64,000 bases of DNA, from contig NC_013222.1 in assembly GCF_000024125.1 (NCBI RefSeq), positions 1,116,001-1,180,000 on the forward strand, given 5' to 3'. Shown piece after piece: positions 1-64,000 of this stretch. Each line of letters begins with the position of its first letter. Positions within the stretch are counted from its first letter, which is position 1. This stretch comes from Robiginitalea biformata HTCC2501 (GTDB taxonomy: Bacteria; Bacteroidota; Bacteroidia; Flavobacteriales; Flavobacteriaceae). Position numbers and translations under genes: made by a program. The notes below the pieces were generated by a model, which did no database searches, had not been told where the DNA came from, and saw nothing but the letters and a program-made list of their open reading frames with translations.

Positions 1-111
1 GGGCATTTTTGTAGGTAAAGAAAAGGGGCCATGCCGTTCGTCGATAAAAACAGCAATTTTAACGACTGGCTTTCAGGGGGTAAGCTACCGGTGGAGGGAG
101 GGGAATCCGTC

Positions 112-420
112 TTATTTAACGATCAGTTTGCGGGTGGCGACTTTGTCGCGCTCATATACCTGGATGAGGTATACCCCTGCATCGAGGCCGGTGAGGTTCA
201 GTTCCGAGCCCAGGATGGTCGTCTTCAGGACCGGGGTGCCCAGGACATTGTAGATATGCACGGTCTTGGGAGCATTCGAAGCGGTTACGATCTGTACTTT
301 ACCCTGTGTAACGGGGTTCGGGTACAGTTTGAAGCCCTCAATATCCCCCCGGTTATTCACCTCCTGGGAGAATCCGGCAGTAACAAAAAGCAGTAAAATA
401 AAGGTGTAAAAGTGCTTCAT
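112..420 (-). CDS. Small secreted protein made almost only of a T9SS type A sorting domain
   Basis: This is a 102-residue protein. A signal peptide (MKHFYTFILLLFVTAGFSQ) is followed almost at once by a type IX secretion C-terminal sorting domain: FKLYPNP near residue 30, then VHIYNVLG, LDAGVYLIQV and a terminal basic RKLIVK. In known T9SS substrates this domain directs export across the outer membrane and is cleaved or linked to lipid. Here there is no cargo domain in front of it. The start at 420 is chosen because it begins the signal peptide, and because an exact -7 promoter element lies just upstream at 448-455. A longer frame to 540 would pass through that promoter. It is divergent from the two-component pair. 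Confidence 0.85.
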   Translation of the reverse strand: MKHFYTFILLLFVTAGFSQEVNNRGDIEGFKLYPNPVTQGKVQIVTASNAPKTVHIYNVLGTPVLKTTILGSELNLTGLDAGVYLIQVYERDKVATRKLIVK

Positions 421-447
421 ACTCAGAGGCTCGCAAACCACATGCCA

Positions 448-455
448 CAAAGATA
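448..455 (-). promoter_or_regulatory. Bacteroidetes -7 element for the small T9SS protein
   Basis: The minus strand reads TATCTTTG, an exact match to TAnnTTTG. It lies 28 bases before the chosen start codon. No convincing -33 TTG is visible, so this is a motif match only. Confidence 0.5.
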
Positions 456-619
456 GCAGTTTTGCCCTGCGATTGCCCTGCAGCTTCCCTAAAGATCGAA
501 ATTTTTCGACGAAATGCGCTATCCCTGTACACTTTAACACGAAAGGCCGGCGGTATGTTATCGAATTGTTAGCTGTATTAAATTGGCGTTAAGCTACCTT
601 TAAACTAGCGCTTTTGTTA

Positions 620-627
620 TATTTTTG
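620..627 (+). promoter_or_regulatory. Bacteroidetes -7 element for the two-component operon
   Basis: TATTTTTG matches TAnnTTTG exactly and ends 27 bases before the ATG at 655. It also argues against a start at 625, which would lie inside the promoter element. No clear -33 box is seen. Confidence 0.5.
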
Positions 628-654
628 GAACTCGTTCAACCAAACCGCGGCACC

Positions 655-1341
655 ATGAAAAATCAGGATATCAAAATTCTACTCGTCGACGACGAACCCG
701 ATATTCTGGAAATCCTCAGCTACAACCTCACTTCCGAGGGCTATCAGGTGTATACGGCCAGGAACGGGGCAGAAGGCGTCGAAAAGGCGCGGAAAAAGAA
801 TCCCCACCTGATCATACTCGATGTGATGATGCCCGAAATGGACGGCATCGAGGCCTGCGAGATCATCCGCAAGACCAAAGGCCTGCAGGACAGTATCATC
901 GCTTTCCTCACGGCCCGGAATGAAGATTATTCCCAGGTTGCCGGATTCGATGCCGGGGCGGACGACTACATCACCAAGCCCATCAAGCCCAAGGTGTTTA
1001 TCAGCAAGGTCAAGGCGCTGCTGCGCCGGCTCAAAAATCAGGAAGGCTCCGGGGAGGACATCCTCAAGGTGGGCAAACTGGTCATCAACCGGGAAGAGTA
1101 CAAGGTGGTCAATAAGGGAGAGGAACTCACATTGCCCCGGAAGGAATTTGAATTGCTGGCGCTGCTGGCCTCCAAGCCGGACAAGGTATTTAAGCGGGAG
1201 GTAATCCTGGACAAGGTCTGGGGCCAGGAAGTGGTCGTGGGCGGGCGAACCATCGACGTGCACATCCGGAAGCTCCGCGAGAAAATCGGGGAATCGCATT
1301 TCAAGACCGTCAAAGGCGTGGGGTATAAGTTCGTCGAATAA
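655..1341 (+). CDS. OmpR/PhoB-family response regulator
   Basis: This 228-residue protein has a receiver domain (about 5-120) and a winged-helix DNA-binding domain (about 130-228). The acidic pair D12-D13, phosphoacceptor D56 (in IILDVMMP), T86 and K108 (in ITKPIKP) are all present, so phosphorylation should work. The C-terminal RTIDVHIRKLREKIG is the recognition-helix region of OmpR-type regulators. The stop codon overlaps the start of the histidine kinase by one base (TAATG), so the two are translationally coupled partners. The layout resembles the PhoB-like/PhoR-like pair of flavobacteria, but the signal cannot be read from the sequence. Confidence 0.93.
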   Translation: MKNQDIKILLVDDEPDILEILSYNLTSEGYQVYTARNGAEGVEKARKKNPHLIILDVMMPEMDGIEACEIIRKTKGLQDSIIAFLTARNEDYSQVAGFDAGADDYITKPIKPKVFISKVKALLRRLKNQEGSGEDILKVGKLVINREEYKVVNKGEELTLPRKEFELLALLASKPDKVFKREVILDKVWGQEVVVGGRTIDVHIRKLREKIGESHFKTVKGVGYKFVE

Positions 1342-2408
1342 TGGCCACCAAGCTCCGCAGGTCCTATCGTTTTTCCCTTCGTTCCGCCTTCTATATTACG
1401 TTGTTTCTGATACTGTCAGCCGGGATCCTCCTCTACCTGACGGATTTGATCGACGCCTATTGGATGGCGTTACCCGTGCTGGCTGTCCTGGTCTTTAGCA
1501 TTGCGTTCCTGGTGGTCCAGATCCGGGCCGAACGCTTTATCTACCGTCGCATCGAGCAGATCTACGAGGACGTATCCCTTTTGGAATCCACCTCCCTGAC
1601 CTCCGGGCCCATCACCACGGACCTGCGCACCCTGAACGAAGAGATTGAAAATTTTGCCCGTGCCAAGAAAATTGAGATCGACACGTTGCGGATCCGGGAA
1701 GAATACCGGAAGGAATTCCTGGGCAATGTGTCCCACGAGCTGAAAACCCCCCTCTTCACCGTGCAGGGCTACATCCATACGCTGCTGGACGGCGCCCTGG
1801 ACGACAAAAAGGTTAGGCGCAAGTATTTGAACCGGGCGGCCAAGGGGGTTGAGCGGCTTATCTATATCATCAAGGACCTGGACCTGATTACCAAGCTGGA
1901 GGTTGGCGACCTGCACCTGGAATGGGAGACCTTTGACATTGTCGAGCTGATACAGAGCGTGTTCGACCTGCTCGAAATGAAGGCGGCCAGAAAGGAGATC
2001 AGCCTCGTTTTCGACATGGAATACACCACCCCCATCTACGTCCGGGCAGACAAGGAGAAAATCCAGCAGGTACTCACCAACCTGGTGGTCAATTCCATCA
2101 AATACGGGTATCCCAAGGGAACCACGGAGGTAAGCGTGGAGAACCTGATCAAGAACAAGGTCATTATCCGCGTCACCGACAACGGGGAGGGGATTGCCGA
2201 GCAGCACCTGACCCGCCTTTTCGAGCGCTTCTACCGGGTAGACAAAAGCGGCAGCCGGAAAGAGGGGGGCAGCGGCCTGGGCCTGGCCATTGTAAAACAC
2301 ATTATAGAAGCCCACAACGAAAAAATCTACGTGGAGAGCGACGTGGACGTGGGGTCCGAATTCTCCTTTACCCTTGAAAAGGCCAAGGGCAGCCCGGGCC
2401 CGGATTGA
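1341..2408 (+). CDS. Membrane sensor histidine kinase
   Basis: This 355-residue kinase has two transmembrane segments (about 15-35 and 43-62) with almost no periplasmic loop between them, so it probably senses a membrane or protein signal rather than a periplasmic ligand. The H-box NVSHELKTP has the phospho-accepting His at about 132. The N box (NLVVNSIKYG), G1 (DNGEGI) and G2 (GSGLGLAIV) complete a HATPase. The start overlaps the response-regulator stop by one base. It phosphorylates the upstream regulator by family logic; the stimulus is unknown. Confidence 0.93.
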   Translation: MATKLRRSYRFSLRSAFYITLFLILSAGILLYLTDLIDAYWMALPVLAVLVFSIAFLVVQIRAERFIYRRIEQIYEDVSLLESTSLTSGPITTDLRTLNEEIENFARAKKIEIDTLRIREEYRKEFLGNVSHELKTPLFTVQGYIHTLLDGALDDKKVRRKYLNRAAKGVERLIYIIKDLDLITKLEVGDLHLEWETFDIVELIQSVFDLLEMKAARKEISLVFDMEYTTPIYVRADKEKIQQVLTNLVVNSIKYGYPKGTTEVSVENLIKNKVIIRVTDNGEGIAEQHLTRLFERFYRVDKSGSRKEGGSGLGLAIVKHIIEAHNEKIYVESDVDVGSEFSFTLEKAKGSPGPD

Positions 2409-2432
2409 GGCAGTGTTCTGGCCCCGTTTTCG

Positions 2433-2440
2433 TAGCTTTG
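2433..2440 (+). promoter_or_regulatory. Bacteroidetes -7 element upstream of trmB
   Basis: TAGCTTTG matches TAnnTTTG exactly and ends 21 bases before the GTG start at 2462. It separates the trmB/LysE pair from the kinase gene. Confidence 0.5.
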
Positions 2441-2461
2441 CGCTACCAAACGACCAATTGA

Positions 2462-3139
2462 GTGGGCAGTAAGAATAAACTGAAGCGCTTCCGCGACAAC
2501 GAACGATTCACCAACGTCATCCAACCCGAACGGGAAAACCTGCTGAAAGGGGATTTTGAATACCGGGGCCGCTGGTCCGCGTTTTTCGGCAACGAAAACC
2601 CAATTGTGCTGGAACTCGGCTGCGGCAAAGGGGAGTATACCCTGGAATTGGCCCGCCGCAACCCGGGAACCAATTACCTGGGGGTGGACATCAAGGGAGC
2701 CAGGATCTGGCGGGGGGCCAAAACCGCCCTGGAAGAACCCCTGCCCAACGCGGGCTTCCTCCGGACGCATATCGAACTGATCGACCGGGTATTTGCCCCC
2801 GGGGAAGTGGCTGAAATCTGGATTACGTTTCCGGACCCGCAGATCAAATTCAAACGGACGAAGCACCGGATGACCAACCCGGATTTCCTGCGTCGCTACC
2901 GGGATGTGTTGGAGCCGGGCGGCCGGGTGCACCTGAAGACAGACAGCGAGTTCATGCACGGGTATACCCTGGGCTTGCTGCAGGGGCTGGGGATCCCGGT
3001 TCTTTATGCCAACCACGATATTTACAAAAACTCCGGCGCACCGGCCGAAGCGACCGGGATCCAGACTTTTTACGAAAAACAGTATCTTGAAAGGGGAAAA
3101 GCCATCACCTATCTCGCTTTCAGCCTGGATGCCTTATGA
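2462..3139 (+). CDS. trmB: tRNA (guanine-N7)-methyltransferase
   Basis: This 225-residue class I methyltransferase modifies G46 in the variable loop of tRNAs using SAM. The SAM-binding motif is VLELGCGKGEYTLELA (about 44-59), followed by LGVDIKGARIWRGAK. The TrmB-specific IWITFPDPQIKFKRTKHRMTNPDFL appears in the middle; its D-P and the downstream basic residues belong to the tRNA/catalytic site. The N-terminal GSKNKLKRFRDNE is typical of the Bacteroidetes form. The start is GTG, supported by the promoter element 21 bases upstream. The stop overlaps the next ATG (ATGA). Confidence 0.95.
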   Translation: MGSKNKLKRFRDNERFTNVIQPERENLLKGDFEYRGRWSAFFGNENPIVLELGCGKGEYTLELARRNPGTNYLGVDIKGARIWRGAKTALEEPLPNAGFLRTHIELIDRVFAPGEVAEIWITFPDPQIKFKRTKHRMTNPDFLRRYRDVLEPGGRVHLKTDSEFMHGYTLGLLQGLGIPVLYANHDIYKNSGAPAEATGIQTFYEKQYLERGKAITYLAFSLDAL

Positions 3140-3765
3140 CACACATGCTGACCTTGTTTTTTGCCACATTCTCGGCGGCCTTCATGGCTACCGTGCCCCC
3201 CGGGTTGCTCAACCTGAACGCCGCAAAGATCAGTGTGGAAAAAGGCAAGTCCAACGGAATCATCTTCAGCCTGGGGGTGTCCACCATGGTGGTGATCCAG
3301 GCGTATATCGCCGTGCTCATTTCCAAGTTCCTGTACCGGAACCCCGAGGTCATCGTCTGGCTGCAAAAGGCCGCCCTGGTGGTCTTTGCTTTTTTTGCCA
3401 TCTACTTTTTCGTCAAGGCGCGAAAGGAAAAAGACCTCCCCCGTCAAATGGTGGAGGTGCGCCGGCGGAACAGTTACCTGAAGGGCATGGTCCTGGCCTC
3501 CCTGAATTTTCTCACCATCCCCTATTACAGCGCCCTGAACGCCATGTGGAACGCTTCCGGCTGGATCGACTTCAAATTCTGGGACATCGCGGTTTTTATC
3601 CTGTCGGCGGGATGCGGGACGTTTTCGGTCCTCTACCTCTATACCGTGTATTTTACCAAACTGGACTCGCGCACCAATGCATTTTCGAAGAACTCCAACT
3701 ATGTGCTGGCCGTATTGATGGTAGTTCTGCTGGTCATCACCCTGATCCGCGTCTTTTACACCTGA
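3136..3765 (+). CDS. LysE/RhtB-family transporter
   Basis: This 209-residue integral membrane protein has about six hydrophobic segments. The first, FFATFSAAFMATVPPGLLNLNAAKISVEKGK, is the LysE/RhtB signature region of amino-acid or metabolite exporters. A basic loop (VKARKEKDLPRQMVEVRRRN) divides the two halves. The start overlaps the trmB stop by four bases, so the genes are co-transcribed, although no functional link is known. The substrate cannot be predicted. Confidence 0.85.
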   Translation: MTHMLTLFFATFSAAFMATVPPGLLNLNAAKISVEKGKSNGIIFSLGVSTMVVIQAYIAVLISKFLYRNPEVIVWLQKAALVVFAFFAIYFFVKARKEKDLPRQMVEVRRRNSYLKGMVLASLNFLTIPYYSALNAMWNASGWIDFKFWDIAVFILSAGCGTFSVLYLYTVYFTKLDSRTNAFSKNSNYVLAVLMVVLLVITLIRVFYT

Positions 3766-3769
3766 ACCC

Positions 3770-4102
3770 ATGAGCGACCGCGACCCCCATTTTTTTCAGC
3801 GCGTTTACGAAGTAGTCCGCCAGGTGCCCTACGGGCGGGTGACTTCCTACGGGGCCATTGCCCGTTATCTCGGAACCGCCCGCAGCGCCCGGGTCGTCGG
3901 CTGGGCCATGAACCAGTCGCACGGGATGGAAGACGTGCCTGCCCACCGGGTGGTCAACCGCAACGGGTTGCTTACGGGGAAACACCATTTCGGGGGGACC
4001 CGCCTTATGCAGCAGCTCCTGGAAAACGAGGGCGTCCGCGTAGTGGAGAACCAGGTGGTGGATTTCCGGCGCCACTACTGGGACCCGGGAGAAGAACTGT
4101 AG
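3770..4102 (+). CDS. Alkyltransferase-like protein (MGMT fold without the acceptor cysteine)
   Basis: This 110-residue protein covers only the C-terminal DNA-binding domain of O6-alkylguanine-DNA alkyltransferase. It keeps VPYGRVTSYGAIARYLG (residues 19-35) and the ARVVGWAM helix with its base-flipping Arg. The active-site PCHR is replaced by P57-A58-H59-R60, so it cannot accept alkyl groups. Family members without Cys (ATL proteins) bind alkylated guanine and hand lesions to nucleotide excision repair, and that is the inferred role. It starts 4 bases after the LysE gene, so it is probably in the same operon. The last codons lie inside a 20-bp tandem repeat. Confidence 0.88.
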   Translation: MSDRDPHFFQRVYEVVRQVPYGRVTSYGAIARYLGTARSARVVGWAMNQSHGMEDVPAHRVVNRNGLLTGKHHFGGTRLMQQLLENEGVRVVENQVVDFRRHYWDPGEEL

Positions 4103-4155
4103 GCCCGGGGGAAGAACTGGAGGCCCCGGGGAAGAACTGTAGGCCCGGGCTTTTT
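4083..4155 (+). repeat. 20-bp tandem repeat that spans the ATL stop codon and forms a terminator
   Basis: Three copies of a 20-bp unit (core CCCGGGNGAAGAACTG) lie at 4083-4102, 4103-4122 and 4123-4142. A truncated fourth copy (GCCCGGGC, 4143-4150) is followed by five T. The first copy encodes the last residues PGEEL and the stop. Because CCCGGG is self-complementary, any copy can pair with the last one, giving a stem before the T run. I read it as an intrinsic terminator built by tandem duplication. Confidence 0.7.
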
Positions 4156-4206
4156 CATTGCCTTATTTATAAGGGGTTTGCCTTTTTCGGTTTGGATTCC
4201 AAGCCG

Positions 4207-4214
4207 TATCTTTG
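4207..4214 (+). promoter_or_regulatory. Bacteroidetes -7 element for the Mrp/NifU/FNR operon
   Basis: TATCTTTG is an exact TAnnTTTG match. Transcription would begin near 4220, which makes the ATG at 4242 a better start than upstream in-frame candidates at 4212 and 4224. Confidence 0.55.
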
Positions 4215-4241
4215 TTGTTTAGAATGAATTTGAATAAATCT

Positions 4242-5390
4242 ATGGCTGTTTCACTCGACAAACAAGAAATCCGAAAAGCACTGGAAGGCATCACCGTCCC
4301 CGGGGAAGGCGAGAATATGGTGGCAAGCGGGGCCGTCCGGAATATCCAGGTGTTCGGGGATGAAGTGGTCGTGGATATCACGATAAAAAACCCGAGCCTC
4401 CAGGCCAGGAAAAAGACAGAAGTGAGTATTCTGCAAACCATCCACCGGGAGGTCTACGAGAAGGCGAAGATCAAAGTAAACGTAACCGTGGATGCCCCGG
4501 CCAAAAAGCCGGCCGGCAATACGATTCGGGGCAAAGCGATTCCCGGGATCGACAATATCATCGCCGTGGCCAGCGGCAAAGGGGGCGTGGGAAAATCCAC
4601 CGTAACGGCCAACCTGGCGGTAACCCTGGCCCAGATGGGGTTCCGGGTAGGCCTGCTGGATGCAGATATCTACGGCCCTTCCATCCCGATTATGTTCGAC
4701 GTGGCGGGCGAGAAGCCCCTGGCCGTTGAGGTAGCCGGGAAGTCCCGGATGCGCCCGGTTGAGAATTACGGCGTCAAGGTGCTTTCCATCGGCTTCTTTA
4801 CCGAACCCGACCAGGCGGTGATCTGGCGGGGCCCCATGGCCGCCAAGGCGCTGAACCAAATGATATTCGACGCCCATTGGGGCGAACTGGACTTCCTCCT
4901 GGTAGACCTGCCGCCAGGAACGGGGGATATCCACCTGAGCATCATGCAATCCCTCCCGATTACAGGCGCGGTGGTAGTGAGTACCCCCCAGCAGATCGCA
5001 CTGGCCGATGCCCGCAAGGGGGTGGCCATGTTCCGGCAGGAAGCCATCCGGGTCCCCGTACTGGGACTGGTGGAAAATATGGCGTATTTTACACCGGCAG
5101 AACTTCCGGATAACCAGTATTATATATTTGGCCGCCACGGTGCCCGCAACCTGGCCGAAGACCTGGATATCCCATTCCTGGGGGAAATCCCGCTGGTACA
5201 GGGTATCCGGGAAGCCTCGGATGTCGGCCGGCCGGCAGCCTTGCAGGAGGGGACCCCTACGCGGGAAGCCTTCGAGGAACTCACCCGGCGTACCGTTCGG
5301 GAACTCGTCGCTCGCAACGAGTCCCTGCCCCCTACCCGGGCGATTGAGATTACAACCATGGCCGGCTGCGAAGCCGTTAAAAAGAGCTAA
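4242..5390 (+). CDS. Mrp/ApbC-type P-loop ATPase, Fe-S cluster carrier
   Basis: This 382-residue protein has an N-terminal MIP18/DUF59 domain (about 1-90) and a ParA-like P-loop domain. The Walker A is GKGGVGKST at 112-120; DADIYGPS and DLPPGTGD follow. Mrp/Nbp35 proteins carry and deliver [4Fe-4S] clusters. The usual CPxC cluster-binding pair after ENM is absent: the segment reads ENMAYFTPAELPDNQYYIFG, as I recall for other flavobacteria. It heads an operon with NifU, a ferredoxin-NADP reductase and a ferredoxin, which supports an Fe-S role. The start at 4242 follows from homologue length and the promoter position. Confidence 0.9.
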   Translation: MAVSLDKQEIRKALEGITVPGEGENMVASGAVRNIQVFGDEVVVDITIKNPSLQARKKTEVSILQTIHREVYEKAKIKVNVTVDAPAKKPAGNTIRGKAIPGIDNIIAVASGKGGVGKSTVTANLAVTLAQMGFRVGLLDADIYGPSIPIMFDVAGEKPLAVEVAGKSRMRPVENYGVKVLSIGFFTEPDQAVIWRGPMAAKALNQMIFDAHWGELDFLLVDLPPGTGDIHLSIMQSLPITGAVVVSTPQQIALADARKGVAMFRQEAIRVPVLGLVENMAYFTPAELPDNQYYIFGRHGARNLAEDLDIPFLGEIPLVQGIREASDVGRPAALQEGTPTREAFEELTRRTVRELVARNESLPPTRAIEITTMAGCEAVKKS

Positions 5391-5392
5391 AC

Positions 5393-5632
5393 ATGACTTC
5401 AGAAGAATTAACCTCAAAGATCGAAGCCGCCCTGGAGGAGATCCGTCCGTTTCTCCAGAGCGACGGGGGCGATATTTCACTGGTCGGCATAGAAGACGGC
5501 ACCCGGGTAAAGGTGCGACTCGAAGGGGCCTGTGTAGGGTGTACCGTGAACCAGATGACTTTAAAGAGCGGTGTGGAAATGACCATTAAAAAACACGCCC
5601 CTCAAATCGAACAAGTCATCAATATCTCATGA
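5393..5632 (+). CDS. NifU-like C-terminal-domain scaffold protein
   Basis: This 79-residue protein is a stand-alone NifU C-terminal domain. IRPFLQSDGGDISLV is the family signature and C47-x2-C50 (GACVGC) binds the cluster between two monomers. Proteins of this type (NfuA/CnfU class) hold or pass on Fe-S clusters. It starts 2 bases after the Mrp gene and its stop overlaps the next ATG by four bases, so translation is coupled on both sides. Confidence 0.92.
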   Translation: MTSEELTSKIEAALEEIRPFLQSDGGDISLVGIEDGTRVKVRLEGACVGCTVNQMTLKSGVEMTIKKHAPQIEQVINIS

Positions 5633-6690
5633 TCCAAACGGATATCCTCATTATCGGTGCTGGCCCCACCGGGCTATTTGCGGTATTCGAGGCCGGCCTG
5701 CTGCAGCTTAAATGCCATATTATCGATGCCCTGCCGCAACCCGGGGGGCAGCTGGCCGAAATCTACCCAAAGAAACCCATATACGATATCCCGGGCTTCC
5801 CGGAGGTGCTCGCAGGTGACCTCGTCGACAACCTGATGGAACAAATCGAACCGTTCCAACCGGGTTTTACCCTGGGGGAGCGGGCCGAAACCATCGAAAA
5901 ACAGGAAGACGGCAGCTTTATTGTGACCACCAGTGAGGGGACCCGGCACCAGGCGCCCGTAGTGGCCATCGCCGGGGGCCTCGGCAGTTTTGAACCGCGG
6001 AAACCCCTGTTGAAAAACCTGGATGAATACGAAGGCAAGGGCCTCACCTACATGATCCGGGACCCGGAAATTTACCGGGGAAAGCAGGTGGTCATCGCCG
6101 GGGGCGGCGATTCGGCCCTGGACTGGAGCATCTTCCTGGCGGATATTGCGAGCAGCGTGACCCTGGTGCACCGGCGGAATGAATTCCGGGGCGCCCTGGA
6201 TTCCGTGGAAAAGGTGCGGGAACTGAAAAATAAGGGCAGGATCCGGTTAATCACGCCTGCCGAAGTGGTACGCCTGGAAGGCTCCGGGAAGTTGGAGGCC
6301 GTCGTGGTGCGACGCTCTGCCGAACCGGCTGGAGACACGCGGATTGAGACGGATGCCTTTATCCCGTTGTTCGGCCTTTCTCCCAAATTGGGACCCATTG
6401 CCAACTGGGGCCTGGAGATCGAGAAAAATGCCATCCGGGTGGATAATACGCTGGACTATCAGACAAATATCCCCGGCATCTATGCCATCGGGGATGTGAA
6501 TACCTACCCGGGCAAACTCAAACTCATACTCTGCGGCTTCCACGAAGCCACCCTGATGTGCCAGAGCGCCTACCAGCGGATCCACCCCGATAAACGATAT
6601 GTCATGAAGTACACGACCGTCGGGGGTGTCCAGGGCTTTGACGGCAGTAAGAAGGAGGCACCGAAAGCCGTGATACGATCCATAGACTAA
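5629..6690 (+). CDS. Ferredoxin-NADP(+) reductase, thioredoxin-reductase-like type
   Basis: This 353-residue flavoprotein has an FAD Rossmann motif IIGAGPTGLFAVFEAG (about 6-21), PGGQL, and a second nucleotide motif VVIAGGGDSALDW for NADPH, followed by VTLVHRRNEFRG. The CxxC redox pair of thioredoxin reductase is missing, which marks the type-2 ferredoxin reductases. A terminal FAD motif (GIYAIGDVNTYPGKLKLI) is present. It overlaps nifU by ATGA and is followed 15 bases later by a ferredoxin, its likely partner. It may supply electrons for Fe-S assembly or for other ferredoxin-dependent enzymes. Confidence 0.92.
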   Translation: MIQTDILIIGAGPTGLFAVFEAGLLQLKCHIIDALPQPGGQLAEIYPKKPIYDIPGFPEVLAGDLVDNLMEQIEPFQPGFTLGERAETIEKQEDGSFIVTTSEGTRHQAPVVAIAGGLGSFEPRKPLLKNLDEYEGKGLTYMIRDPEIYRGKQVVIAGGGDSALDWSIFLADIASSVTLVHRRNEFRGALDSVEKVRELKNKGRIRLITPAEVVRLEGSGKLEAVVVRRSAEPAGDTRIETDAFIPLFGLSPKLGPIANWGLEIEKNAIRVDNTLDYQTNIPGIYAIGDVNTYPGKLKLILCGFHEATLMCQSAYQRIHPDKRYVMKYTTVGGVQGFDGSKKEAPKAVIRSID

Positions 6691-6705
6691 CCCCTACCCA
6701 ATAGC

Positions 6706-7035
6706 ATGAGCGACATTAACGTAACGATTACCGACCGGGACGGACAGATCCACGAGGTGACCGCCCCAACGGACATGAACATGAATCTCATGGAACTGGT
6801 CCGGGCCTATGAACTGGCGCCGGAAGGGACCATCGGGGTCTGCGGGGGCATGGCCATGTGCGCCTCCTGCCAGTGCTATGTAAAAAGCGACCACCCCCTG
6901 CCGCCGAAATCCGACGAGGAGGAAGCGATGCTCTCCGAAGCTTTCTATGTGGAGGAAAACAGCCGGCTGGGTTGTCAAATCCATCTCAATGAAGGCCTGG
7001 ACGGCCTGGAAGTAGAGCTGGCCCCCGAGAGTTGA
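6706..7035 (+). CDS. [2Fe-2S] ferredoxin, adrenodoxin type
   Basis: The 109-residue protein has the adrenodoxin-type ligand pattern C46-x5-C52-x2-C55 and C90 (VCGGMAMCASC, then RLGCQI). C57 is a further, non-ligand Cys. The fold-defining LMELVRAYEL and GLEVELAPE are present. It sits directly behind the ferredoxin reductase and is probably reduced by it. The acidic middle (KSDEEEAML) is the usual docking surface. It is the last gene of the operon; a weak GGTGCC/GGCACC hairpin follows, without a T run. Confidence 0.92.
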   Translation: MSDINVTITDRDGQIHEVTAPTDMNMNLMELVRAYELAPEGTIGVCGGMAMCASCQCYVKSDHPLPPKSDEEEAMLSEAFYVEENSRLGCQIHLNEGLDGLEVELAPES

Positions 7036-7144
7036 CCCCCAGGCGGGCTGCAGCCGGCCATTCGGAAGTTGGTGCCGGGAACGGCTCCCCCGGGGCACCG
7101 GGTCCCTGACGAATTTCCGTATCTTCCGTCAAAATTTTACCGAC

Positions 7145-9382
7145 ATGAGAACAGCATGCATCGGGTTGCTGACCCTGTTGCTGGCATCCTGTAGCCAGGA
7201 ACCCGCCAACCCCGAAGTGGCCGCCTGGGAAGAACAGGCGTCACGCATTACCATCCACCGGGATGATTTCGGCGTCCCGCACGTTTACGGAAAAACGGAT
7301 GCGGACGCCGTCTTCGGAATGCTATACGCCCAATGCGAGGACGACTTCAACCGGGTGGAACGGAATTATATCTGGGCCATTGGAAGGCTCGCCGAGATAG
7401 AAGGGGAGGAAGCGCTCTACAGCGACCTGCGGGCCAGGATGTTTATGACCCGGGAAGAAGCGATTGCTGCCTACGAAAACAGTCCGCCCTGGTTACGCGA
7501 CCTTTGTGACGCCTTCGCGGACGGGGTGAATTACTACCTGCATACGCACCCGGAGGTAACCCCGAAACTCCTCACCCGCTTTGAGCCCTGGATGCCCATG
7601 TATTTCAGCGAGGGCTCTATTGGGGGCGATATCGAACGGGTGCGGACCGACCGGATTCGGGCCTGGTACGAAGAAGGGGCGGAATTTCCGGAGGCCGCTT
7701 TCCTGGAATCCGGGGAGCAGGAAGCCGCGGGGCAGGAGGTCCGGGAGCGGGAACCCGAATCGGAACCGCAGGGGTCTAACGGGATTGCCCTTTCCGGGGA
7801 ACTCACCGATTCGGGCCACGCGATGTTGCTGATCAATCCGCACACGTCCTTTTACTTCCGCGGCGAGGTACACATGGTTAGCGAAGAAGGCTTGAACGCT
7901 TACGGAGCAGTTACCTGGGGGCAGTTTTTCATCTACCAGGGATTTAACGAAAAGACGGGGTGGATGCATACCTCCACCTATACGGATGTACTCGACGAAT
8001 TCCGGGAAGTCGTCACCCGGGTGGGGGACAGCCTGTATTACCAGTACGGGGAGGAACTGCGCCCGGTGGAACAGCGGGAGGTGGCCCTTGCCTATCGTTC
8101 CGGGGACAGCCTTGCCCGGAGGACCTTCCTGGTTTACCGGACGCATCACGGCCCGCTGACGCACGTTGCCGAAGGCCGGCCCGTGGCCACGGCCATGATG
8201 TGGGATCCCGTGAATGCCCTGCAACAGTCCTTCATCCGAACAAAACAGGACGGGTATCAAGGGTTTCGCAAGATGATGGACATCCGGACAAACTCGTCGA
8301 ACAATACGGTGTATGCGGACGCAGACGGCAACATCGCTTATTTCCACGGGAATTTTATCCCAAGGCGCGACCCCCGGTTCAACTACCGGGAACCCGTGGA
8401 CGGCAGCGATCCGGCTACGGACTGGCAGGGGTTGCATACGGTGGATGAGAACATCCTGATCCGCAATCCCGCCAATGGCTGGATCCAGAATTGTAATTCC
8501 ACGCCCTTTACAGCGGCCCTGGAGTACAGCCCGAAACGGGAAGACTATCCGGGCTATATGTCCCGGGACGAGGAAAATTACCGGGGCATTCACGCCATCC
8601 AATTATTGAGGGGGCGGAAGGGGTATACGCTGGACAGCCTGATATCCCTGGCCTACGACCCGTACCTGCCCGCCTTTGAAGACCTCATCCCCGGGTTGGT
8701 GGCCGCTTATGAGGAACACGCCTCCGATTACCCGGATCTCGCGGGTCCCATCGGGACCTTACGGCAATGGGATTACCGGACTTCTGAAGCGTCTGTGGCT
8801 ATGACCCTGGGGCATTTCTACGGGGATTTGTACAGCTGGAAGGCCCGGCGCCCGGCGCACATTTCGGAGGGTGACTGGCAGGATATGAGCGGGATGGAAT
8901 TCGTGAAGTACCTCGGGGCGGACTCCCCGCCTGCGGAACGCCTGGAAGTTTTTCGGGAGGTGATCGAAAAGCTGGAGGGGGATTTTGGCACCTGGGAACT
9001 CCCCTGGGGAACGGTCAACCGGTACCAGCGCATTAACGGGGACGTCCGGCAGCCTTTCAACGACAGCCTGCCGAGTATCCCCATCGGGTTTGCCTCCGGG
9101 CGGTGGGGCGCCCTGGCCGCTTACGGGGCCCGGTACCACAACGATACCAAAAAAATCTACGGTACCCGCGGGAACAGTTTTGTCGCGGTGGTGGAATTCG
9201 GGGAGAAAGTCCGGGCAAAATCCATATTGGCCGGCGGACAGAGCGGCGATCCGGCCTCCCCGCATTTCGACGACCAGGCCGGGATGTACCGGCGGGCGGA
9301 ATTCAAGGAAGTTCCCTATTATCCGGAGGATGTGATTGAGCGGGCTGCGGAGACGTATCATCCCGGGCAACGGGGCGATTAG
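7145..9382 (+). CDS. Penicillin-acylase-family lipoprotein (Ntn hydrolase)
   Basis: This 745-residue precursor has a lipobox LLASC with C16 as the lipidated residue. It then shows an N-terminal acylase chain (DDFGVPHVYGKTDADAVFGMLYAQCEDDF), a linker, and the autocatalytic junction G-S211-N-G, where Ser211 would become the N-terminal nucleophile of the beta chain. NNTVYADADGNIAYFHGNFIPRR and WGTVNRYQRINGD are conserved beta-chain segments. The family cleaves amide bonds in penicillins, acyl-homoserine lactones and related acyl compounds, and quorum quenching is possible. The acidic linker before Ser211 (residues about 190-208) is probably excised. It appears to be a single gene. Confidence 0.88.
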   Translation: MRTACIGLLTLLLASCSQEPANPEVAAWEEQASRITIHRDDFGVPHVYGKTDADAVFGMLYAQCEDDFNRVERNYIWAIGRLAEIEGEEALYSDLRARMFMTREEAIAAYENSPPWLRDLCDAFADGVNYYLHTHPEVTPKLLTRFEPWMPMYFSEGSIGGDIERVRTDRIRAWYEEGAEFPEAAFLESGEQEAAGQEVREREPESEPQGSNGIALSGELTDSGHAMLLINPHTSFYFRGEVHMVSEEGLNAYGAVTWGQFFIYQGFNEKTGWMHTSTYTDVLDEFREVVTRVGDSLYYQYGEELRPVEQREVALAYRSGDSLARRTFLVYRTHHGPLTHVAEGRPVATAMMWDPVNALQQSFIRTKQDGYQGFRKMMDIRTNSSNNTVYADADGNIAYFHGNFIPRRDPRFNYREPVDGSDPATDWQGLHTVDENILIRNPANGWIQNCNSTPFTAALEYSPKREDYPGYMSRDEENYRGIHAIQLLRGRKGYTLDSLISLAYDPYLPAFEDLIPGLVAAYEEHASDYPDLAGPIGTLRQWDYRTSEASVAMTLGHFYGDLYSWKARRPAHISEGDWQDMSGMEFVKYLGADSPPAERLEVFREVIEKLEGDFGTWELPWGTVNRYQRINGDVRQPFNDSLPSIPIGFASGRWGALAAYGARYHNDTKKIYGTRGNSFVAVVEFGEKVRAKSILAGGQSGDPASPHFDDQAGMYRRAEFKEVPYYPEDVIERAAETYHPGQRGD

Positions 9383-9384
9383 GC

Positions 9385-10029
9385 TTATTCGTCTTTTACG
9401 AGGATCAGGCTTGCCTTGGAGCCCGTAGACAACAGCCACTTGTTGGAATAGATCAGCTGGCCCTTGTCGTCGTATACGTCTACCTGTGCGGTGTTCGGGC
9501 CGGTAGACCCCTGGTTGAGCGCCTCGAAGTCGATCCGGTTAAAGCCCTTATCCAGCTCCAGGTTGATCCCCTTGAATGTCCCGGTTAGCAGGATATTCGG
9601 CTCGGCCACCTCCCCGTCCACCAGGATGCGGACGCGGTCGCCGTCTACGAATTCGTGGTCCCGGCAAACGATGCCGACGAATTTTGACGAGGTTTTCACA
9701 TCCCCCAGGTACATGTCGCCGAAGTGTTTCCCGGAGCTGCCTTTTTCAGCTTCCCCGATTTTGGGTTTCAGTACCAGGTCGTGGCCGGCTTGCTTCAGGT
9801 CCCTGTCGGGCAGCATCCGGACCGGGTTCTTCCGATCGGAGAGGCCCAGGTCGATTTCCGGTTTTTTATCGAGGAGGTTCGGGGCCGGGAGGCCTTCGGG
9901 GCTCGCATTGACGTCCTTGTCCGGTTCGGCCGAAATATCCAGCCGCCGGGTTTGCGGGACATCCGTCTGGGCCAGGGCCCCGGTGGCGAAACATACCGCG
10001 AGTACGAAGAAGATCAAGAGGCTCCGCAT
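9385..10029 (-). CDS. Secreted protein of unknown function
   Basis: This 214-residue protein starts with a clear signal peptide (MRSLLIFFVLAVCFATGALAQ). A polar, Pro/Lys/Asp-rich low-complexity region follows to about residue 100. The C-terminal half looks like a single beta-rich domain (VRILVDGEVAEPNILLTGTFKGINLELDKGFNRIDFEALNQGSTGPNTAQVDVYDDKG), of the kind found in bacterial surface or carbohydrate-binding modules. I do not recognise a family. The start at 10029 is chosen at the signal peptide; an upstream in-frame start would add 10 residues. It is convergent with the acylase, with 2 bases between the stops. Confidence 0.75.
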   Translation of the reverse strand: MRSLLIFFVLAVCFATGALAQTDVPQTRRLDISAEPDKDVNASPEGLPAPNLLDKKPEIDLGLSDRKNPVRMLPDRDLKQAGHDLVLKPKIGEAEKGSSGKHFGDMYLGDVKTSSKFVGIVCRDHEFVDGDRVRILVDGEVAEPNILLTGTFKGINLELDKGFNRIDFEALNQGSTGPNTAQVDVYDDKGQLIYSNKWLLSTGSKASLILVKDE

Positions 10030-10116
10030 AGCTATAACTGCATAACGTAAAAGTAGCAAATACCTTGCCGGACCGGTATAAATTGCTGTTAAATTCGACA
10101 GGCGACCAGCCGGGGC

Positions 10117-11178
10117 TTACTTCCAGGCCTCTTTGAGGAAGCGGATGGCATTGCCGTGGAAGATGTTCGCCACATCGTCCCGGGTAAACCCTCGTTCCGT
10201 GAGCATGGGGACCAGTTGTTGCAGCCCCGCAATCGTATCCAGGTCTGCAGGCCCCTGTTCCTTTCCGAAACCCCCGTCCAGGTCCGTGCCCAGGGCGGCG
10301 TGTCGGGTATTTCCCGCCAGGTTGCACAGGTATTCCAGGTGATCTGCAACATGCCGGAGGCCCACATCGGTGTTCTGGGGGTTCGATTGGCCCTTCACCC
10401 AACCGGGCACGAGCATCCAGGCATCCAGGGCCGTGCCGATAACAGCCCCCCGTTCGAGCAGGGCGCGAAACTGGTCGTCCGCAAACTGGCGCTGGTCCGG
10501 GACGAGTTTCCTGGAATTCGAATGGCTCGCCCAAACGGGCCCCTGAAACATCTCAAGGGCCTCCCAGAACCCGTCATCGCTCAGGTGGGTAACGTCCAGG
10601 ATCATCCCGAGGCGATCCATCTCTGCCAGTAACTCCCGCCCGGCAGGCCCGAGCCCCCCTTCAGCGTGCGTTCCCCGGGCATAGGTGCCGGGGCCGTAAT
10701 GGGCCGGCCCCACAATCCGGAGTCCCATGTCGTAGGATCGTTGCAGGAGCCGGGGCTCCACGATGGAGTCGGCACCTTCCAGGCTGAGTACGTACCCGAT
10801 GGGCCCGCCGGAATCCTCTTGCCAGAGGCGTACGTGTTCGTCCAGGAGCTGCGCCGAGGTGATACATCGCAAGTGGCCCTGCCGCTCCATTTCGCGGTAC
10901 CAGGCGAGTTGCCCCTGGGTCTGGGCCCAGGCCTGGGCCGGGGAATGCCACCCCGGCAGCGGGTTTCCCGGTTTTACATGGCGCGCAATCAGCGTAGCCA
11001 CGCAAAGGCCCACAGATCCGCGAATCATTTCCGGGAAGCAGACGGTTCCTTTCCCGCGATCCGGTTTATCGTCCCAACCGGCTTCGCGCCGGCGGATTTC
11101 CGAAATGGGCCGCGTCAGGTCCCGGTTCCATTCCATGGCATTCATCGCCAGGTCCAGGTGGATATCGAATAGCAGCAT
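10117..11178 (-). CDS. Membrane-dipeptidase-family (M19) peptidase
   Basis: This 353-residue protein is a zinc dipeptidase of the renal-dipeptidase fold. Metal-site residues are visible: DIHLDL at the N terminus (H and D), LSLEGADS (bridging Glu), DVTHLSDDGFWEAL and WASHSNSRK (His ligands) and GTDLDGGFG. No signal peptide is seen, so it is probably cytoplasmic, like other bacterial homologues. M19 enzymes hydrolyse dipeptides and tolerate D-residues at the C-terminal position. That fits the gene before it, a D-amino-acid PLP enzyme, from which it is separated by 2 bases. Confidence 0.9.
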   Translation of the reverse strand: MLLFDIHLDLAMNAMEWNRDLTRPISEIRRREAGWDDKPDRGKGTVCFPEMIRGSVGLCVATLIARHVKPGNPLPGWHSPAQAWAQTQGQLAWYREMERQGHLRCITSAQLLDEHVRLWQEDSGGPIGYVLSLEGADSIVEPRLLQRSYDMGLRIVGPAHYGPGTYARGTHAEGGLGPAGRELLAEMDRLGMILDVTHLSDDGFWEALEMFQGPVWASHSNSRKLVPDQRQFADDQFRALLERGAVIGTALDAWMLVPGWVKGQSNPQNTDVGLRHVADHLEYLCNLAGNTRHAALGTDLDGGFGKEQGPADLDTIAGLQQLVPMLTERGFTRDDVANIFHGNAIRFLKEAWK

Positions 11179-11180
11179 GG

Positions 11181-12314
11181 TTATATTTTAATTTTGTAGT
11201 CCCGGGCAGCAACTTTCCAGGCCTTCCGCACCTGCCGGTCTTCCACCACCAGCAGTTCCGGGTATTTGGCTACAGTCGGGCAGATGTGCATCGGAAACCC
11301 GTAAAGGACCTGTCCGATCTCCGGCACAGCGCCTTCCCCGCAATCCAGGACCAGGTGTTCCTCGCTCTGGCCCACCTGTCGGCATCCGGGCAGTTCGGGC
11401 AATGCGACACGGGGAAAGTCCATTTCCGGGGCGATGGCTTTGTGGCCCAGATCCAGGCAGGCTATACCCGGCCGGGGGTGGCTCACCACCCGGGTGAGCA
11501 ATACGGCCGCTATCTCAAAGGGCATGTCCGGAAAGAGGCTTTGGTAACGGGCGTCCCAGAGCAATGTAGTGCCCGGGCTGAGTTCCACGCCTTCCCGGGA
11601 GGCGTGCATTGGGAAGCTCGGCGAGCCTCCCGCAATGATTGCCGGCACGTCCAACCCTTCGGAAACCAACTGGTCCCGCAGTTTGGCGACCCCTTCAAAT
11701 GCCTTGTCCGCGGCCGCCTGTCGCTCGCTGGTATCGGTCTGGCGGTTGTGGCCGTCGTAGGCGTGCAACCCGCAGGCTTCCAGGTGGGGGTGGGCGGCGA
11801 TTTTTCGGTACAGGGCCGCAGCCGCCGCTCCCGGAACAATCCCCGTGCGGTCCATTCCCGTATTCAGGTCCAGGTAAAGGCGGATTTGCGCATTGTGGGA
11901 GGTGGCCAGTTCCCCCAATGCTTTCAGGGTTTCCTCGTGGTCCACGAGGGCTGCAAACCGCACCCCGGGGTAGGCCGCCTGCAAGCGTAATAATCGTTCC
12001 TGGTCCGGGCCGACGGGTTGATAAGCCAGCAGGATATCCCCGGCCCCGAGGCTGCCGAGCAATTCCGCTTCGGCAATGGTTGCGCATTTAAACCGGTCGA
12101 TACCCCGCCCCCTTTGCATTTGGATGATTTCGGCCGTCTTGTGCGTTTTAATATGGGGCCTGAGGCGGTCGGGGCTCCCCGCGATTCGGATCATCGCGTC
12201 GATGTTCCTGCGGATACGCTCGGGATACACCAACAGGGCCGGGGAGGGGACTTCCCGGGCGTTTTGGATTTCGTACCAGGCGGGAGCTGCTGAGCCTGCG
12301 GAGTTTGCTGCCAT
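11181..12314 (-). CDS. Fold-type III PLP enzyme, D-threonine aldolase / D-serine dehydratase family
   Basis: This 377-residue protein has an alanine-racemase-like barrel. The PLP lysine lies in PHIKTHK (K56) and a C-terminal metal motif is H343-I-C345-P-T-V. The family splits into D-threonine aldolases and D-serine dehydratases. The H-x-C pair resembles the zinc ligands I recall for eukaryotic-type D-serine dehydratase, whereas the aldolases have H-C-D. RidA is encoded directly upstream and hydrolyses the enamine that a dehydratase makes, so dehydratase activity is the better guess. I start at the ATG 12314; a TTG at 12335 would add seven residues copied by a 21-bp repeat. Confidence 0.82.
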   Translation of the reverse strand: MAANSAGSAAPAWYEIQNAREVPSPALLVYPERIRRNIDAMIRIAGSPDRLRPHIKTHKTAEIIQMQRGRGIDRFKCATIAEAELLGSLGAGDILLAYQPVGPDQERLLRLQAAYPGVRFAALVDHEETLKALGELATSHNAQIRLYLDLNTGMDRTGIVPGAAAAALYRKIAAHPHLEACGLHAYDGHNRQTDTSERQAAADKAFEGVAKLRDQLVSEGLDVPAIIAGGSPSFPMHASREGVELSPGTTLLWDARYQSLFPDMPFEIAAVLLTRVVSHPRPGIACLDLGHKAIAPEMDFPRVALPELPGCRQVGQSEEHLVLDCGEGAVPEIGQVLYGFPMHICPTVAKYPELLVVEDRQVRKAWKVAARDYKIKI

Positions 12315-12348
12315 ATCTGCGGAGTTTGCTGCCAAATCAGCGGAGTTT
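12298..12348. repeat. 21-bp tandem repeat at the RidA/PLP-enzyme junction
   Basis: A 21-bp unit beginning GCGGAGTTTGCTGCC occurs at 12298-12318 and 12319-12339, with a 9-bp partial copy at 12340-12348. It covers the last codons and stop of ridA and the first codons of the PLP enzyme. Its reading on the minus strand encodes repeated AANSA residues. It looks like a recent slippage duplication. Confidence 0.8.
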
Positions 12349-12801
12349 AAACACAGCTTCCACTTCCACCGGGATGTTTCCCGGGAGCATCATCCCCACG
12401 GCGCTTCGGACCCCCACGCCTTTGTCCGGCCCGAAGACCTCCTGCATCAGTTCGCTGAACCCGTTGATTACCAGGGGGTGGTCCGGGAATTCGGGCGTGG
12501 CATTGACCATCCCGAGGGTCTTCACCAACCGGTCGATGCGGTCTACCGACCCAAAATGGGTCCGGATGGTGGAGAGCATGGTCAGGCCCACCTGCCGGGC
12601 GGCGGCCTTAGCCTGGCTGAGGTCCAGGTCGTCTCCCGCCCGGCCGCGCATCAGCGAGCCGTCTTTCTGCATGGGCCCCTGCCCGGATACGTAGAGGAAG
12701 CCGTCCAGTTCAAGGACGGGCTTATACAACCCGGCCGGGGGCGGGGCGGGGGGGAGTTCATTTTCAAGGGACTTGAGGACTTCTGCAGGGTTAGGATTCA
12801 T
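12337..12801 (-). CDS. RidA-family enamine/imine deaminase
   Basis: This 154-residue protein has YVSGQGPMQKDG, the family core, and a C-terminal GVRSAVGMMLPGNIPVEVEAVFKL. The Arg in that segment corresponds to the substrate carboxylate-binding Arg of active RidA. RidA proteins hydrolyse 2-aminoacrylate and related enamines released by PLP-dependent dehydratases. The position between a permease and a fold-type III PLP enzyme fits that job. The 3' end lies in the 21-bp tandem repeat shared with the next gene. Confidence 0.9.
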   Translation of the reverse strand: MNPNPAEVLKSLENELPPAPPPAGLYKPVLELDGFLYVSGQGPMQKDGSLMRGRAGDDLDLSQAKAAARQVGLTMLSTIRTHFGSVDRIDRLVKTLGMVNATPEFPDHPLVINGFSELMQEVFGPDKGVGVRSAVGMMLPGNIPVEVEAVFKLR

Positions 12802-12830
12802 CGAGGTAGTATTTTTGATTGTTTGGATGA

Positions 12831-14147
12831 CTATAAAATGGCATTCAGCACCAGCACGCCAAGAAGGCCCATGATACCGACGGTGGTTTCCATCACCGTC
12901 CAGGTGCGCAGCGTGTCGTTGACGGACAGGTTGAAATATTCCTTAAACAGCCAGAAACCGCTGTCGTTGACATGGGAAAGCATCAGGCTCCCCGAGCCGA
13001 TGGCGAGGACCATCAGTTCCGGGGAAACACCGCTCCCCTGAAGCAGCGGCATGGCGATCCCCGCAGCTGTGAGCCCGGCTACCGTTGCCGAACCCACGCA
13101 TACACGGATGACCGTGGCGATCCCCCAGGCGAGGATCAGCGGGGAAATGGTGGTGTCCTTGAGCATCTCCGCGATGTAATCGCTTACCCCGCTGTCCACG
13201 AGGACTTCTTTCAGCGCCCCGGCCCCGGCGATGACCAGGGTCACCATCGTAATGCCCGTGACGCCTTCGGCCGCAGTCCCCATCACCTCCTTCATGCTTT
13301 TGCCCCGGGCGAGCCCCAGGGTGTAAATCGCAACGAGGACGGCCAGCAACATGGCGATTACCGGGTTCCCGGCAAACTGCAGGATTTTCAATAGCACATG
13401 CCCTTCCGGGAGCACGTATTCCGCCAGGGTGGCAACCGCGATCAGGAGGACCGGCAGGAGGGCCGTGAAGATACTCACCCCCATCCCGGGCATCTGGTCC
13501 TCCTCCAGGATCTCCGGGTTGACGAATTCCTTCATCGGGGAGGCCGGGATATTCTTAAACGTACGGGAAAGCAGCGGGCCGGCCACGACGATTGCGGGGA
13601 TGGCGACGATTATACCGTACAGGAGCGTCTTCCCGAAATCGGCCCCGAACATCCCGACAATGGCGGTGGGGGCGGGGTGGGGTGGCAGGTAGCCGTGGGT
13701 AACCGAAAGGGACGCCAGCATGGGAATCCCCACGTAGAGCAGGGGCAGGCGCGTGGATGCCGCCACGGTAAACACCAGGGGGACCAGGATCACGAAGCCC
13801 ACCGAATAAAACATGGGGATTCCCACGATAAAACCGGTCAGGACCACGGCCCACTGGATATACCTGCGGCCGAATTTTGCAATCAGGGCCGAGGTGATTC
13901 GCTGGGCGGCACCGCTGTCTGCCACCAGCTTGCCGAGCATGGCGCCAAACCCGAGTATCAGGATCAGAAAACCCAGGGTGTTGCCAATTCCGTTCTGGAT
14001 GGCGGTGATGACACCGTCCACGGACATACCCTGTCCGAATCCGACGAGCAGGCAGACGATGATAAATGCAATAAAGGCGTTGAGTTTGAGGCGGGCCACC
14101 AGCAGGAATAGCAGGAGAATGCCGCCGAATACAATGAGTAAGGGCAT
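12831..14147 (-). CDS. GntP-family H+ symporter (gluconate permease type)
   Basis: This 438-residue membrane protein has about 12 transmembrane segments. Family marks include LGFGAMLGKLVADSGAAQRI, GIPMFYSVGFVILVPL, LPPHPAPTAIVGMFGADFGKTLLYG and the C-terminal HVNDSGFWLFKEYFNLS. GntP proteins import sugar acids, and some import D-serine (DsdX). Because it heads an operon with RidA, a D-amino-acid PLP enzyme and a dipeptidase, a D-amino-acid-like substrate is more likely than gluconate; that is inference. A near-match to the -7 element (TATCTTTA on the minus strand) lies at 14177-14184. Confidence 0.88.
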   Translation of the reverse strand: MPLLIVFGGILLLFLLVARLKLNAFIAFIIVCLLVGFGQGMSVDGVITAIQNGIGNTLGFLILILGFGAMLGKLVADSGAAQRITSALIAKFGRRYIQWAVVLTGFIVGIPMFYSVGFVILVPLVFTVAASTRLPLLYVGIPMLASLSVTHGYLPPHPAPTAIVGMFGADFGKTLLYGIIVAIPAIVVAGPLLSRTFKNIPASPMKEFVNPEILEEDQMPGMGVSIFTALLPVLLIAVATLAEYVLPEGHVLLKILQFAGNPVIAMLLAVLVAIYTLGLARGKSMKEVMGTAAEGVTGITMVTLVIAGAGALKEVLVDSGVSDYIAEMLKDTTISPLILAWGIATVIRVCVGSATVAGLTAAGIAMPLLQGSGVSPELMVLAIGSGSLMLSHVNDSGFWLFKEYFNLSVNDTLRTWTVMETTVGIMGLLGVLVLNAIL

Positions 14148-14194
14148 GTAGGAGGTTACTGGTTGTTTAGCATCGCTAAAGATAGCATTTTCCG

Positions 14195-15307
14195 CTAACC
14201 GTCCCCATCGGGTTTGCCCCCTCTGTCATCACTGCCATTCCCGGAATCCTGGCGGATTTCCTGGCCGATGATATCGGAGGCAGTCTGCAGGTCTTCTTCG
14301 CTGGCCGGTTCCGGGGACTGATCCCCGGCTCCCTCCGGAAAGTAGTCCAGGTGTATATATACCGGGAAATGGTCCGAGCCAATGTCCGGCATCACCTCCA
14401 AATCCCTCAGGCGGAATTCCCTGTGGGCAAAAATGTGGTCCAGGGGCCACCTAAGGATCCAATTTTGTGCGTGGTAGGTATTGAAAAATCCCCGGCCTTT
14501 CCTGGGGTCCAGGAGCCGGCCCACCCGCTGGAACAGGCCGGTGCTCTCCGACCAGGCCACGTCATTGAAATCTCCCAGCACGATTGCCGGGTAATCACTT
14601 TGACGGGTCAGGCGGGCCGTTCGCATCAGTTCGGCATCCCGGTCCGTGGACATGGGGTTGTGCTGGGGCATGGGGGGTGTGGGGTGGATGCAGTGTAGCT
14701 GCAGCGTATCCCCGGAAGGGAGTTTGATACGGGTGTGGATGGACGGGATACTGTCGTCTACCATAAAACGCACCTCCGGCTCGATCAAGGGAAATTTTGA
14801 ATAAAGCAGCATCCCATATGTATTCTCCAGGGGGATTTCCTCCTTATAGGAAAATCGCTTGCCCGTTACGGGTGCCAGGGCGTCCCGCCAGCGGGCGTTT
14901 GCCTCGGTCAGCAATAGCAGGTCCGGGTTGTACGCCTTGATTTGCGCGGCCAGCAGGCTGTCTGTTTTGTTCGATTGGAGGACGTTTGCAGTGACCATGC
15001 GGATACCCGGGGCGGATTTTGTTTGGGCCGCGAGTATCTCCATATCCGCCAGGGGCGTAAACGGGTAAATTCGCGACACCTGAAATGTAAGGCACCCTGC
15101 AAGGATGGCTATAAACGCGTAATCCCTGGGCTCCCGCAACTCGAATTTCCAGAAAAAAGCGAGTATGGCCAGCAGGGTCAGGGCAGTGAGTTGGAGGTGC
15201 GGGAAATCGAACATGCGGATCCACCAGTAGTCTGCCGCGATGAGCGGCAGGAGCGAGAGGAGTACCGCGAGGCATCCGAATAATTGCAGTCCTTTTTTAA
15301 GGTCCAT
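14195..15307 (-). CDS. Membrane-anchored endonuclease/exonuclease/phosphatase-family protein
   Basis: This 370-residue protein has about three N-terminal hydrophobic segments (residues 8-28, 36-55, 62-80), then an EEP domain. Catalytic-site motifs are VTANVLQSN, LLLTEANARW (Glu for metal), HCIHPTPPMP, LGDFNDVAWS and GSDHFPVYIHL (catalytic Asp-His). The fold covers nucleases, sphingomyelinases and phosphoinositide phosphatases; the substrate here is unknown. The catalytic part should face the periplasm. A charged tail rich in D, E and S follows. It starts 17 bases behind the giant lipoprotein gene and is probably co-transcribed with it. Confidence 0.85.
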   Translation of the reverse strand: MDLKKGLQLFGCLAVLLSLLPLIAADYWWIRMFDFPHLQLTALTLLAILAFFWKFELREPRDYAFIAILAGCLTFQVSRIYPFTPLADMEILAAQTKSAPGIRMVTANVLQSNKTDSLLAAQIKAYNPDLLLLTEANARWRDALAPVTGKRFSYKEEIPLENTYGMLLYSKFPLIEPEVRFMVDDSIPSIHTRIKLPSGDTLQLHCIHPTPPMPQHNPMSTDRDAELMRTARLTRQSDYPAIVLGDFNDVAWSESTGLFQRVGRLLDPRKGRGFFNTYHAQNWILRWPLDHIFAHREFRLRDLEVMPDIGSDHFPVYIHLDYFPEGAGDQSPEPASEEDLQTASDIIGQEIRQDSGNGSDDRGGKPDGDG

Positions 15308-15324
15308 GGGCGGCCGTCAATGCG

Positions 15325-18300
15325 TTAAAACCCAAATCCAAAACCCACCTGGAAGAAATTCCCTTCCCGGGAGTTAAAATATCCGATGTTGAATGCCAGG
15401 TAATTGAAACCGCTGATCCAGAAGCCCCCGCCCCGGCTTGTGTGCCATACGCCGGATGATTCCCCGGGGTTCCAGACGCGGCCGTAATCGAATCCGCCAT
15501 ACAGCCCCACGGTTACGGGTGCCACCAGGGTGACATATCGCTTGATCCGCCATCGCAGGTCGGTGCTCTGGTAGAAATACGTCCTGCCCGTGAATCGTTG
15601 GTCCCGGTACCCCCTCAATCCGTTGTCCCCACCCAGGGCAGGGGCCTGGTAGAAGAAATAATCGCCCCCGAAGTTCGTGCGAACCTCCGCAGTGGTACCC
15701 AGCACCAGGTCGCCGGAGGGGATTACTTTATGGGAAAGCGACAAGCGGCTTTGCAAGTAGCCAAAATGCCTTTCGGCATCCCGGAGGTTCCATTGATACC
15801 CGGCCGATAACCCGATGTAAATGGCTTTTGTGGGGAAATCGTCCACATCGTCCGCATGGTAGCTGAGCTCGGTTTCGGCCCCCGCGTAATGCTGGCGCGT
15901 GAAGACATCCGGGTCCAGGTTTTCAGGGGTAAAGAACCGGTCTTCGAGTTCCTGGGCCTTATGGGTTTCGTACACGGCCCGGATCTTCAGCGTATGGTAG
16001 GCGAGGCCGGCACTTGCACGGGCAGACTGGACGCGGGCGCGATAATAATCGATGTCCAGGTCGTCCTCCAGGTTCACGGTTTCATTGCCGATCCCGAAAA
16101 AGTTCCGGACAAAGCGGTTGGAGGCGTAATAGGCTTCCGTCTCAAAGTTCCACCCCGGCAGGGCATTGGCATACACCCCGGAATAGGAAGCTTCGAGCGC
16201 TCCGAAATTAAAAAAGTACTTGGCGCCAAATCGGTGCTGCTGCCGGAAGTCCTCCCCGTTGAAGCCTTTATACGTATAGGTGTCTGTGGCACCGATGGCC
16301 AGGCCGTCGTCTACCCGAAACCCGAGGAAGGGGACCAGTTTGTTGAAACTCGGCTCGTAATAGCGCCAGTGATAGGTGTTCGTGGAATAGATGTTCGTAT
16401 ACTGGTGGCGGGGTTCCCGGTTGGAGAATTCGGTCTTCTCGTATTCCCAGTCGTAGACCTTCAGGCGTGAATCATTCCCGATTTCGAACCGGTCTTCCCC
16501 GTACCCCCCGATCAGGCGGATGAATGTCCTTCCTGTACCCGGGCCGGTGACGCGGAAGATATCGTCATCCCCCAGGCCGTAAATCCAGAGTTCCCGCGTT
16601 TCCGCAGCCTCCAGGGTACGGTCCAGCATCACCGTATTCGGCTCGTCAGTCAGGTTGCGGCGGATTACCACCCGCGTATTGCCTTCGGGCAGTCGCTCTA
16701 TCTCGATAATATCGTCTTTTTCGGTGCCGCGGAGGATTACGCGTCGATCCAGGGATTCCCCATAGGCCAGAGCCGCCTGATGCAGGTTTTTCAGTCGCAC
16801 TTTCAGGTCGTTGCGGATGGATGCGGCCGTGCTGTCCTGCACCTCCTGCGGCAACCTTTCAAAGGCGGCATCTATTTCCGCGTCCCCGAGGTGCTCCTGG
16901 ATATACCGGGCTTCGGCCACCCAGTCTTCTTGTCGCATATCGGGGAGCAATACCTTATCCAGGCGCCCGCCGGAGGTATTCAGCCATTTCAGGTTTCCGT
17001 ATTCCGGGCCAAAGGACTGGAAGCGCCGGCTTCCCGGGGCAAACCACTGGATTACCGGGAGGGCTGTCCCGTCAAACTTCGGGAACGCATTGTCGCGGTC
17101 CCTGGGGACCGGCATAAACTCCACGGAACCGTCGGGCTTTTCGTATTCCACCCAGCGCCACTGGTCCTGGTGCCGGTCCCAGTCGCCTATGAGCATGTCA
17201 AAAAGCCTGGCCCGGACATAGGCCCGTTGGTCCAGGGTGTAGGACTCATCGCTCCGCAGGAGCTCCAGCATGTCCGTCGTGCTCTCAAAGTCCTTGATCT
17301 CGCCCTTCTCGTCGATGGTGCGGCGGTACCCTTTGTAATTCAGCTGCTCGTCCGATGGGCGTTCCTCGATAAAGTAAAGTTCGTCGCCGAACTCCGCATT
17401 CAGTTCGCCCAGGGCTTCCTGTTTGGGGATGTAGTACAGGCTGGGGCTGGAGTGGTTGACCCCGATACTCCTTGCCAGCGGGCTGATAACCAGTTGCATG
17501 TAGGGATGGGCCGTGGTAAAAAAATCGCTTACCACCTCGTGTGCCAGCGTCTCCTTGTAGTCGTCCGGGACGTAAGCCACCCCGGGGACCTTGAAGGCCA
17601 GGAATTTCAGGGCGTCCTTGCGGAGGGAGCGCATGGCGTATTGTCTGCCCTGGGCATCTTCCAGGCGGATGGAATACGACTGGTGGCCGCCCCCTTTCTG
17701 GGTGACCTTCAGCCCCCCGTAAAGCGTATCGAGGGAGGCCACCGGCGCCGTGACTTTCTCCCCGAAATACTCCCGGTAGCGATCCCCCCACAGGAAGGTG
17801 TAGAAACCGTTCTTCCGGTATTGCTCCGGATCGTCCAGTACCCTGGAGGCCACTTCCGCCTCGGCGGGCATTTCATACGGTCCGCCGGATTCGGGTTCCG
17901 GCAGGGCCGGCAGCAGTTCATAGGACACTTCCTGCCCCCCTTCCGGGAAAAACCGGACCGAAACGGACCCGTCCGGATAGGTGTCCAGCCGGGAAAATCC
18001 CCGGGAACCGTTTGTATAGATACCCTCGTATTCCAGGGATCCCCCAACGGTTGCCAGGGTTTCTTTTGACCGGTGGGTTGCCGTGGCCCGGCCCAGGGAA
18101 CCGCTGATAATCTGGTGGATGGACTCCGACCTCAGGTACTGCAGGCTCTCCTCATGGGCGGATACGACGACGGCCCGGTCGGATTTCTGCGCCAGGGCCG
18201 AGACGAGGATACGCAGGTAGTTGTATCGGCGGGAGATCAGGCGGTCGGGCGAAAAGGCGCCCAGGTCGGCAGTGGCGTGGATCATCGTTCCAATAACCGG

Positions 18301-19062
18301 GGCGGGTCGCATATGGCTCCCAAGGGTTTCTTTCCCGGCGTATTTCCCGTTGCTGAAGAGTGGGTGGTGCATGGCGATAATGAGGTTTTTTCCCTGGGCA
18401 TCGTTGATATACCCGTCCAGCTCCTCAGCAAAGCGCTTCCGGGTATCCATCACGACGCACGCTTCATTGATGTGTTCCACCCGCGACCAATTCGAGATAA
18501 ACCATTTGGAATCCACCAGGATGATCGCCAGGCGGTCGTTGATATCCCGGTATTCGATGGGGCATTCGCCGACGAGCTGCATCTTGAGGGCAGTATCCCG
18601 CTCTTCCATGTAATCCTCCACCCACTTGCGTTTGCGCGCCGAGAATTCCTTCCATTCGTTATTCCCTGGAATCAGCGTGGTCCGTCCCTGAAACCGGCGG
18701 AGCAAATCCAGTTGCTCGCCCAACAGGGCCGAATCCCGCTCCCGGTTTCCGGGCTCCTCCGAGATCATATCCCCCAAAAGGAGCAATTCGGAATTCGTGC
18801 CGGCAGCTGCCAGTTCGCTTTCCAGGCGGGTGAGGGATTCCGCGGGCTTCTCGGGGTCTGTGTGGCCCCAGCCGCCGGCCAGGAAAAAGGTGTATTCGGG
18901 TGAAGCGGCCGCGGGTCCGGCTGTCGGGACCGATTTTTTGACCTGTGGCTTGTAGGTGGCGCACCCCTGGAACAGGAGGGCTGCGAGGATGGCTCGGGCC
19001 GCCCATTGGACCGGGCGGCAAAGGCCTTGGTGAAATGTTTTGTTCTGGGACATGCGTTGCAT
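15325..19062 (-). CDS. Giant lipoprotein: degenerate phosphoesterase, kinase-like region, outer-membrane barrel
   Basis: This 1,245-residue lipoprotein (lipobox FQGC, C34) is a paralogue of the plus-strand gene at 30263-33991. Residues about 50-340 are calcineurin-like, but metal ligands are lost: the first motif reads GGWG where the paralogue has GDAG, GDN is GDM, GNHD is GNNE, and GHEH is AHEE; MHHP survives. Residues about 410-790 carry KGGGHQSYSIRL and LIGDWDRHQDQWRW (D629-R-H631) with PRDRDNAF, resembling Fam20/HipA-type kinases. The last ~350 residues look like a BamA/TamA-type barrel ending in aromatic VGFGFGF. A second in-frame ATG is at 19053. The phosphoesterase half is probably inactive. 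Confidence 0.85.
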   Translation of the reverse strand: MQRMSQNKTFHQGLCRPVQWAARAILAALLFQGCATYKPQVKKSVPTAGPAAASPEYTFFLAGGWGHTDPEKPAESLTRLESELAAAGTNSELLLLGDMISEEPGNRERDSALLGEQLDLLRRFQGRTTLIPGNNEWKEFSARKRKWVEDYMEERDTALKMQLVGECPIEYRDINDRLAIILVDSKWFISNWSRVEHINEACVVMDTRKRFAEELDGYINDAQGKNLIIAMHHPLFSNGKYAGKETLGSHMRPAPVIGTMIHATADLGAFSPDRLISRRYNYLRILVSALAQKSDRAVVVSAHEESLQYLRSESIHQIISGSLGRATATHRSKETLATVGGSLEYEGIYTNGSRGFSRLDTYPDGSVSVRFFPEGGQEVSYELLPALPEPESGGPYEMPAEAEVASRVLDDPEQYRKNGFYTFLWGDRYREYFGEKVTAPVASLDTLYGGLKVTQKGGGHQSYSIRLEDAQGRQYAMRSLRKDALKFLAFKVPGVAYVPDDYKETLAHEVVSDFFTTAHPYMQLVISPLARSIGVNHSSPSLYYIPKQEALGELNAEFGDELYFIEERPSDEQLNYKGYRRTIDEKGEIKDFESTTDMLELLRSDESYTLDQRAYVRARLFDMLIGDWDRHQDQWRWVEYEKPDGSVEFMPVPRDRDNAFPKFDGTALPVIQWFAPGSRRFQSFGPEYGNLKWLNTSGGRLDKVLLPDMRQEDWVAEARYIQEHLGDAEIDAAFERLPQEVQDSTAASIRNDLKVRLKNLHQAALAYGESLDRRVILRGTEKDDIIEIERLPEGNTRVVIRRNLTDEPNTVMLDRTLEAAETRELWIYGLGDDDIFRVTGPGTGRTFIRLIGGYGEDRFEIGNDSRLKVYDWEYEKTEFSNREPRHQYTNIYSTNTYHWRYYEPSFNKLVPFLGFRVDDGLAIGATDTYTYKGFNGEDFRQQHRFGAKYFFNFGALEASYSGVYANALPGWNFETEAYYASNRFVRNFFGIGNETVNLEDDLDIDYYRARVQSARASAGLAYHTLKIRAVYETHKAQELEDRFFTPENLDPDVFTRQHYAGAETELSYHADDVDDFPTKAIYIGLSAGYQWNLRDAERHFGYLQSRLSLSHKVIPSGDLVLGTTAEVRTNFGGDYFFYQAPALGGDNGLRGYRDQRFTGRTYFYQSTDLRWRIKRYVTLVAPVTVGLYGGFDYGRVWNPGESSGVWHTSRGGGFWISGFNYLAFNIGYFNSREGNFFQVGFGFGF

Positions 19063-19115
19063 TGGGAGCGCGGGGTTTAATTCTCCGTTACGTGTGGCAG
19101 TCGGAAAGGGTTTGA

Positions 19116-19310
19116 CTATTGATCCAGGAATACCCCGGATTTGTACAATGCTGCAATAATAAGTAAAACGGCTACTGCAATGATCATGATTGCCAGTTGC
19201 GTTTTGCTGTTTTTCTGAAAGATGTATCCACGGGTTTCCTTTTCCGGATCCTTGATGAATTCGGTAGATTCTTCTCCTTGCTTTTTATCCATTGATTTTT
19301 TGTTAGTCAT
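19116..19310 (-). CDS. Small single-span membrane protein
   Basis: This 64-residue protein has a charged N-terminal half (MTNKKSMDKKQGEESTEF) and one C-terminal transmembrane helix (LAIMIIAVAVLLIIAALY). I do not recognise a family. The ATG at 19310 is preferred over 19358 because the longer version adds an unlikely Arg/His-rich leader. It lies 53 bases upstream of the giant lipoprotein gene on the same strand, and could be co-expressed. Confidence 0.6.
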   Translation of the reverse strand: MTNKKSMDKKQGEESTEFIKDPEKETRGYIFQKNSKTQLAIMIIAVAVLLIIAALYKSGVFLDQ

Positions 19311-19706
19311 GATCAAAAGATAGGCGAAACGGGTCGGGTGCATGTTCCGGACAGGCATTTTTTTGAGCCTGATCGAGTAGGTGCATCAAATTGTGGCAAG
19401 AGATCCGGCACGTACCGGTAACCGGGATGGGGCGTTCGTGTTTGGTGGACAACCCCTCATTACCCGTCAGTATCCGCGGGTGCGGAAATGCATTAAGCTT
19501 TCTCCCGAATGAGCACATCCGGCGGCATCATTTCAGGTATCTTACACCTAATGGCAGCACACACCTGAAGCGGGTATGGCGTTCCGTTCTGCTACTGGGG
19601 CGCCTATCCAATAAGCTTTGAAGTTTAGTTGGTTAGTTATAAAGATTCCGGTTCGCTGCCAGGCCGGAGTCTTTTTTTTATCCGATCCCTGTTTAATCCG
19701 ATCCCT
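19311..19706. other. Intergenic region, 396 bp
   Basis: No convincing reading frame is present; the short frames at 19391-19621 and 19303-19518 lack family features. The only structure I see is a terminator-like hairpin at 19641-19680 and a TAAGCTTTG sequence at 19612-19620, a one-base-longer variant of the -7 element. A short direct repeat (AATCCGATCCCT type) sits just before the hemerythrin start. Confidence 0.5.
19641..19680 (+). terminator. Intrinsic-terminator-like hairpin in front of the hemerythrin gene
   Basis: An 11-bp stem (AAAGATTCCGG paired with CCGGAGTCTTT, one U-G wobble) has a 12-base loop and is followed by eight T. It points along the plus strand, but no plus-strand gene ends upstream. 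It may end a small RNA or act as an attenuator in the leader of the gene at 19707. Confidence 0.65.
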
Positions 19707-20141
19707 ATGAATATCTATGAAGCAATCCGGCAGGACCACGACCTGCAGCGCAGCCTGTTGGACCAATTACTGGAAACATCCGGAGATACCTCCACGCGCC
19801 GCACCATCTTTGCGAAATTGAAAAAGGAGCTCCAGGTTCATGCAGATGCGGAGGAACGATTTTTCTATGTTCCCCTGATCAAAAAGGACGCTACCCAGGA
19901 AATGGCCCGGCACGGGGTTGCCGAACACCATGAAATTGACGAACTTGTGGAGCGCCTGGAGGAAACCCCCTTCGATTCGCCCGGGTGGCTCACCCTGTGC
20001 AAATCGTTGCAGGAGCAGGTGGAGCACCACCTGGCAGATGAAGAAAAGCAATTTTTCCAGGTCTCCGGGAAAGTCCTGACCGAATCACAAAAGACCGGGT
20101 TGGCTGAGGAGTATTCGACCTACGTGGAAAAGAACCGCTAG
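19707..20141 (+). CDS. Hemerythrin-domain protein
   Basis: This 144-residue four-helix protein has the hemerythrin HHE pattern: IRQDHDLQRSLLDQLL in helix 1, HADAEERFFYVPL, VAEHHEIDELVERL, and VEHHLADEEKQFF in helix 4. These His and acidic residues would hold a di-iron site. Such proteins bind O2 or NO, or help repair Fe-S centres. The ATG at 19707 is chosen because everything before it lies in a terminator-like leader. An MscS channel follows 60 bases later on the same strand. Confidence 0.88.
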   Translation: MNIYEAIRQDHDLQRSLLDQLLETSGDTSTRRTIFAKLKKELQVHADAEERFFYVPLIKKDATQEMARHGVAEHHEIDELVERLEETPFDSPGWLTLCKSLQEQVEHHLADEEKQFFQVSGKVLTESQKTGLAEEYSTYVEKNR

Positions 20142-20201
20142 GCAGTTGCTTCCGGTTGTCCGGCAGGCACGGCACACGAACCAAACCAAACGCACTTCCA
20201 T

Positions 20202-21104
20202 ATGGAAACCAAATTTAGCGAAGCCTGGGGCAAGATGCAGGAGAAGCTCCTGGGATGGGTAGACACCCTCGTCCTGAACCTGCCGAATATCCTGATCGCC
20301 CTGGTGGTCTTCACCATTGCGGTGATTTTTTCAAAATACACCAGCCGGGCCACCTTAAAACTCCTGGATCGCTCCAAACTCCAGGATTCCATGAAAAACC
20401 TGATCTCCCGCCTGGTTTCGGTGGTCGTGATCCTTCTGGGCCTGTTCCTGGTGCTGGGCATCCTGAATCTGAGCCGGGCGCTGAACACCATCCTGGCAGG
20501 TGCCGGGGTGGCCGGCCTTGCAGTGGGTCTCGCCCTGCAGGGGGCCCTGGCAAACACCTATTCCGGTATCGTCCTCTCCTATGTCAAGTATATCAAGTTC
20601 GGCGACTGGATCCACACAAATGACTACGAGGGGGAGGTGGTCAACATCGACCTGCGGTCGGTTACCCTGAGGCAACCCGACAACAACATGGTGTATATCC
20701 CCAATAAGATGGTGGTGGAAAACCCGATTAAAAATTACAGTACCACGGCCCAGTCGCGGGTAATCCTCACCTGCGGGGTCGGGTACAGTTCGGACCTGGA
20801 GCACGTAAGGCAGGTGGTTCGGGACACCCTGGTCAAAACGTTCGACGAGGTGGAGAAAGACGGGGATATCATATTCCTGTATACGGAATTCGGTTCGAGT
20901 TCCATCAATTTTGAAACGCGCTTCTGGATCGATTCCACATCGGCCCTCGAGGTCGCCCGGGCCAGGACCGAGGCGATGATCGCCATCAAGAAAGCCTTCG
21001 ATGCGGAAGGGATCAACATCCCGTTCCCGATCCGGACGCTGGATTTTTCCGGGCCGCTACGGGTGGAACACCATAACGATTCCGGGCCGGCAGAAAAAGA
21101 ATGA
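20202..21104 (+). CDS. Small-conductance mechanosensitive channel (MscS family)
   Basis: This 300-residue protein has about three N-terminal transmembrane segments. The pore helix is Gly/Ala-rich (AGAGVAGLAVGLALQGALANTYSGI), as in MscS TM3, and the beta domain contains FGDWIHTNDYEGEVVNIDLRSVTLRQPDNNMVYIPN. The size matches E. coli MscS. It should open on hypo-osmotic shock to release solutes. The gene is 60 bases downstream of the hemerythrin gene, and may share its transcript. Confidence 0.92.
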   Translation: METKFSEAWGKMQEKLLGWVDTLVLNLPNILIALVVFTIAVIFSKYTSRATLKLLDRSKLQDSMKNLISRLVSVVVILLGLFLVLGILNLSRALNTILAGAGVAGLAVGLALQGALANTYSGIVLSYVKYIKFGDWIHTNDYEGEVVNIDLRSVTLRQPDNNMVYIPNKMVVENPIKNYSTTAQSRVILTCGVGYSSDLEHVRQVVRDTLVKTFDEVEKDGDIIFLYTEFGSSSINFETRFWIDSTSALEVARARTEAMIAIKKAFDAEGINIPFPIRTLDFSGPLRVEHHNDSGPAEKE

Positions 21105-21170
21105 CCCGCCGACGGAATACTCCGGCGACGGGCCACACATCCCTTACCGGGATTCGGTATCAGGGTCGTA

Positions 21171-22208
21171 TCAGGCGGACACCTCGGACAGATTCACCTT
21201 GTTCAGCCTTTTGCTCTTGTATTGCTTGGGGCTGCAATTGTATTTATTCTTAAAGATCTTGCAGAAATAACTCCGGCTGGTGAGGCCAACGGAGTAAACC
21301 ACTTCCGAGATATTCATGTCTGTGGTCCGCAGGAGTTCCTCGGCTTTTTCCACCCGGACGTTCCGCACATAGTCGGAAACCGTTCGCCCGTGCATGAATT
21401 TAAACCCCTCCTGCAGCTTATTCGGGGAGAGGCCGGATTTTTTGCATAGCGATTTGATGGCGTGTTGTACCTCGGGGTAGTTCACGATAAATTCACTCAC
21501 CTGATGAATGAGCTGTAACTCCTGCGAGGTGAGGGAGGTCGTATTCGAACGCTGGTTTACATCCAGGTAGAACTGGGAGATCTGGTTGGCGAGGATCAGG
21601 TTGCAGATCCCTTCAAAACGAAGGAAGGAGGCAATTTCATTGTCAAATTGCTGTTCCTGCAACATCTTAATCTGTTCGCCGATCTTCAGGTTGTAGGCCC
21701 CCATATGCAAAAACTTTTTCCCGTTGCCGAATTGTTCCAGCAAATGCCGGAGTTTCCCTTCCAGGCCGTGGAAATTGTCTTTGAAATGCGATTCGTACCG
21801 CTTTTTGTCGATGCCGATGAGGTTAAAAACAAAACGCTGCCCTTTCTCTACCTTCAGGACCCCTTCGGTTTCCTGGTTGTTGTAGACCACGGCAGTCTGT
21901 AAATTGTCGAGCCTTACAAAATTGCCGGACTCCTGAAGCCGGACGGAACTGCTGCCTTCCAGGCAATATGCAAAATAGAGGATATCCATGTCCGGGGCAT
22001 TCAGGGGGATATGCATGTCTTCTTTCAGCGTGATGTCGTATTCATAGGCGGTCATGCACTTGTTGAAGCAAATGCAGGTCACCGACCCGCTGCCGACCTG
22101 CTGGCCGATATCGAGCTTGAAAAGCCCTTTATTTTGGCTGATTGATCCCAGCAGGTGCTCGTTGAGCGCCCGCAGGTGTTTTTCAGCCCTTTTGATAGTT
22201 AATTCCAT
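21171..22208 (-). CDS. AraC-family transcriptional regulator
   Basis: This 345-residue protein has an N-terminal effector-type region without transmembrane segments and a C-terminal double HTH (about 240-335): AIKSLCKKSGLSPNKLQEGFKFMHG and MNISEVVYSVGLTSRSYFCKIFKNKYNCSPKQY. The ligand is unknown. It is divergent from the SRAP-like gene, with 224 bases between. A 14/15-bp direct repeat there (22286-22321) could be its own operator. Confidence 0.9.
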   Translation of the reverse strand: MELTIKRAEKHLRALNEHLLGSISQNKGLFKLDIGQQVGSGSVTCICFNKCMTAYEYDITLKEDMHIPLNAPDMDILYFAYCLEGSSSVRLQESGNFVRLDNLQTAVVYNNQETEGVLKVEKGQRFVFNLIGIDKKRYESHFKDNFHGLEGKLRHLLEQFGNGKKFLHMGAYNLKIGEQIKMLQEQQFDNEIASFLRFEGICNLILANQISQFYLDVNQRSNTTSLTSQELQLIHQVSEFIVNYPEVQHAIKSLCKKSGLSPNKLQEGFKFMHGRTVSDYVRNVRVEKAEELLRTTDMNISEVVYSVGLTSRSYFCKIFKNKYNCSPKQYKSKRLNKVNLSEVSA

Positions 22209-22285
22209 AGTTTCAAAGTGTTACCCGTTCATTTTAATTCTTGGGGTAGGGTAAATTTATCGCTTCCCCTTCAGTATTCTTAATG

Positions 22286-22321
22286 GTTTTCGGAAATTGT
22301 TTAACAGTTTTGCGGAAATTG
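22286..22321. promoter_or_regulatory. Direct-repeat operator candidate between the AraC and SRAP genes
   Basis: GTTTTCGGAAATTG (22286-22299) is repeated as GTTTTGCGGAAATTG (22307-22321). The repeat period is 21 bp, two helical turns, as expected for two AraC-type monomers on one DNA face. It lies 78 bases upstream of the AraC start and 112 bases upstream of the SRAP start. Confidence 0.45.
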
Positions 22322-22432
22322 GGTCAATCTTAACACAAAATTTAAACGCGGCGGGCGAAACGGACTAACAATCATTTTATTAGGGCAAGTTTCGCTTATA
22401 AATTATCGCGTAATTGCAGTAAAAAGTCCCCG

Positions 22433-23137
22433 ATGTTTTACAGGTTATCGAATATGACGAGACGAGGGAAGATTGAAGAGGAATTCGGTACGCCATTCAA
22501 GTTTCCCGGAATTTACGAACCCCGGCAGGTCATCAACGGTCTCAATGAGGAGACGATTCCGTTGATTACCCAGGACAATACGGAATATATCCAGCACGGT
22601 ATCTGGGGAATATTACCCGACGGATTCCGGGAAGACTGGCAACTTTTCCAGAACAGCCTGAACACCCTGAACCTGGGTCTGGAAACCGTTAACCGGCAGG
22701 ACTGGCTTCGGCAAAGTCTCCTCAGGCGCCGTTGCCTGATCCTGGTGAATGGGTTTTTCACAATGTACCATTACGAGGGGGAACTCTATCCGTATTACGT
22801 CTACTACCGGGACAAAAGGCCGTTTGCCCTGGCAGGCATCTACAGCGTGCTGGACGACGGTTTTCTGACAGCCTCCGTCCTGGTAGGCCCTTCCAACCAG
22901 ATGCTCCGGCAAATCCAGAATCTCGATGCGGGCATGCCGCTGGTCCTGGAGCCCGGGGATCGGGAACACTGGCTGGAGGATATGGATGAGGAAAAGGTGC
23001 ATGACCTGACGGAACACGCCACAAAATCGGATCTGGTAGCACACCCGATTGCCCGGGAACTTTACAACCGGAACATTTGCTACGACAGCATGCTCGAGCC
23101 CGTTTTCTACAAAAATATTCCTATCCCCTTATTCTGA
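22433..23137 (+). CDS. SRAP-fold protein (YedK/HMCES family) lacking catalytic residues
   Basis: This 234-residue protein follows the SRAP layout: MFYRLSN start, YEPRQVINGLNEETIPLIT, GIWGILPDGF, LNTLNLGLET, RRRCLILVNGFF, ALAGIYSVLDDG, and GMPLVLEPGDREHWL. Active SRAP proteins begin Met-Cys and crosslink Cys2 to abasic sites in single-stranded DNA, helped by a Glu in GFYEW and a His before RMP. Here residue 2 is Phe, GFYEW is GFFTM and the His position reads NLDAGMP, so crosslinking chemistry should be lost. DNA binding may remain. The 3' end overlaps the convergent acyltransferase gene by 9 bases. Confidence 0.8.
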   Translation: MFYRLSNMTRRGKIEEEFGTPFKFPGIYEPRQVINGLNEETIPLITQDNTEYIQHGIWGILPDGFREDWQLFQNSLNTLNLGLETVNRQDWLRQSLLRRRCLILVNGFFTMYHYEGELYPYYVYYRDKRPFALAGIYSVLDDGFLTASVLVGPSNQMLRQIQNLDAGMPLVLEPGDREHWLEDMDEEKVHDLTEHATKSDLVAHPIARELYNRNICYDSMLEPVFYKNIPIPLF

Positions 23138-24283
23138 AACCAATCGTCCTGCGGGCTTCTTGCCGGGCTTCCTTGCTTTGAGTCCGAACAATGGATGGAG
23201 TACGCGTAACGGCCGGATCAGGAAGTGATAAATCAGCAGGCTTCCCCCAAAAGTTCCGAGGCTGAGAATCGCGAACTCTGCCGGCAACCCCAGGTTCGTG
23301 TCCATCAGGAAATAGGCGATGCCCACCGTTAGGGTCTGGTGCAGGATGTAAAACGGGTACACGGCCCGGTTGCAATAACGCAGCAGATTACTTGGGCGGT
23401 TCAGGTAAACGGCAGCATAGCCGAAGAGGATAAATATCCAGGTCCAAAGGTTCAGCACCTTGAGCCCCGCTTCGGTGAAGTGGCGCAGCGCGGTATCCGG
23501 GAATTGCCAGAGTACCAGCAGGGCGGCAAAGCTCAAAATGCCTATCAGCAGGTTGCGGCCGCGGTAGCGAATGGCAAAATCCCAAAAGTCTTTTCCGGCG
23601 GCTGTCAGTATAAACCCATAGAAGAACAGCGTCCCGAAGTTCGCCAGGGCAAACCAATCCCCGATAAGCGCATGGGTCACGTTGAAGAATGGCTCCATCA
23701 GGGCTTCATAGATGTAGAGCGGCAGGATGAATACCAGCCAGCCCCAGGGCGAGCGGAGCCGGCGGCGGACCCAGCCGACCAACCGGCCCGGCCGGTCCCG
23801 TAACCTGCGGAATGGCCGGGCGAGGACCAGTGAAAACAACAGGAGGTAAGGGAGGAACCAGAGGTGGTGCCAGCTGATGTTTCCCTCCGGGTAGACCCCG
23901 CTGAAGGCGGGGCCCGCCAGGAATTCCCAGTAGGAGCCCTGGAAAGCGCCGGCGGCAAGGCGTTCGGTATACACCTGCGGGGGCACGATAACCAGCATGC
24001 CGAAAACCAACGGGATGCCCAGCCGCCCCAACCGTTCGAGGGCATAGCGGCCCGGGGTTCGGTAGGAATAGGCGAAGTAGGTCCCCATCCCCGAAATCAC
24101 AAAGAGGATCGGCAACCGCCACTGGTTGACAAAAAGCATGGGCCACCGGAGCTCCGGGTAGATCACGTCATTTTTTAGGTGCCAGCCCCAGGGTACGAAA
24201 AACATGCCCACATGGTAGAAAATCAGGAGGGCAAATACCCCTACCCGCAGCCAGTCCAGGTCGTATCGTCTCGTTGCATTCAT
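23129..24283 (-). CDS. Acyltransferase-3-family membrane protein
   Basis: This 384-residue protein has about ten transmembrane segments. The N-terminal RRYDLDWLRVGVFALLIFYHVGMFFVPW holds the conserved D-x2-R...H of the family, which transfers acetyl or other acyl groups to carbohydrates, lipids or peptidoglycan-related acceptors. NQWRLPILFVISGMGTYFAY is the second conserved block. The acceptor cannot be predicted. It is convergent with the SRAP-like gene and has no evident operon partner. Confidence 0.88.
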   Translation of the reverse strand: MNATRRYDLDWLRVGVFALLIFYHVGMFFVPWGWHLKNDVIYPELRWPMLFVNQWRLPILFVISGMGTYFAYSYRTPGRYALERLGRLGIPLVFGMLVIVPPQVYTERLAAGAFQGSYWEFLAGPAFSGVYPEGNISWHHLWFLPYLLLFSLVLARPFRRLRDRPGRLVGWVRRRLRSPWGWLVFILPLYIYEALMEPFFNVTHALIGDWFALANFGTLFFYGFILTAAGKDFWDFAIRYRGRNLLIGILSFAALLVLWQFPDTALRHFTEAGLKVLNLWTWIFILFGYAAVYLNRPSNLLRYCNRAVYPFYILHQTLTVGIAYFLMDTNLGLPAEFAILSLGTFGGSLLIYHFLIRPLRVLHPLFGLKARKPGKKPAGRLVSE

Positions 24284-24382
24284 CCGTGAGAATTTTCACC
24301 AAAGATGCATACTCCCAGGCATCCGGCCCGGGGATTTTGTCCGGAAAACGTACGGTTTTGTAATTCCGGACAAGGCGGTATG

Positions 24383-25558
24383 TCAGGGCTTCCCTGTAGA
24401 TTTCATGAATTGGGTGGGCGAGCACCCCACCTGTTTGCGGAACGCCTCGTAGAAGGAGGATTTGGAGCGGAACCCGACGCTCCGGCCGATGGCCTCGATT
24501 GTCAGGTGGCGGAATTCAGGGGAAACCAGCCGGCGTTTTGCCAGGTCAATCCGATAGGCATTTACAAAGTCGTTGAAATTTCCGTCCGTCTCCTGGTTGA
24601 TCAGTCGGGACACCCGGTTGGGGTGGACCCCCAGGTGGGCGGCAAGCGCCTTGAGCGATGCCTTCGGGGACTCGAAGAAACGCTCCTCACCGGCCACCTC
24701 CCTGAGGGCTTCCAGGGTAATTTCAGGCGGCGTGGTTGCAGAGGATTCGTATTTGTCCAGGAGCCAGGTGCGTTGGAAAAACCGGCTTTCCGAAATAAAG
24801 GCAATGCAGGTGGACAGGGTTACGGCAAGGGTGAAAAGCGAAAGGTAGTGATCGCCTCCGTCATCGTCGTAGCTGATGTAGACCACCAGCATGAGGCCCA
24901 GGCTGAGCAGGAAGGTTACCAGGGCGTACCTCCCGAACCGATATTTGGATATCCGGACCCCGGTGGCCGGGTGGCCAAACGATTTGCTGGCTCGTTGCCA
25001 GAGCCGGAAGGACAACAGGCCGTATACGGCAAAGCCCAGCAGGAGGAGCCACCGCTGCATGTCCTTGACCCACTGGTACCCATAGGTGGTGCCTTCGGGT
25101 ACCTCCGCAAAGGGGATTTCCGAAAAATAGGCCCCTTTGTAAGCGTTGAATTTAACGGCCAGGGGCTCCGAATAATACCCGATTTGGGAAAGGGCGTAGA
25201 GCAGGGCCGGCGCCAGGTGGAGTGCCACCACCCATGCCGGCAGCGGTTTGCGGACTACCAGGTGGCGGATGCACAGGTAGAGCAACGGGGCGAACAGCAG
25301 GGTTAGGGGTTCCGTGGAATCGTTCCAGGCCAGGGTGAATTTCATCCAGCCGGTGTAGCAGAGGAAGGTGTCCAGGTTCGTGATGGAGAGGCAGCCGATC
25401 ATCAGCCCAAAAAAAAGGAGCGCCCTGTTGTCCCGGGGGGCCCGCAGCAGGACGACTCCAGATAGGAGGAACCCCAGGAATACCCCGCTGAACATCAGGT
25501 AGGAGATGGGGTTGTGGCGAATAGGGATGGAGTCGATCAGTGCCTGCAGCTCGGTCAT
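24383..25558 (-). CDS. Membrane-bound AraC-family regulator with seven-helix sensor
   Basis: This 391-residue protein has an N-terminal region of about seven transmembrane segments (to residue ~230) and a C-terminal HTH domain: ASLKALAAHLGVHPNRVSRLINQETDG and LTIEAIGRSVGFRSKSSFYEAFRKQVGCSPTQF. Such fusions are common in Bacteroidetes and sense small molecules in the membrane. The start at 25558 overlaps the stop of the phosphoesterase gene by ATGA, so translation is coupled. The longer frame to 25657 lies inside that gene and is rejected. Confidence 0.88.
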   Translation of the reverse strand: MTELQALIDSIPIRHNPISYLMFSGVFLGFLLSGVVLLRAPRDNRALLFFGLMIGCLSITNLDTFLCYTGWMKFTLAWNDSTEPLTLLFAPLLYLCIRHLVVRKPLPAWVVALHLAPALLYALSQIGYYSEPLAVKFNAYKGAYFSEIPFAEVPEGTTYGYQWVKDMQRWLLLLGFAVYGLLSFRLWQRASKSFGHPATGVRISKYRFGRYALVTFLLSLGLMLVVYISYDDDGGDHYLSLFTLAVTLSTCIAFISESRFFQRTWLLDKYESSATTPPEITLEALREVAGEERFFESPKASLKALAAHLGVHPNRVSRLINQETDGNFNDFVNAYRIDLAKRRLVSPEFRHLTIEAIGRSVGFRSKSSFYEAFRKQVGCSPTQFMKSTGKP

Positions 25559-26460
25559 CTCCCCGATCTTTTGGCGTAGTCTGCCAGTTTCTGGGGGCCC
25601 TCCAATAGGACGCGGACCACGCGGAGTACGCCGTCGTCGGTGGTGGCAATCTGCCATTTGATCAGCGAGATCCTGCCATTTTCGATTTCAAGCCCGGTGA
25701 TACTCCTGGGGTGTACGCAGCTCCCGTCGTTGAACAGGGGGATGTCGCCGGGTTCCGGGAATCTCGGCCGGTGGGTATGCCCCACGATCACGGGAAGCAT
25801 GTCCTTGCTGAGGATCCATTTCTTGATCCGCTTCTCTATCCGGATCAGCTCTTTGTAATTGCGGGCCGGGGAAGTGGGGTCTGCAATCCCCCAAACCTGA
25901 AGCGGCTTCCAGAGAATGCGAACCAGAAACCGGCTCCACCGCCAGAAGGTGTAGTTCCACCAGTCTGCCTGGTGCCCGTGGCACAGGAACAGTTCCTGAC
26001 CCGTCTGCTCGTGGCGCAATACAATGCCTTCCTCGTACCGGATGCCTTCGAACAGTTCCTTGTCCCTGCCGTCGATCGGTTCAAAATAACTGCTGAGGTG
26101 GGCCTCCACATATTCGGGATCCTTATACACCATGTCGTGGTTGCCCCAGATCATGTAAAGCCGGTTCTCCAGGTGGAATTTGCGCAGGAGCGTATAGATG
26201 TTTTTATGGGCTTCGAAGATGGATTCAAAACTGAGGTTTTCCCAAAGCTCGTCCCCGTCCCCGAGTTCAAAATAGTCAAACCCCTGCTGGTAATAGTGGT
26301 TCAGGGCGTGGTAATAGATGTTCCGGTTGTTGGCAAATTCATCGGCAAAGCTGTTGTCCCCCCGGTGGCAGTCACTAAACAGGATCAGCCGGGAGCGGTC
26401 GTCAAACGGGACAACCCGTGCATTTTTGTAGGCGCGGTCGAGGCGGCGGCGGGAGGACAT
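25555..26460 (-). CDS. Calcineurin-like metallophosphoesterase
   Basis: This 301-residue cytoplasmic-looking protein has all metal ligands: FSDCHRGD (D30, H32), GDGDELW, WGNHD, LCHGHQ and VGHTHRP. The pattern is close to the LpxH/UDP-diacylglucosamine hydrolase group, but with a longer N-terminal part and a C-terminal WNYTFWRWSRFLVRILWK segment that may contact the membrane. The substrate is uncertain. It is in an operon with the membrane AraC regulator behind it and is divergent from the GAF-domain gene, with 126 bases between. Confidence 0.88.
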   Translation of the reverse strand: MSSRRRLDRAYKNARVVPFDDRSRLILFSDCHRGDNSFADEFANNRNIYYHALNHYYQQGFDYFELGDGDELWENLSFESIFEAHKNIYTLLRKFHLENRLYMIWGNHDMVYKDPEYVEAHLSSYFEPIDGRDKELFEGIRYEEGIVLRHEQTGQELFLCHGHQADWWNYTFWRWSRFLVRILWKPLQVWGIADPTSPARNYKELIRIEKRIKKWILSKDMLPVIVGHTHRPRFPEPGDIPLFNDGSCVHPRSITGLEIENGRISLIKWQIATTDDGVLRVVRVLLEGPQKLADYAKRSGR

Positions 26461-26586
26461 CCTGGAATTTTCCCTAAATATCCAAAAAATGTGCGGAATG
26501 CGTTCGTCTTAGCGCTCGATAGGGAACCGTTTTATTTTGTAATTTTACATGCTCTGCTGCGACGAAACAGGGGTAAACATAAGATT

Positions 26587-28959
26587 ATGAACCAGGACTT
26601 CCCGGCTAAATTCCTGATCAGCTTTGACAAGTACCTCCGTTTTTACGACCGGTTGGCGGAGGAAGGTACGCCCTACCAGCAGGAAAAGGCCCGGCGGATC
26701 CTGAAAGCCCAGGCCCCCTACCCGGAACTCCGGGAGGGGTTTACGGAGGTCGAAAAACTGGAAACGCACCGGGAAATCCTCGATGTAATCCTGCAGGACG
26801 CCTTTTCGGAAGTCCTCAGCCACAATGAGATCAAAGCGCTCTCCCTGCCTTACGTGGATGTGCTTTCCCACCCTTCCAAACGGTTGCAAAAGATTCTCGA
26901 GGCGGCGGGGAAAGACTTCAGTCCCATCCTGATGAGCCGCACCGAAGGGCAGGATTATATCATGACCTGCACGGTCATCCTCAACAACTTTTACGGCTAT
27001 AAACTCGATTTCAGCCGGCCTTATTTCTTTGAATTCCCGGATGCCAACGGGGTAAAGCGGCATTACCGGATCCTGTACAACGCGGATTTTATGGAAATCC
27101 TTCCCAACGGGGAGGCGCCTGAAATCTCCCAGGACGATGTGGACGAAATGCTGTCGCGTCCCGAAGACCTGGAATACTGGAAATCGATTATCCCGCCTGA
27201 GAGCTTTATCATCAAGGGGTTTGTCATCGCAAACATGTTCGACGTTACCTCGGAGTATTCCATTTCCGCGATAAAATCCGAGTTGATCGCCAGCGATAAA
27301 CGGGGCAGTGATAAATTTATGGGCGAATTGCAGGATACGTTCCGATCCTTTTTCCGGCTGAACGACCTGAAGGTGGGCTTCATCACCTATAACCGCAAGG
27401 ACGGGCAGTTCGAAAAAGTTTACGGCAAGGGCATGGACAGCTTTATCCTGGGCGATGCCGCAGCCAGTAAATGCAATAAATGCCTCTGCGAAAAATCCTA
27501 TGACAGGTTGCTCCGGCAAAAGTCGTATTACGTCATCCCGGACGTCGAAAAATACCAGAAGCTCTCCAAGGGGCAGGGATTCTACAATAACCTGTACGAA
27601 CAAGGCATCCGCAGCGCGATATTTGCCCCCATTGCCGACCAGGACGAGATACTCGGCCTGCTGGAGGTAGTCTCCAGCGAGCCGAATGCGCTCAACGGGG
27701 TGAATGCCACCAAGCTGGACGACGTAATGCCTTTTATCGTTTCGGCCGTGGTCCGCTCCAAGATCGAGGAGGAGAACCTGATCGATGCAATCATTCAGCA
27801 CGAGTGTACCACCGTCCATGAATCCGTGCTGTGGCGCTTCCAGGAAGAGGCCAAGAAATTCATCATCGACCAGCTGGAAGGCAACGACCCGGCTTTTAAG
27901 GAGATCGCCTTCCAGGACGTACACCCGTTGTACGGGCAGATCGATATCCGCGATTCCTCCCGTGCCCGGAATTCGGCCATACAACGCGACCTGATGATCC
28001 AGCTTTCCCGGATCCGGTCCGTTCTGGAATTAGCCTTTGAGAAGACCGAGTTACCCATTTACGAGGAGCTGATCTACCGGGTCAACAACCATATGGAGGA
28101 TATCAAGGAGGTACTCCACACCAATAGCGAGCAGGCGATATTCAATTTTGTACAGGACGAGATCCTGCCCGTCTTTGAGCACCTCAAGGGGGTGGACAAG
28201 CAGCTGGGCGCCGAAATCCTCTCCTACGAAGCGGGGATCGATATGGGGACCCAGTCCTATTACGACCACCGCAGGAATTACGACGAGACCGTGATGCGGA
28301 TCAATAAATCCCTGGCCTCGGTACTCGACCGGAGACAGGAAGATGCCCAGAAGATGTTCCCGCATTATTTTGAACGCTACAAGACCGACGGGGTGGAGCA
28401 CAACATGTATATCGGGGACTCCATCGCCGCCGAACGCGATTTTGACCCGCTCTACCTGAGTAACCTCCGACTGTGGCAGCTGCAGGTGATGTGCGAGATG
28501 GAGAACGCCTACTACGACTTCAAGGCCGAGTTGCCGGTACAACTCGACGTGGCTTCCCTGATCCTGGTTTACAACACCTCCCTGAGCATCCGTTTCCGGA
28601 TGGACGAGAAGCGCTTCGATGTGGACGGGACCTACAACGCCCGCTACGAGGTCATCAAAAAGCGCATCGACAAGTCCAAGATCAAGGGGTCCGACGAACG
28701 CCTGACCCGCTCCGGGAAACTGGTGATTGTCTATTCACAGAAAAAAGACGAACTGGAGTACCTGAGGTATATCCGGTTCTTGAAATCCAAGGGGTATTTT
28801 ACCGATGATATCGAAATTGTGGAACTCGAGGGCTTGCAGGGGGTTTCCGGCCTCAAGGCCATCCGCGCCGGCATCCTCTACCGCAAACTGTCGGGTAATG
28901 AGGAAGGCTCCAAGGAATTCTACAACTACGACGACCTGATGGAAGAGCTTCAGACCTGA
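26587..28959 (+). CDS. Large GAF-domain protein of unknown function
   Basis: This 790-residue protein has no signal peptide or membrane segment. A GAF-like domain covers about 250-400 (VGFITYNRKDGQFEKVYG, then IRSAIFAPIADQDEILGLLEVVSSE). Inside it is a Cys cluster C296-x2-C299-x-C301, which might bind a metal or a redox ligand. The flanking regions are mostly helical and give no family I recognise; no kinase, cyclase or HTH is present. The ATG at 26587 is chosen because the frame extends a further 292 codons upstream only as antisense of the phosphoesterase gene. It is convergent with the HD-PycTM gene. Confidence 0.8.
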   Translation: MNQDFPAKFLISFDKYLRFYDRLAEEGTPYQQEKARRILKAQAPYPELREGFTEVEKLETHREILDVILQDAFSEVLSHNEIKALSLPYVDVLSHPSKRLQKILEAAGKDFSPILMSRTEGQDYIMTCTVILNNFYGYKLDFSRPYFFEFPDANGVKRHYRILYNADFMEILPNGEAPEISQDDVDEMLSRPEDLEYWKSIIPPESFIIKGFVIANMFDVTSEYSISAIKSELIASDKRGSDKFMGELQDTFRSFFRLNDLKVGFITYNRKDGQFEKVYGKGMDSFILGDAAASKCNKCLCEKSYDRLLRQKSYYVIPDVEKYQKLSKGQGFYNNLYEQGIRSAIFAPIADQDEILGLLEVVSSEPNALNGVNATKLDDVMPFIVSAVVRSKIEEENLIDAIIQHECTTVHESVLWRFQEEAKKFIIDQLEGNDPAFKEIAFQDVHPLYGQIDIRDSSRARNSAIQRDLMIQLSRIRSVLELAFEKTELPIYEELIYRVNNHMEDIKEVLHTNSEQAIFNFVQDEILPVFEHLKGVDKQLGAEILSYEAGIDMGTQSYYDHRRNYDETVMRINKSLASVLDRRQEDAQKMFPHYFERYKTDGVEHNMYIGDSIAAERDFDPLYLSNLRLWQLQVMCEMENAYYDFKAELPVQLDVASLILVYNTSLSIRFRMDEKRFDVDGTYNARYEVIKKRIDKSKIKGSDERLTRSGKLVIVYSQKKDELEYLRYIRFLKSKGYFTDDIEIVELEGLQGVSGLKAIRAGILYRKLSGNEEGSKEFYNYDDLMEELQT

Positions 28960-29018
28960 GCGTTTCCCGGCAGGCTGTGCCCCGACGCATTCGTCGAAAG
29001 GTTTCGGGTAAGCCGCGC

Positions 29019-30221
29019 CTATTGGGGCAATTCAATAATCCGTTCCGGCCCGTAGAATTTCAGGGCGACAAAGAAGGCGATCACCGAAAGGATCATCCCC
29101 ACCATAAATATCGTGTAGGTCCATCGCAGCAACTTGTATTTGCGCTGCAAGACCACCCCGAGGAAATACAGGTCCTTGGTGAGCGTGTTGTACACGTAAT
29201 ATTTGTCTTTGATCAGCTCCTGCATGGCCCATTCGTAATCCGGCAGCTTCATTTTGTGGAAGTTGCCGAAAAACAAAAGGTTGACTTTTTTCTCGGCCAC
29301 ATCCTCCTTGGTGAACTGGCCGCTGGTAACATTCGGCCGGGTAGCCAGGATGGACAGGATCATGGATATGATACTGAATACGATAAAGATCACCGTCGGG
29401 TAGATCAGGTAGTCGTTTGTCGGGTTGTCCAGTTTGGGGATGAGGTTGGCGATTACCAGGGAGATGATGATCGCGTTCACGGACAGCAGGATATTCGCCT
29501 TGGTGTCTGCTATATCGCTTAGCTTCAGGTGGTTTCGCATGGATACGCGGTACATGGTCTGAATGCCGCGTTCCGGGCTTTCGTTTTTGTAGTAGGCCTT
29601 GAGTTTTTCCTTCTTGGCCATCTTCCGCCGCTTTTTCTTGTCTTTGACCAGCCGGCGGATATTGTCGTCTTTGCCTTCCTGCCAGTTCTCCAGGGCGTAC
29701 TGCGTGTAGTACTGGTGTTCGGCGCGGAACATCTTGATGTTCGTCTCCCGCCATTCCTCGGGGGTGTATTCGGCCAGGCCCAACAGGGAAAGCTCCTCCC
29801 GCAACAACTCGGCGGTCTCCCGGTAGCTTTTCTGGCTCAGGTGGGAGGAATCCGCATCCCGGAGGATTTTTTCCGCCAGATTTTTCGGGGTGTAGAACCG
29901 CCGGGTGGCCTCGATCAGTTCGCATACCCGCTCAATTCGATCCTCTTCCAGGTCCTTCCCGCCCAGGAATTCCCGGGCAATTTCGCAACTTTTTGTCTCA
30001 TGGTCCTGACTGCCAGCGGTGTATCCCGTATCGTGCAGCCAGGCAGCCAGGATGACTTCCTCGGCCCGCCCCGGGTCCAGCTCATGGTGTTCAAGCAATT
30101 CTTTTGTACTTTGTACCACGCGCTGCGTATGCCTCAGGTTATGGTATAAATACCGCTCATCCAGCTCTTCGGTGAGCAATTTGGTCACATACTTGCCCGT
30201 GCTTTCCGCCAGCTTTGTCAT
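29019..30221 (-). CDS. HD-domain hydrolase fused to a Pycsar-effector-like (PycTM) membrane domain
   Basis: This 400-residue protein has an N-terminal HD domain (about 20-190): RHTQRV (H31), AAWLHDTGY (H63-D64) and RDADSSH supply the metal ligands. A basic linker (VKDKKKRRKMAKKEKLKA) follows. The C-terminal part begins MYRVSMRNHLKLSDIADTKANILLSVN and has three membrane helices (about 265-290, 295-315, 375-395), the layout of the DUF5706/PycTM effectors that damage membranes after cCMP or cUMP binding in Pycsar defence. No cyclase is encoded nearby. It may bind and hydrolyse a nucleotide signal. It is divergent from the giant lipoprotein gene, with only 41 bases between the starts. Confidence 0.82.
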   Translation of the reverse strand: MTKLAESTGKYVTKLLTEELDERYLYHNLRHTQRVVQSTKELLEHHELDPGRAEEVILAAWLHDTGYTAGSQDHETKSCEIAREFLGGKDLEEDRIERVCELIEATRRFYTPKNLAEKILRDADSSHLSQKSYRETAELLREELSLLGLAEYTPEEWRETNIKMFRAEHQYYTQYALENWQEGKDDNIRRLVKDKKKRRKMAKKEKLKAYYKNESPERGIQTMYRVSMRNHLKLSDIADTKANILLSVNAIIISLVIANLIPKLDNPTNDYLIYPTVIFIVFSIISMILSILATRPNVTSGQFTKEDVAEKKVNLLFFGNFHKMKLPDYEWAMQELIKDKYYVYNTLTKDLYFLGVVLQRKYKLLRWTYTIFMVGMILSVIAFFVALKFYGPERIIELPQ

Positions 30222-30262
30222 ACAGGAATTTGTTGTTGATCATCCAAAGTACAAAATTTTAC

Positions 30263-33200
30263 ATGTCTCCCAGAAGTGCCCTTGCAAAACATTTTGTCGC
30301 AATCGCCGCAGGGGTGTTCCTTTTGGGGTCCTGCGCCACCTATGCCCCGAAGTATGCAGACCCGGAACAGGCCACCGATGTCGAAAGCCAGTCGGAGGTG
30401 GCCCATACATTCTATCTGATAGGGGATGCCGGCCTCTCCCCCCTGGGAGGGATGAACCCGGTCCTGGAGCGCTTCCGGGACCGGCTGGCAGCCGCCGATA
30501 CGAATAGCACTGCAATTTTCCTCGGGGACAATATTTACCCGGCCGGACTGCCTGATGCCGCGGATTCCACCCGTGCCTTCATCGAAGCATCCAGCCACCT
30601 GGAAGCCCAGTTGCGAACCCTGGAGAATTACAGGGGGCGCCCGGTTTTTATCCCCGGGAACCACGATTGGTACAACGAGGGGATCATCGGCCTGAAGCGG
30701 CAGGAGAACTACGTGGAAAACTACCTGGGCCGGAAGGATGTTTTCTTGCCGGAAGACGGCTGCCCGATCGAGACCCTGGAAATATCCGACGACCTGCTGG
30801 TAATCCTGGTGGACACGGAGTGGTACCTGACCAACTGGGACAAGCGCCCGGCCATCAACGACGACTGCGAAATCAAGAACCGGGACGTGTTCTGGGAGGA
30901 ACTCGGGAGCGAGATTAAACAACACGCGGACAAGACCATCTTACTGGCCACCCACCACCCGATGTTCAGCTACGGGGTCCACGGCGGGCAGTACACCTTC
31001 CGGCAACAATTCTATCCGTATTCCGGCAAAATACCCCTCCCGATCCTCGGGACGCTGGTTAATTTGTTCCGGAAGACCGCGGGGGTATCTGTGGAGGATA
31101 TGCAGAACAAACGCTACCTGGAGCTACAGAAGCGGCTGCTGACCCTGGCACGGTTTGGGGAACGGGTGGTGCTTGCCTCCGGTCACGAGCACACGCTCCA
31201 GTACATTGTATCGGACGGGTTGCCGCAGATCGTCAGCGGATCGGGAGCCAAAAAGGGGGCCACCAACCAGTTGGGCGGCAGCGTGTTCACCACGGGGCAA
31301 CGGGGGTATGCCGTGCTGGAGGTGTACGAGGACGGCAGCTCCCGGGTGCGATACTATGGGGTGGACGATGCCGGGAACGAACGATTTTTGTTCACCTCCT
31401 CCGTTTACTCCCCCCCATTTGAACCGGACCCGGAGATTTTCGAGGGCGAGTTCCCGCCTCGGGTAAAAGCCTCGGTCTACGATTCGGTAGAAGTAGACAA
31501 ATCCCGGTTGCATACGCGGCTCTGGGGGCCCCGTTACCGGAGGCTCTACGGGGAGCCGGTGGAGGTCCCGACCGTGCGCATCGACACCTTGTACGGGGGG
31601 CTGACCCCGGTTCGGAAAGGGGGCGGACAGCAGTCCAAGTCCCTGCGGCTTCGCCATCGAGACGGCCGGGAATTCGTGATGCGGGCCCTGCGGAAACAGG
31701 CCGAGCAAAACCTGCAGGCGATGGCTTTCCAGGACCAGTATATTATCGGGGACCTGGAGAACACGGCCCCGGCAAACCTGTTGGAAGACCTCTACACGGG
31801 GGCGCACCCCTACGCGCCTTTCGGGCTTTCCCCATTGATGGACACCCTGGATATCTACCACACGAACCCCCGGCTGTTCTATGTGCCGAGGCAACCGGCT
31901 CTGGGCAAATACAACGAGGATTTTGGAGACGAACTCTACATGATTGAGGAACACCCCTCGGAAGGGCACGAGGACCTGGCGAGTTTCGGGTATGCCGAAG
32001 ACATCGAGAGCACCTTCGACCTGCTGGACAACCTGCGGGATGACGAAAAGTACCGCGTGGATACTGATGCCTATATCCGCGCCCGGCTCTTCGATATGCT
32101 TATCGGCGACTGGGATCGTCACCAGGACCAGTGGCGCTGGGCGGAGTTCGAGGACGAGGAAACCGGAAACGTGGTCTACCGGCCCATCCCCAGGGATCGC
32201 GACCAGGCGTTCTCCATCATGGGCGACGGCCTGATCGGCAGTATCCTGACCCGCCTGGTTCCCGGGGTTAAAAAGATGGAGGGCTTCAATGAGGAAATCC
32301 GCAATATTCGGACCTTCAACACGAATCCTTTTTCCCTGGATATGACGCTGCTCGGGGGGACGACGCGTTCCCAATGGCAAGAGCAGGCCCGTATCATCCG
32401 GGAACGGGTGACCCCGGAGGTAATCGAATCGTCCCTGGAAGGCATCCCTCCGGAGGTTCGCGGCACAACCAGTATCCGGATCCGGGAAACCCTCCTGGCC
32501 CGGCTGGGGAGCCTGGACCATTTTGCCAATACGTATTTTGAGGTATTGCAGCGCTACCTGGTGGTTGCCGGGACCGACAAGGACGACTGGTTTGAAATCC
32601 ATTCGCTTCCCGACGGGGGGGTATCCGTCAAAGCCTACCGGAATATCCAGGGAGCGAAGAGCAAGTTATTTTTCGAACGGACCCTGCAGCCCGGCCTGAC
32701 GCGGGAAATCTGGGTGTTTGGCCTGGACGACGGGGACCGTTTTGACCTGAACCTGGCCCGGGAGTCCAAAATTAAAGTGCGGATTGTCGGGGGACTGGGG
32801 GAAGATCGCTACCTCACCACTTCGGGGGCCAAAGCGGTGGTATACGACCACGCCTCGGCAGATAACCGATTCGACGGCCCCGGACGCGTCAGGAAGGTGC
32901 TGACGGACAACTATCTGGTAAACACGTTTCAGCCGCTGAACCTGGCCAGCTTTACCAGCCAGCTTTTGCCAACCGCCGGGTTTAACCCGGATGACGGAAT
33001 GCGGCTGGGCCTGGGCTACAGTTTTACGCGCTACGGGTTCCGGCGCAACCCCTTTACTTACCGCCACACGGTGCAAGGGGCATTCTATTTTGCCACCAGC
33101 GGTTTCGATCTGGGGTATGAGGGAGAATTTGCCAATATCGCTGGCAATTGGAACATCCAGTTGAAGGCGCGGTATACGAGCCCGAATTTTACACGGAATT

Positions 33201-33991
33201 TCTTTGGCCTGGGCAACGAGACAGTGAACCCGGACGACGATTTGGGCCTGGATTATAACCGGGTTCGCCTTCGAATCCTCAGTGCCCGACCAGCCCTGAT
33301 CTGGCGCGGCCCCCTGGGAGGCAGCTTTCGCCTGGGCATGGACTATGAACGCTTTACGGTGGAGGAGACCGGAGACCGGTTCGTGAATACGTTTTACCAG
33401 GCCAACGGAGAAGAAAATTCCAACCAGTTCCTGGGGGCTACGGCCCGGTATTTCTATGAAAACCGCGACAACGACGCCTTCCCGACCCTGGGGATGGCCT
33501 CCAGCCTGGAAGCCGGGTTCAGGGAGGAACTCAATTCGGGGGGGGAGCGTTTTGGTTTTATTGTCCCGTCCCTGAGCCTGGACCACCGGCTGGTCCCGTC
33601 CGGCAGGCTGGTCCTGGCCACGAGGTGGAAGGCCCATTTTAACCTGGGGAACGGGTACGCGTTCTACCAGGCAGCGAGTATCGGTGCCAGCGACGGGCCA
33701 AGGAGTTACCGGAACGAGCGGTTCTCGGGCAAAACAGCCTACTACCAGATCACCGATCTGCGGTTGCAATTCGGGGAGATGTGGACGGGCCTGGTGCCAT
33801 TATCCGTCGGGGTATTCGGCGGTTTTGACTACGGGCGCGTCTGGCAGCCGGGAGATCCGTCCAAACGCTGGCACACATCGTACGGAGGCGGGTTTTTCCT
33901 CAATGGGATCGACGTGATCACTTTGAACACGGCCCTGTTCCACGGCGCGGACGGCTTCCGCTTCTCCTTTGGGCTGGGCTTTACGTTTTAA
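30263..33991 (+). CDS. Giant lipoprotein: phosphoesterase, kinase-like region, outer-membrane barrel
   Basis: This 1,242-residue lipoprotein (lipobox LGSC, C24) has three parts. Residues about 45-390 are a calcineurin-like phosphoesterase with intact ligands: D55 in GDAG, D89-N90, N133-H134-D135, H231-H232 and H308/H310 in GHEH. Residues about 410-770 contain a Gly-rich RKGGGQQSKSLRL, a Lys/Arg-rich MRALRK, LIGDWDRH (D618-R-H620) and PRDRDQAF (D645, D647); the order and spacing recall Fam20C (LIGNMDRHHYE, then LDNARGFG) and HipA kinases. From about 870 the sequence is a BamA/TamA-like beta barrel ending in FSFGLGFTF. ATG 30263 is chosen at the signal peptide. The stop overlaps the next, convergent gene by 3 bases. 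Confidence 0.85.
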   Translation: MSPRSALAKHFVAIAAGVFLLGSCATYAPKYADPEQATDVESQSEVAHTFYLIGDAGLSPLGGMNPVLERFRDRLAAADTNSTAIFLGDNIYPAGLPDAADSTRAFIEASSHLEAQLRTLENYRGRPVFIPGNHDWYNEGIIGLKRQENYVENYLGRKDVFLPEDGCPIETLEISDDLLVILVDTEWYLTNWDKRPAINDDCEIKNRDVFWEELGSEIKQHADKTILLATHHPMFSYGVHGGQYTFRQQFYPYSGKIPLPILGTLVNLFRKTAGVSVEDMQNKRYLELQKRLLTLARFGERVVLASGHEHTLQYIVSDGLPQIVSGSGAKKGATNQLGGSVFTTGQRGYAVLEVYEDGSSRVRYYGVDDAGNERFLFTSSVYSPPFEPDPEIFEGEFPPRVKASVYDSVEVDKSRLHTRLWGPRYRRLYGEPVEVPTVRIDTLYGGLTPVRKGGGQQSKSLRLRHRDGREFVMRALRKQAEQNLQAMAFQDQYIIGDLENTAPANLLEDLYTGAHPYAPFGLSPLMDTLDIYHTNPRLFYVPRQPALGKYNEDFGDELYMIEEHPSEGHEDLASFGYAEDIESTFDLLDNLRDDEKYRVDTDAYIRARLFDMLIGDWDRHQDQWRWAEFEDEETGNVVYRPIPRDRDQAFSIMGDGLIGSILTRLVPGVKKMEGFNEEIRNIRTFNTNPFSLDMTLLGGTTRSQWQEQARIIRERVTPEVIESSLEGIPPEVRGTTSIRIRETLLARLGSLDHFANTYFEVLQRYLVVAGTDKDDWFEIHSLPDGGVSVKAYRNIQGAKSKLFFERTLQPGLTREIWVFGLDDGDRFDLNLARESKIKVRIVGGLGEDRYLTTSGAKAVVYDHASADNRFDGPGRVRKVLTDNYLVNTFQPLNLASFTSQLLPTAGFNPDDGMRLGLGYSFTRYGFRRNPFTYRHTVQGAFYFATSGFDLGYEGEFANIAGNWNIQLKARYTSPNFTRNFFGLGNETVNPDDDLGLDYNRVRLRILSARPALIWRGPLGGSFRLGMDYERFTVEETGDRFVNTFYQANGEENSNQFLGATARYFYENRDNDAFPTLGMASSLEAGFREELNSGGERFGFIVPSLSLDHRLVPSGRLVLATRWKAHFNLGNGYAFYQAASIGASDGPRSYRNERFSGKTAYYQITDLRLQFGEMWTGLVPLSVGVFGGFDYGRVWQPGDPSKRWHTSYGGGFFLNGIDVITLNTALFHGADGFRFSFGLGFTF

Positions 33992-34881
33992 TCCTCGGCG
34001 TCCCGGGGGATCGGCAGGGGAAAACTGTATAAATTGCCCCCGCGCCCCACGCTCCGTTCATCGGCGAGGTAGACGAGGGTTTCCGTCACAAAACAAATGC
34101 CTTCCAGTTGGGTATTGGTCCTGAGGGAGATCTTCCGGGGGGGCTCTTCAAACCCGGTCCTGGCAAAGTTCTCGTAGACCCAGAGGTAGCCATACCCAAG
34201 CAAGACCAGCCGGTTTCCGCTGGGCGAAAGGGCGGCGTCGGTTACCTGGCACGCGCGCCGGTCATCGCATATGGGGATCCGGGCAAAGATTTCCGCCTCG
34301 TATTCGCCGGGTTGGTCGGGTACCCGGTAGACGGTGGCCATCCCGTTAAACGGCACCGCCCGGTTTTTGGTCACGATGTAGAGATGCCCCCCCTGGTGGA
34401 ACAGGGCTTCGGCATCAAAGAACCGCCCCTTCTTCTTGGGCGGGAATTTTTTCTGGTCGGGATAGGTAAAACGGATGGCCTCCGCGTCGATCTTGTCGCC
34501 GGGCTCCGACCGGGGGTCGGGCAGGCGGTAAATCACCAGGTCGTCCCGGTAGTTCTGGTTGTTTCCGAAGTCGCCGATATAGACCCGGTCCAACGAATCG
34601 CGGGTCATGGCCTCCCAGTCCGTATTGCGGGCATGGTCCACTTTGAACTCGCGGACCAGGTTGCCGGTGGAATCCACCTCCCGGATCTTATCCGGGTTGC
34701 TGCTATCCTCGACAATCCAGACTGTTTTCCCGTCATAGGTGATCATGCCGGAGGCCTCGTTTATAGGGCCCGGCAACCGGCAAACGTATTCCAGCTGTCC
34801 GTATTGCGTACAGCTATATCCCAGGAGGGCGGTGATTAAAATCAGGGATTGACGAAACGATTTGCTGCCGAGTTGGGCCAT
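33988..34881 (-). CDS. Putative beta-propeller lipoprotein
   Basis: This 297-residue protein has an N-terminal lipoprotein-like signal (LLGYSCTQ, Cys near 24). The body shows repeated beta-blades: INEASGMITYDGKTVWIVEDSSNPDKIREVD, DWEAMTRDSLDRVYIGDFGNN, DAEALFHQGGHLYIVTKNR, VTDAALSPSGNRLVLLGYG and LEGICFVTETLVYLADER. This resembles the SdiA-regulated and esterase-like phytase propellers, but I cannot assign a substrate. Its 3' end overlaps the 3' end of the giant lipoprotein gene, on the opposite strand. Confidence 0.75.
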   Translation of the reverse strand: MAQLGSKSFRQSLILITALLGYSCTQYGQLEYVCRLPGPINEASGMITYDGKTVWIVEDSSNPDKIREVDSTGNLVREFKVDHARNTDWEAMTRDSLDRVYIGDFGNNQNYRDDLVIYRLPDPRSEPGDKIDAEAIRFTYPDQKKFPPKKKGRFFDAEALFHQGGHLYIVTKNRAVPFNGMATVYRVPDQPGEYEAEIFARIPICDDRRACQVTDAALSPSGNRLVLLGYGYLWVYENFARTGFEEPPRKISLRTNTQLEGICFVTETLVYLADERSVGRGGNLYSFPLPIPRDAED

Positions 34882-35096
34882 ACGGAGTACATTGTATTAG
34901 GGAAGGGCCTGCGCGCGACGCTGGGGCGGATGCAGCGCCTCCGGTAGATCCGGAGCTAAAAATAAGGAATATACGGGAGGCCCTGAAGCTTTTGGGCGCC
35001 CGGAGGTCGGGGGAATTTGCGGGAATAACTGAAATGGGGGCTCAGTTAATGAATAATCCCCTATTTTTAAGTGCTAAACCAAACTATCCAGCTACC

Positions 35097-36749
35097 ATGG
35101 TCGGAATACTTTCCTTTGTGGGATTCACGCTGCTTGTAGCGGTAATCTCCTATCTCGCCACGCGTAAAACCAATGAATCCACCTCGGATGGGTACTTCCT
35201 GGGGGGGCGCAGCCTGACGGCCGGCGTCATTGCGGGGTCCCTGTTGCTCACCAACCTGTCTACCGAACAAATCGTCGGGTTGAACGGCAGCGCCTACCTC
35301 GACGGGCTATCCGTTATGGCCTGGGAGACCCTCGCGGCCATTACCATGGTGATTACCGCCGTATTCCTGTTGCCGCGCTATTTGAAAGGCGGTTTGACCA
35401 CAGTGCCCGGCTTCCTCGCCAAGCGATTCGACATCACAACTAAAACCATAACCTCCGGGCTCTTTCTCACCGGCTATGTGGTAGTACTCCTGCCGGTGAT
35501 CCTGTATTCCGGTTCGGTGGCCATCAGCGGCATGTTTAATGTGGCCGGACTCCTGGACGTTTCAGAGCCTACAGCCCGGATTATCTGTATCTGGGGCATC
35601 GGGATTATCGGGTCCATCTATGCGGTTTTCGGAGGGTTAAAGGCAGTGGCTGTTTCCGATAGTATCAACGCCATCGGCCTGCTGATCGGCGGTGTGCTGA
35701 TCCCGGTTTTCGGCCTGATGGCCATTGGGGACGGCAGCGTCATGACCGGACTGGACAACCTGATCGACAGCAGTCCGGAACGCTTCGACTCCACAGGGGA
35801 ACACTACCAGGAAGTCCCGTTCAGCACCATCTTTACAGGGATGATGCTCGTGCAGCTGTTCTATTGGGGGACCAACCAGCAGATCATCCAGCGCGCCCTC
35901 GGGGCCAAAAACCTGGCCGAAGGGCAGAAGGGGCTGCTATTGGCCTCATTTATCAAAATCCTCGGGCCGATTATCCTGGTCCTTCCGGGAATGATCGCCT
36001 ATTATTATTTCGAAGGCAACCTGGCCTCCAGTAACGACGCCTACCCGGAACTGGTTCGGGCCGTATTGCCCGGCCCGCTCGTCGGTTTCTTTGCGGCCGT
36101 ACTCTTCGGGGCCATCCTGAGTTCCTTCAACAGTGTGCTCAACTCCTCGGTAACTCTCTTCGGCATCGACATTTACAAGCAACACATCAACAAAGAGGCT
36201 TCAGAGGCCACTACGGTGAAGTACGGGAAGATCTTCGGGATTGTGCTGGCCCTGGCCGCCATGCTGGTGGCCCCGGTTATCGAAAAGGCCGGCAGTATCT
36301 TTGATTACCTGCAGGAAGTGAACGGGATATACAACATCCCGATCCTGACCATTATCGTCGTGGGGTACCTCACCCAACGCGTACCGGCCATTGCGGCTAA
36401 AATCGCCATCTTCCTCGGGTCCGGTCTCTATATCCTGAGCCAGTTCATCATCGGCCCCGGCATGGTGGAAGCTGCCCTCGAGGCGGCCCGGGAATCCGGG
36501 ATCACGGATGTGACGGCCCTTCGCAAGGTAGAGGCAGAAGCCTATCCGCATTACCTGCATATCATGGCCATCCTCTTCCTGCTGAATGTGGGGATCATGC
36601 TGCTGATCGGGAAATTGCGGCCCAAAGCCGAACCCTATGTCCTGGAATATACCAACCAGGTGGAGATTACCCCTTACCGGTATGTGAAGCAGGTCGGGCT
36701 TGCGGTGGTCGTTATCGTCATCCTGATCTATATCGCCTTTGCCAAGTAG
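35097..36749 (+). CDS. Sodium/solute symporter (SSS family)
   Basis: This 550-residue protein has about 14 transmembrane segments. The family region DGYFLGGRSLTAGVIAGSLLLTNLSTEQIVGLNG near the N terminus holds the sodium-site loop, and LFYWGTNQQIIQRALGAKNLAEGQKG is the SLC5 signature. SLC5-like members take up sugars, sialic acid, myo-inositol or similar. I start at 35097, where the hydrophobic first segment begins; the frame continues upstream to 34992, but those 35 residues are polar and unlike the family. No enzyme neighbour tells its substrate. Confidence 0.9.
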   Translation: MVGILSFVGFTLLVAVISYLATRKTNESTSDGYFLGGRSLTAGVIAGSLLLTNLSTEQIVGLNGSAYLDGLSVMAWETLAAITMVITAVFLLPRYLKGGLTTVPGFLAKRFDITTKTITSGLFLTGYVVVLLPVILYSGSVAISGMFNVAGLLDVSEPTARIICIWGIGIIGSIYAVFGGLKAVAVSDSINAIGLLIGGVLIPVFGLMAIGDGSVMTGLDNLIDSSPERFDSTGEHYQEVPFSTIFTGMMLVQLFYWGTNQQIIQRALGAKNLAEGQKGLLLASFIKILGPIILVLPGMIAYYYFEGNLASSNDAYPELVRAVLPGPLVGFFAAVLFGAILSSFNSVLNSSVTLFGIDIYKQHINKEASEATTVKYGKIFGIVLALAAMLVAPVIEKAGSIFDYLQEVNGIYNIPILTIIVVGYLTQRVPAIAAKIAIFLGSGLYILSQFIIGPGMVEAALEAARESGITDVTALRKVEAEAYPHYLHIMAILFLLNVGIMLLIGKLRPKAEPYVLEYTNQVEITPYRYVKQVGLAVVVIVILIYIAFAK

Positions 36750-36824
36750 GCGAAACGCCGTCAACCAAGCGCAGCGACGCCCGTCGGCCCCCCTGGTCAT
36801 CGCAGGGGTACGGATGCCTGGGGT

Positions 36825-37739
36825 CTAGGGTCCGGTACCGGATTCCTCCTCGCGGATCGGCAGGTAAATTTCTGCCGTCCAGTTCAGTGCATCCCCGCCC
36901 ATGTTCGGGTTGTTGAAGAAGACTTCCACCGGTTCGGGAACCACCTCAATACCGTTTTTTTCAGCGTAGTCCATCAAGGCGTACCAGGCCCGGTCCGAGG
37001 TGATGTAATTGCCGTGGTAGATGGCCTTCAGCGCCTTTTTCGGATAGAGGCGGTCATAGCTCACCAGCGGCGATTCCGGCAACTGGGTGGAGCGGATGAT
37101 CGGGAAGCAGAATTCATAGGCCAGGCTGTCGGCCTCCCGGTTCCAGCGGTTTACCACAATCATCGGCGGCCCGTTCAGGGTGACGCCTGCCGTGTTCAGC
37201 ACGCTGCCCAACAGTTCGTAGTTGTCCATCATCCCGGCGGCCTTCCCGTGCTGGGAAGTCTCCAGGGGGACGTAGGCGTAGAAGGTGGACGGCAGTTCCG
37301 CTTCGCCCACAACTTGCACTTCAAAGGCTTCCGTATGTGCCTTCAGGCCTTCGGCGAATTCCCCGATCAGGCGTACTCCCACCCGTTCGATGGTACTGTT
37401 TCCAAAGAGTACCTCCCATTTGTTTGCCAGGCTGTGGTCCCGGTCCCGGAGTTTGGCGCTTACCAATGAGGTAGAATCCGTCAGCGGCTGGATTTCCCAC
37501 TGGCAGATTAGCACGGAATCCCCGGCGCGCAGCTGCTGCCTGAGACTCAACAAATCGTCCTGGGTCACCGGGGCGTCCTCAGCCGCTACGTCCCGGTTCC
37601 AGATCTTGATGGACTGGTTGATGGCGCCCGGAAAGGTAGGGGCCTCAAAACGCACGATGTAGTCATAAGGGTATATCAGGAAGTACCCCGCGGCCCCCAG
37701 CACGAGCAGGAGGCCTGCTGCCCATAGTATTTTTTTCAT
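36825..37739 (-). CDS. Membrane-anchored GyrI-like / effector-binding-domain protein
   Basis: This 304-residue protein has an N-terminal transmembrane anchor (ILWAAGLLLVLGAAGYFLIY). A central segment (about 25-140) looks like an SRPBCC-type ligand fold, and the C-terminal half (about 160-300) matches the GyrI-like or AraC effector-binding fold: MIVVNRWNREADSLAYEFCFPI, KALKAIYHGNYITSDRAWYALMDYAEKNG, and WTAEIYLPI at the end. There is no HTH, so it may sense a hydrophobic ligand at the membrane without binding DNA. It lies 24 bases behind the haloperoxidase-like gene on the same strand. Confidence 0.78.
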   Translation of the reverse strand: MKKILWAAGLLLVLGAAGYFLIYPYDYIVRFEAPTFPGAINQSIKIWNRDVAAEDAPVTQDDLLSLRQQLRAGDSVLICQWEIQPLTDSTSLVSAKLRDRDHSLANKWEVLFGNSTIERVGVRLIGEFAEGLKAHTEAFEVQVVGEAELPSTFYAYVPLETSQHGKAAGMMDNYELLGSVLNTAGVTLNGPPMIVVNRWNREADSLAYEFCFPIIRSTQLPESPLVSYDRLYPKKALKAIYHGNYITSDRAWYALMDYAEKNGIEVVPEPVEVFFNNPNMGGDALNWTAEIYLPIREEESGTGP

Positions 37740-37763
37740 GGTTGCTACAAAAATTTCCCTGTA

Positions 37764-39224
37764 TTACTCTTCGTTTGCTGTCGTGTTTGCTGCTGCTGTC
37801 GTGTTTGCTGTTGCTGTCGTGTTCGCTGTTGCTGTCGTGTTTGCTGCTGCTGTCGTGTTCGCCGTTCCGCCAGCGGTTGCTGCCATGGCCGTCTGTCGCT
37901 GGTTCATCTCCAGTTGGTCCACGACATAGCCGCCAAGGGAACGCCCCTGGTCCAGGCCCACTTCGATTGCCATGCGATAGTGGATTCCGCCGTACATCCT
38001 GCTGATCGCGGCTTCGGCAGAGGCCTCGTTGAAGGAATTAAACGAACGGACGGGTAACCCGTAAGGCAGTTCCGTATCGTCGTCAAAAGCAAAATTGTCC
38101 CCGAAAATACTGGTCAGGGCTGTGGCTGCCGCGCCGGAGACCACACTGTGACCGCTGGTGTATTCGGGGAAGGGAGGGGTCTGCAGGACCGGCTTCCAGC
38201 TGTCGTCGATATGCTGGTTAATGAGCGTTTCCGGGCGGATCAGGTTGCTCCGGTACTTCTCGTCCCAGCAACTGATGAATCCGTCAAACAGGGCGATGGA
38301 TGTCTTCGTATAGGCGAAAACCGTTTTGTCGAAATCGCTGCCGTCCTTCCGGCAGGCAATCTTGGCAATCCCGATCCAGTGGGCCCCCGGGCTGATCTTC
38401 TTCGTGGCGAACATCAGGTGGCCGCGGGTAACGGACACGTAGGGGTTGCAATCCCAGAACCGCGCAATGGCCACCTCCTCGGATTCATCCCCTTTTTCGG
38501 TGATGGCATTGCCCACTTCGTAGACCTCCATGAGTTCCCGGTGGAAGTCGGATCCTTCCTCCATGGAGAAAGGTACGGGCGGTGCCGGTTTAAACTGGGC
38601 AGCCGAATCGATGACCAGCGTGCGGATTTTGTTCCAATGGGGTTCGATGCCTTCCATATATGCGGGCGGGGTGGGTTGCCAGCGGGACGGTTCGTCCGTG
38701 TTTACGGTGAATTTCGACATCGTCCGCGTCTGCTTGTAATTGTCCTTGTCCATCCACTCCGAGATAAAAGCGGCGACTTCCAGGCCGTAGTCCCGGGAGG
38801 CCTCAAATTCCTCCTCGTTGATTTCGGACCAACGGGAATACAGACTGTCGCGGAACTCCGTCACCCGTTCTTCCGAGAAGATGAGCTGCCGGCTCAGATC
38901 CATATGTGCCACCAGGGCAGCCAGCGGGTAGTTCACCCCGGAACCCGCTTCAGGGGAGGGGATGGGTTCCAGATCGGTGACCTGCCCGGCCAGGGACTTA
39001 TACGCCGGGTTGTGCAGGGCCATGATTTCATAGGCCGCGATATTCGGGTATACATAAATCCGGCTGGCCACTGGCGGGCTGAAGATATCGTGCACCATGA
39101 CTTCGGTGACCTTATCCACGGAGGCGTGGTAATCTTCCGGGCTGATGGTAATGGGCTCAGACTCCCCGGAACAGGAGAGCAGCAGGAAGCTCAGGGCCGC
39201 TACAATGGCAATATTCGTTTTCAT
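37764..39224 (-). CDS. Vanadium-haloperoxidase-like lipoprotein (PAP2 superfamily)
   Basis: This 486-residue protein has a lipobox LLLSCS and a helical body with the vanadate/phosphate-binding motifs of vanadium haloperoxidases and PAP2 phosphatases: FPEYTSGHSVVSGAAA and a later RMYGGIHYRMAIEVGLDQGRSLG, whose His would bind vanadate. It could halogenate organic substrates with H2O2 or act as an acid phosphatase. The C terminus is a low-complexity tail of hexapeptide repeats TTA(A/T)AN made by an 18-bp DNA repeat. It is the last gene of the FG-GAP lipoprotein operon and overlaps the gene before it by ATGA. Confidence 0.85.
   Translation of the reverse strand: MKTNIAIVAALSFLLLSCSGESEPITISPEDYHASVDKVTEVMVHDIFSPPVASRIYVYPNIAAYEIMALHNPAYKSLAGQVTDLEPIPSPEAGSGVNYPLAALVAHMDLSRQLIFSEERVTEFRDSLYSRWSEINEEEFEASRDYGLEVAAFISEWMDKDNYKQTRTMSKFTVNTDEPSRWQPTPPAYMEGIEPHWNKIRTLVIDSAAQFKPAPPVPFSMEEGSDFHRELMEVYEVGNAITEKGDESEEVAIARFWDCNPYVSVTRGHLMFATKKISPGAHWIGIAKIACRKDGSDFDKTVFAYTKTSIALFDGFISCWDEKYRSNLIRPETLINQHIDDSWKPVLQTPPFPEYTSGHSVVSGAAATALTSIFGDNFAFDDDTELPYGLPVRSFNSFNEASAEAAISRMYGGIHYRMAIEVGLDQGRSLGGYVVDQLEMNQRQTAMAATAGGTANTTAAANTTATANTTATANTTAAANTTANEE
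37774..37857. repeat. 18-bp tandem repeat in the haloperoxidase 3' end
   Basis: Four 18-bp units (37786-37803, 37804-37821, 37822-37839, 37840-37857; core TTTGCTGNTGCTGTCGTG) follow a 12-bp partial copy. Being in frame, they encode TTAxAN hexapeptides at the C terminus. Copy number is likely to vary between strains. Confidence 0.85.
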
Positions 39225-42200
39225 GGGTATGCTATTTTGGTATTTGTCAATTCGTAAACTGCTGCCGGCGCATCGTTGAAGACCACCAGCAGATAGGGTT
39301 TCTGGCCCATGCGGATCACCTCCAGCCTCCGCACGGATTGGTGCATGAGGTCCAGGCCGGTCCGGTTGGCCAAAAGTATTTTATTTTCTCCGCCTATCAA
39401 GGCCCCCGGGAATGAATCGAGGCGCCCCTGGTAGGGTTTTACCCCGAAGTAGTTGCCGGCTGCCAGGATTTCTTCCCGCCCGTCTCCGTCAAAATCGTGG
39501 GGCAGCAATTCCAGGATGGGGGCCACCTGCAGCATCGGTGCAAACGGGACGAACTCAAAGCGGCCGTTTTCATTTCTGAGGAAGCCCGAACGCAATTCGG
39601 AAACTTCCAGTACCTCCGCTTCCCGGAGGGCTTCCGGACCAAAGATTTCTTCCACCGACCGGCCTGCAAAATCTCTGTAATTCGGGTATTTCTTCCGGAG
39701 CGATACCATTTGGGAAGCCAGCTCATCCAATCCGACCAGCGGGTAATAACGGCCTTCCCTGGCCGTGGCGATCACCGGGTCCGTGCTGCCGGATTGGTCA
39801 AAATCCGACAGATAGAGACGCATCGGGAAATTTTCCGGGGCACTGAATTTGGAATTGGTCCCCCAATTCCCCAGTACGTAGTCCGTATCCCCATCCTGGT
39901 CCATATCGAACGGGGCGATGGCTTGCCACAACCCCGTAACGCGGGACGCGTCTTCTTCTGTAAACCGACCCTGCCGGTTGGCGTAGAACCGCGGGGCCAT
40001 CCATTCCCCAACTACGATCAGGTCTGTCTGACCGTCCCCGTTAAAATCCGTCCAAAGGGCATCCGTCACCATGCCCAGGCCTGTCCCGTCAAAATCCGGG
40101 GAGGGGTTGAAGAAGCCGTTTTCGTTCAGCAGCAGGTGGGAATCCGGCCGCTTCCCAAACGACCCGGTGACCGACTGGTTGCCGACAAACAGGTCCAGAT
40201 CCCCGTCCTGATCAAAATCGAAAGGCCGGATGACCGATGAGTTGGCAAAATCCTCTGGAAGGGGTTGCGCCTTGAGGCTGTCGCCCGCTTTCGTATAATA
40301 CGTGTTGGCGAGGTACTGGGAGGCGCCAAAGTAATCCGATCCCCCGTTGGCCACTACCAGGTCGTTGGCCCCGTCACCGTTGAGGTCCCGGATAACCGCG
40401 TAGATGTTTTCCTGTACGCTGTCCCGGGTGGCGGGCGGCATGGCAGAACGGACAAAGGCCGTATCCCGCTGGAGGTAGACCCGGGCGGGCTCCCGCTTGG
40501 ACCCCCCGAAATAAATATCCTCCCTGCCGTCTCCGTCCAGGTCGCCGGCTGCAACGGCCGGCCCCCGGTCCGCCAGGCTGTAGGGCAGTAGTTTTTCCCG
40601 GTTGAAATCCGTATACCGGTCTTCCCGGTGGGTAAAGTCCAGCCCCAGGTTTCCGGCTACCCGACGGAAAAGTGTCTGCTGCGGCTGCCGGTCCGGACTG
40701 GAATCGTACCGATAGGGCCGCACCTGCTCCGGGCGGACGGTTAGCGTCTGGTCAAGGCCCGGCTGCAGCAGGGTTTGAAAGGTATTGTCCGGCCAGACGA
40801 TTTGGAGGGAATCCACCCGGGTGCCCGCCGGAAATCCAAAATGGATGACGGGCTCGGAGGAAGCCTGGAACCCCCGTACCGGGAAGAGCTCCCGATACCG
40901 GACCGTACCCCCGGAATAGGCCAGCGCCTTGGTCCCGATCCCGAAGGGGTTGGACGCCCCGTGCTGCAGCCGCAGTTTCAGGAAGTGGTTGTCGCCTCCG
41001 CCCCGGTTGACCAACACAGTGGCCTCCTGGTTGATGTTGCTGATTACCAGGTCCAGGTCGCCGTCGTTGTCGAGGTCGGCGGTTGCGGTGGCGCCGGAGA
41101 GCGTGGTGTCCCGGCCAATCCAGTCCCCGGACCGGTCGGTAAACCGCAGGTCGCTGCCCCCCTGGAAAATATAGTTGTGGACATTCCCGGAGGGCATCAT
41201 GTCCAGCGCCTTCTGGTCTACCAGGCGCGTGTTGTCCATTTTGCTGCTGATCTGCTCGTTGGAGATAAACCGGACAAAATCCAGGTCATTCGGGCGTTTG
41301 GGGATGCCGTTGGAGATAAACAGGTCCTGGTGGCCATCCAGGTCGTAGTCGGCAAACAGGGCGCTCCAACTCCAGTCCGTGGCCGCCACCCCGCTCATCA
41401 GGGCGGTCTCCATAAACCGGCCGTCCGGCTGGTTTACATAGAGCATGTTCCGCGTAAACTGGTAGTAGTAGCCGAAGTCTTCCGTTCGCAATTGCTGGGT
41501 TTGCCACTTGTCGTCCCCTTCCGACGACTTCAGGGGGACCTCGTCTTCCGGCAGCATATCGAGGGATATCAGGTCGGGCCGCCCGTCGTTGTTGATGTCC
41601 GCCACGTCGCTCCCCATCGAAAAGCGGCTCGTGTGCCCGAAATACGCGCGCAGGCTTTCGGTAAACGTACCATCCCCGTTGTTCAGGTAGAAGTAATCGT
41701 CCTCGTGGAAGTCGTTGCCCACGTACAGGTCCGGGTACCCGTCCTGGTTGAAATCGGAGACTGCCAGGCCCAGGCCGTAGCCGTTGATCCCCCCGTAGAT
41801 GCCCGCCGCCTCGCTGACCTCGGTAAACCGGCCGTTGTCGTTTCGCATCAGTTTGTCGCCCGTGTCGTAGTTCCGCTGATATCGGAGGGAAGCCTTCCCG
41901 TAGGAGTCCTGGGTATGGACGGCGTGGTTCAGCAGGTACATGTCCAGGTCGCCGTCCCCGTCGTAATCGAAGAAGGCGGCATTGGAACTGAAGGTGTCAA
42001 AATCCAGGCCGTACTCCGATGCCCGTTCGGTAAAGGTGTTGTCCCCGTTGTTGATAAACAATTCGTTGTGGCCGGAGAACCCGTTGATCCCCACCACGGC
42101 GCAGACATAGATGTCCAGGAGGCCGTCCGCATTTACGTCGGCCATGACCACCCCGGTGTTCCAGGTGCTGTTGCCGGCTACCCCGGCCGATTCCGTGATA

Positions 42201-42487
42201 TCCCGGAATTTCATATCCCCCTCATTCAGGTACAGGCGGTTGGGCACCTGGTTCCCGGAAAAGTAGATATCCGGCAGGTCGTCCCCGTTGATGTCGCCCA
42301 CGGCCACGCCTCCCCCATTGTAAAAATAGAGGTAGTCCAGGATGTTCAGTTCGTTGGATTCCTGCAGCCGGTTCACAAAATCGATCCCGGTATCCGACGC
42401 CGGCGGGGCGGCAAACTGGTTACCCCCGTCCTGGCAGGATGCCAGAATGATGCCGATACATGCCAATATGCCCGTACGCTTAATCAT
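39221..42487 (-). CDS. FG-GAP/VCBS-repeat lipoprotein with ASPIC-UnbV domain (third of three)
   Basis: This 1,088-residue protein has a lipobox ILASC and a run of FG-GAP/VCBS repeats with DxNxDGxxD loops that bind calcium in integrin-like propellers (for example GDINGDDLPDIYFSGN and DYDGDGDLDMYLLN). An ASPIC-UnbV-type block near residue 540 (GIGTKALAYSGGTVRYRELFPVRGFQ) is followed by a second set of repeats. It is one of three tandem paralogues. ATG 42487 is chosen at the lipoprotein signal; it overlaps the previous stop by 8 bases. Function is unknown: probably surface recognition or substrate binding. Confidence 0.85.
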   Translation of the reverse strand: MIKRTGILACIGIILASCQDGGNQFAAPPASDTGIDFVNRLQESNELNILDYLYFYNGGGVAVGDINGDDLPDIYFSGNQVPNRLYLNEGDMKFRDITESAGVAGNSTWNTGVVMADVNADGLLDIYVCAVVGINGFSGHNELFINNGDNTFTERASEYGLDFDTFSSNAAFFDYDGDGDLDMYLLNHAVHTQDSYGKASLRYQRNYDTGDKLMRNDNGRFTEVSEAAGIYGGINGYGLGLAVSDFNQDGYPDLYVGNDFHEDDYFYLNNGDGTFTESLRAYFGHTSRFSMGSDVADINNDGRPDLISLDMLPEDEVPLKSSEGDDKWQTQQLRTEDFGYYYQFTRNMLYVNQPDGRFMETALMSGVAATDWSWSALFADYDLDGHQDLFISNGIPKRPNDLDFVRFISNEQISSKMDNTRLVDQKALDMMPSGNVHNYIFQGGSDLRFTDRSGDWIGRDTTLSGATATADLDNDGDLDLVISNINQEATVLVNRGGGDNHFLKLRLQHGASNPFGIGTKALAYSGGTVRYRELFPVRGFQASSEPVIHFGFPAGTRVDSLQIVWPDNTFQTLLQPGLDQTLTVRPEQVRPYRYDSSPDRQPQQTLFRRVAGNLGLDFTHREDRYTDFNREKLLPYSLADRGPAVAAGDLDGDGREDIYFGGSKREPARVYLQRDTAFVRSAMPPATRDSVQENIYAVIRDLNGDGANDLVVANGGSDYFGASQYLANTYYTKAGDSLKAQPLPEDFANSSVIRPFDFDQDGDLDLFVGNQSVTGSFGKRPDSHLLLNENGFFNPSPDFDGTGLGMVTDALWTDFNGDGQTDLIVVGEWMAPRFYANRQGRFTEEDASRVTGLWQAIAPFDMDQDGDTDYVLGNWGTNSKFSAPENFPMRLYLSDFDQSGSTDPVIATAREGRYYPLVGLDELASQMVSLRKKYPNYRDFAGRSVEEIFGPEALREAEVLEVSELRSGFLRNENGRFEFVPFAPMLQVAPILELLPHDFDGDGREEILAAGNYFGVKPYQGRLDSFPGALIGGENKILLANRTGLDLMHQSVRRLEVIRMGQKPYLLVVFNDAPAAVYELTNTKIAYP

Positions 42488-45400
42488 TGATGGCAAATAA
42501 TTTGGGTTGGTTTTCATTCAGCGCGGCCAACAGGTAGCGCCTGCCCGAGGCATCCCGGAGGGTGCGGAGGTATTTAACCTCCTCCCGCAGGACAAAGCCA
42601 CTGGTTTCGTAGGGTTGCCATTCAAAGTCCAGGTCTCCGTTGCCCAGCAATACATTGCCGTACCCCGCGTCGAGACGGGAGAATTGCGGCTTGAATTCAA
42701 AATTGTTGCCGGCCATGATCAGGTCCAGGTTCCCGTCCCCGTTCACGTCTTCGCAGCTGATGCCGCAAATGCAGGAAAGTTGCACGCGGTAGGGGAGCGG
42801 TTGAATGCGGAACGACCCATTCCCCTCGTTGATTGCGATCACGGATTCCGAAACCCGCGAGGTCTTGACGATGGAACGGCTTACCAGTTCGGGCGGGAAA
42901 AGCTCCTGTATGGTCCGGCGCGCATAGACGGAAGCCTTCAAGTTTTCCTTTTTCAGAGAAACCACCTGGGCCGTCAACTCCTTTTTCTGGTGGAGCGGGT
43001 AGTCCCCGGATTCCGTAGTCAGGGTTACCACCTGTTCCAGGGTCCCGTTGTTGTCAAAGTCGTTCACCCACATCTTCATGGGTTTCCCGGGTTCCGGCTT
43101 GTAGTGCAGGTTCGCCCCCTGGTTGCCCAACACCAGGTCCAGGTCGCCGTCCCCGTCCAGGTCGGCTGCGGCCACCGATCCCCACCAGCCGTCCAGGCTG
43201 TCCAGGGAGGTTGGGATCTTGCTGATCCGGCGCCCGTTGTTCCGGTAGATAGCCGGGATGCCCCAGTCCGAAACGGTGACCAGGTCGTCCCGTCCGTCCT
43301 GGTCCATATCTGCCCAGACAGCGTCGGTTACCATGCCCGCATCCTTCAGGTCGTTGCCCACCCGTTCGGTAACGTCCCGGAACTGCCCGGTGCCGTCGTT
43401 TTCCAGGAAGAGGTGGTCCGGGTTGACCCCATAGACCCCCACCACGGAGCGGGAACCGATAAATACGTCTATATCCCCGTCCCCGTCAAAATCCCGGGGT
43501 GCCACCACGGACATATTCTTGGTCCGCGTGGGCAATTCGCCGGGGGCCCGGGTAAACCTGCCGGCCCCGTCGTTCAGGTAGAGCCTGGGGCGATAGCTGC
43601 GGTAGCGGTCTGCCTGGTTCCCGCCGGAAGCCACCAGCAGGTCCGGATCGCCGTCCCCGTCCGCGTCAAAAAAGGCTGCAGCCGTGTCTTCCTGGTCGCT
43701 GTCTGCTTCAAAGGCTGGGGTGCGCTGCGGGGCCACCCGGCCGTTTCCGCTGTGCAGGTAGAGGGCACCCGGCTGCCCGGATCCCCCGCCCAGGAAGAAA
43801 TCGTCATTGCCGTCCCCGTCCACGTCGGCCACCGCCAGGGCCGGGCCTTCCTGGGAGAGCTTGCTGTAGATCAGGCCTTCGTGGTCAAAATCGTTATAAG
43901 CGTCCTCCCGGTGCGCTTCCACGCGTTCCAGGGGGATTTCGGTCAGGAGGGAAGGTTGGGGCGTCGGTTTCGGCGGTACATAGGTATCCCCCGCTTCCCC
44001 ATGGTCCAACACCCATTCCCGATCGGCCTCCAGGCCTTCCAGGAGTTGGGTCCGGTCGTCGGGCCAGATGACCCGCAGGGAATCGATGGTGCGGGCGTCC
44101 CCCAGGCCGAGCGCCATGACGTAATCGATACTCGACTGGAAGCCCCGGGACGGGACCAGTTCCTGCACCAGCACGTTCTTGCCGGCATACAGCCGCACGG
44201 TGGCCCCAATGCCGAATGGGTTTTTTTTCGGCCCCCTGAATCGCAGCCGCACATAGTGGTGGTCCTTTTGGTTATCCGTCTCATTCCGGTAGAGGAAGGC
44301 CTGCATGTTGACGTTGTTTATCACCAGGTCCAGGTCGCCGTCGTTGTCCAGGTCGCCGTAGGCCGCGCCGTTGGAGCGGGTGGGGATCTCAAACCCCCAG
44401 TCCGCATTCGCATTGTCAAAGGTGATGTCCCCGTTGTTCCGGAAGGCGTAGTTGGGTTGTGGCTTGATGGGCATTTTCTGGATGATCGAATCGATGGATT
44501 CCTTCTTGCCGGTCAGTGCCATTTTCTGGATGATCTCATTGGCAAAGAAATCGACAAAATCCAGGTCCGTCAGGTCGTGGTTGATGCCGTTGGTGACAAA
44601 AATATCCCGCAGCCCGTCGTTGTCCATATCGAAGAGCAGGCCCGCCCAGCTCCAGTCCGTGGCATCCACCCCGCTGAAGTAGGCCACCTCCGAGAAGGTC
44701 CCGTTGCCGTTATTCAGCTGGAGCGTATTCTGGATGTACTGCTGGTAAAAATCCTTGCCGCGTTTCAGGTCGTAGACGTTGTACCCTTCGAATTCCATTA
44801 CGGACTTCACCCGCTCCTCGGGTTCGGGGAGCATGTCCGTGATAAACACGTCCTGGTAGCCGTCGTTGTTGATGTCGCCGATGTCTATCCCCATGGCCGA
44901 CAGGCTCAGGTGGCCCGTCCACTCCTTGATCTGCTCGGAGAAGGTGCCGTCCCGGTTGTTGATGTACAGGTAGTCCCGCTCGTAGAAATCATTGGAGACA
45001 TAGATGTCCGGATACAGGTCCTGGTTGAAATCCGACACCAGCACCCCCAGGCCAAAGCCGATCAGGCTGCCGTAAATCCCGGCTTCCTCGCTGACATCCG
45101 TAAAGGTGCCCCCGTCGTTGCGCAACAACATGTCGCCTACGCCCCGGAATATATGCGGCACGCCTTCCCAGTCCTGCGCCCGCACTTCGCGCTGTTCGGC
45201 ATAGCCCAGGCTGCTGACGGGTATGTTGCTGTTGTTCAGAATATAGGCGTCCAGGTCGCCGTCCTTGTCGTAGTCGAAAAAAGTTGCATGCGTGGAAAAC
45301 CCGGTTTCCGCCAGGTTGAATTCCGCCGCCCGCTCGGTAAAGGTCAGGTCGCCGTTGTTGATATACAGGTCGTTGTCGTGGTTGTTGCCTTCCATGTTCC

Positions 45401-45839
45401 CGGCGTTGCTCACGTAGATGTCCAGCAGGCCGTCCGCATTGATGTCGGCCATGGTAACCCCCGTAGACCACGGTTTGTCGCCTCCCACGCCGGCCGTTTC
45501 CGTGATGTCCTCAAACCGGAAATCGCCCTTGTTCAGGAAAAGCCGGTTGCGGACCATGTTCCCGGTGAGGAAGATATCCGTAAGGCCGTCGTTATTGATA
45601 TCCCCGAGGGCCACCCCCCCGCCGTTGTAGAAATTCCGGTACTTGAAGATATTGAAGTCTTTCTGGTTTTCTACCTGGTTCACAAAATCGATCCCCGTAC
45701 TGTCCGGTGGCATCAGCGTAAACAGCGGAGTGACCGTTGCCGTATCCGCAGCCGCCTCCGGCTGCTTTTCCCCGCAAGCCGCCAGGGCCAGGGCAAACCC
45801 AATACAAATTCTGACAGGTATTTTCATAGAAGCGTTCAT
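42480..45839 (-). CDS. FG-GAP/VCBS-repeat lipoprotein with ASPIC-UnbV domain (second of three)
   Basis: This 1,119-residue protein has a lipobox ALAAC followed by the same plan as its neighbours: N-terminal FG-GAP repeats (GDINNDGLTDIFLTGN, DINADGLLDIYVSN, DYDKDGDLDAYILN), an ASPIC-UnbV-like block (GIGATVRLYAGKNVLVQELVPSRGFQ), and a second propeller set (DVDGDGNDDFFLGG, DFDGDGDIDVFIGS). ATG 45839 overlaps the preceding stop by four bases; a second ATG at 45827 is possible. Close similarity along the full length shows duplication within the operon. It is probably a surface-exposed calcium-binding protein. Confidence 0.85.
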   Translation of the reverse strand: MNASMKIPVRICIGFALALAACGEKQPEAAADTATVTPLFTLMPPDSTGIDFVNQVENQKDFNIFKYRNFYNGGGVALGDINNDGLTDIFLTGNMVRNRLFLNKGDFRFEDITETAGVGGDKPWSTGVTMADINADGLLDIYVSNAGNMEGNNHDNDLYINNGDLTFTERAAEFNLAETGFSTHATFFDYDKDGDLDAYILNNSNIPVSSLGYAEQREVRAQDWEGVPHIFRGVGDMLLRNDGGTFTDVSEEAGIYGSLIGFGLGVLVSDFNQDLYPDIYVSNDFYERDYLYINNRDGTFSEQIKEWTGHLSLSAMGIDIGDINNDGYQDVFITDMLPEPEERVKSVMEFEGYNVYDLKRGKDFYQQYIQNTLQLNNGNGTFSEVAYFSGVDATDWSWAGLLFDMDNDGLRDIFVTNGINHDLTDLDFVDFFANEIIQKMALTGKKESIDSIIQKMPIKPQPNYAFRNNGDITFDNANADWGFEIPTRSNGAAYGDLDNDGDLDLVINNVNMQAFLYRNETDNQKDHHYVRLRFRGPKKNPFGIGATVRLYAGKNVLVQELVPSRGFQSSIDYVMALGLGDARTIDSLRVIWPDDRTQLLEGLEADREWVLDHGEAGDTYVPPKPTPQPSLLTEIPLERVEAHREDAYNDFDHEGLIYSKLSQEGPALAVADVDGDGNDDFFLGGGSGQPGALYLHSGNGRVAPQRTPAFEADSDQEDTAAAFFDADGDGDPDLLVASGGNQADRYRSYRPRLYLNDGAGRFTRAPGELPTRTKNMSVVAPRDFDGDGDIDVFIGSRSVVGVYGVNPDHLFLENDGTGQFRDVTERVGNDLKDAGMVTDAVWADMDQDGRDDLVTVSDWGIPAIYRNNGRRISKIPTSLDSLDGWWGSVAAADLDGDGDLDLVLGNQGANLHYKPEPGKPMKMWVNDFDNNGTLEQVVTLTTESGDYPLHQKKELTAQVVSLKKENLKASVYARRTIQELFPPELVSRSIVKTSRVSESVIAINEGNGSFRIQPLPYRVQLSCICGISCEDVNGDGNLDLIMAGNNFEFKPQFSRLDAGYGNVLLGNGDLDFEWQPYETSGFVLREEVKYLRTLRDASGRRYLLAALNENQPKLFAIND

Positions 45840-48800
45840 CTTTTTTGCATCAGGACGGGGGAGGTGTTGTTCCGTCCAATGATATAGGTTTTATCGCCGT
45901 TTATCCGAAGGGTATCCACCTTGCGGGCGGCACCGGGGAGCGGCAGGGACCCCTCCCGGGACCAGCTAAATCCACCGGCCCCGTCCCCTTTGAGCACCAG
46001 CCCCGGGAGTGCATCCAGGCGCCCCAGTTGCGTGCTGATCTCGAAAAAGTTGCCCACCAGGAGCAGGTCGGGGTGGAGGTCGCCGTCAAAATCGTCCGCG
46101 AAAATATCAAAAACCGCCGAGGCCTGGGCTATTTTCGGAAGCGCCCTGGGGGTAAAATTCGCCTCCCCGTCGTTGATAAATACCATACTCCGCAATTCCT
46201 CTACCTGCCGGATGCGGGATTGCCCCAGGGCTTCCTCCCCGAACAGGTCTGCCAGGCTGGCCTGCGCAAACCCTTTATAGGTCCTGAATTTCTTGTTTAA
46301 AAAGGGCATTTGTTTCCCCAATTCGTCCCGGGAGGCAAAGGGAGTCTCCACCCCGTTGTGGAAATAGGTTACCAGGGGCTCCACCGAGCCGTTTTCGTCG
46401 AAATCGTTGCGATAGAGGCGCAGGGGCTCCTCCGGGGATGCCCGGAATTTGCTGTTCAGCCCCCAGTTGCCTGCTACCAGGTCCCGGTCTCCGTCCCCAT
46501 CGATATCCACAGCCGTGAGACTGTTCCACCAACCCGACGAATGGGACAGTCCCCCTGCTTCCATGCGTTCCCAGTTGCCGTCCCGGCGGGTAAATACGGT
46601 TACCGGGGCCCAGTGCCCCGCCAAAGCGAGTTCCTCCCGCCCGTCCCCGTCCAGGTCGGCCACTGCAATGCTGCTTACCGCGCCGACTTCCAGGATTTCA
46701 GGCATCCGCTCCACGGTCACGTCCGTAAAGCGTCCGGTCCCGTCATTTTCCAGGAGGTAATGCCGGGGGGGCTCGCCATAGGCGCCGGGGGTGGCGTCTG
46801 CCACAATGAGTACGTCCAGGTCACCGTCCCCCTCCAGGTCAAAGGCGGCCATATCCGAGGCATTCAGGGCAATTCCGGCAAATGCGCCCCGGTCCTTAAC
46901 GGGCGTCCCTTTTTGGTTAAAGTACAGCCGGGGCTGCAGGGGCTCCCCGCCGGTAAATTCATTCCCCCCGCTGGCTACCAAAAGGTCCGGCCAGGTGTCC
47001 CCATCGGCATCAAAAAAGAGGTGGGCCGTATCCTCGTTCAGGGCATCTTCCCCGAAAAGCGGATCGAACGCGGACTGGAATTCCCCGTTTTCCGTTTGCA
47101 GGAATAACACCGAGGCCTGTCGTTTCGCCCCCCCGATAAAAACATCGTCCCGTCCATCCCGGTTAAAATCGACGGTGGAGACGGAAGGTCCCTGGTTGGA
47201 ATAGGCAAACGGGATCAACGGTTCCCGGTCAAAATCCAAGGTGGGGTTTTCTCTGTGTACGAATGGAATCAGGCTGTCGGCCTGTTGCCAGGTGCCGGGG
47301 TGGCTGGCAGGATCCGCCCACCCGTAATAATTCCCGGAGGCATCCTTTTGTTCCAGGCGGATGGTTTCCCCGGACGGCAGCCCGTGCAGGGTCTGGTATG
47401 CGCCGTCCGGCCAGATAACCAAAAGGGAATCCGCCCTGCTTGCAGCCCCGAGTCCAAAGTGGAGTTCCGGGGCAACCGTAGAAAGATAGCCCCGCGTAGG
47501 GAAATTTTCCCCTACCTGGACCTGCCCCCCGGAATAAACGGCTACCCGTGCGCCTATCCCCAGCGCGTTGGGGTCCCTGCCGGTAAAGGTGACCCGGAGG
47601 GCAGCCCCGCCCTCCCCGGTGTTTTCATAGATTGCGGCAGGCCGGTCCATGTGGTTTACCACCAGGTCCAGGTCGCCATCCCGGTCCAGGTCTGCGTAAA
47701 CGGAACCGTGGCTGTAAGTGGGCTCCGAGGCCATCCACTGCCCCCCCATATCCTCGAAGCCGAGTTCCCCGGTATTCCGGAATATATAGTTCGGCACCTT
47801 TTTGGCAGGGATTTCCCGGGTGAGGGGCATGTCCGCATCCGTCATCCCTGCGTCGATGCGCCGCTGGATATCCTCGTTGGCGATAAAATTCATGTAGTCC
47901 ATGTCGTTGGTCGCCCCCCGGATACCGTTGCTGATAAACAGGTCTTTGAGCCCGTCGTTGTCGAAATCGGCCAGCAGGGTCCCCCAGGACCATTCCGTGC
48001 TGGCCATCCCGCTCAGGAACCCAATTTCGGAAAACCGGCCATCCCCGGTATTTAGTTGGAGCGTATTCTGCATGTACTGGGGGGCAAATCCATTTTTCAG
48101 GTATTGCTGGTAAATCGGGTACCCGTATTCCAGGCCGGATGTCTTGTAGGTGACCAGGTCTTCGGGCAGCATATCCAGGGATACAATATCCACATGCCCG
48201 TCATTGTTGATGTCCCCGATGTCATTCCCCATGCTGAAATGGGTGGTATGTCCAATGGGCGAGGCGGCCTGCGAGATGATCTCCTGGAAACTGCCGTCGC
48301 CGCGGTTCATGTAGAGATAGTCGTTTTCAAAGAAATCGTTGCCCACATAGATATCCGGGAACCCGTCGTTGTTCAGGTCCCCGACGCTCAGGCCCAGCCC
48401 GTAACCCGCTTTTCCCTGAAAAATACCCGCCTCCCGGCTTACGTCCACAAAGTTCCCGTCGTCGTTGCGCAGCAGGCGGTCCCCGGCAAGGGCATCGTAT
48501 CCCTCGCGCTGGGAACCCTTCCCGTACGTCCGGTTGGGGTGTACGGAATGGTTCATCAGGAAGAGGTCCAGGTCGCCGTCCCGGTCGTAATCGAAAAATG
48601 CCGCCTGGGTGGCCAGCCCGGAGAAATCCAACCCGTATTCGGCGGCGCGCTCTGCGAATTGCGGTATGCCTTCCTCCGTAAGGCCCTGGTGCACATACAG
48701 GAGGTTCCTCCCCCGGAGCGCCCGGTATCCGGATGCCTGGCAGACATAGATGTCCAGCAGGCCGTCCCCGTTGATATCTACATGGGTAACACCCGTTGTC

Positions 48801-49126
48801 CAGCCATCTGCGTTTTCGATCCCGGCTTCCCGGGTTATCTCCCGGAATTTCAGATTCCCCATATTCAGGTATAAGGCGTCAGGCGCCTGGTTTGCGGTAA
48901 AATACAGGTCGGGGAGGTCGTCCCCGTTAAAATCCGCAACGGCTAGCCCCGCCCCATTGTAATAGTACAGGTAATTCAGGATGTTCAGGTCGGGGGATTC
49001 CTGTAGCGTGTTGGAAAAGGAAATACCGGATTCCGCCGGCGGGAGTTCCCGGAACAGGTAGACAGGGGCCTCCTGGCAACCGGCCAGTGCAATAAGTGTA
49101 AAAAATACGCCACAAATCTTTTTCAT
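45836..49126 (-). CDS. FG-GAP/VCBS-repeat lipoprotein with ASPIC-UnbV domain (first of three)
   Basis: This 1,096-residue protein opens the operon. Its signal ends in IALAGC, a lipobox. FG-GAP repeats (ADFNGDDLPDLYFTAN, DINGDGLLDIYVCQ, DYDRDGDLDLFLMN) are followed by an ASPIC-UnbV-like block (GIGARVAVYSGGQVQVGENFPTRGYLS) and a second repeat set (DFNRDGRDDVFIGG). Members of this family sit next to SusC/SusD in other Bacteroidetes, as here, where susD lies 184 bases upstream behind a terminator. Role unknown: binding of a polymer or a partner cell is plausible. Confidence 0.85.
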   Translation of the reverse strand: MKKICGVFFTLIALAGCQEAPVYLFRELPPAESGISFSNTLQESPDLNILNYLYYYNGAGLAVADFNGDDLPDLYFTANQAPDALYLNMGNLKFREITREAGIENADGWTTGVTHVDINGDGLLDIYVCQASGYRALRGRNLLYVHQGLTEEGIPQFAERAAEYGLDFSGLATQAAFFDYDRDGDLDLFLMNHSVHPNRTYGKGSQREGYDALAGDRLLRNDDGNFVDVSREAGIFQGKAGYGLGLSVGDLNNDGFPDIYVGNDFFENDYLYMNRGDGSFQEIISQAASPIGHTTHFSMGNDIGDINNDGHVDIVSLDMLPEDLVTYKTSGLEYGYPIYQQYLKNGFAPQYMQNTLQLNTGDGRFSEIGFLSGMASTEWSWGTLLADFDNDGLKDLFISNGIRGATNDMDYMNFIANEDIQRRIDAGMTDADMPLTREIPAKKVPNYIFRNTGELGFEDMGGQWMASEPTYSHGSVYADLDRDGDLDLVVNHMDRPAAIYENTGEGGAALRVTFTGRDPNALGIGARVAVYSGGQVQVGENFPTRGYLSTVAPELHFGLGAASRADSLLVIWPDGAYQTLHGLPSGETIRLEQKDASGNYYGWADPASHPGTWQQADSLIPFVHRENPTLDFDREPLIPFAYSNQGPSVSTVDFNRDGRDDVFIGGAKRQASVLFLQTENGEFQSAFDPLFGEDALNEDTAHLFFDADGDTWPDLLVASGGNEFTGGEPLQPRLYFNQKGTPVKDRGAFAGIALNASDMAAFDLEGDGDLDVLIVADATPGAYGEPPRHYLLENDGTGRFTDVTVERMPEILEVGAVSSIAVADLDGDGREELALAGHWAPVTVFTRRDGNWERMEAGGLSHSSGWWNSLTAVDIDGDGDRDLVAGNWGLNSKFRASPEEPLRLYRNDFDENGSVEPLVTYFHNGVETPFASRDELGKQMPFLNKKFRTYKGFAQASLADLFGEEALGQSRIRQVEELRSMVFINDGEANFTPRALPKIAQASAVFDIFADDFDGDLHPDLLLVGNFFEISTQLGRLDALPGLVLKGDGAGGFSWSREGSLPLPGAARKVDTLRINGDKTYIIGRNNTSPVLMQKR

Positions 49127-49256
49127 AACCTACGGGGGAACAGCTGGCTAAATTACGGATTACGTCCCGAAAGGCCCAGAAACAAAGGGGTTTACCCAGA
49201 GATATTAACCTTCTTTTAGTCCTATTAATCTATCGTTAATACTTGGATGGAGGGCA

Positions 49257-49286
49257 TAAAAAAAGGACCGCCTGTTCGGGCGGTCC
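49257..49286 (-). terminator. Intrinsic terminator after susD
   Basis: On the minus strand GGACCGCC and GGCGGTCC form a perfect 8-bp stem with a 6-base loop, followed by a run of seven or more T. It lies 25 bases after the susD stop and separates susCD from the FG-GAP operon. Confidence 0.88.
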
Positions 49287-49310
49287 TTCCTGGATATTAA
49301 ATCAGTTCCC

Positions 49311-50945
49311 TTAGTATCCGGGATTCTGTTGCAGGTTCGGGTTTGCCAGCAATTGCGGCAGCGGGATCGGGAAAAGACGGCGTGCGGGGTTGTTGGCCTC
49401 GTCGCTGCTTTTGAATTCCCACTGGCGTCCGTATTGGCCAAAGCGGATCATGTCGTTCCGTCTCCAGCCTTCCACGTAGAGCTCGCGTCCCCTTTCGTCC
49501 AGCAGATCGCTTTCCGTAACGCTGCCCAGGGGGGTAGCGCCGCGCAGGACGCGCAAGTCATTAACCATGGCAGTAGGGTCGCCTCCTGAACGCATCATGG
49601 CCTCAGCCTTCATCAGGTAAGCATCAGCAAACCGCATAACCAGCACGTGCGGCTCAAAGCCACCGCCGAAACGCGGGTTGTACTTCATCACGCGGATACC
49701 GGTTTTCTCATCGTTGTTGATCAGGCTGGGAGAGCCGTTGCCGTCTACAAACTCACGGGAAAATACCAGCGGGCTACCCTGGCGATCTTCCAGCGCGTCC
49801 CCGTTCAGGGCGTATTGCTGACCGATCAGGAAGCCGTTACCCACATTGGAACCGTCTTCGCGACCGTTGTTATCTGAAGTTCCGGGAGCCCCCGTAAAAG
49901 GAACCCCGATATTGGGAACTCCTCCGCGGCGCTCTTCCTGTCCGTCGATCTGGGCGCTCTCCAGGTCAGACTCGTAGCGGTTCTGGTTCGGGTCGCCCTC
50001 AAAGAGGTCGTAGAACTCAGCCAGTGTGCTGAACCCGTTCCATCCGCCTCCCCCGAGGCCGGTGGAGTTGTAGTGCAGGCCGTTAAAAATCCGGTTACCG
50101 GTGTTGCCGGATGTTACGTACCAGATCGTTTCCGTATCTGCTGAGGATTCAAAAATTTCAAAATAACCCGCCTGGAGTGCGAAGCCGTCGGCTTCAATGG
50201 CGTCCACCAGGTTGATTACTTCCTGCATATCCGCGGCTGCAGGCGTTCCGCCGCCGCCGGTCAGCTGGTTTTCGTAGATGTGCCGGTTAAGGAGCACCTT
50301 GGCCTTAAGGAGGCGCGCAGCTGCCTTGGAAGCCCGGTCCAGATCGTCGGATTGCGCAGGCGTCGCCGGCAGGCCGGCAATGGCTGCATCCAGATCTGAG
50401 AGGATGAAGTTAACAGCCTCTGCCCCGGTAAGCACCGTAGGCACTTCCGAAGAAGGGAGCTGTGTATCCCGGAAAGGTACCTGGCCGTAAAGGTCCAGGA
50501 TCAGGAACATGGACCAGGCCCTCAGGAATTGCGCCTGGGCGGCTACATCTGCCGGTGCGGCCGTCCGCTCATCCAGGATCTGGGAAGCGAGCAGCTGGTT
50601 GGCATTCCACTGGTCGAATGGGGTAATGATGTCGGTTTCTTCGAGGCCCCATTCGTGCTGGTGGAGTTTCCGCCAGCGTCCGTTGTCCCCCCAGTCGGCA
50701 CCCCGGGTCGGGATGAGTTGTTCGTCGGTGGTGACCACGTTCAGGGCATAGGTGTTTGCCTGGTCGCCGAGTTGGCCGCCAACCTGGTTATAGAGCTGAT
50801 CCAGGGCCGAGGAGGGATCTTCCAACCCCTGGAACCCCTCGCTGATGAAGGAGTCCGTTTCCTCAATCTCCAGATCCGTACAGGAACTGAGCCCTATAAC
50901 AGCTAAAAGAGTGAATGTTAGATATTTAATATGATATCCTTTCAT
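49311..50945 (-). CDS. SusD/RagB-family outer-membrane nutrient-binding lipoprotein
   Basis: This 544-residue lipoprotein (VIGLSSC lipobox) has the SusD N-terminal part (DSFISEGFQGLEDPSSALDQLYNQV) with TPR-like helices and the C-terminal RFADAYLMKAEAMMRSGG and LLDERGRELYVEGWRRNDMIRFG signature. SusD caps the SusC channel and binds oligosaccharides. It starts 19 bases after susC. The divergent maltose-type genes suggest alpha-glucans as ligand. I start at 50945, where the signal peptide begins; an ATG at 50954 would add three residues. Confidence 0.93.
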   Translation of the reverse strand: MKGYHIKYLTFTLLAVIGLSSCTDLEIEETDSFISEGFQGLEDPSSALDQLYNQVGGQLGDQANTYALNVVTTDEQLIPTRGADWGDNGRWRKLHQHEWGLEETDIITPFDQWNANQLLASQILDERTAAPADVAAQAQFLRAWSMFLILDLYGQVPFRDTQLPSSEVPTVLTGAEAVNFILSDLDAAIAGLPATPAQSDDLDRASKAAARLLKAKVLLNRHIYENQLTGGGGTPAAADMQEVINLVDAIEADGFALQAGYFEIFESSADTETIWYVTSGNTGNRIFNGLHYNSTGLGGGGWNGFSTLAEFYDLFEGDPNQNRYESDLESAQIDGQEERRGGVPNIGVPFTGAPGTSDNNGREDGSNVGNGFLIGQQYALNGDALEDRQGSPLVFSREFVDGNGSPSLINNDEKTGIRVMKYNPRFGGGFEPHVLVMRFADAYLMKAEAMMRSGGDPTAMVNDLRVLRGATPLGSVTESDLLDERGRELYVEGWRRNDMIRFGQYGRQWEFKSSDEANNPARRLFPIPLPQLLANPNLQQNPGY

Positions 50946-50964
50946 GATATACAATTTTTTTTAT

Positions 50965-53900
50965 TTAAAACGAGGCGTTGATGCCAAAGGTTACTGTAAG
51001 CGGGTTCGGGAACGCAGCCCAGTCTATACCCCGTACGGGGATTCCGGAACCGAGCGTACCTGTACCAACGGTGACCTCCGGGTCGATTCCGCTGTAATCC
51101 GTCCAAAGAGCCAGGTTCTGGCCTGTGAGCGAGAAGCGCATCGTATCAAAGAACCCTTCACCACTCAGAGGCACATTGTACCCAATGGTTGCGTTTTGGA
51201 AGCGGACAAAATCGCCTTTTTCCAGGAAACGGGTGGATACGGCTGTTGAAGCCCCACCATTTTCACCGCTTGCAACTACATTCTGGGTCACGTTCCGGGC
51301 AGTTACCAACTGGCCGGCGTTAAAGAACGAGTTGGCCGTGTTGTTGTAGACGGAGAATCCGAATTGTCCGGCAAAGAAGGCGCTGAAGTCCCAGTTGCGG
51401 TAATTCGCATTCAGGCTCAGACCTGTAGTGATATCCGGCAGGCCGTCCTCCCCGACAAATGACTTGTCGGCATCCGGATCGCCGATGCCGTTGCCGTCGA
51501 TGTCCACATATTGCGGGTTGCCATCGGAATCAAACCCTGTGAATTCCGCCATGTAGAAGGAAAAGAGGGAAACTCCGGACTCAAAGCGCTGGGCAAAGGC
51601 CCCGGACAAGCCCGGACCGTTGATTTCTCCCGTATTGATCGCCCCGGCGAAGTTCTGGATTTCATTCTCGTTGTACGCAATGTTGAACGAGCTGCTGAAA
51701 TTGAAATCCTCGGACTGAGCAAAGTCGTAGGAGATGGCAAATTCAATACCCTGGTTGACGATTTCCGCATCCACGTTACCAAATTGGAAGGGCTGCGTGG
51801 AAGGAGCAGCCGGCGGTGTCTGCAGCAGCAGGTCCCGCGTGGTGCTCTGGTACACGTCGATACTACCATTCAGGCGATCGTTGTTGAAGCCGAAGTCGAG
51901 CCCGATGTTGTAGTTAACAGTGGATTCCCATTTCAGGTCGGGCACATCCGTGGCGACGATGGATAGACCGTTCTGGTTAACCGAGGCGTCGTTGTTGATG
52001 CCCAGGCCGGCGAACCGCTGGCGCGCCACGAAGTTACCGTAGCCCAGGCCGTCCTGGTTACCCGTGATACCGGCGCTGAGGCGGAGCTTCAGGGTAGAGA
52101 TGCTCTCCCCGATGAAGTCCTCTTCGCCCATTTGCCAGGCAAAGGCCCCTGACGGGAAATACCCGTACTGGTTTTCTGGTCCGAAGCGGGAAGATCCGTC
52201 TGCCCGCATGGTTCCTGTGAACAGGTATTTGCCGGCAATGCTGTAATTGACCCGCCCGAAGAAGGACTGCAGTTCGTCGGTGTTGTCAAATATATCCGCG
52301 GTGATGGCCTGGACGCGCTTGTTAAAACCGCCGTCCACAACCTCTCCGGAAACTACGGTCGGAAACAGGCGGTTGACCACCAGGTTCCCCGTATTGGTGC
52401 CGTAGTAGAATTGCTGGAAGGAGCCGTCGATTACCGACTGGGCCGCATTCACAGTTGACCGCAGATCTTCACCCATACCATTCAGGTCAGTGGTGCCAAA
52501 GCCCCTACCTGCCGAATTGCGACCCTGGGTGCGGAAATCCTGGTAGGCGTAACCCACCAGTGCATCCAGGTTGGAATTGTCGAACTGCTTTGTATAGTTC
52601 AGCGTAGCTTCCAGGGTTTTGTTGTCCCGGTCCAGTGTGTTGTAGGTCCCGAATCCGATTCCTTCAATACCCGTAAAGTTCTGCAAGTTCGCATTCAGGG
52701 TAGAGGTATTTTCACTGTTTGACGTATCGTAACCCAGGTTCACCTTACCGGAGAGCTCCGGGGTAAACTTGTATTCCAGCGACCCGTTCACCAGGAGCCG
52801 GTTGGTATTTGTAATGTTCTGGGTAGAGGCCAGGTAGTTGGCCGGCTGGGTTTGTCCGCCACCGTCGTCAAACGCCGGGCTGGACCCCCAGGTCGGGTTG
52901 GCCGAATAGGCCGAGCCAAGGATATCTCCCCGGAAACCGGCACCTGCCGCCAGGGGCGGCTGCTCGCGGTTGACGCGGGAAATCGAGGCCTGGATCCCCA
53001 GGATCAGTTTGTCATCCAAAAACCGGTGGTTCAGGTTGAGCCTTCCGGTAATCCGTTCAAATTCGGATTTTTCAACTACCCCGAATTGTTTCTGGTATCC
53101 AAATGTAGCCCGGACATTCCCCGAACCGTAGTTCTGGGAGTAGGCCAGGTTGTGGTTGGAAGAAGCAGCCGTACGCATAACGACGTCCTGCCAGTTGGTA
53201 TCGTTGCCAAAATCCACCAGGTTCCGGTTACCGCCGTAGAGCTCAACCGCGTCCAGGAATTCCTCCCGGTTCAGCAGGTCAAACTGACGTACCGGAGTGG
53301 AAACACTCAGGTTGGAACTCCATTCGAACTTCCCGCCAGCCGCTGCGCGGCCGCTTTTGGTGGTGATGATGACCACCCCGTTGGCTCCCCGCGACCCGTA
53401 GATGGCGGTTGCCGAAGCGTCCTTCAGGATGCTGATGCTTTCGATATCATTCGGGTTAAGGAAGTTCAGCGGGTTCCCCACGTCGCTTCCACCGTTCCCC
53501 GTATCACCCGAGGCGTCCGTATTCTGTCCGAAAAGCGGTACACCGTCCACTACGAAGAGCGGATTGTTGTTGGCACGTACCGAGTTCGCCCCCCGGATGT
53601 TCACCTGGATACCCGCTCCCGGTTCCCCGCTCGTCTGGGAGATATTCACCCCGGCGGTTTTACCCTGGATCAGTTGTTCCGGCGAGGCGATGACCCCGCT
53701 GTTAAAGTCTTCCGAGGTCACTGCTGTTACAGAACCGGTCGCATCCTTAACGGTGGTCTGACCGTATCCGATAATCACGACTTCGTCCAGCGCCTGGGCG
53801 TCTTCCTCCATCGTAACATTGATGGAAGACCGGCCATTGACCGGGACTTCCTGCGTGGCATAGCCAATGTAGCTAAACACGAGAACGGCATCGCCGGGGA

Positions 53901-54090
53901 CGCCGTCCAGGGTATAGTTCCCGTCAAAATCCGTTTGCGTACCAGTGGTTGTTCCCTGAACCACAACACTGGCCCCAGGCAGGGGTCCGGTGGCGTCGGA
54001 AACGGTACCTGATACTTCTTGGGCCTGAGCCGCGCCGAAGCATAGGAATGCCCCTACGAGCATCAAGCTCTTCAGTAACGTAATCTTCAT
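50965..54090 (-). CDS. SusC/RagA-family TonB-linked outer-membrane transporter
   Basis: This 1,041-residue protein has a signal peptide (to about residue 23), a carboxypeptidase-regulatory-like domain (VSGTVSDATGPLPGASVVVQGT), a TonB-box-like segment (LDEVVIIGYG), a plug (QLIQGKTAGVNISQTSGEPGAGIQVNIRGANSV, and ILKDASATAIYGSRGANGVVIITTK) and a 22-strand barrel ending in TFGINASF. It imports oligosaccharides with SusD. Transcription is likely from a promoter near 54296-54326, leaving a ~195-base leader that contains a LacI-type site at 54186-54199. Confidence 0.95.
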   Translation of the reverse strand: MKITLLKSLMLVGAFLCFGAAQAQEVSGTVSDATGPLPGASVVVQGTTTGTQTDFDGNYTLDGVPGDAVLVFSYIGYATQEVPVNGRSSINVTMEEDAQALDEVVIIGYGQTTVKDATGSVTAVTSEDFNSGVIASPEQLIQGKTAGVNISQTSGEPGAGIQVNIRGANSVRANNNPLFVVDGVPLFGQNTDASGDTGNGGSDVGNPLNFLNPNDIESISILKDASATAIYGSRGANGVVIITTKSGRAAAGGKFEWSSNLSVSTPVRQFDLLNREEFLDAVELYGGNRNLVDFGNDTNWQDVVMRTAASSNHNLAYSQNYGSGNVRATFGYQKQFGVVEKSEFERITGRLNLNHRFLDDKLILGIQASISRVNREQPPLAAGAGFRGDILGSAYSANPTWGSSPAFDDGGGQTQPANYLASTQNITNTNRLLVNGSLEYKFTPELSGKVNLGYDTSNSENTSTLNANLQNFTGIEGIGFGTYNTLDRDNKTLEATLNYTKQFDNSNLDALVGYAYQDFRTQGRNSAGRGFGTTDLNGMGEDLRSTVNAAQSVIDGSFQQFYYGTNTGNLVVNRLFPTVVSGEVVDGGFNKRVQAITADIFDNTDELQSFFGRVNYSIAGKYLFTGTMRADGSSRFGPENQYGYFPSGAFAWQMGEEDFIGESISTLKLRLSAGITGNQDGLGYGNFVARQRFAGLGINNDASVNQNGLSIVATDVPDLKWESTVNYNIGLDFGFNNDRLNGSIDVYQSTTRDLLLQTPPAAPSTQPFQFGNVDAEIVNQGIEFAISYDFAQSEDFNFSSSFNIAYNENEIQNFAGAINTGEINGPGLSGAFAQRFESGVSLFSFYMAEFTGFDSDGNPQYVDIDGNGIGDPDADKSFVGEDGLPDITTGLSLNANYRNWDFSAFFAGQFGFSVYNNTANSFFNAGQLVTARNVTQNVVASGENGGASTAVSTRFLEKGDFVRFQNATIGYNVPLSGEGFFDTMRFSLTGQNLALWTDYSGIDPEVTVGTGTLGSGIPVRGIDWAAFPNPLTVTFGINASF

Positions 54091-54185
54091 AGATAGTGGA
54101 TTTTTAAGTTTAGTTAATTCAATTCAGAGGGTTAAAATATGTAAAAAAATCGTTAATAGCCCTAAAACACTAGGTGCGACATCTC

Positions 54186-54199
54186 CGAAAACGGTTTCG
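54186..54199. promoter_or_regulatory. LacI-type operator candidate in the susC leader
   Basis: CGAAAACGGTTTCG is a 14-bp inverted repeat with a central CG and one mismatched pair, the form of LacI-family sites. It lies 96 bases upstream of the susC start, inside its predicted leader. The regulator gene at 54433 is the obvious binder. Confidence 0.55.
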
Positions 54200-54295
54200 T
54201 GTTAATAACTTTAACAAAATGCGAATGCAATAAAAATCGGTCGGTCTAATTCCACATCCCGCATTGTGAGGCTGTATGTTTTGGGAATGCGCCAT

Positions 54296-54326
54296 CAAAT
54301 ATACAATTTTTTACATCCGTTTACAA
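54296..54326 (-). promoter_or_regulatory. Bacteroidetes-type promoter for susC
   Basis: On the minus strand a TTG (54324-54326) is followed after 20 bases by TATATTTG (54296-54303), an exact -7 element. The predicted transcript start is near 54290. Confidence 0.65.
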
Positions 54327-54432
54327 TTCATTAATAAACCTTAAAGGTTTGCGTGTATCGGGAGGGTGGTTGGAGTTTGACGCGGGAGAATAATTCCTTA
54401 CCTTGACCTGTTGTCCGCAGTGATCGATTCCA

Positions 54433-55485
54433 GTGAAACCAAAACTCACCTTAAAAGATATTGCCCGGGAACTGGATGTATCCATTTCCACAGTTTCCAA
54501 AGCGCTGAAGAACAGCGAGGAAATCAGTACGGATACCAAGGAGAAAATCCAGGCTTTTGCCAGGCTGTACAATTACAAGCCGAACAATATCGCTATCAGC
54601 CTCAAAAACAAGCGTACCAAAAATATCGGGGTGATCATCCCGGACATCGTCCACCATTTCTTTACGACCGTTTTCCGGGGGATTGAAAAATACGCGAACC
54701 AGCGGGGGTACAACGTAATCGTCTGCATCTCGGACGAATCCTTTGACCGGGAGGTCATCAATATGGAATTGCTGGCCAATGGCAGCATCGACGGCTTTAT
54801 CATGGCGCTTTCAGCGGAAACCCAGAAGCGGCAGGACTTCAACCACCTGCGGGAGGTCACCGAACAGGGCATCCCCCTGGTGCTCTTTGACCGGGTTACC
54901 GATCAGATTGCCTGCGATAAGGTGATTATCGACGATGAGGCGGCCGGCAGGGATGCCACCCGGAGACTCCTGGAAAGCGGCCGCAGGCGGGTTGCCCTGT
55001 TCACCACCCAAAGTTATCTGAACGTAAGCGCCAAACGGGAAGTGGGTTACAGGAAAGCCCTGGAGGCTGCCGGGCTTCAGGTAGACCCTGAACTCATCCT
55101 GCGCCTCCCGTACCAGTATGAAGAGGAACAGGCAAGCGAAGCATTTTTCAAAAGCCGGAAATTCGACGCCGTACTTTGCGTGAATGAGATTTTCGCCATC
55201 CGCGGGATGCGCCTGGCCATCAAGCTCGGGTTGCGGGTTCCGGAGGACGTGGCGTTTATCGGTTTTACGGACGGCATCCTCTCCCGCTATTCCACCCCGA
55301 GCCTGACCACTGTGGATCAGCGGGGCGAAGCCATGGGCGAGCGGGCAGCGGAAATGCTGATTCAAAAGGTGGAGGACCGTTTTGACGAGGCGGACCCGAC
55401 CCAGTTCCGGACGGAGGTGATCCCTGTCCAACTCATCGAACGGGAATCGGCAGTTTTGGGAAAGCCGACAAAAGCCGACGGATAG
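54433..55485 (+). CDS. LacI-family transcriptional regulator
   Basis: This 350-residue protein has an N-terminal HTH (LTLKDIARELDVSISTVSKALKNSEEIS) with the hinge helix, then a periplasmic-binding-like domain (from IGVIIPDIVHHFFTTVFRGIEKYANQRG). The start is GTG. It is divergent from susC and is followed, after a separate promoter, by pgmB and the glycosidase genes, so it most likely senses maltose or a related sugar and regulates both sides. Whether it represses or activates cannot be read from the sequence. Confidence 0.92.
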   Translation: MKPKLTLKDIARELDVSISTVSKALKNSEEISTDTKEKIQAFARLYNYKPNNIAISLKNKRTKNIGVIIPDIVHHFFTTVFRGIEKYANQRGYNVIVCISDESFDREVINMELLANGSIDGFIMALSAETQKRQDFNHLREVTEQGIPLVLFDRVTDQIACDKVIIDDEAAGRDATRRLLESGRRRVALFTTQSYLNVSAKREVGYRKALEAAGLQVDPELILRLPYQYEEEQASEAFFKSRKFDAVLCVNEIFAIRGMRLAIKLGLRVPEDVAFIGFTDGILSRYSTPSLTTVDQRGEAMGERAAEMLIQKVEDRFDEADPTQFRTEVIPVQLIERESAVLGKPTKADG

Positions 55486-55538
55486 CCACCCGGTTTCCGA
55501 TTCCGTATTCGTACTGCGGGAGAACGGAATTCCTTTTC

Positions 55539-55546
55539 TATATTTG
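55539..55546 (+). promoter_or_regulatory. Bacteroidetes -7 element for the pgmB-GH65-GH13 operon
   Basis: TATATTTG is an exact TAnnTTTG match, ending 50 bases before the pgmB ATG. It suggests that the metabolic genes can be transcribed apart from the regulator. Confidence 0.55.
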
Positions 55547-55596
55547 GCACGCGACCCCGGGATTCGTCGCCAAACCTTTAAATACCGGAAGCTTCC

Positions 55597-56253
55597 ATGA
55601 GAGGATTTATATTTGACCTGGACGGCGTTATTGTAGACACCGCAAAATACCATTACCTGGCCTGGAAGCACCTGGCCGACGAGCTCGGAATAACTTTTAC
55701 AGAGGAAGACAACGAACGGTTCAAAGGGGTGAGCCGCAAGCGCTGCCTGGAGATCCTGCTCGAAATGGGCGGCATGGAGGTTTCCGGGGAACAGTTCAAC
55801 CGCTGGCTGCACGAGAAAAACGAAGACTACCTTTCCCATATCAGCAAAATGGACGCCTCGGAGATTCTGCCGGATGTTCCCAGGGTGCTCGATTATCTGC
55901 GCGATCGCAACATCCCGATGGCCCTGGGGTCTGCCAGCAAGAATGCGCGTCCCATACTGGAAAAAGTCGGTTTGTTATCGTATTTTAATACCATTGTCGA
56001 CGGGAATGAGGTGGTGAAGGCAAAGCCGGACCCCCAGGTTTTCCTGCTCGCGGCGGAACGCCTCGGCGTCTCCCCGAATCAGTGCGTCGTTTTTGAGGAT
56101 GCACTGGCGGGAATCGAAGCTGCAAATAAAGCCGGGATGCAAAGCATCGGGATCGGGGATCCGGACATCCTTACGGAGGCGGACGCAGTTTTCAGGGATT
56201 TTACCGAGATCGACGTCGACTATTTACGCGGCCTGTTGGCCGGGAGCCAATAA
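55597..56253 (+). CDS. pgmB: Beta-phosphoglucomutase
   Basis: This 218-residue HAD-superfamily enzyme converts beta-glucose-1-phosphate into glucose-6-phosphate. The nucleophile/acid pair is D7 and D9 in FDLDGVIVDT, with the cap-domain signature KYHYLAWKHLADELG. The Ser/Thr motif lies in ALGSASKNA, the Lys in KAKPDP and the acidic pair in VFEDALAGIEAA. It is followed 17 bases later by the GH65 phosphorylase, which makes its substrate. It should act in the cytoplasm. Confidence 0.95.
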   Translation: MRGFIFDLDGVIVDTAKYHYLAWKHLADELGITFTEEDNERFKGVSRKRCLEILLEMGGMEVSGEQFNRWLHEKNEDYLSHISKMDASEILPDVPRVLDYLRDRNIPMALGSASKNARPILEKVGLLSYFNTIVDGNEVVKAKPDPQVFLLAAERLGVSPNQCVVFEDALAGIEAANKAGMQSIGIGDPDILTEADAVFRDFTEIDVDYLRGLLAGSQ

Positions 56254-56270
56254 CCAAACAAAGGAAACAC

Positions 56271-58577
56271 ATGAATCAGGATTATATCGTACCCGACCCG
56301 TGGTCCATCATCGAAGACGGCTATGAGCCGGATCGGGTAAAATCGTCTGAGAGCCTTTTCAGCCTTGGCAATGGCGCCATGGGCCAAAGGGCGAATTTTG
56401 AAGAAACCTACAGCGGCCCCACCTTCCAGGGCAGTTACATCGGCGGGGTCTACTACCCCGATAAAACCCGTGTCGGCTGGTGGAAAAACGGGTATCCCGA
56501 ATATTTTGCCAAGGTGCTGAATGCCCCGAATTGGATCGGGATCGATATCCACATTGACGGGGAGCCACTGGACCTGGCGGCCTGCAGCAAAGTGGAAAAT
56601 TTCCGGAGGGAACTCAACATGCAGGAAGGCGTCTACTACCGGAGCTTTGAGGCGGAACTCCCCGGCGGGACCCGGATTGCGGTAAAAGTCACCCGGTTCC
56701 TTTCAATGGAAATCGACGAGGTCGGGGCGATCCGCTATGCCATCCAACCGCTCAACCGGAATGCGGCTATTAGCTTTGAGCCCTACCTGGACGGGGGCAT
56801 CACCAACGAGGATACCAACTGGGACGACCCCTTCTGGGAGGTCACCTCGGTGGAATCCGAAGGTGCGCGCGCCTACATCGGCGCCCATACGCTGAAGACC
56901 CATTTCGATACCTGCACCTTTATGCACGCCGTATTGGAACGGGACGGGAAAGCCGTGGACGGCGACCGGCAGGAAGTCCGGGGGGAAAAACGGATTGGCC
57001 ACCGCTATACGGCCGATGCTGAAAAAGGCCAGGAACTGGTACTCTACAAATTCGGCGGGTATGCCGCCGACCTGAATCACCCTAAAGGTTCGCTGCGCAA
57101 AGCCGCAGACAAAGCCCTGGACCAGGCCCTGTCCCTCGGTTTCGACGGCCTGAAAAAAGCCCAGCAGGATGCCTGGGCGCGCATCTGGGAAATGAGCGAT
57201 ATCACCATCGAGGGGGACGTCCGGGCCCAGCAGGGAATCCGGTTCAATATCCTGCACCTGAACCAGACCTACACGGGGCGCAATTCGCGACTGAATATCG
57301 GCCCGAAAGGATTTACGGGGGAGAAGTACGGCGGCAGTACCTATTGGGATACCGAGGCGTACTGTATCCCGTTTTACATGGCCACCAAGGACCAGCAGGT
57401 GGCCCGTCAACTCCTCAAGTACCGGTACAACCACCTGGAAAAGGCCATCGAGAATGCGGAAAAACTGGGCTTCTCAAACGGGGCGGCCCTGTACCCCATG
57501 GTGACCATGAACGGGGAAGAGTGCCACAACGAATGGGAGATCACCTTTGAGGAGATCCACCGGAACAGCGCCATTGCCTTTGCCATCTTTAATTATTTCC
57601 GGTACACGGGAGATTACAGCTACATCCCGGAAATGGGCCTGGAAGTCCTGATCGGGATTGCCCGGTTCTGGTACCAGCGAGCCACGTTCTCAAAAGCGAA
57701 GAACAAATATGTGATCCTCGGCGTCACCGGCCCGAACGAATACGAGAACAACGTCAACAACAACTGGTACACGAATTACTCGGCCCGGTGGTGCATCCGC
57801 TATGCCATCGAACAACTCGGGAAGGTAAAAGACGGCTATCCGGAGGACTATGACCGGGTGGTGGGTCTGACGAAGCTGAACCCCCAGGAAGTCTCCGCCT
57901 GGAAGAAAGTAGCCGACAACCTCTATTTTCCATACAGCGAGGAGCACCGGGTGTACCTGCAGCAGGACGGGTTCCTGGACAAGGAGCTGATCACGGTGGA
58001 GAACCTGGACCGGAAAGAACGTCCCATCAACCAGAAATGGAGTTGGGACCGGATCCTGAGGTCGCCCTACATCAAGCAGGCCGATACGCTCCAGGGCTTT
58101 TATTTTTTCGAATCGGATTTCAGCCTGGACCAGCTCGAGCGGCACTTTGACTTCTACGAGCCCTTCACGGTCCACGAGTCTTCCCTTTCGCCCTGCGTGC
58201 ACTCCATACAGGCAGCCCGGCTCGGGCGGATGGAACAGGCGTATACATTTTACCTGAGGACTTCCCGCCTGGATCTGGACGACTACAACAAGGAAGTCCA
58301 CGAAGGGTTGCACATCACTTCCATGGCGGGTACCTGGATGAGTATTGTGGAAGGCTTTGGCGGGATGCGGATTGTGGATGATAAATTGTCTTTTTCCCCG
58401 AGGATCCCCAAGGAGTGGAAATCCTACTCCTTCAAGATCAATTTCCGGCACCGGATCATCCACGTCACCGTGGCTCCCGGGCAAACCCGGTTTGAACTCG
58501 ACGGCAAGGAAGAAATGTCGATTCGCGTGAACGGCAAGCGGGTGGTGCTGACCCCCGGGCAGACCACAACCGTCTGA
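56271..58577 (+). CDS. Glycoside hydrolase family 65 (maltose phosphorylase type)
   Basis: This 768-residue protein has the GH65 N-terminal beta-sandwich, an (alpha/alpha)6 barrel and a small C-terminal domain. The catalytic acid is E490 in GVTGPNEYENNVNNNWYTN, a sequence typical of maltose phosphorylases. Phosphate-binding residues lie in the later FSLDQLERHFDFYEPFTVHESSLSPCVHSI region. With phosphate it splits maltose to glucose and beta-glucose-1-phosphate. No signal peptide is present. It follows pgmB by 17 bases and is followed 3 bases later by GH13. A trehalose or kojibiose phosphorylase is a less likely alternative. Confidence 0.92.
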   Translation: MNQDYIVPDPWSIIEDGYEPDRVKSSESLFSLGNGAMGQRANFEETYSGPTFQGSYIGGVYYPDKTRVGWWKNGYPEYFAKVLNAPNWIGIDIHIDGEPLDLAACSKVENFRRELNMQEGVYYRSFEAELPGGTRIAVKVTRFLSMEIDEVGAIRYAIQPLNRNAAISFEPYLDGGITNEDTNWDDPFWEVTSVESEGARAYIGAHTLKTHFDTCTFMHAVLERDGKAVDGDRQEVRGEKRIGHRYTADAEKGQELVLYKFGGYAADLNHPKGSLRKAADKALDQALSLGFDGLKKAQQDAWARIWEMSDITIEGDVRAQQGIRFNILHLNQTYTGRNSRLNIGPKGFTGEKYGGSTYWDTEAYCIPFYMATKDQQVARQLLKYRYNHLEKAIENAEKLGFSNGAALYPMVTMNGEECHNEWEITFEEIHRNSAIAFAIFNYFRYTGDYSYIPEMGLEVLIGIARFWYQRATFSKAKNKYVILGVTGPNEYENNVNNNWYTNYSARWCIRYAIEQLGKVKDGYPEDYDRVVGLTKLNPQEVSAWKKVADNLYFPYSEEHRVYLQQDGFLDKELITVENLDRKERPINQKWSWDRILRSPYIKQADTLQGFYFFESDFSLDQLERHFDFYEPFTVHESSLSPCVHSIQAARLGRMEQAYTFYLRTSRLDLDDYNKEVHEGLHITSMAGTWMSIVEGFGGMRIVDDKLSFSPRIPKEWKSYSFKINFRHRIIHVTVAPGQTRFELDGKEEMSIRVNGKRVVLTPGQTTTV

Positions 58578-58580
58578 GCC

Positions 58581-60470
58581 GTGAAGCGATGCGGAACGGC
58601 CGGCCGCCTTACGCTGGCCTTACTAATGCTGATGCTGATGAGCAGTCCCCGGCACGCCGCCGCCCAGATTCGCGTTGAGCCTCCCAACTGGTGGGCAGGA
58701 ATGCAGTCCGATACCCTGCAACTCCTGATCCACGGCCCCGGGCTGGCCGCCGCAACCGCCCGGGTGGATTACCCGGGGCTGCAACTTGCCGGCACGCATC
58801 CGGGGGATAGTCCGAACTACCTTTTCCTGGACCTGGTCCTGGGGCCGGACCTCCCGTCGGGGACGGCCCGCATCCGCCTGGAGGCCCCCGGCTCTCCGCC
58901 TTTGGATCTTGAATACCCCTTCCTGGCCCGGGAGCGCCCTGCCGGTACCTACAAGGGGTTTGGCCCTGAGGACGTCGTCTACCTGATCACCCCGGACCGT
59001 TTCGCCAACGGCGACCCGCTGAACGACTCGGTGGCCGGGATGCGCGAAACCCGTGTGGATCGCGCGGATGATTACGCCCGCCACGGAGGGGATATCCGGG
59101 GGATTATCGGGCACCTGGACTATCTTTCGGAGATGGGCTTTACGGCTATCTGGCCCAGCCCGCTCCTGACCAACGATATGGAGCGGACTTCCTATCACGG
59201 GTATGCGATTACGGACCTGTACGAGGTAGACCCGCGATTCGGGACCCTGGAAGACTACCGGGAACTGGCCGACGCGGCGCGACAGCGCGGCATGAAACTC
59301 ATCATGGACCAGGTGGTGAACCATATCGGGGTATCCCACTGGTGGATGGATGACCTGCCCTTCGGGAACTGGATCCACGGCCAGGCGGCCTGGGAGAAGG
59401 GCGAACCGCCCCGGGTGACGAACCATCGGCGGACCGTCAACCAGGACCCCTATGCCGCAGCCGCCGACCGCCAGCTTATGGACCGCGGCTGGTTTGTGCC
59501 TTCCATGCCCGACCTGAACCAGGACAACCCGATCCTCGCCAGGTACCTGATCCAGAATAGTATCTGGTGGATCGAGACCCTGGGGCTCGGGGGTATCCGT
59601 CAGGACACCTACCCGTACCCGGAAAAGCACTTTATGGCCCGCTGGGCAGGAGCCATCATGGCGGAGTACCCGAACTTCAATATCGTTGGGGAGGAATGGA
59701 GCTACAACCCGCTGCTGGTGGGCTACTGGCAGGACGGCGCCAACAACCGGGACGGGTATCGCTCGCACCTGAGGAGCACCATGGATTTCCCGCTACAGCG
59801 CGCCCTGGTGGAAGCCCTGCGCGCGGAGGAAGGATGGGATACCGGGCTGAACCAACTCTACGAAGCCCTGGCAAACGATTTTCACTACGCCCGGCCGGCC
59901 GACCTGCTTTTCTTTGGCGACAACCACGACATGGACCGGCTCTTTACGCAGCTGGGGCGGGATATCCGGTTGACGGAAATGGCCCTGGCCTTTATCCTGA
60001 CAGCGCCCCGAACCCCCCAGGTTTACTACGGGACGGAAATCCTGATGGACAATTCGGAGAAGCCCGGCGACCACGGGAGGATTCGTTCGGATTTTCCCGG
60101 GGGATGGGAGGGGGATGCGGTGAATGCATTTACGGGCGAGGGGCTTTCGCCGGCCCAGCTTGGGATGCAGGAAAGCCTGCGCAAACTGCTGCAATACCGG
60201 AAGGACAGCCGGGCCATTCAGGCCGGAGAAACCACCCATTTTGCCCCGGAGGACGGGGTGTACCTGATGGCCCGTGTCCTGGGGGATGAAACGGTGGTAC
60301 TCGTGATAAACAAAAACGAGGGCCCCGTGCTGCTGGATACCGGGCGTTTTGGCGAACTCGGCCTTGGGGGCGAACAACTGCGGAACGTCCTTACCGGGGC
60401 CGGTATACTCTGGGCCGATTCCGTATCTTTACCGCGTAGGGGCGCCTACGTGTTTACCACCCGCCAATAA
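58581..60470 (+). CDS. Secreted GH13 enzyme, cyclomaltodextrinase/neopullulanase (SusA) type
   Basis: This 629-residue protein has a signal peptide (LALLMLMLMSSPRHAAAQ), an N-terminal cyclomaltodextrinase-type domain (RVEPPNWWAGMQSDTLQLLIHGP), and the GH13 barrel: DVVYLITPDRFANGDP, MDQVVNHIG, nucleophile D342 (GIRQDTYPYP), acid E371 (VGEEWSY) and D447 (FFGDNHDMDR). These match SusA-type periplasmic neopullulanases, which cut maltodextrins. The start is GTG, 3 bases after the GH65 stop. Export puts it in the periplasm, where it can digest what SusC imports. Confidence 0.92.
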   Translation: MKRCGTAGRLTLALLMLMLMSSPRHAAAQIRVEPPNWWAGMQSDTLQLLIHGPGLAAATARVDYPGLQLAGTHPGDSPNYLFLDLVLGPDLPSGTARIRLEAPGSPPLDLEYPFLARERPAGTYKGFGPEDVVYLITPDRFANGDPLNDSVAGMRETRVDRADDYARHGGDIRGIIGHLDYLSEMGFTAIWPSPLLTNDMERTSYHGYAITDLYEVDPRFGTLEDYRELADAARQRGMKLIMDQVVNHIGVSHWWMDDLPFGNWIHGQAAWEKGEPPRVTNHRRTVNQDPYAAAADRQLMDRGWFVPSMPDLNQDNPILARYLIQNSIWWIETLGLGGIRQDTYPYPEKHFMARWAGAIMAEYPNFNIVGEEWSYNPLLVGYWQDGANNRDGYRSHLRSTMDFPLQRALVEALRAEEGWDTGLNQLYEALANDFHYARPADLLFFGDNHDMDRLFTQLGRDIRLTEMALAFILTAPRTPQVYYGTEILMDNSEKPGDHGRIRSDFPGGWEGDAVNAFTGEGLSPAQLGMQESLRKLLQYRKDSRAIQAGETTHFAPEDGVYLMARVLGDETVVLVINKNEGPVLLDTGRFGELGLGGEQLRNVLTGAGILWADSVSLPRRGAYVFTTRQ

Positions 60471-60506
60471 CAAGCGCGGGGCCTCGGGTGCCGCCAACAC
60501 ACTGCC

Positions 60507-62387
60507 ATGAAATCGATCCTTTCCGTCATCCTGTCTTCGCTTCTTCTGGCCTCCTGCGGTCAGGAGCGGCACGCCGATGGCGGGCCAAAAGATATCACTG
60601 CCATGAAGAAACCACACAAAGCGGTTGTCTACCAGGTTTTCACCCGTTTGTTCGGGAATACCCAAACCACCAACAAACCCTGGGGGACGCTGGAAGAGAA
60701 TGGGGTGGGCAAGTTTGCGGACTTTACCCCGGAAGCCCTCAGGGCCATCCGGGACTTGGGGGTGACCCATATCTGGTACACGGGCGTGCCCCACCACGCC
60801 CTGGTCACGGATTACTCGGACTACGGCATCTCCCCGGACGACCCGGATGTAATCAAAGGACGGGCGGGGTCCCCGTACGCAGTAAAGGATTATTACAACG
60901 TGAACCCGGACCTGGCCACCGACCCGGCCAACCGCCTGGAGGAGTTTCGTGCCCTGGTCCGCCGGACCCATAAGGCGGGCATGCAGGTCATTATCGACAT
61001 CGTGCCAAACCACGTGGCCCGGAATTACGAAGGGGCCACCACGCCCGAGGGTTCGCAGCCGTTTGGGGCGGATGACGACACCTCTGTAGCCTACCGCCCG
61101 GACAACGATTTCTACTACATCCCCGGGGAAGCCTTCCGGGTACCCGAATGGCGGGATGGTTACCAGCCGCTCGGGGGGCAACCGCACCCATTGGCAGACG
61201 GCCGCTATGAGGAAGACCCGGCACGGTGGACCGGCAACGGCTCCCGCCTGGCCCAGCCCGATATGAACGACTGGTATGAAACGATCAAGGTAAATTACGG
61301 GGTATCCCCGGATGGGGCCTATGCCTTCGACACGCTGCCGGGGGAGTATGCGGAAAGGGATGTCGCCGCCCACCAGGCCTTTTGGGAAGGGCGGGAAGTA
61401 CCCCCGAGCTGGCAGAAGTTCCGGGACATCGCCCTGTTCTGGATCGGGCTGGGCGTGGACGGCTTCCGCTACGACATGGCCGAGATGGTCCCGGTTGAAT
61501 TCTGGAGCTATCTGAATTCCGGCATCAAGGCGGCCAACCCGGAGGCTTTTCTCATGGCAGAGGTTTACAACCCGGGGCTTTACCGCGAATACATCCATAA
61601 GGGGAAGATGGACTACCTCTACGACAAGGTGGAGCTCTACGACAGCCTGAAGCACATAATGAAGGGATACGGCTGGACGGACCACATCCCGGTGGTCCTT
61701 CGCGGACAAACGGACATTGAACACCACCTGCTGCACTTCCTGGAAAACCACGATGAGCAGCGAATCGCCTCCCCGGAATTTGCCGGGGACGCCAGGCTCG
61801 GCATGCCGGCCATGGTGGTCTCGGCCACCCTGACCACTTCGCCGACCATGGTGTATTTTGGCCAGGAGGTCGGGGAGCCGGGGGCTGAGGATGCCGGGTT
61901 TGGCAAACCCTCCCGCACTTCCATCTTTGATTATATCGGGGTGCCCCACCACCAGCGCTGGATGAATGGCGGGGCCTTTGACGGGGGCGCATCCACCGAT
62001 TCGGAAAAAGCGCTCCGCGACTTCTACAGCCGCCTGCTCAATTTCACGGTCGGCAGCCGTGCCCTCATGGGGGCATATGCCGACATCCATTACTACAACA
62101 AAGAACACACCCCGGGCTACGACCACCGGGTGTATTCCTTCGTTCGCTGGGAAGGGTCCGACCGGCTGGTAATCGTCAGCAATTTTGAGAAGGACCGTTC
62201 CTACGCATTCGATCTGCGGCTCCCCGGGGAGCTGATCCGGGAGTGGGGGTTATCCGACGGGACCTATCCGCTGCAGGAAATGTTGTACGGGAACAAGAGT
62301 TCGCAGTTAAAAGTGGCAGGTGCGGCAGGGACGGTAGCCCTGGAACTCGACCCGCTGGAATCGCTGATCCTCCGGTTGCCGGAATAA
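60507..62387 (+). CDS. Alpha-amylase-family (GH13) lipoprotein
   Basis: This 626-residue protein has a lipobox LLASC (Cys near residue 17). GH13 motifs are VVYQVFTRLFGNT, IDIVPNHVARNY, nucleophile D323 (GFRYDMAEMV), acid E352 (LMAEVYN) and D416 (FLENHDEQRI). An inserted stretch after the second motif (about 195-245) is longer than in classical alpha-amylases. The anchor puts it in the periplasm or on the cell surface. It is the last gene of the operon, and its stop codon overlaps the terminator of the convergent gene. Confidence 0.92.
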   Translation: MKSILSVILSSLLLASCGQERHADGGPKDITAMKKPHKAVVYQVFTRLFGNTQTTNKPWGTLEENGVGKFADFTPEALRAIRDLGVTHIWYTGVPHHALVTDYSDYGISPDDPDVIKGRAGSPYAVKDYYNVNPDLATDPANRLEEFRALVRRTHKAGMQVIIDIVPNHVARNYEGATTPEGSQPFGADDDTSVAYRPDNDFYYIPGEAFRVPEWRDGYQPLGGQPHPLADGRYEEDPARWTGNGSRLAQPDMNDWYETIKVNYGVSPDGAYAFDTLPGEYAERDVAAHQAFWEGREVPPSWQKFRDIALFWIGLGVDGFRYDMAEMVPVEFWSYLNSGIKAANPEAFLMAEVYNPGLYREYIHKGKMDYLYDKVELYDSLKHIMKGYGWTDHIPVVLRGQTDIEHHLLHFLENHDEQRIASPEFAGDARLGMPAMVVSATLTTSPTMVYFGQEVGEPGAEDAGFGKPSRTSIFDYIGVPHHQRWMNGGAFDGGASTDSEKALRDFYSRLLNFTVGSRALMGAYADIHYYNKEHTPGYDHRVYSFVRWEGSDRLVIVSNFEKDRSYAFDLRLPGELIREWGLSDGTYPLQEMLYGNKSSQLKVAGAAGTVALELDPLESLILRLPE

Positions 62388-62415
62388 AAAAACCGGCCGG
62401 GGATCCCCGGCCGGT
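62386..62415 (-). terminator. Intrinsic terminator for the small membrane protein gene
   Basis: A perfect 24-base palindrome (ACCGGCCGGGGA and its complement, 62392-62415) is followed on the minus strand by about seven T. On the plus strand it has no T run. Its T run overlaps the stop codon of the convergent GH13 gene. Confidence 0.82.
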
Positions 62416-62445
62416 CTGCATTTTCCGGGAGTGCAAGCCCGGGCC

Positions 62446-62877
62446 TCAGGCTGCCTCTTTTCCGGCAGTTGCCTTGTAAACCAGGGCGATAATGACCCCG
62501 ATAATCGCGTAATAGACGATGTCCAGGACGGCTTCTACCGCGTGGCCGGTGCCGTCCATTATTTTGGACGTGCCGTACATCACCAGGCCCATTCCGACAC
62601 CGACAAAAAAGCCGATCCAGGCCCCGAACTGGAACCCGCCTCCCGCGCTGTGGTGTCCCCGGGCCCACTTCCCATAGAGCGTACTCATGGCCAGCGCCCC
62701 GGCCAGGTTCCCCAGAAGGATCATCAGCATGCTCATCTCCTCTTCACTTTTCATCGCATCCGTAAGGGCGTGCTCCTCAAAAAAACTCATTGTGGCGATT
62801 CCCCAGATCAGGTATCCGAGAATAAACATGGCCACCGTTGCGGCAAGCGTTGCCAGCAGATTTTGTTTTGAAAACAT
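62446..62877 (-). CDS. Small four-helix membrane protein of unknown function
   Basis: This 143-residue protein has about four transmembrane segments (residues 8-28, 50-64, 82-104, 115-135). A His/Gly loop (WARGHHSAGGGFQFGAWIG) lies between helices two and three. The layout recalls DUF1761-type proteins, but I am not confident. It has its own terminator and stands alone. Confidence 0.7.
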   Translation of the reverse strand: MFSKQNLLATLAATVAMFILGYLIWGIATMSFFEEHALTDAMKSEEEMSMLMILLGNLAGALAMSTLYGKWARGHHSAGGGFQFGAWIGFFVGVGMGLVMYGTSKIMDGTGHAVEAVLDIVYYAIIGVIIALVYKATAGKEAA

Positions 62878-63020
62878 GTTTGTAAGGTTAATTGGTTAAT
62901 AGTGAGTACAATATAGGTATTCTTTCGATTGGCACAGCCAGGGGGTGATGATTTTGGTTGCCGGCACATAGGGCGGGTCGGCAGGAGTTCGTATTTTTAT
63001 CGGGTTAAAAAATTTGAGCT

Positions 63021-63767
63021 ATGCGATATTTTTGGGCCCTGATCCTGACCCTGATGATGAATGCATGTATATCTACCGGAAACAAGCCCCTGGTCATCGG
63101 CCACCGGGGCGCCATGGGATATGAGACGGAAAACTCCATCGCGTCCGTCCAGAAAGCGCTCGACCTGGGGGTCGACATGATCGAAATTGACGTCTTCCGG
63201 ATCAAAAGCGGGGAGATTGCCGTTTTCCACGACGAAACCGTGGACGAGCTGACCAACGGCGGAGGCCGTATTGAAGAATACAATGCATTCGACCTGCGCC
63301 AGCTGATCCTCGAGGGCCGCCACCGGATACCGTTGCTGCAGGACGTCCTGAAAACGATCAAGGCACAGGTTCCCCTCAATATCGAACTCAAGGGTGCCGG
63401 CACTTCCGACCGGGTCAACTTTATTACGGACTACTACATCCGGGAAATGGGTTGGACGGCCGACCAGTTCCTGATTTCCAGTTTTAACTGGGACGAACTG
63501 CGCGAATTCCGGCGGATCGACCCGGAGGCGCGCATAGCCGTACTAACGGACGGGGACCCCCTGGAGGCGCTGGAGGTAGCCCGGGAGCTCGGGGCCGAGG
63601 CGATCAACCCGCATGCCGGGTCGCTGACCCCGGAGAATACTGCAGCCATGAAGGAGGCAGGGTTCAGGGTGTACGCCTGGACGGTCAATGACCGGGCCCG
63701 TTTTGATGCCCTGGCAGAAATGGGCGTGGACGGGGTATTTACCGACTATCCGGACCGGATGCAATAA
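63021..63767 (+). CDS. Glycerophosphodiester phosphodiesterase
   Basis: This 248-residue GDPD enzyme has the family HxxG start [23 protein letters not shown], then [32 protein letters not shown], which together carry the catalytic His pair and the metal-binding Glu/Asp. It releases glycerol-3-phosphate from deacylated phospholipids. A hydrophobic N terminus ([13 protein letters not shown]) is a short lipoprotein-like signal, so it may be periplasmic. It overlaps the next gene by one base. Confidence 0.9.
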
Positions 63768-64000
63768 TGTACGACCTGCTGGTTATAGGGGGCGGTGCCG
63801 CCGGGTTTTACGGGGCCATCCATGCAGCGCGGCGGGAGCCCGGGATGCGCATTGCCATCCTGGAACAAAACAAGGAATTCCTTTCCAAGGTACGAATCTC
63901 CGGAGGGGGGCGGTGCAATGTGACGCACCGGCCTCTGGAACCGGCTGTCCTCGCCGGCAATTACCCCCGTGGGAACAAGGAATTGATCGGACCTTTCCAC
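63767..64000 (+). CDS. NAD(P)/FAD-dependent oxidoreductase, HI0933/BaiN type (truncated by window edge)
   Basis: Only the first 78 codons are in the window. They read [22 protein letters not shown], a dinucleotide-binding motif, then [16 protein letters not shown], the signature of the HI0933-like flavoproteins. Full-length members have about 400 residues. The ATG overlaps the previous stop (TAATG), so it is in an operon with the glycerophosphodiesterase. No function can be assigned beyond the family. Confidence 0.85.

Follow-up and report, generated by a model that had tools for sequence, protein, structure and literature searches.

Hardly any kinases are known, to our knowledge, that act in Gram-negative bacteria outside the cytosol. 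PI4KII, CtkA and HipA, which all adopt the kinase-like (PKL) fold, are cytoplasmic or effector proteins. In animals, the phosphatase TRAP dephosphorylates Fam20C-type substrates, e.g. osteopontin. Enzymes joined to outer-membrane barrels have been described separately. The available text on PlpD, a patatin-Omp85 fusion, places its enzyme domain in the periplasm (PMC11116518). A further Omp85 subfamily, termed 'Metallo', combines an N-terminal PF00149 domain with an Omp85 barrel in the accessible part of its description (Heinz and Lithgow 2014, PMC4104836).

Here we analysed a window of 64,000 nucleotides (the whole stretch considered) from the marine-type bacterium Robiginitalea biformata HTCC2501, whose genome comprises 3.53 Mb in one contig. 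The gene at 30263..33991 on the + strand encodes a three-domain protein, P0001, in a single open frame of 1242 aa starting from ATG. P0001 has the same order of an N-terminal PF00149 domain and then an Omp85 barrel, and very probably belongs to the 'Metallo' subfamily. Between these two parts lies a central region that we call domain X.

Results

P0001 begins with a lipoprotein signal peptide ending in LGS-C24 (30263..30334, + strand; this and all following parts of the gene are on the same strand). In an alignment of P0001 and 120 close homologues (121 rows), C24 is conserved in at least 98%. The model of residues 44-1242 (pLDDT 89.5, pTM 0.84) contains three folds: a TRAP/purple-acid-phosphatase-like domain (residues 45-395, 30395..31447), domain X with a kinase-like fold (residues 400-766, 31460..32560) and a 16-stranded Omp85/TamA-type barrel (residues 896-1238, 32948..33976). 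According to the secondary structure of this model, a beta-rich linker (residues 767-895, 32561..32947) joins X to the barrel. The original prediction of a lipoprotein made of a phosphoesterase, a kinase-like core and an outer-membrane barrel is thus supported by one continuous frame and three computed folds, and P0001 is predicted to be an outer-membrane lipoprotein of this composition.

For the first domain, a Pfam scan of P0001 (E up to 10) returned Metallophos PF00149 as the sole family (4.5e-9, residues 50-247). The site residues D55, D89, N133-H134, H231 and H308/H310 were found at the positions previously given for them. In an alignment of 68 selected full-length proteins, D55, D89, N90, N133, H134, H231, H308 and H310 were all present in 61 proteins. 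P0001 also carries Y92, which occurs in 61/68. We take D55, D89, Y92, N133, H231, H308 and H310 to be the seven metal ligands of TRAP/purple acid phosphatases, the tyrosine among them. The closest fold of the domain is TRAP, a bone-type acid phosphatase. With both this fold and these ligands, the domain is a member of that class; the phosphoesterase site is intact as first proposed, and its description as calcineurin-like can be narrowed to the TRAP/purple-acid-phosphatase type.

The central region was modelled by AF2 as a two-lobe kinase-like fold with high confidence (pLDDT 94.8, pTM 0.93), and the 50 VIA matches listed in the fold search were PKL kinases throughout. CotH and PI4KII were the nearest folds (tied), followed by CtkA and HipA; for CtkA the Foldseek TM scores were 0.38 (query) and 0.52 (target). 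The Fam20C/Fam20A complex appeared only at Foldseek rank 43 (E 0.042). The kinase-like part of the earlier "Fam20/HipA-like" label therefore stands, while CotH and PI4KII replace Fam20 as the closest relatives in fold.

The motifs expected for such a fold were located at the residues predicted beforehand. The Gly-rich loop RKGGGQQSKSLRL (residues 451-463, 31613..31651) is flanked by two strands of the N-lobe. RALRK (residues 474-478, 31682..31696; MRALRK starts at 473) places R474 in the predicted strand that usually holds the beta-3 lysine of kinases, with K478 just after it. The catalytic-loop motif LIGDWDRHQDQ (residues 613-623, 32099..32131) has a helix-loop-strand context in the model. 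Within RDRDQAF (residues 644-650, 32192..32212), flanked by modelled strands, D645 sits at the position of the metal-binding DFG aspartate and is preceded by a beta hairpin. The order of the last two motifs agrees with the original prediction; their spacing does not, since D618 and D645 lie 27 and not 25 residues apart. Together with the two-lobe fold, the succession of Gly-rich loop, catalytic Asp and metal-binding Asp corresponds to that of the PKL superfamily.

The set used to assess conservation comprised 78 X domains, all taken from this phylum's genomes; 32 of them belong to the best-scoring, closely related loci. D509, D616, W624, W626 and D645 are invariant (78/78). D618 (72/78) and H620 (73/78), whose loss together with that of D645 would have spoken against a kinase-like core, are largely retained, as are G453 (75/78), G454 (76/78), R474 (77/78), K478 (76/78) and Q623 (76/78). 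This motif conservation is far above chance. Given fold and conserved motifs together, we are nearly certain that X has a kinase-like (PKL) fold; this reading relies on them because sequence alone links X only weakly to known kinases.

Canonical kinases carry an asparagine at the fifth position beyond the catalytic Asp; X has a glutamine there, with N in only 2/78 domains. The beta-3 lysine appears to be an arginine in X, which has a parallel in another PKL family, Lani_1194, for which the published excerpt gives an arginine (R38) at the same position (PMC9758233). These substitutions raise the alternative that X is a pseudokinase, i.e. a nucleotide- or phosphate-binding switch for the phosphatase or the barrel gate that performs no phosphotransfer. 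D618 is indeed lost in 6/78 domains, and in some members the catalytic Asp or His is replaced by S, R, G, E or N. Among them are L044, L045 and L046, diverged copies lacking D618 from three genomes of one genus, each of which also holds an intact copy. Such pairing recalls Fam20A, the pseudokinase partner of Fam20C. Against a general loss of activity stands the retention of D618, H620 and D645 in most or all domains. Furthermore, X occurs without the phosphatase and without the barrel, so that it is not merely a switch of either. We consider the pseudokinase explanation decidedly unlikely and an active X likely, as judged from the modelled fold and its conserved residues.

Sequence searches gave X no family, in line with the earlier remark that this region usually goes unnamed. 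The Pfam scan of P0001 contained no CotH, Fam20C or HipA_C match. NCBIfam recognized the barrel alone, with Omp85_fam at 49 bits and thus under the curated cut-off of 200, and the centre received no name. Against PDB sequences the best match of P0001 had an E of 0.49 and lay outside the X motifs. When 63 X members were scanned with Pfam, HipA_C reached 0.0061 at best (1/63), CotH 0.017 (2/63) and Fam20C 9.5e-4 (1/63); unrelated families came at similar values, namely EnY2 (0.0051, 3 members), UCR_14kD (0.0082) and DUF1598 (0.0088). An X profile matched CtkA in the PDB at E 0.2; unrelated chains followed at 0.43 and 0.73. Comparing X with 20 sequences each by hhalign was borderline for CotH (P 0.0048, probability 7.4%) and non-significant for HipA (P 0.23, probability 0.3%). 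At this level X is only weakly linked to known kinases and the signal is near noise, with PKL matches little above unrelated ones. An identity of X with the Legionella family Lani_1194, whose homologues also occur in Flavobacteriales, was rejected on architecture: in the part of its description available, a methyltransferase domain is present in 94% of its members, which sets X apart (PMC9758233). X thus is a family absent from our Pfam and NCBIfam searches that may already be contained in KINtaro (72 PKL families) or in a 2020 review of bacterial PKL families.

X is widespread. Of 395 genomes of the phylum, 145 were matched by its profile, as were 142 of the 371 good ones. A protein search with residues 400-900, in which 8000 candidates were scored, found at least 5821 proteins (E up to 0.001), and within the best 120 of these the closest named homologues are from Robiginitalea. 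A scan of named genomes gave at least 585 relatives, the best 80 of which are mostly from Flavobacteriaceae (Maribacter, Zobellia, Polaribacter, Tenacibaculum, Flavobacterium). In a tree of 108 distinct X domains, 57 belong to phosphatase+X+barrel proteins, 36 to X+barrel proteins and 9 to lipoproteins with X alone, and in 6 cases X follows an N-terminal membrane anchor. The membrane-anchored forms make up one clade (support 100); one such stand-alone X of 430 aa is present in the genome of the window, adjoined by a PAP2 gene. A crude test detected a hydrophobic stretch within the first 75 residues of 106/109 X proteins, and a strict lipobox pattern applied to 39/109. The three proteins without the stretch start inside the phosphatase (L069), lie near a contig end (L037) or have a doubtful long start (L056).

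For the X+barrel form, scoring 8000 candidates gave at least 3449 proteins; the named ones within the best 120 are mostly called BamA/TamA family or hypothetical, and Ignavibacteria records are included. Among the matches listed, X carriers in general are usually named metallophosphoesterase, BamA/TamA family or hypothetical protein. The barrel of P0001, which has the 16 C-terminal strands of Omp85 proteins, is itself of the TamA/BamA type, which makes the predicted outer-membrane barrel more specific. Type and names could suggest that P0001 is an Omp85 assembly factor (BamA/TamA-like) with N-terminal domains that serve to bind clients and enzymes that are relics. Relics would hardly keep the active-site residues of both phosphatase and X, however, and X is also known without a barrel, which makes such a role very improbable.

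The window contains a paralogue with the same three domains (15325..19062, - strand), in which the phosphatase ligands are broken (GDMNNHHE instead of DDNNHHHH in the intact form) and 12 tested X positions are intact. It clusters with three relatives in the X tree (support 100). A dead-phosphatase pair from two genomes shares 45% (phosphatase), 66% (X) and 56% (barrel); for the intact pair from the same genomes the values are 67%, 62% and 59%. Three further dead-phosphatase pairs gave 47-52% for the phosphatase versus 62-66% for X, and three further intact pairs 58-64% versus 54-64%. Overall the ligands are broken in 7/68 proteins, in 6 of which all 12 X positions are intact; D618 is missing from the remaining one, L061. 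A conserved X beside a broken phosphatase means that X must have its own role.

Gene neighbourhoods were compared by BLAST clustering around 82 X loci, with flanks spanning roughly 4 to 7 kb as far as contig ends permitted (less at L003 and a few other loci) and cluster identities taken from examples checked by Pfam. In the window, P0001 is flanked by a divergent gene for a membrane protein with HD domain and PycTM (29019..30221, - strand; Pfam) and by a convergent gene for a 297-aa lipoprotein (33988..34881, - strand). HD and/or PycTM proteins occur near 41/82 loci (PycTM only for the member L112). The lipoprotein's own cluster is found near 7/82 loci and a separate propeller cluster (SdiA-regulated, phytase-like) near 28/82. 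The lipoprotein matched no Pfam model; its cluster mate at L108 has an SdiA-regulated match (1.1e-7). BLAST gave no matches common to the two clusters, and single comparisons between them showed weak similarity (E 0.002 and 0.033). Judged by these sequence matches, the lipoprotein is probably a propeller of the SdiA-regulated type.

Genes of phosphate metabolism recur at these loci. SixA-like phosphatases are located near 12/82 loci and PPK1 near 10/82, the latter in ten genomes from five taxonomic families. About 0.5-0.6 of 82 loci would be expected to have PPK1 by chance, giving a probability of 10 or more of about 1e-9 to 1e-10 if kinship is ignored; PPK1 matches exist in 355/395 genomes of the phylum. 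In three more genomes (G286, G089, G100) X and PPK1 are about 7 to 13 kb apart. Two PPK1 matches are present in 8/10 of the linked genomes and equally in many unlinked ones, and in the genome of the window large distances separate both PPK1 genes from the X genes. The locus may or may not be an ordinary phosphate-starvation gene. A PPK-like gene is strongly induced in phosphate-starved Flavobacterium johnsoniae; Table 1 of that study, the part considered, contains no protein of the P0001 kind, which this species may or may not carry (PMC8115612).

The gene order HD, SixA, PPK1, X+barrel, propeller, OprO/P-like porin, CotH and PAP2 is complete in L074 and L089 and partial in L091, L076, L087 and L098. 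Pfam confirmed the CotH genes near X in L074, L089 and L091; apparent CotH hits in L076, L078 and L093 turned out to be type IX secretion sorting tails. An apparent link of X to cyclases (16-locus cluster) was set aside, as the cluster mixes cyclases with TPR/HTH proteins.

PAP2 genes are found near 8/82 X loci (4 members Pfam-checked), besides the one next to the stand-alone X, and APP1-type phosphatidate phosphatase genes near lipoprotein X genes in three genomes (one Pfam-checked). These neighbours, together with PI4KII standing level with CotH as top fold match, would agree with X being a lipid kinase, as PI4KII is inside eukaryotic cells; X would then act on an outer-membrane or periplasmic lipid, from which the phosphatase domain or the PAP2 or APP1 neighbours remove the phosphate. 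Yet a tie in Z does not tell which substrate is used. The kinases CotH, CtkA and HipA have protein substrates, and those of TRAP are phosphoproteins and small phosphomonoesters. A lipid kinase therefore appears unlikely to us.

Discussion

The most likely function of X is phosphotransfer in the envelope, here coupled to a phosphatase, as a part of phosphate or polyphosphate metabolism. X would transfer phosphate outside the cytoplasm and, together with the fused phosphatase, determine how far an envelope molecule, be it protein, glycan or lipid, is phosphorylated at the periplasmic face of the outer membrane. The barrel would hold both enzymes in the membrane and might serve as a passage for substrate or phosphate, and the recurrent phylum-wide gene neighbourhood would provide the setting. 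We regard this explanation as a whole as reasonably probable. Its parts differ in strength: the periplasmic side of the enzymes is suggested by analogy to the Omp85 protein PlpD, and a joint kinase-phosphatase cycle on one shared substrate is only a tentative proposal.

X catalysis could differ from phosphorylation, because Q623 replaces the usual Asn and R474, apparently, the usual Lys. Moreover, ATP is scarce in the periplasm, which makes the phosphate donor a question to answer. One conceivable solution is that X is an extracytoplasmic kinase independent of cytosolic ATP that takes its phosphate from polyphosphate, in a cycle with the TRAP-like phosphatase at the outer membrane of Bacteroidota. 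This polyphosphate, exported or imported, would be supplied by an X-linked second PPK1 and by the OprO/P-like porin of the neighbourhood. We consider this version improbable.

In the open-access literature we found no kinase of this kind and none fused to an outer-membrane barrel. The accessible parts of the literature on OMP76, TamL and the Bacteroidota BAM complex yielded nothing about X, and those of a pseudokinase review none of the terms looked for (PMC12599244). The relatives of P0001, common in this phylum, hint at how phosphate may be attached and taken off again in the cell envelope. If X acts as a kinase, the question is whether the Bacteroidota outer membrane is phosphorylated and from which donor; this is directly testable, since X is widespread and has clear catalytic residues.

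Compared with known systems, P0001 departs from the 'Metallo' description in two respects. PF00149 is named a metalloprotease there and corresponds to a TRAP-like phosphatase in our model, which in addition predicts a whole PKL domain between PF00149 and the barrel; the words kinase, phosphatase and phosphoesterase are absent from the main text as available (PMC4104836). PlpD likewise has its enzyme N-terminal to the Omp85 barrel, but in the portion of its description at hand it possesses a patatin-like and a POTRA domain and neither kinase nor phosphatase (PMC11116518). In contrast to the CotH spore-coat kinases (PDB 5jda), P0001 is fused to a phosphatase and a barrel and has no Pfam CotH match, and X is only about 9-12% identical to PI4KII, CtkA and HipA in the quoted fold alignments. 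Fam20C, a secreted animal kinase acting outside the cytosol, resembles X in motif order, though not closely in fold given its low Foldseek rank. The fused phosphatase and kinase folds of P0001 nevertheless recall the animal pair of TRAP and Fam20C.

Gene neighbourhoods of the kinase-like domain

Among the 82 loci of the predicted kinase-like domain (X) whose flanking genes were clustered by BLAST, HD and/or PycTM proteins were recurrent neighbours, being found near 41 of them. The window holds one such gene (29019-30221, minus strand), which encodes an HD domain fused to the PycTM membrane domain of Pycsar effectors. Given how often such proteins recur near X, this PycTM may have a role beside phage defence.

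A polyphosphate kinase (PPK1) gene was found near X at L035, L036, L040, L065, L073, L074, L076, L088, L089 and L098. Since a second PPK1 match is present in 8 of the 10 genomes with an X-linked PPK1, the linked gene may be a dedicated copy. Genes for a CotH kinase, an OprO/P-like porin and PAP2 occur near X at L074, L089 and L091; two distinct kinase-fold families, CotH and X, share one envelope gene cluster there.

Paralogues and diverged copies

A paralogue of the main gene lies 11 kb away from it in the window (15325-19062, minus strand); its phosphatase site is broken and its kinase-like domain intact. The same two-gene arrangement is seen in another genome (L100). The window genome also encodes a membrane-anchored stand-alone X (L003:1390-3473), with a PAP2 phosphatase gene 50 bases away on the same strand.

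Catalytic residues are lost in the diverged X domains of L039:6560-9143, L064:3866-6439 and L061:2597-6343, proteins that nonetheless retain a C-terminal part of barrel size. Lipoprotein X genes form divergent pairs or triplets in L044 (3665-5275 and 5393-7021) and likewise in L045 and L046, close to an APP1-type phosphatidate phosphatase gene. One copy per set reads GDWSRR, having lost the catalytic Asp and His, and the remaining one or two are intact. Together, the diverged and intact copies look like a pseudokinase-kinase pair.
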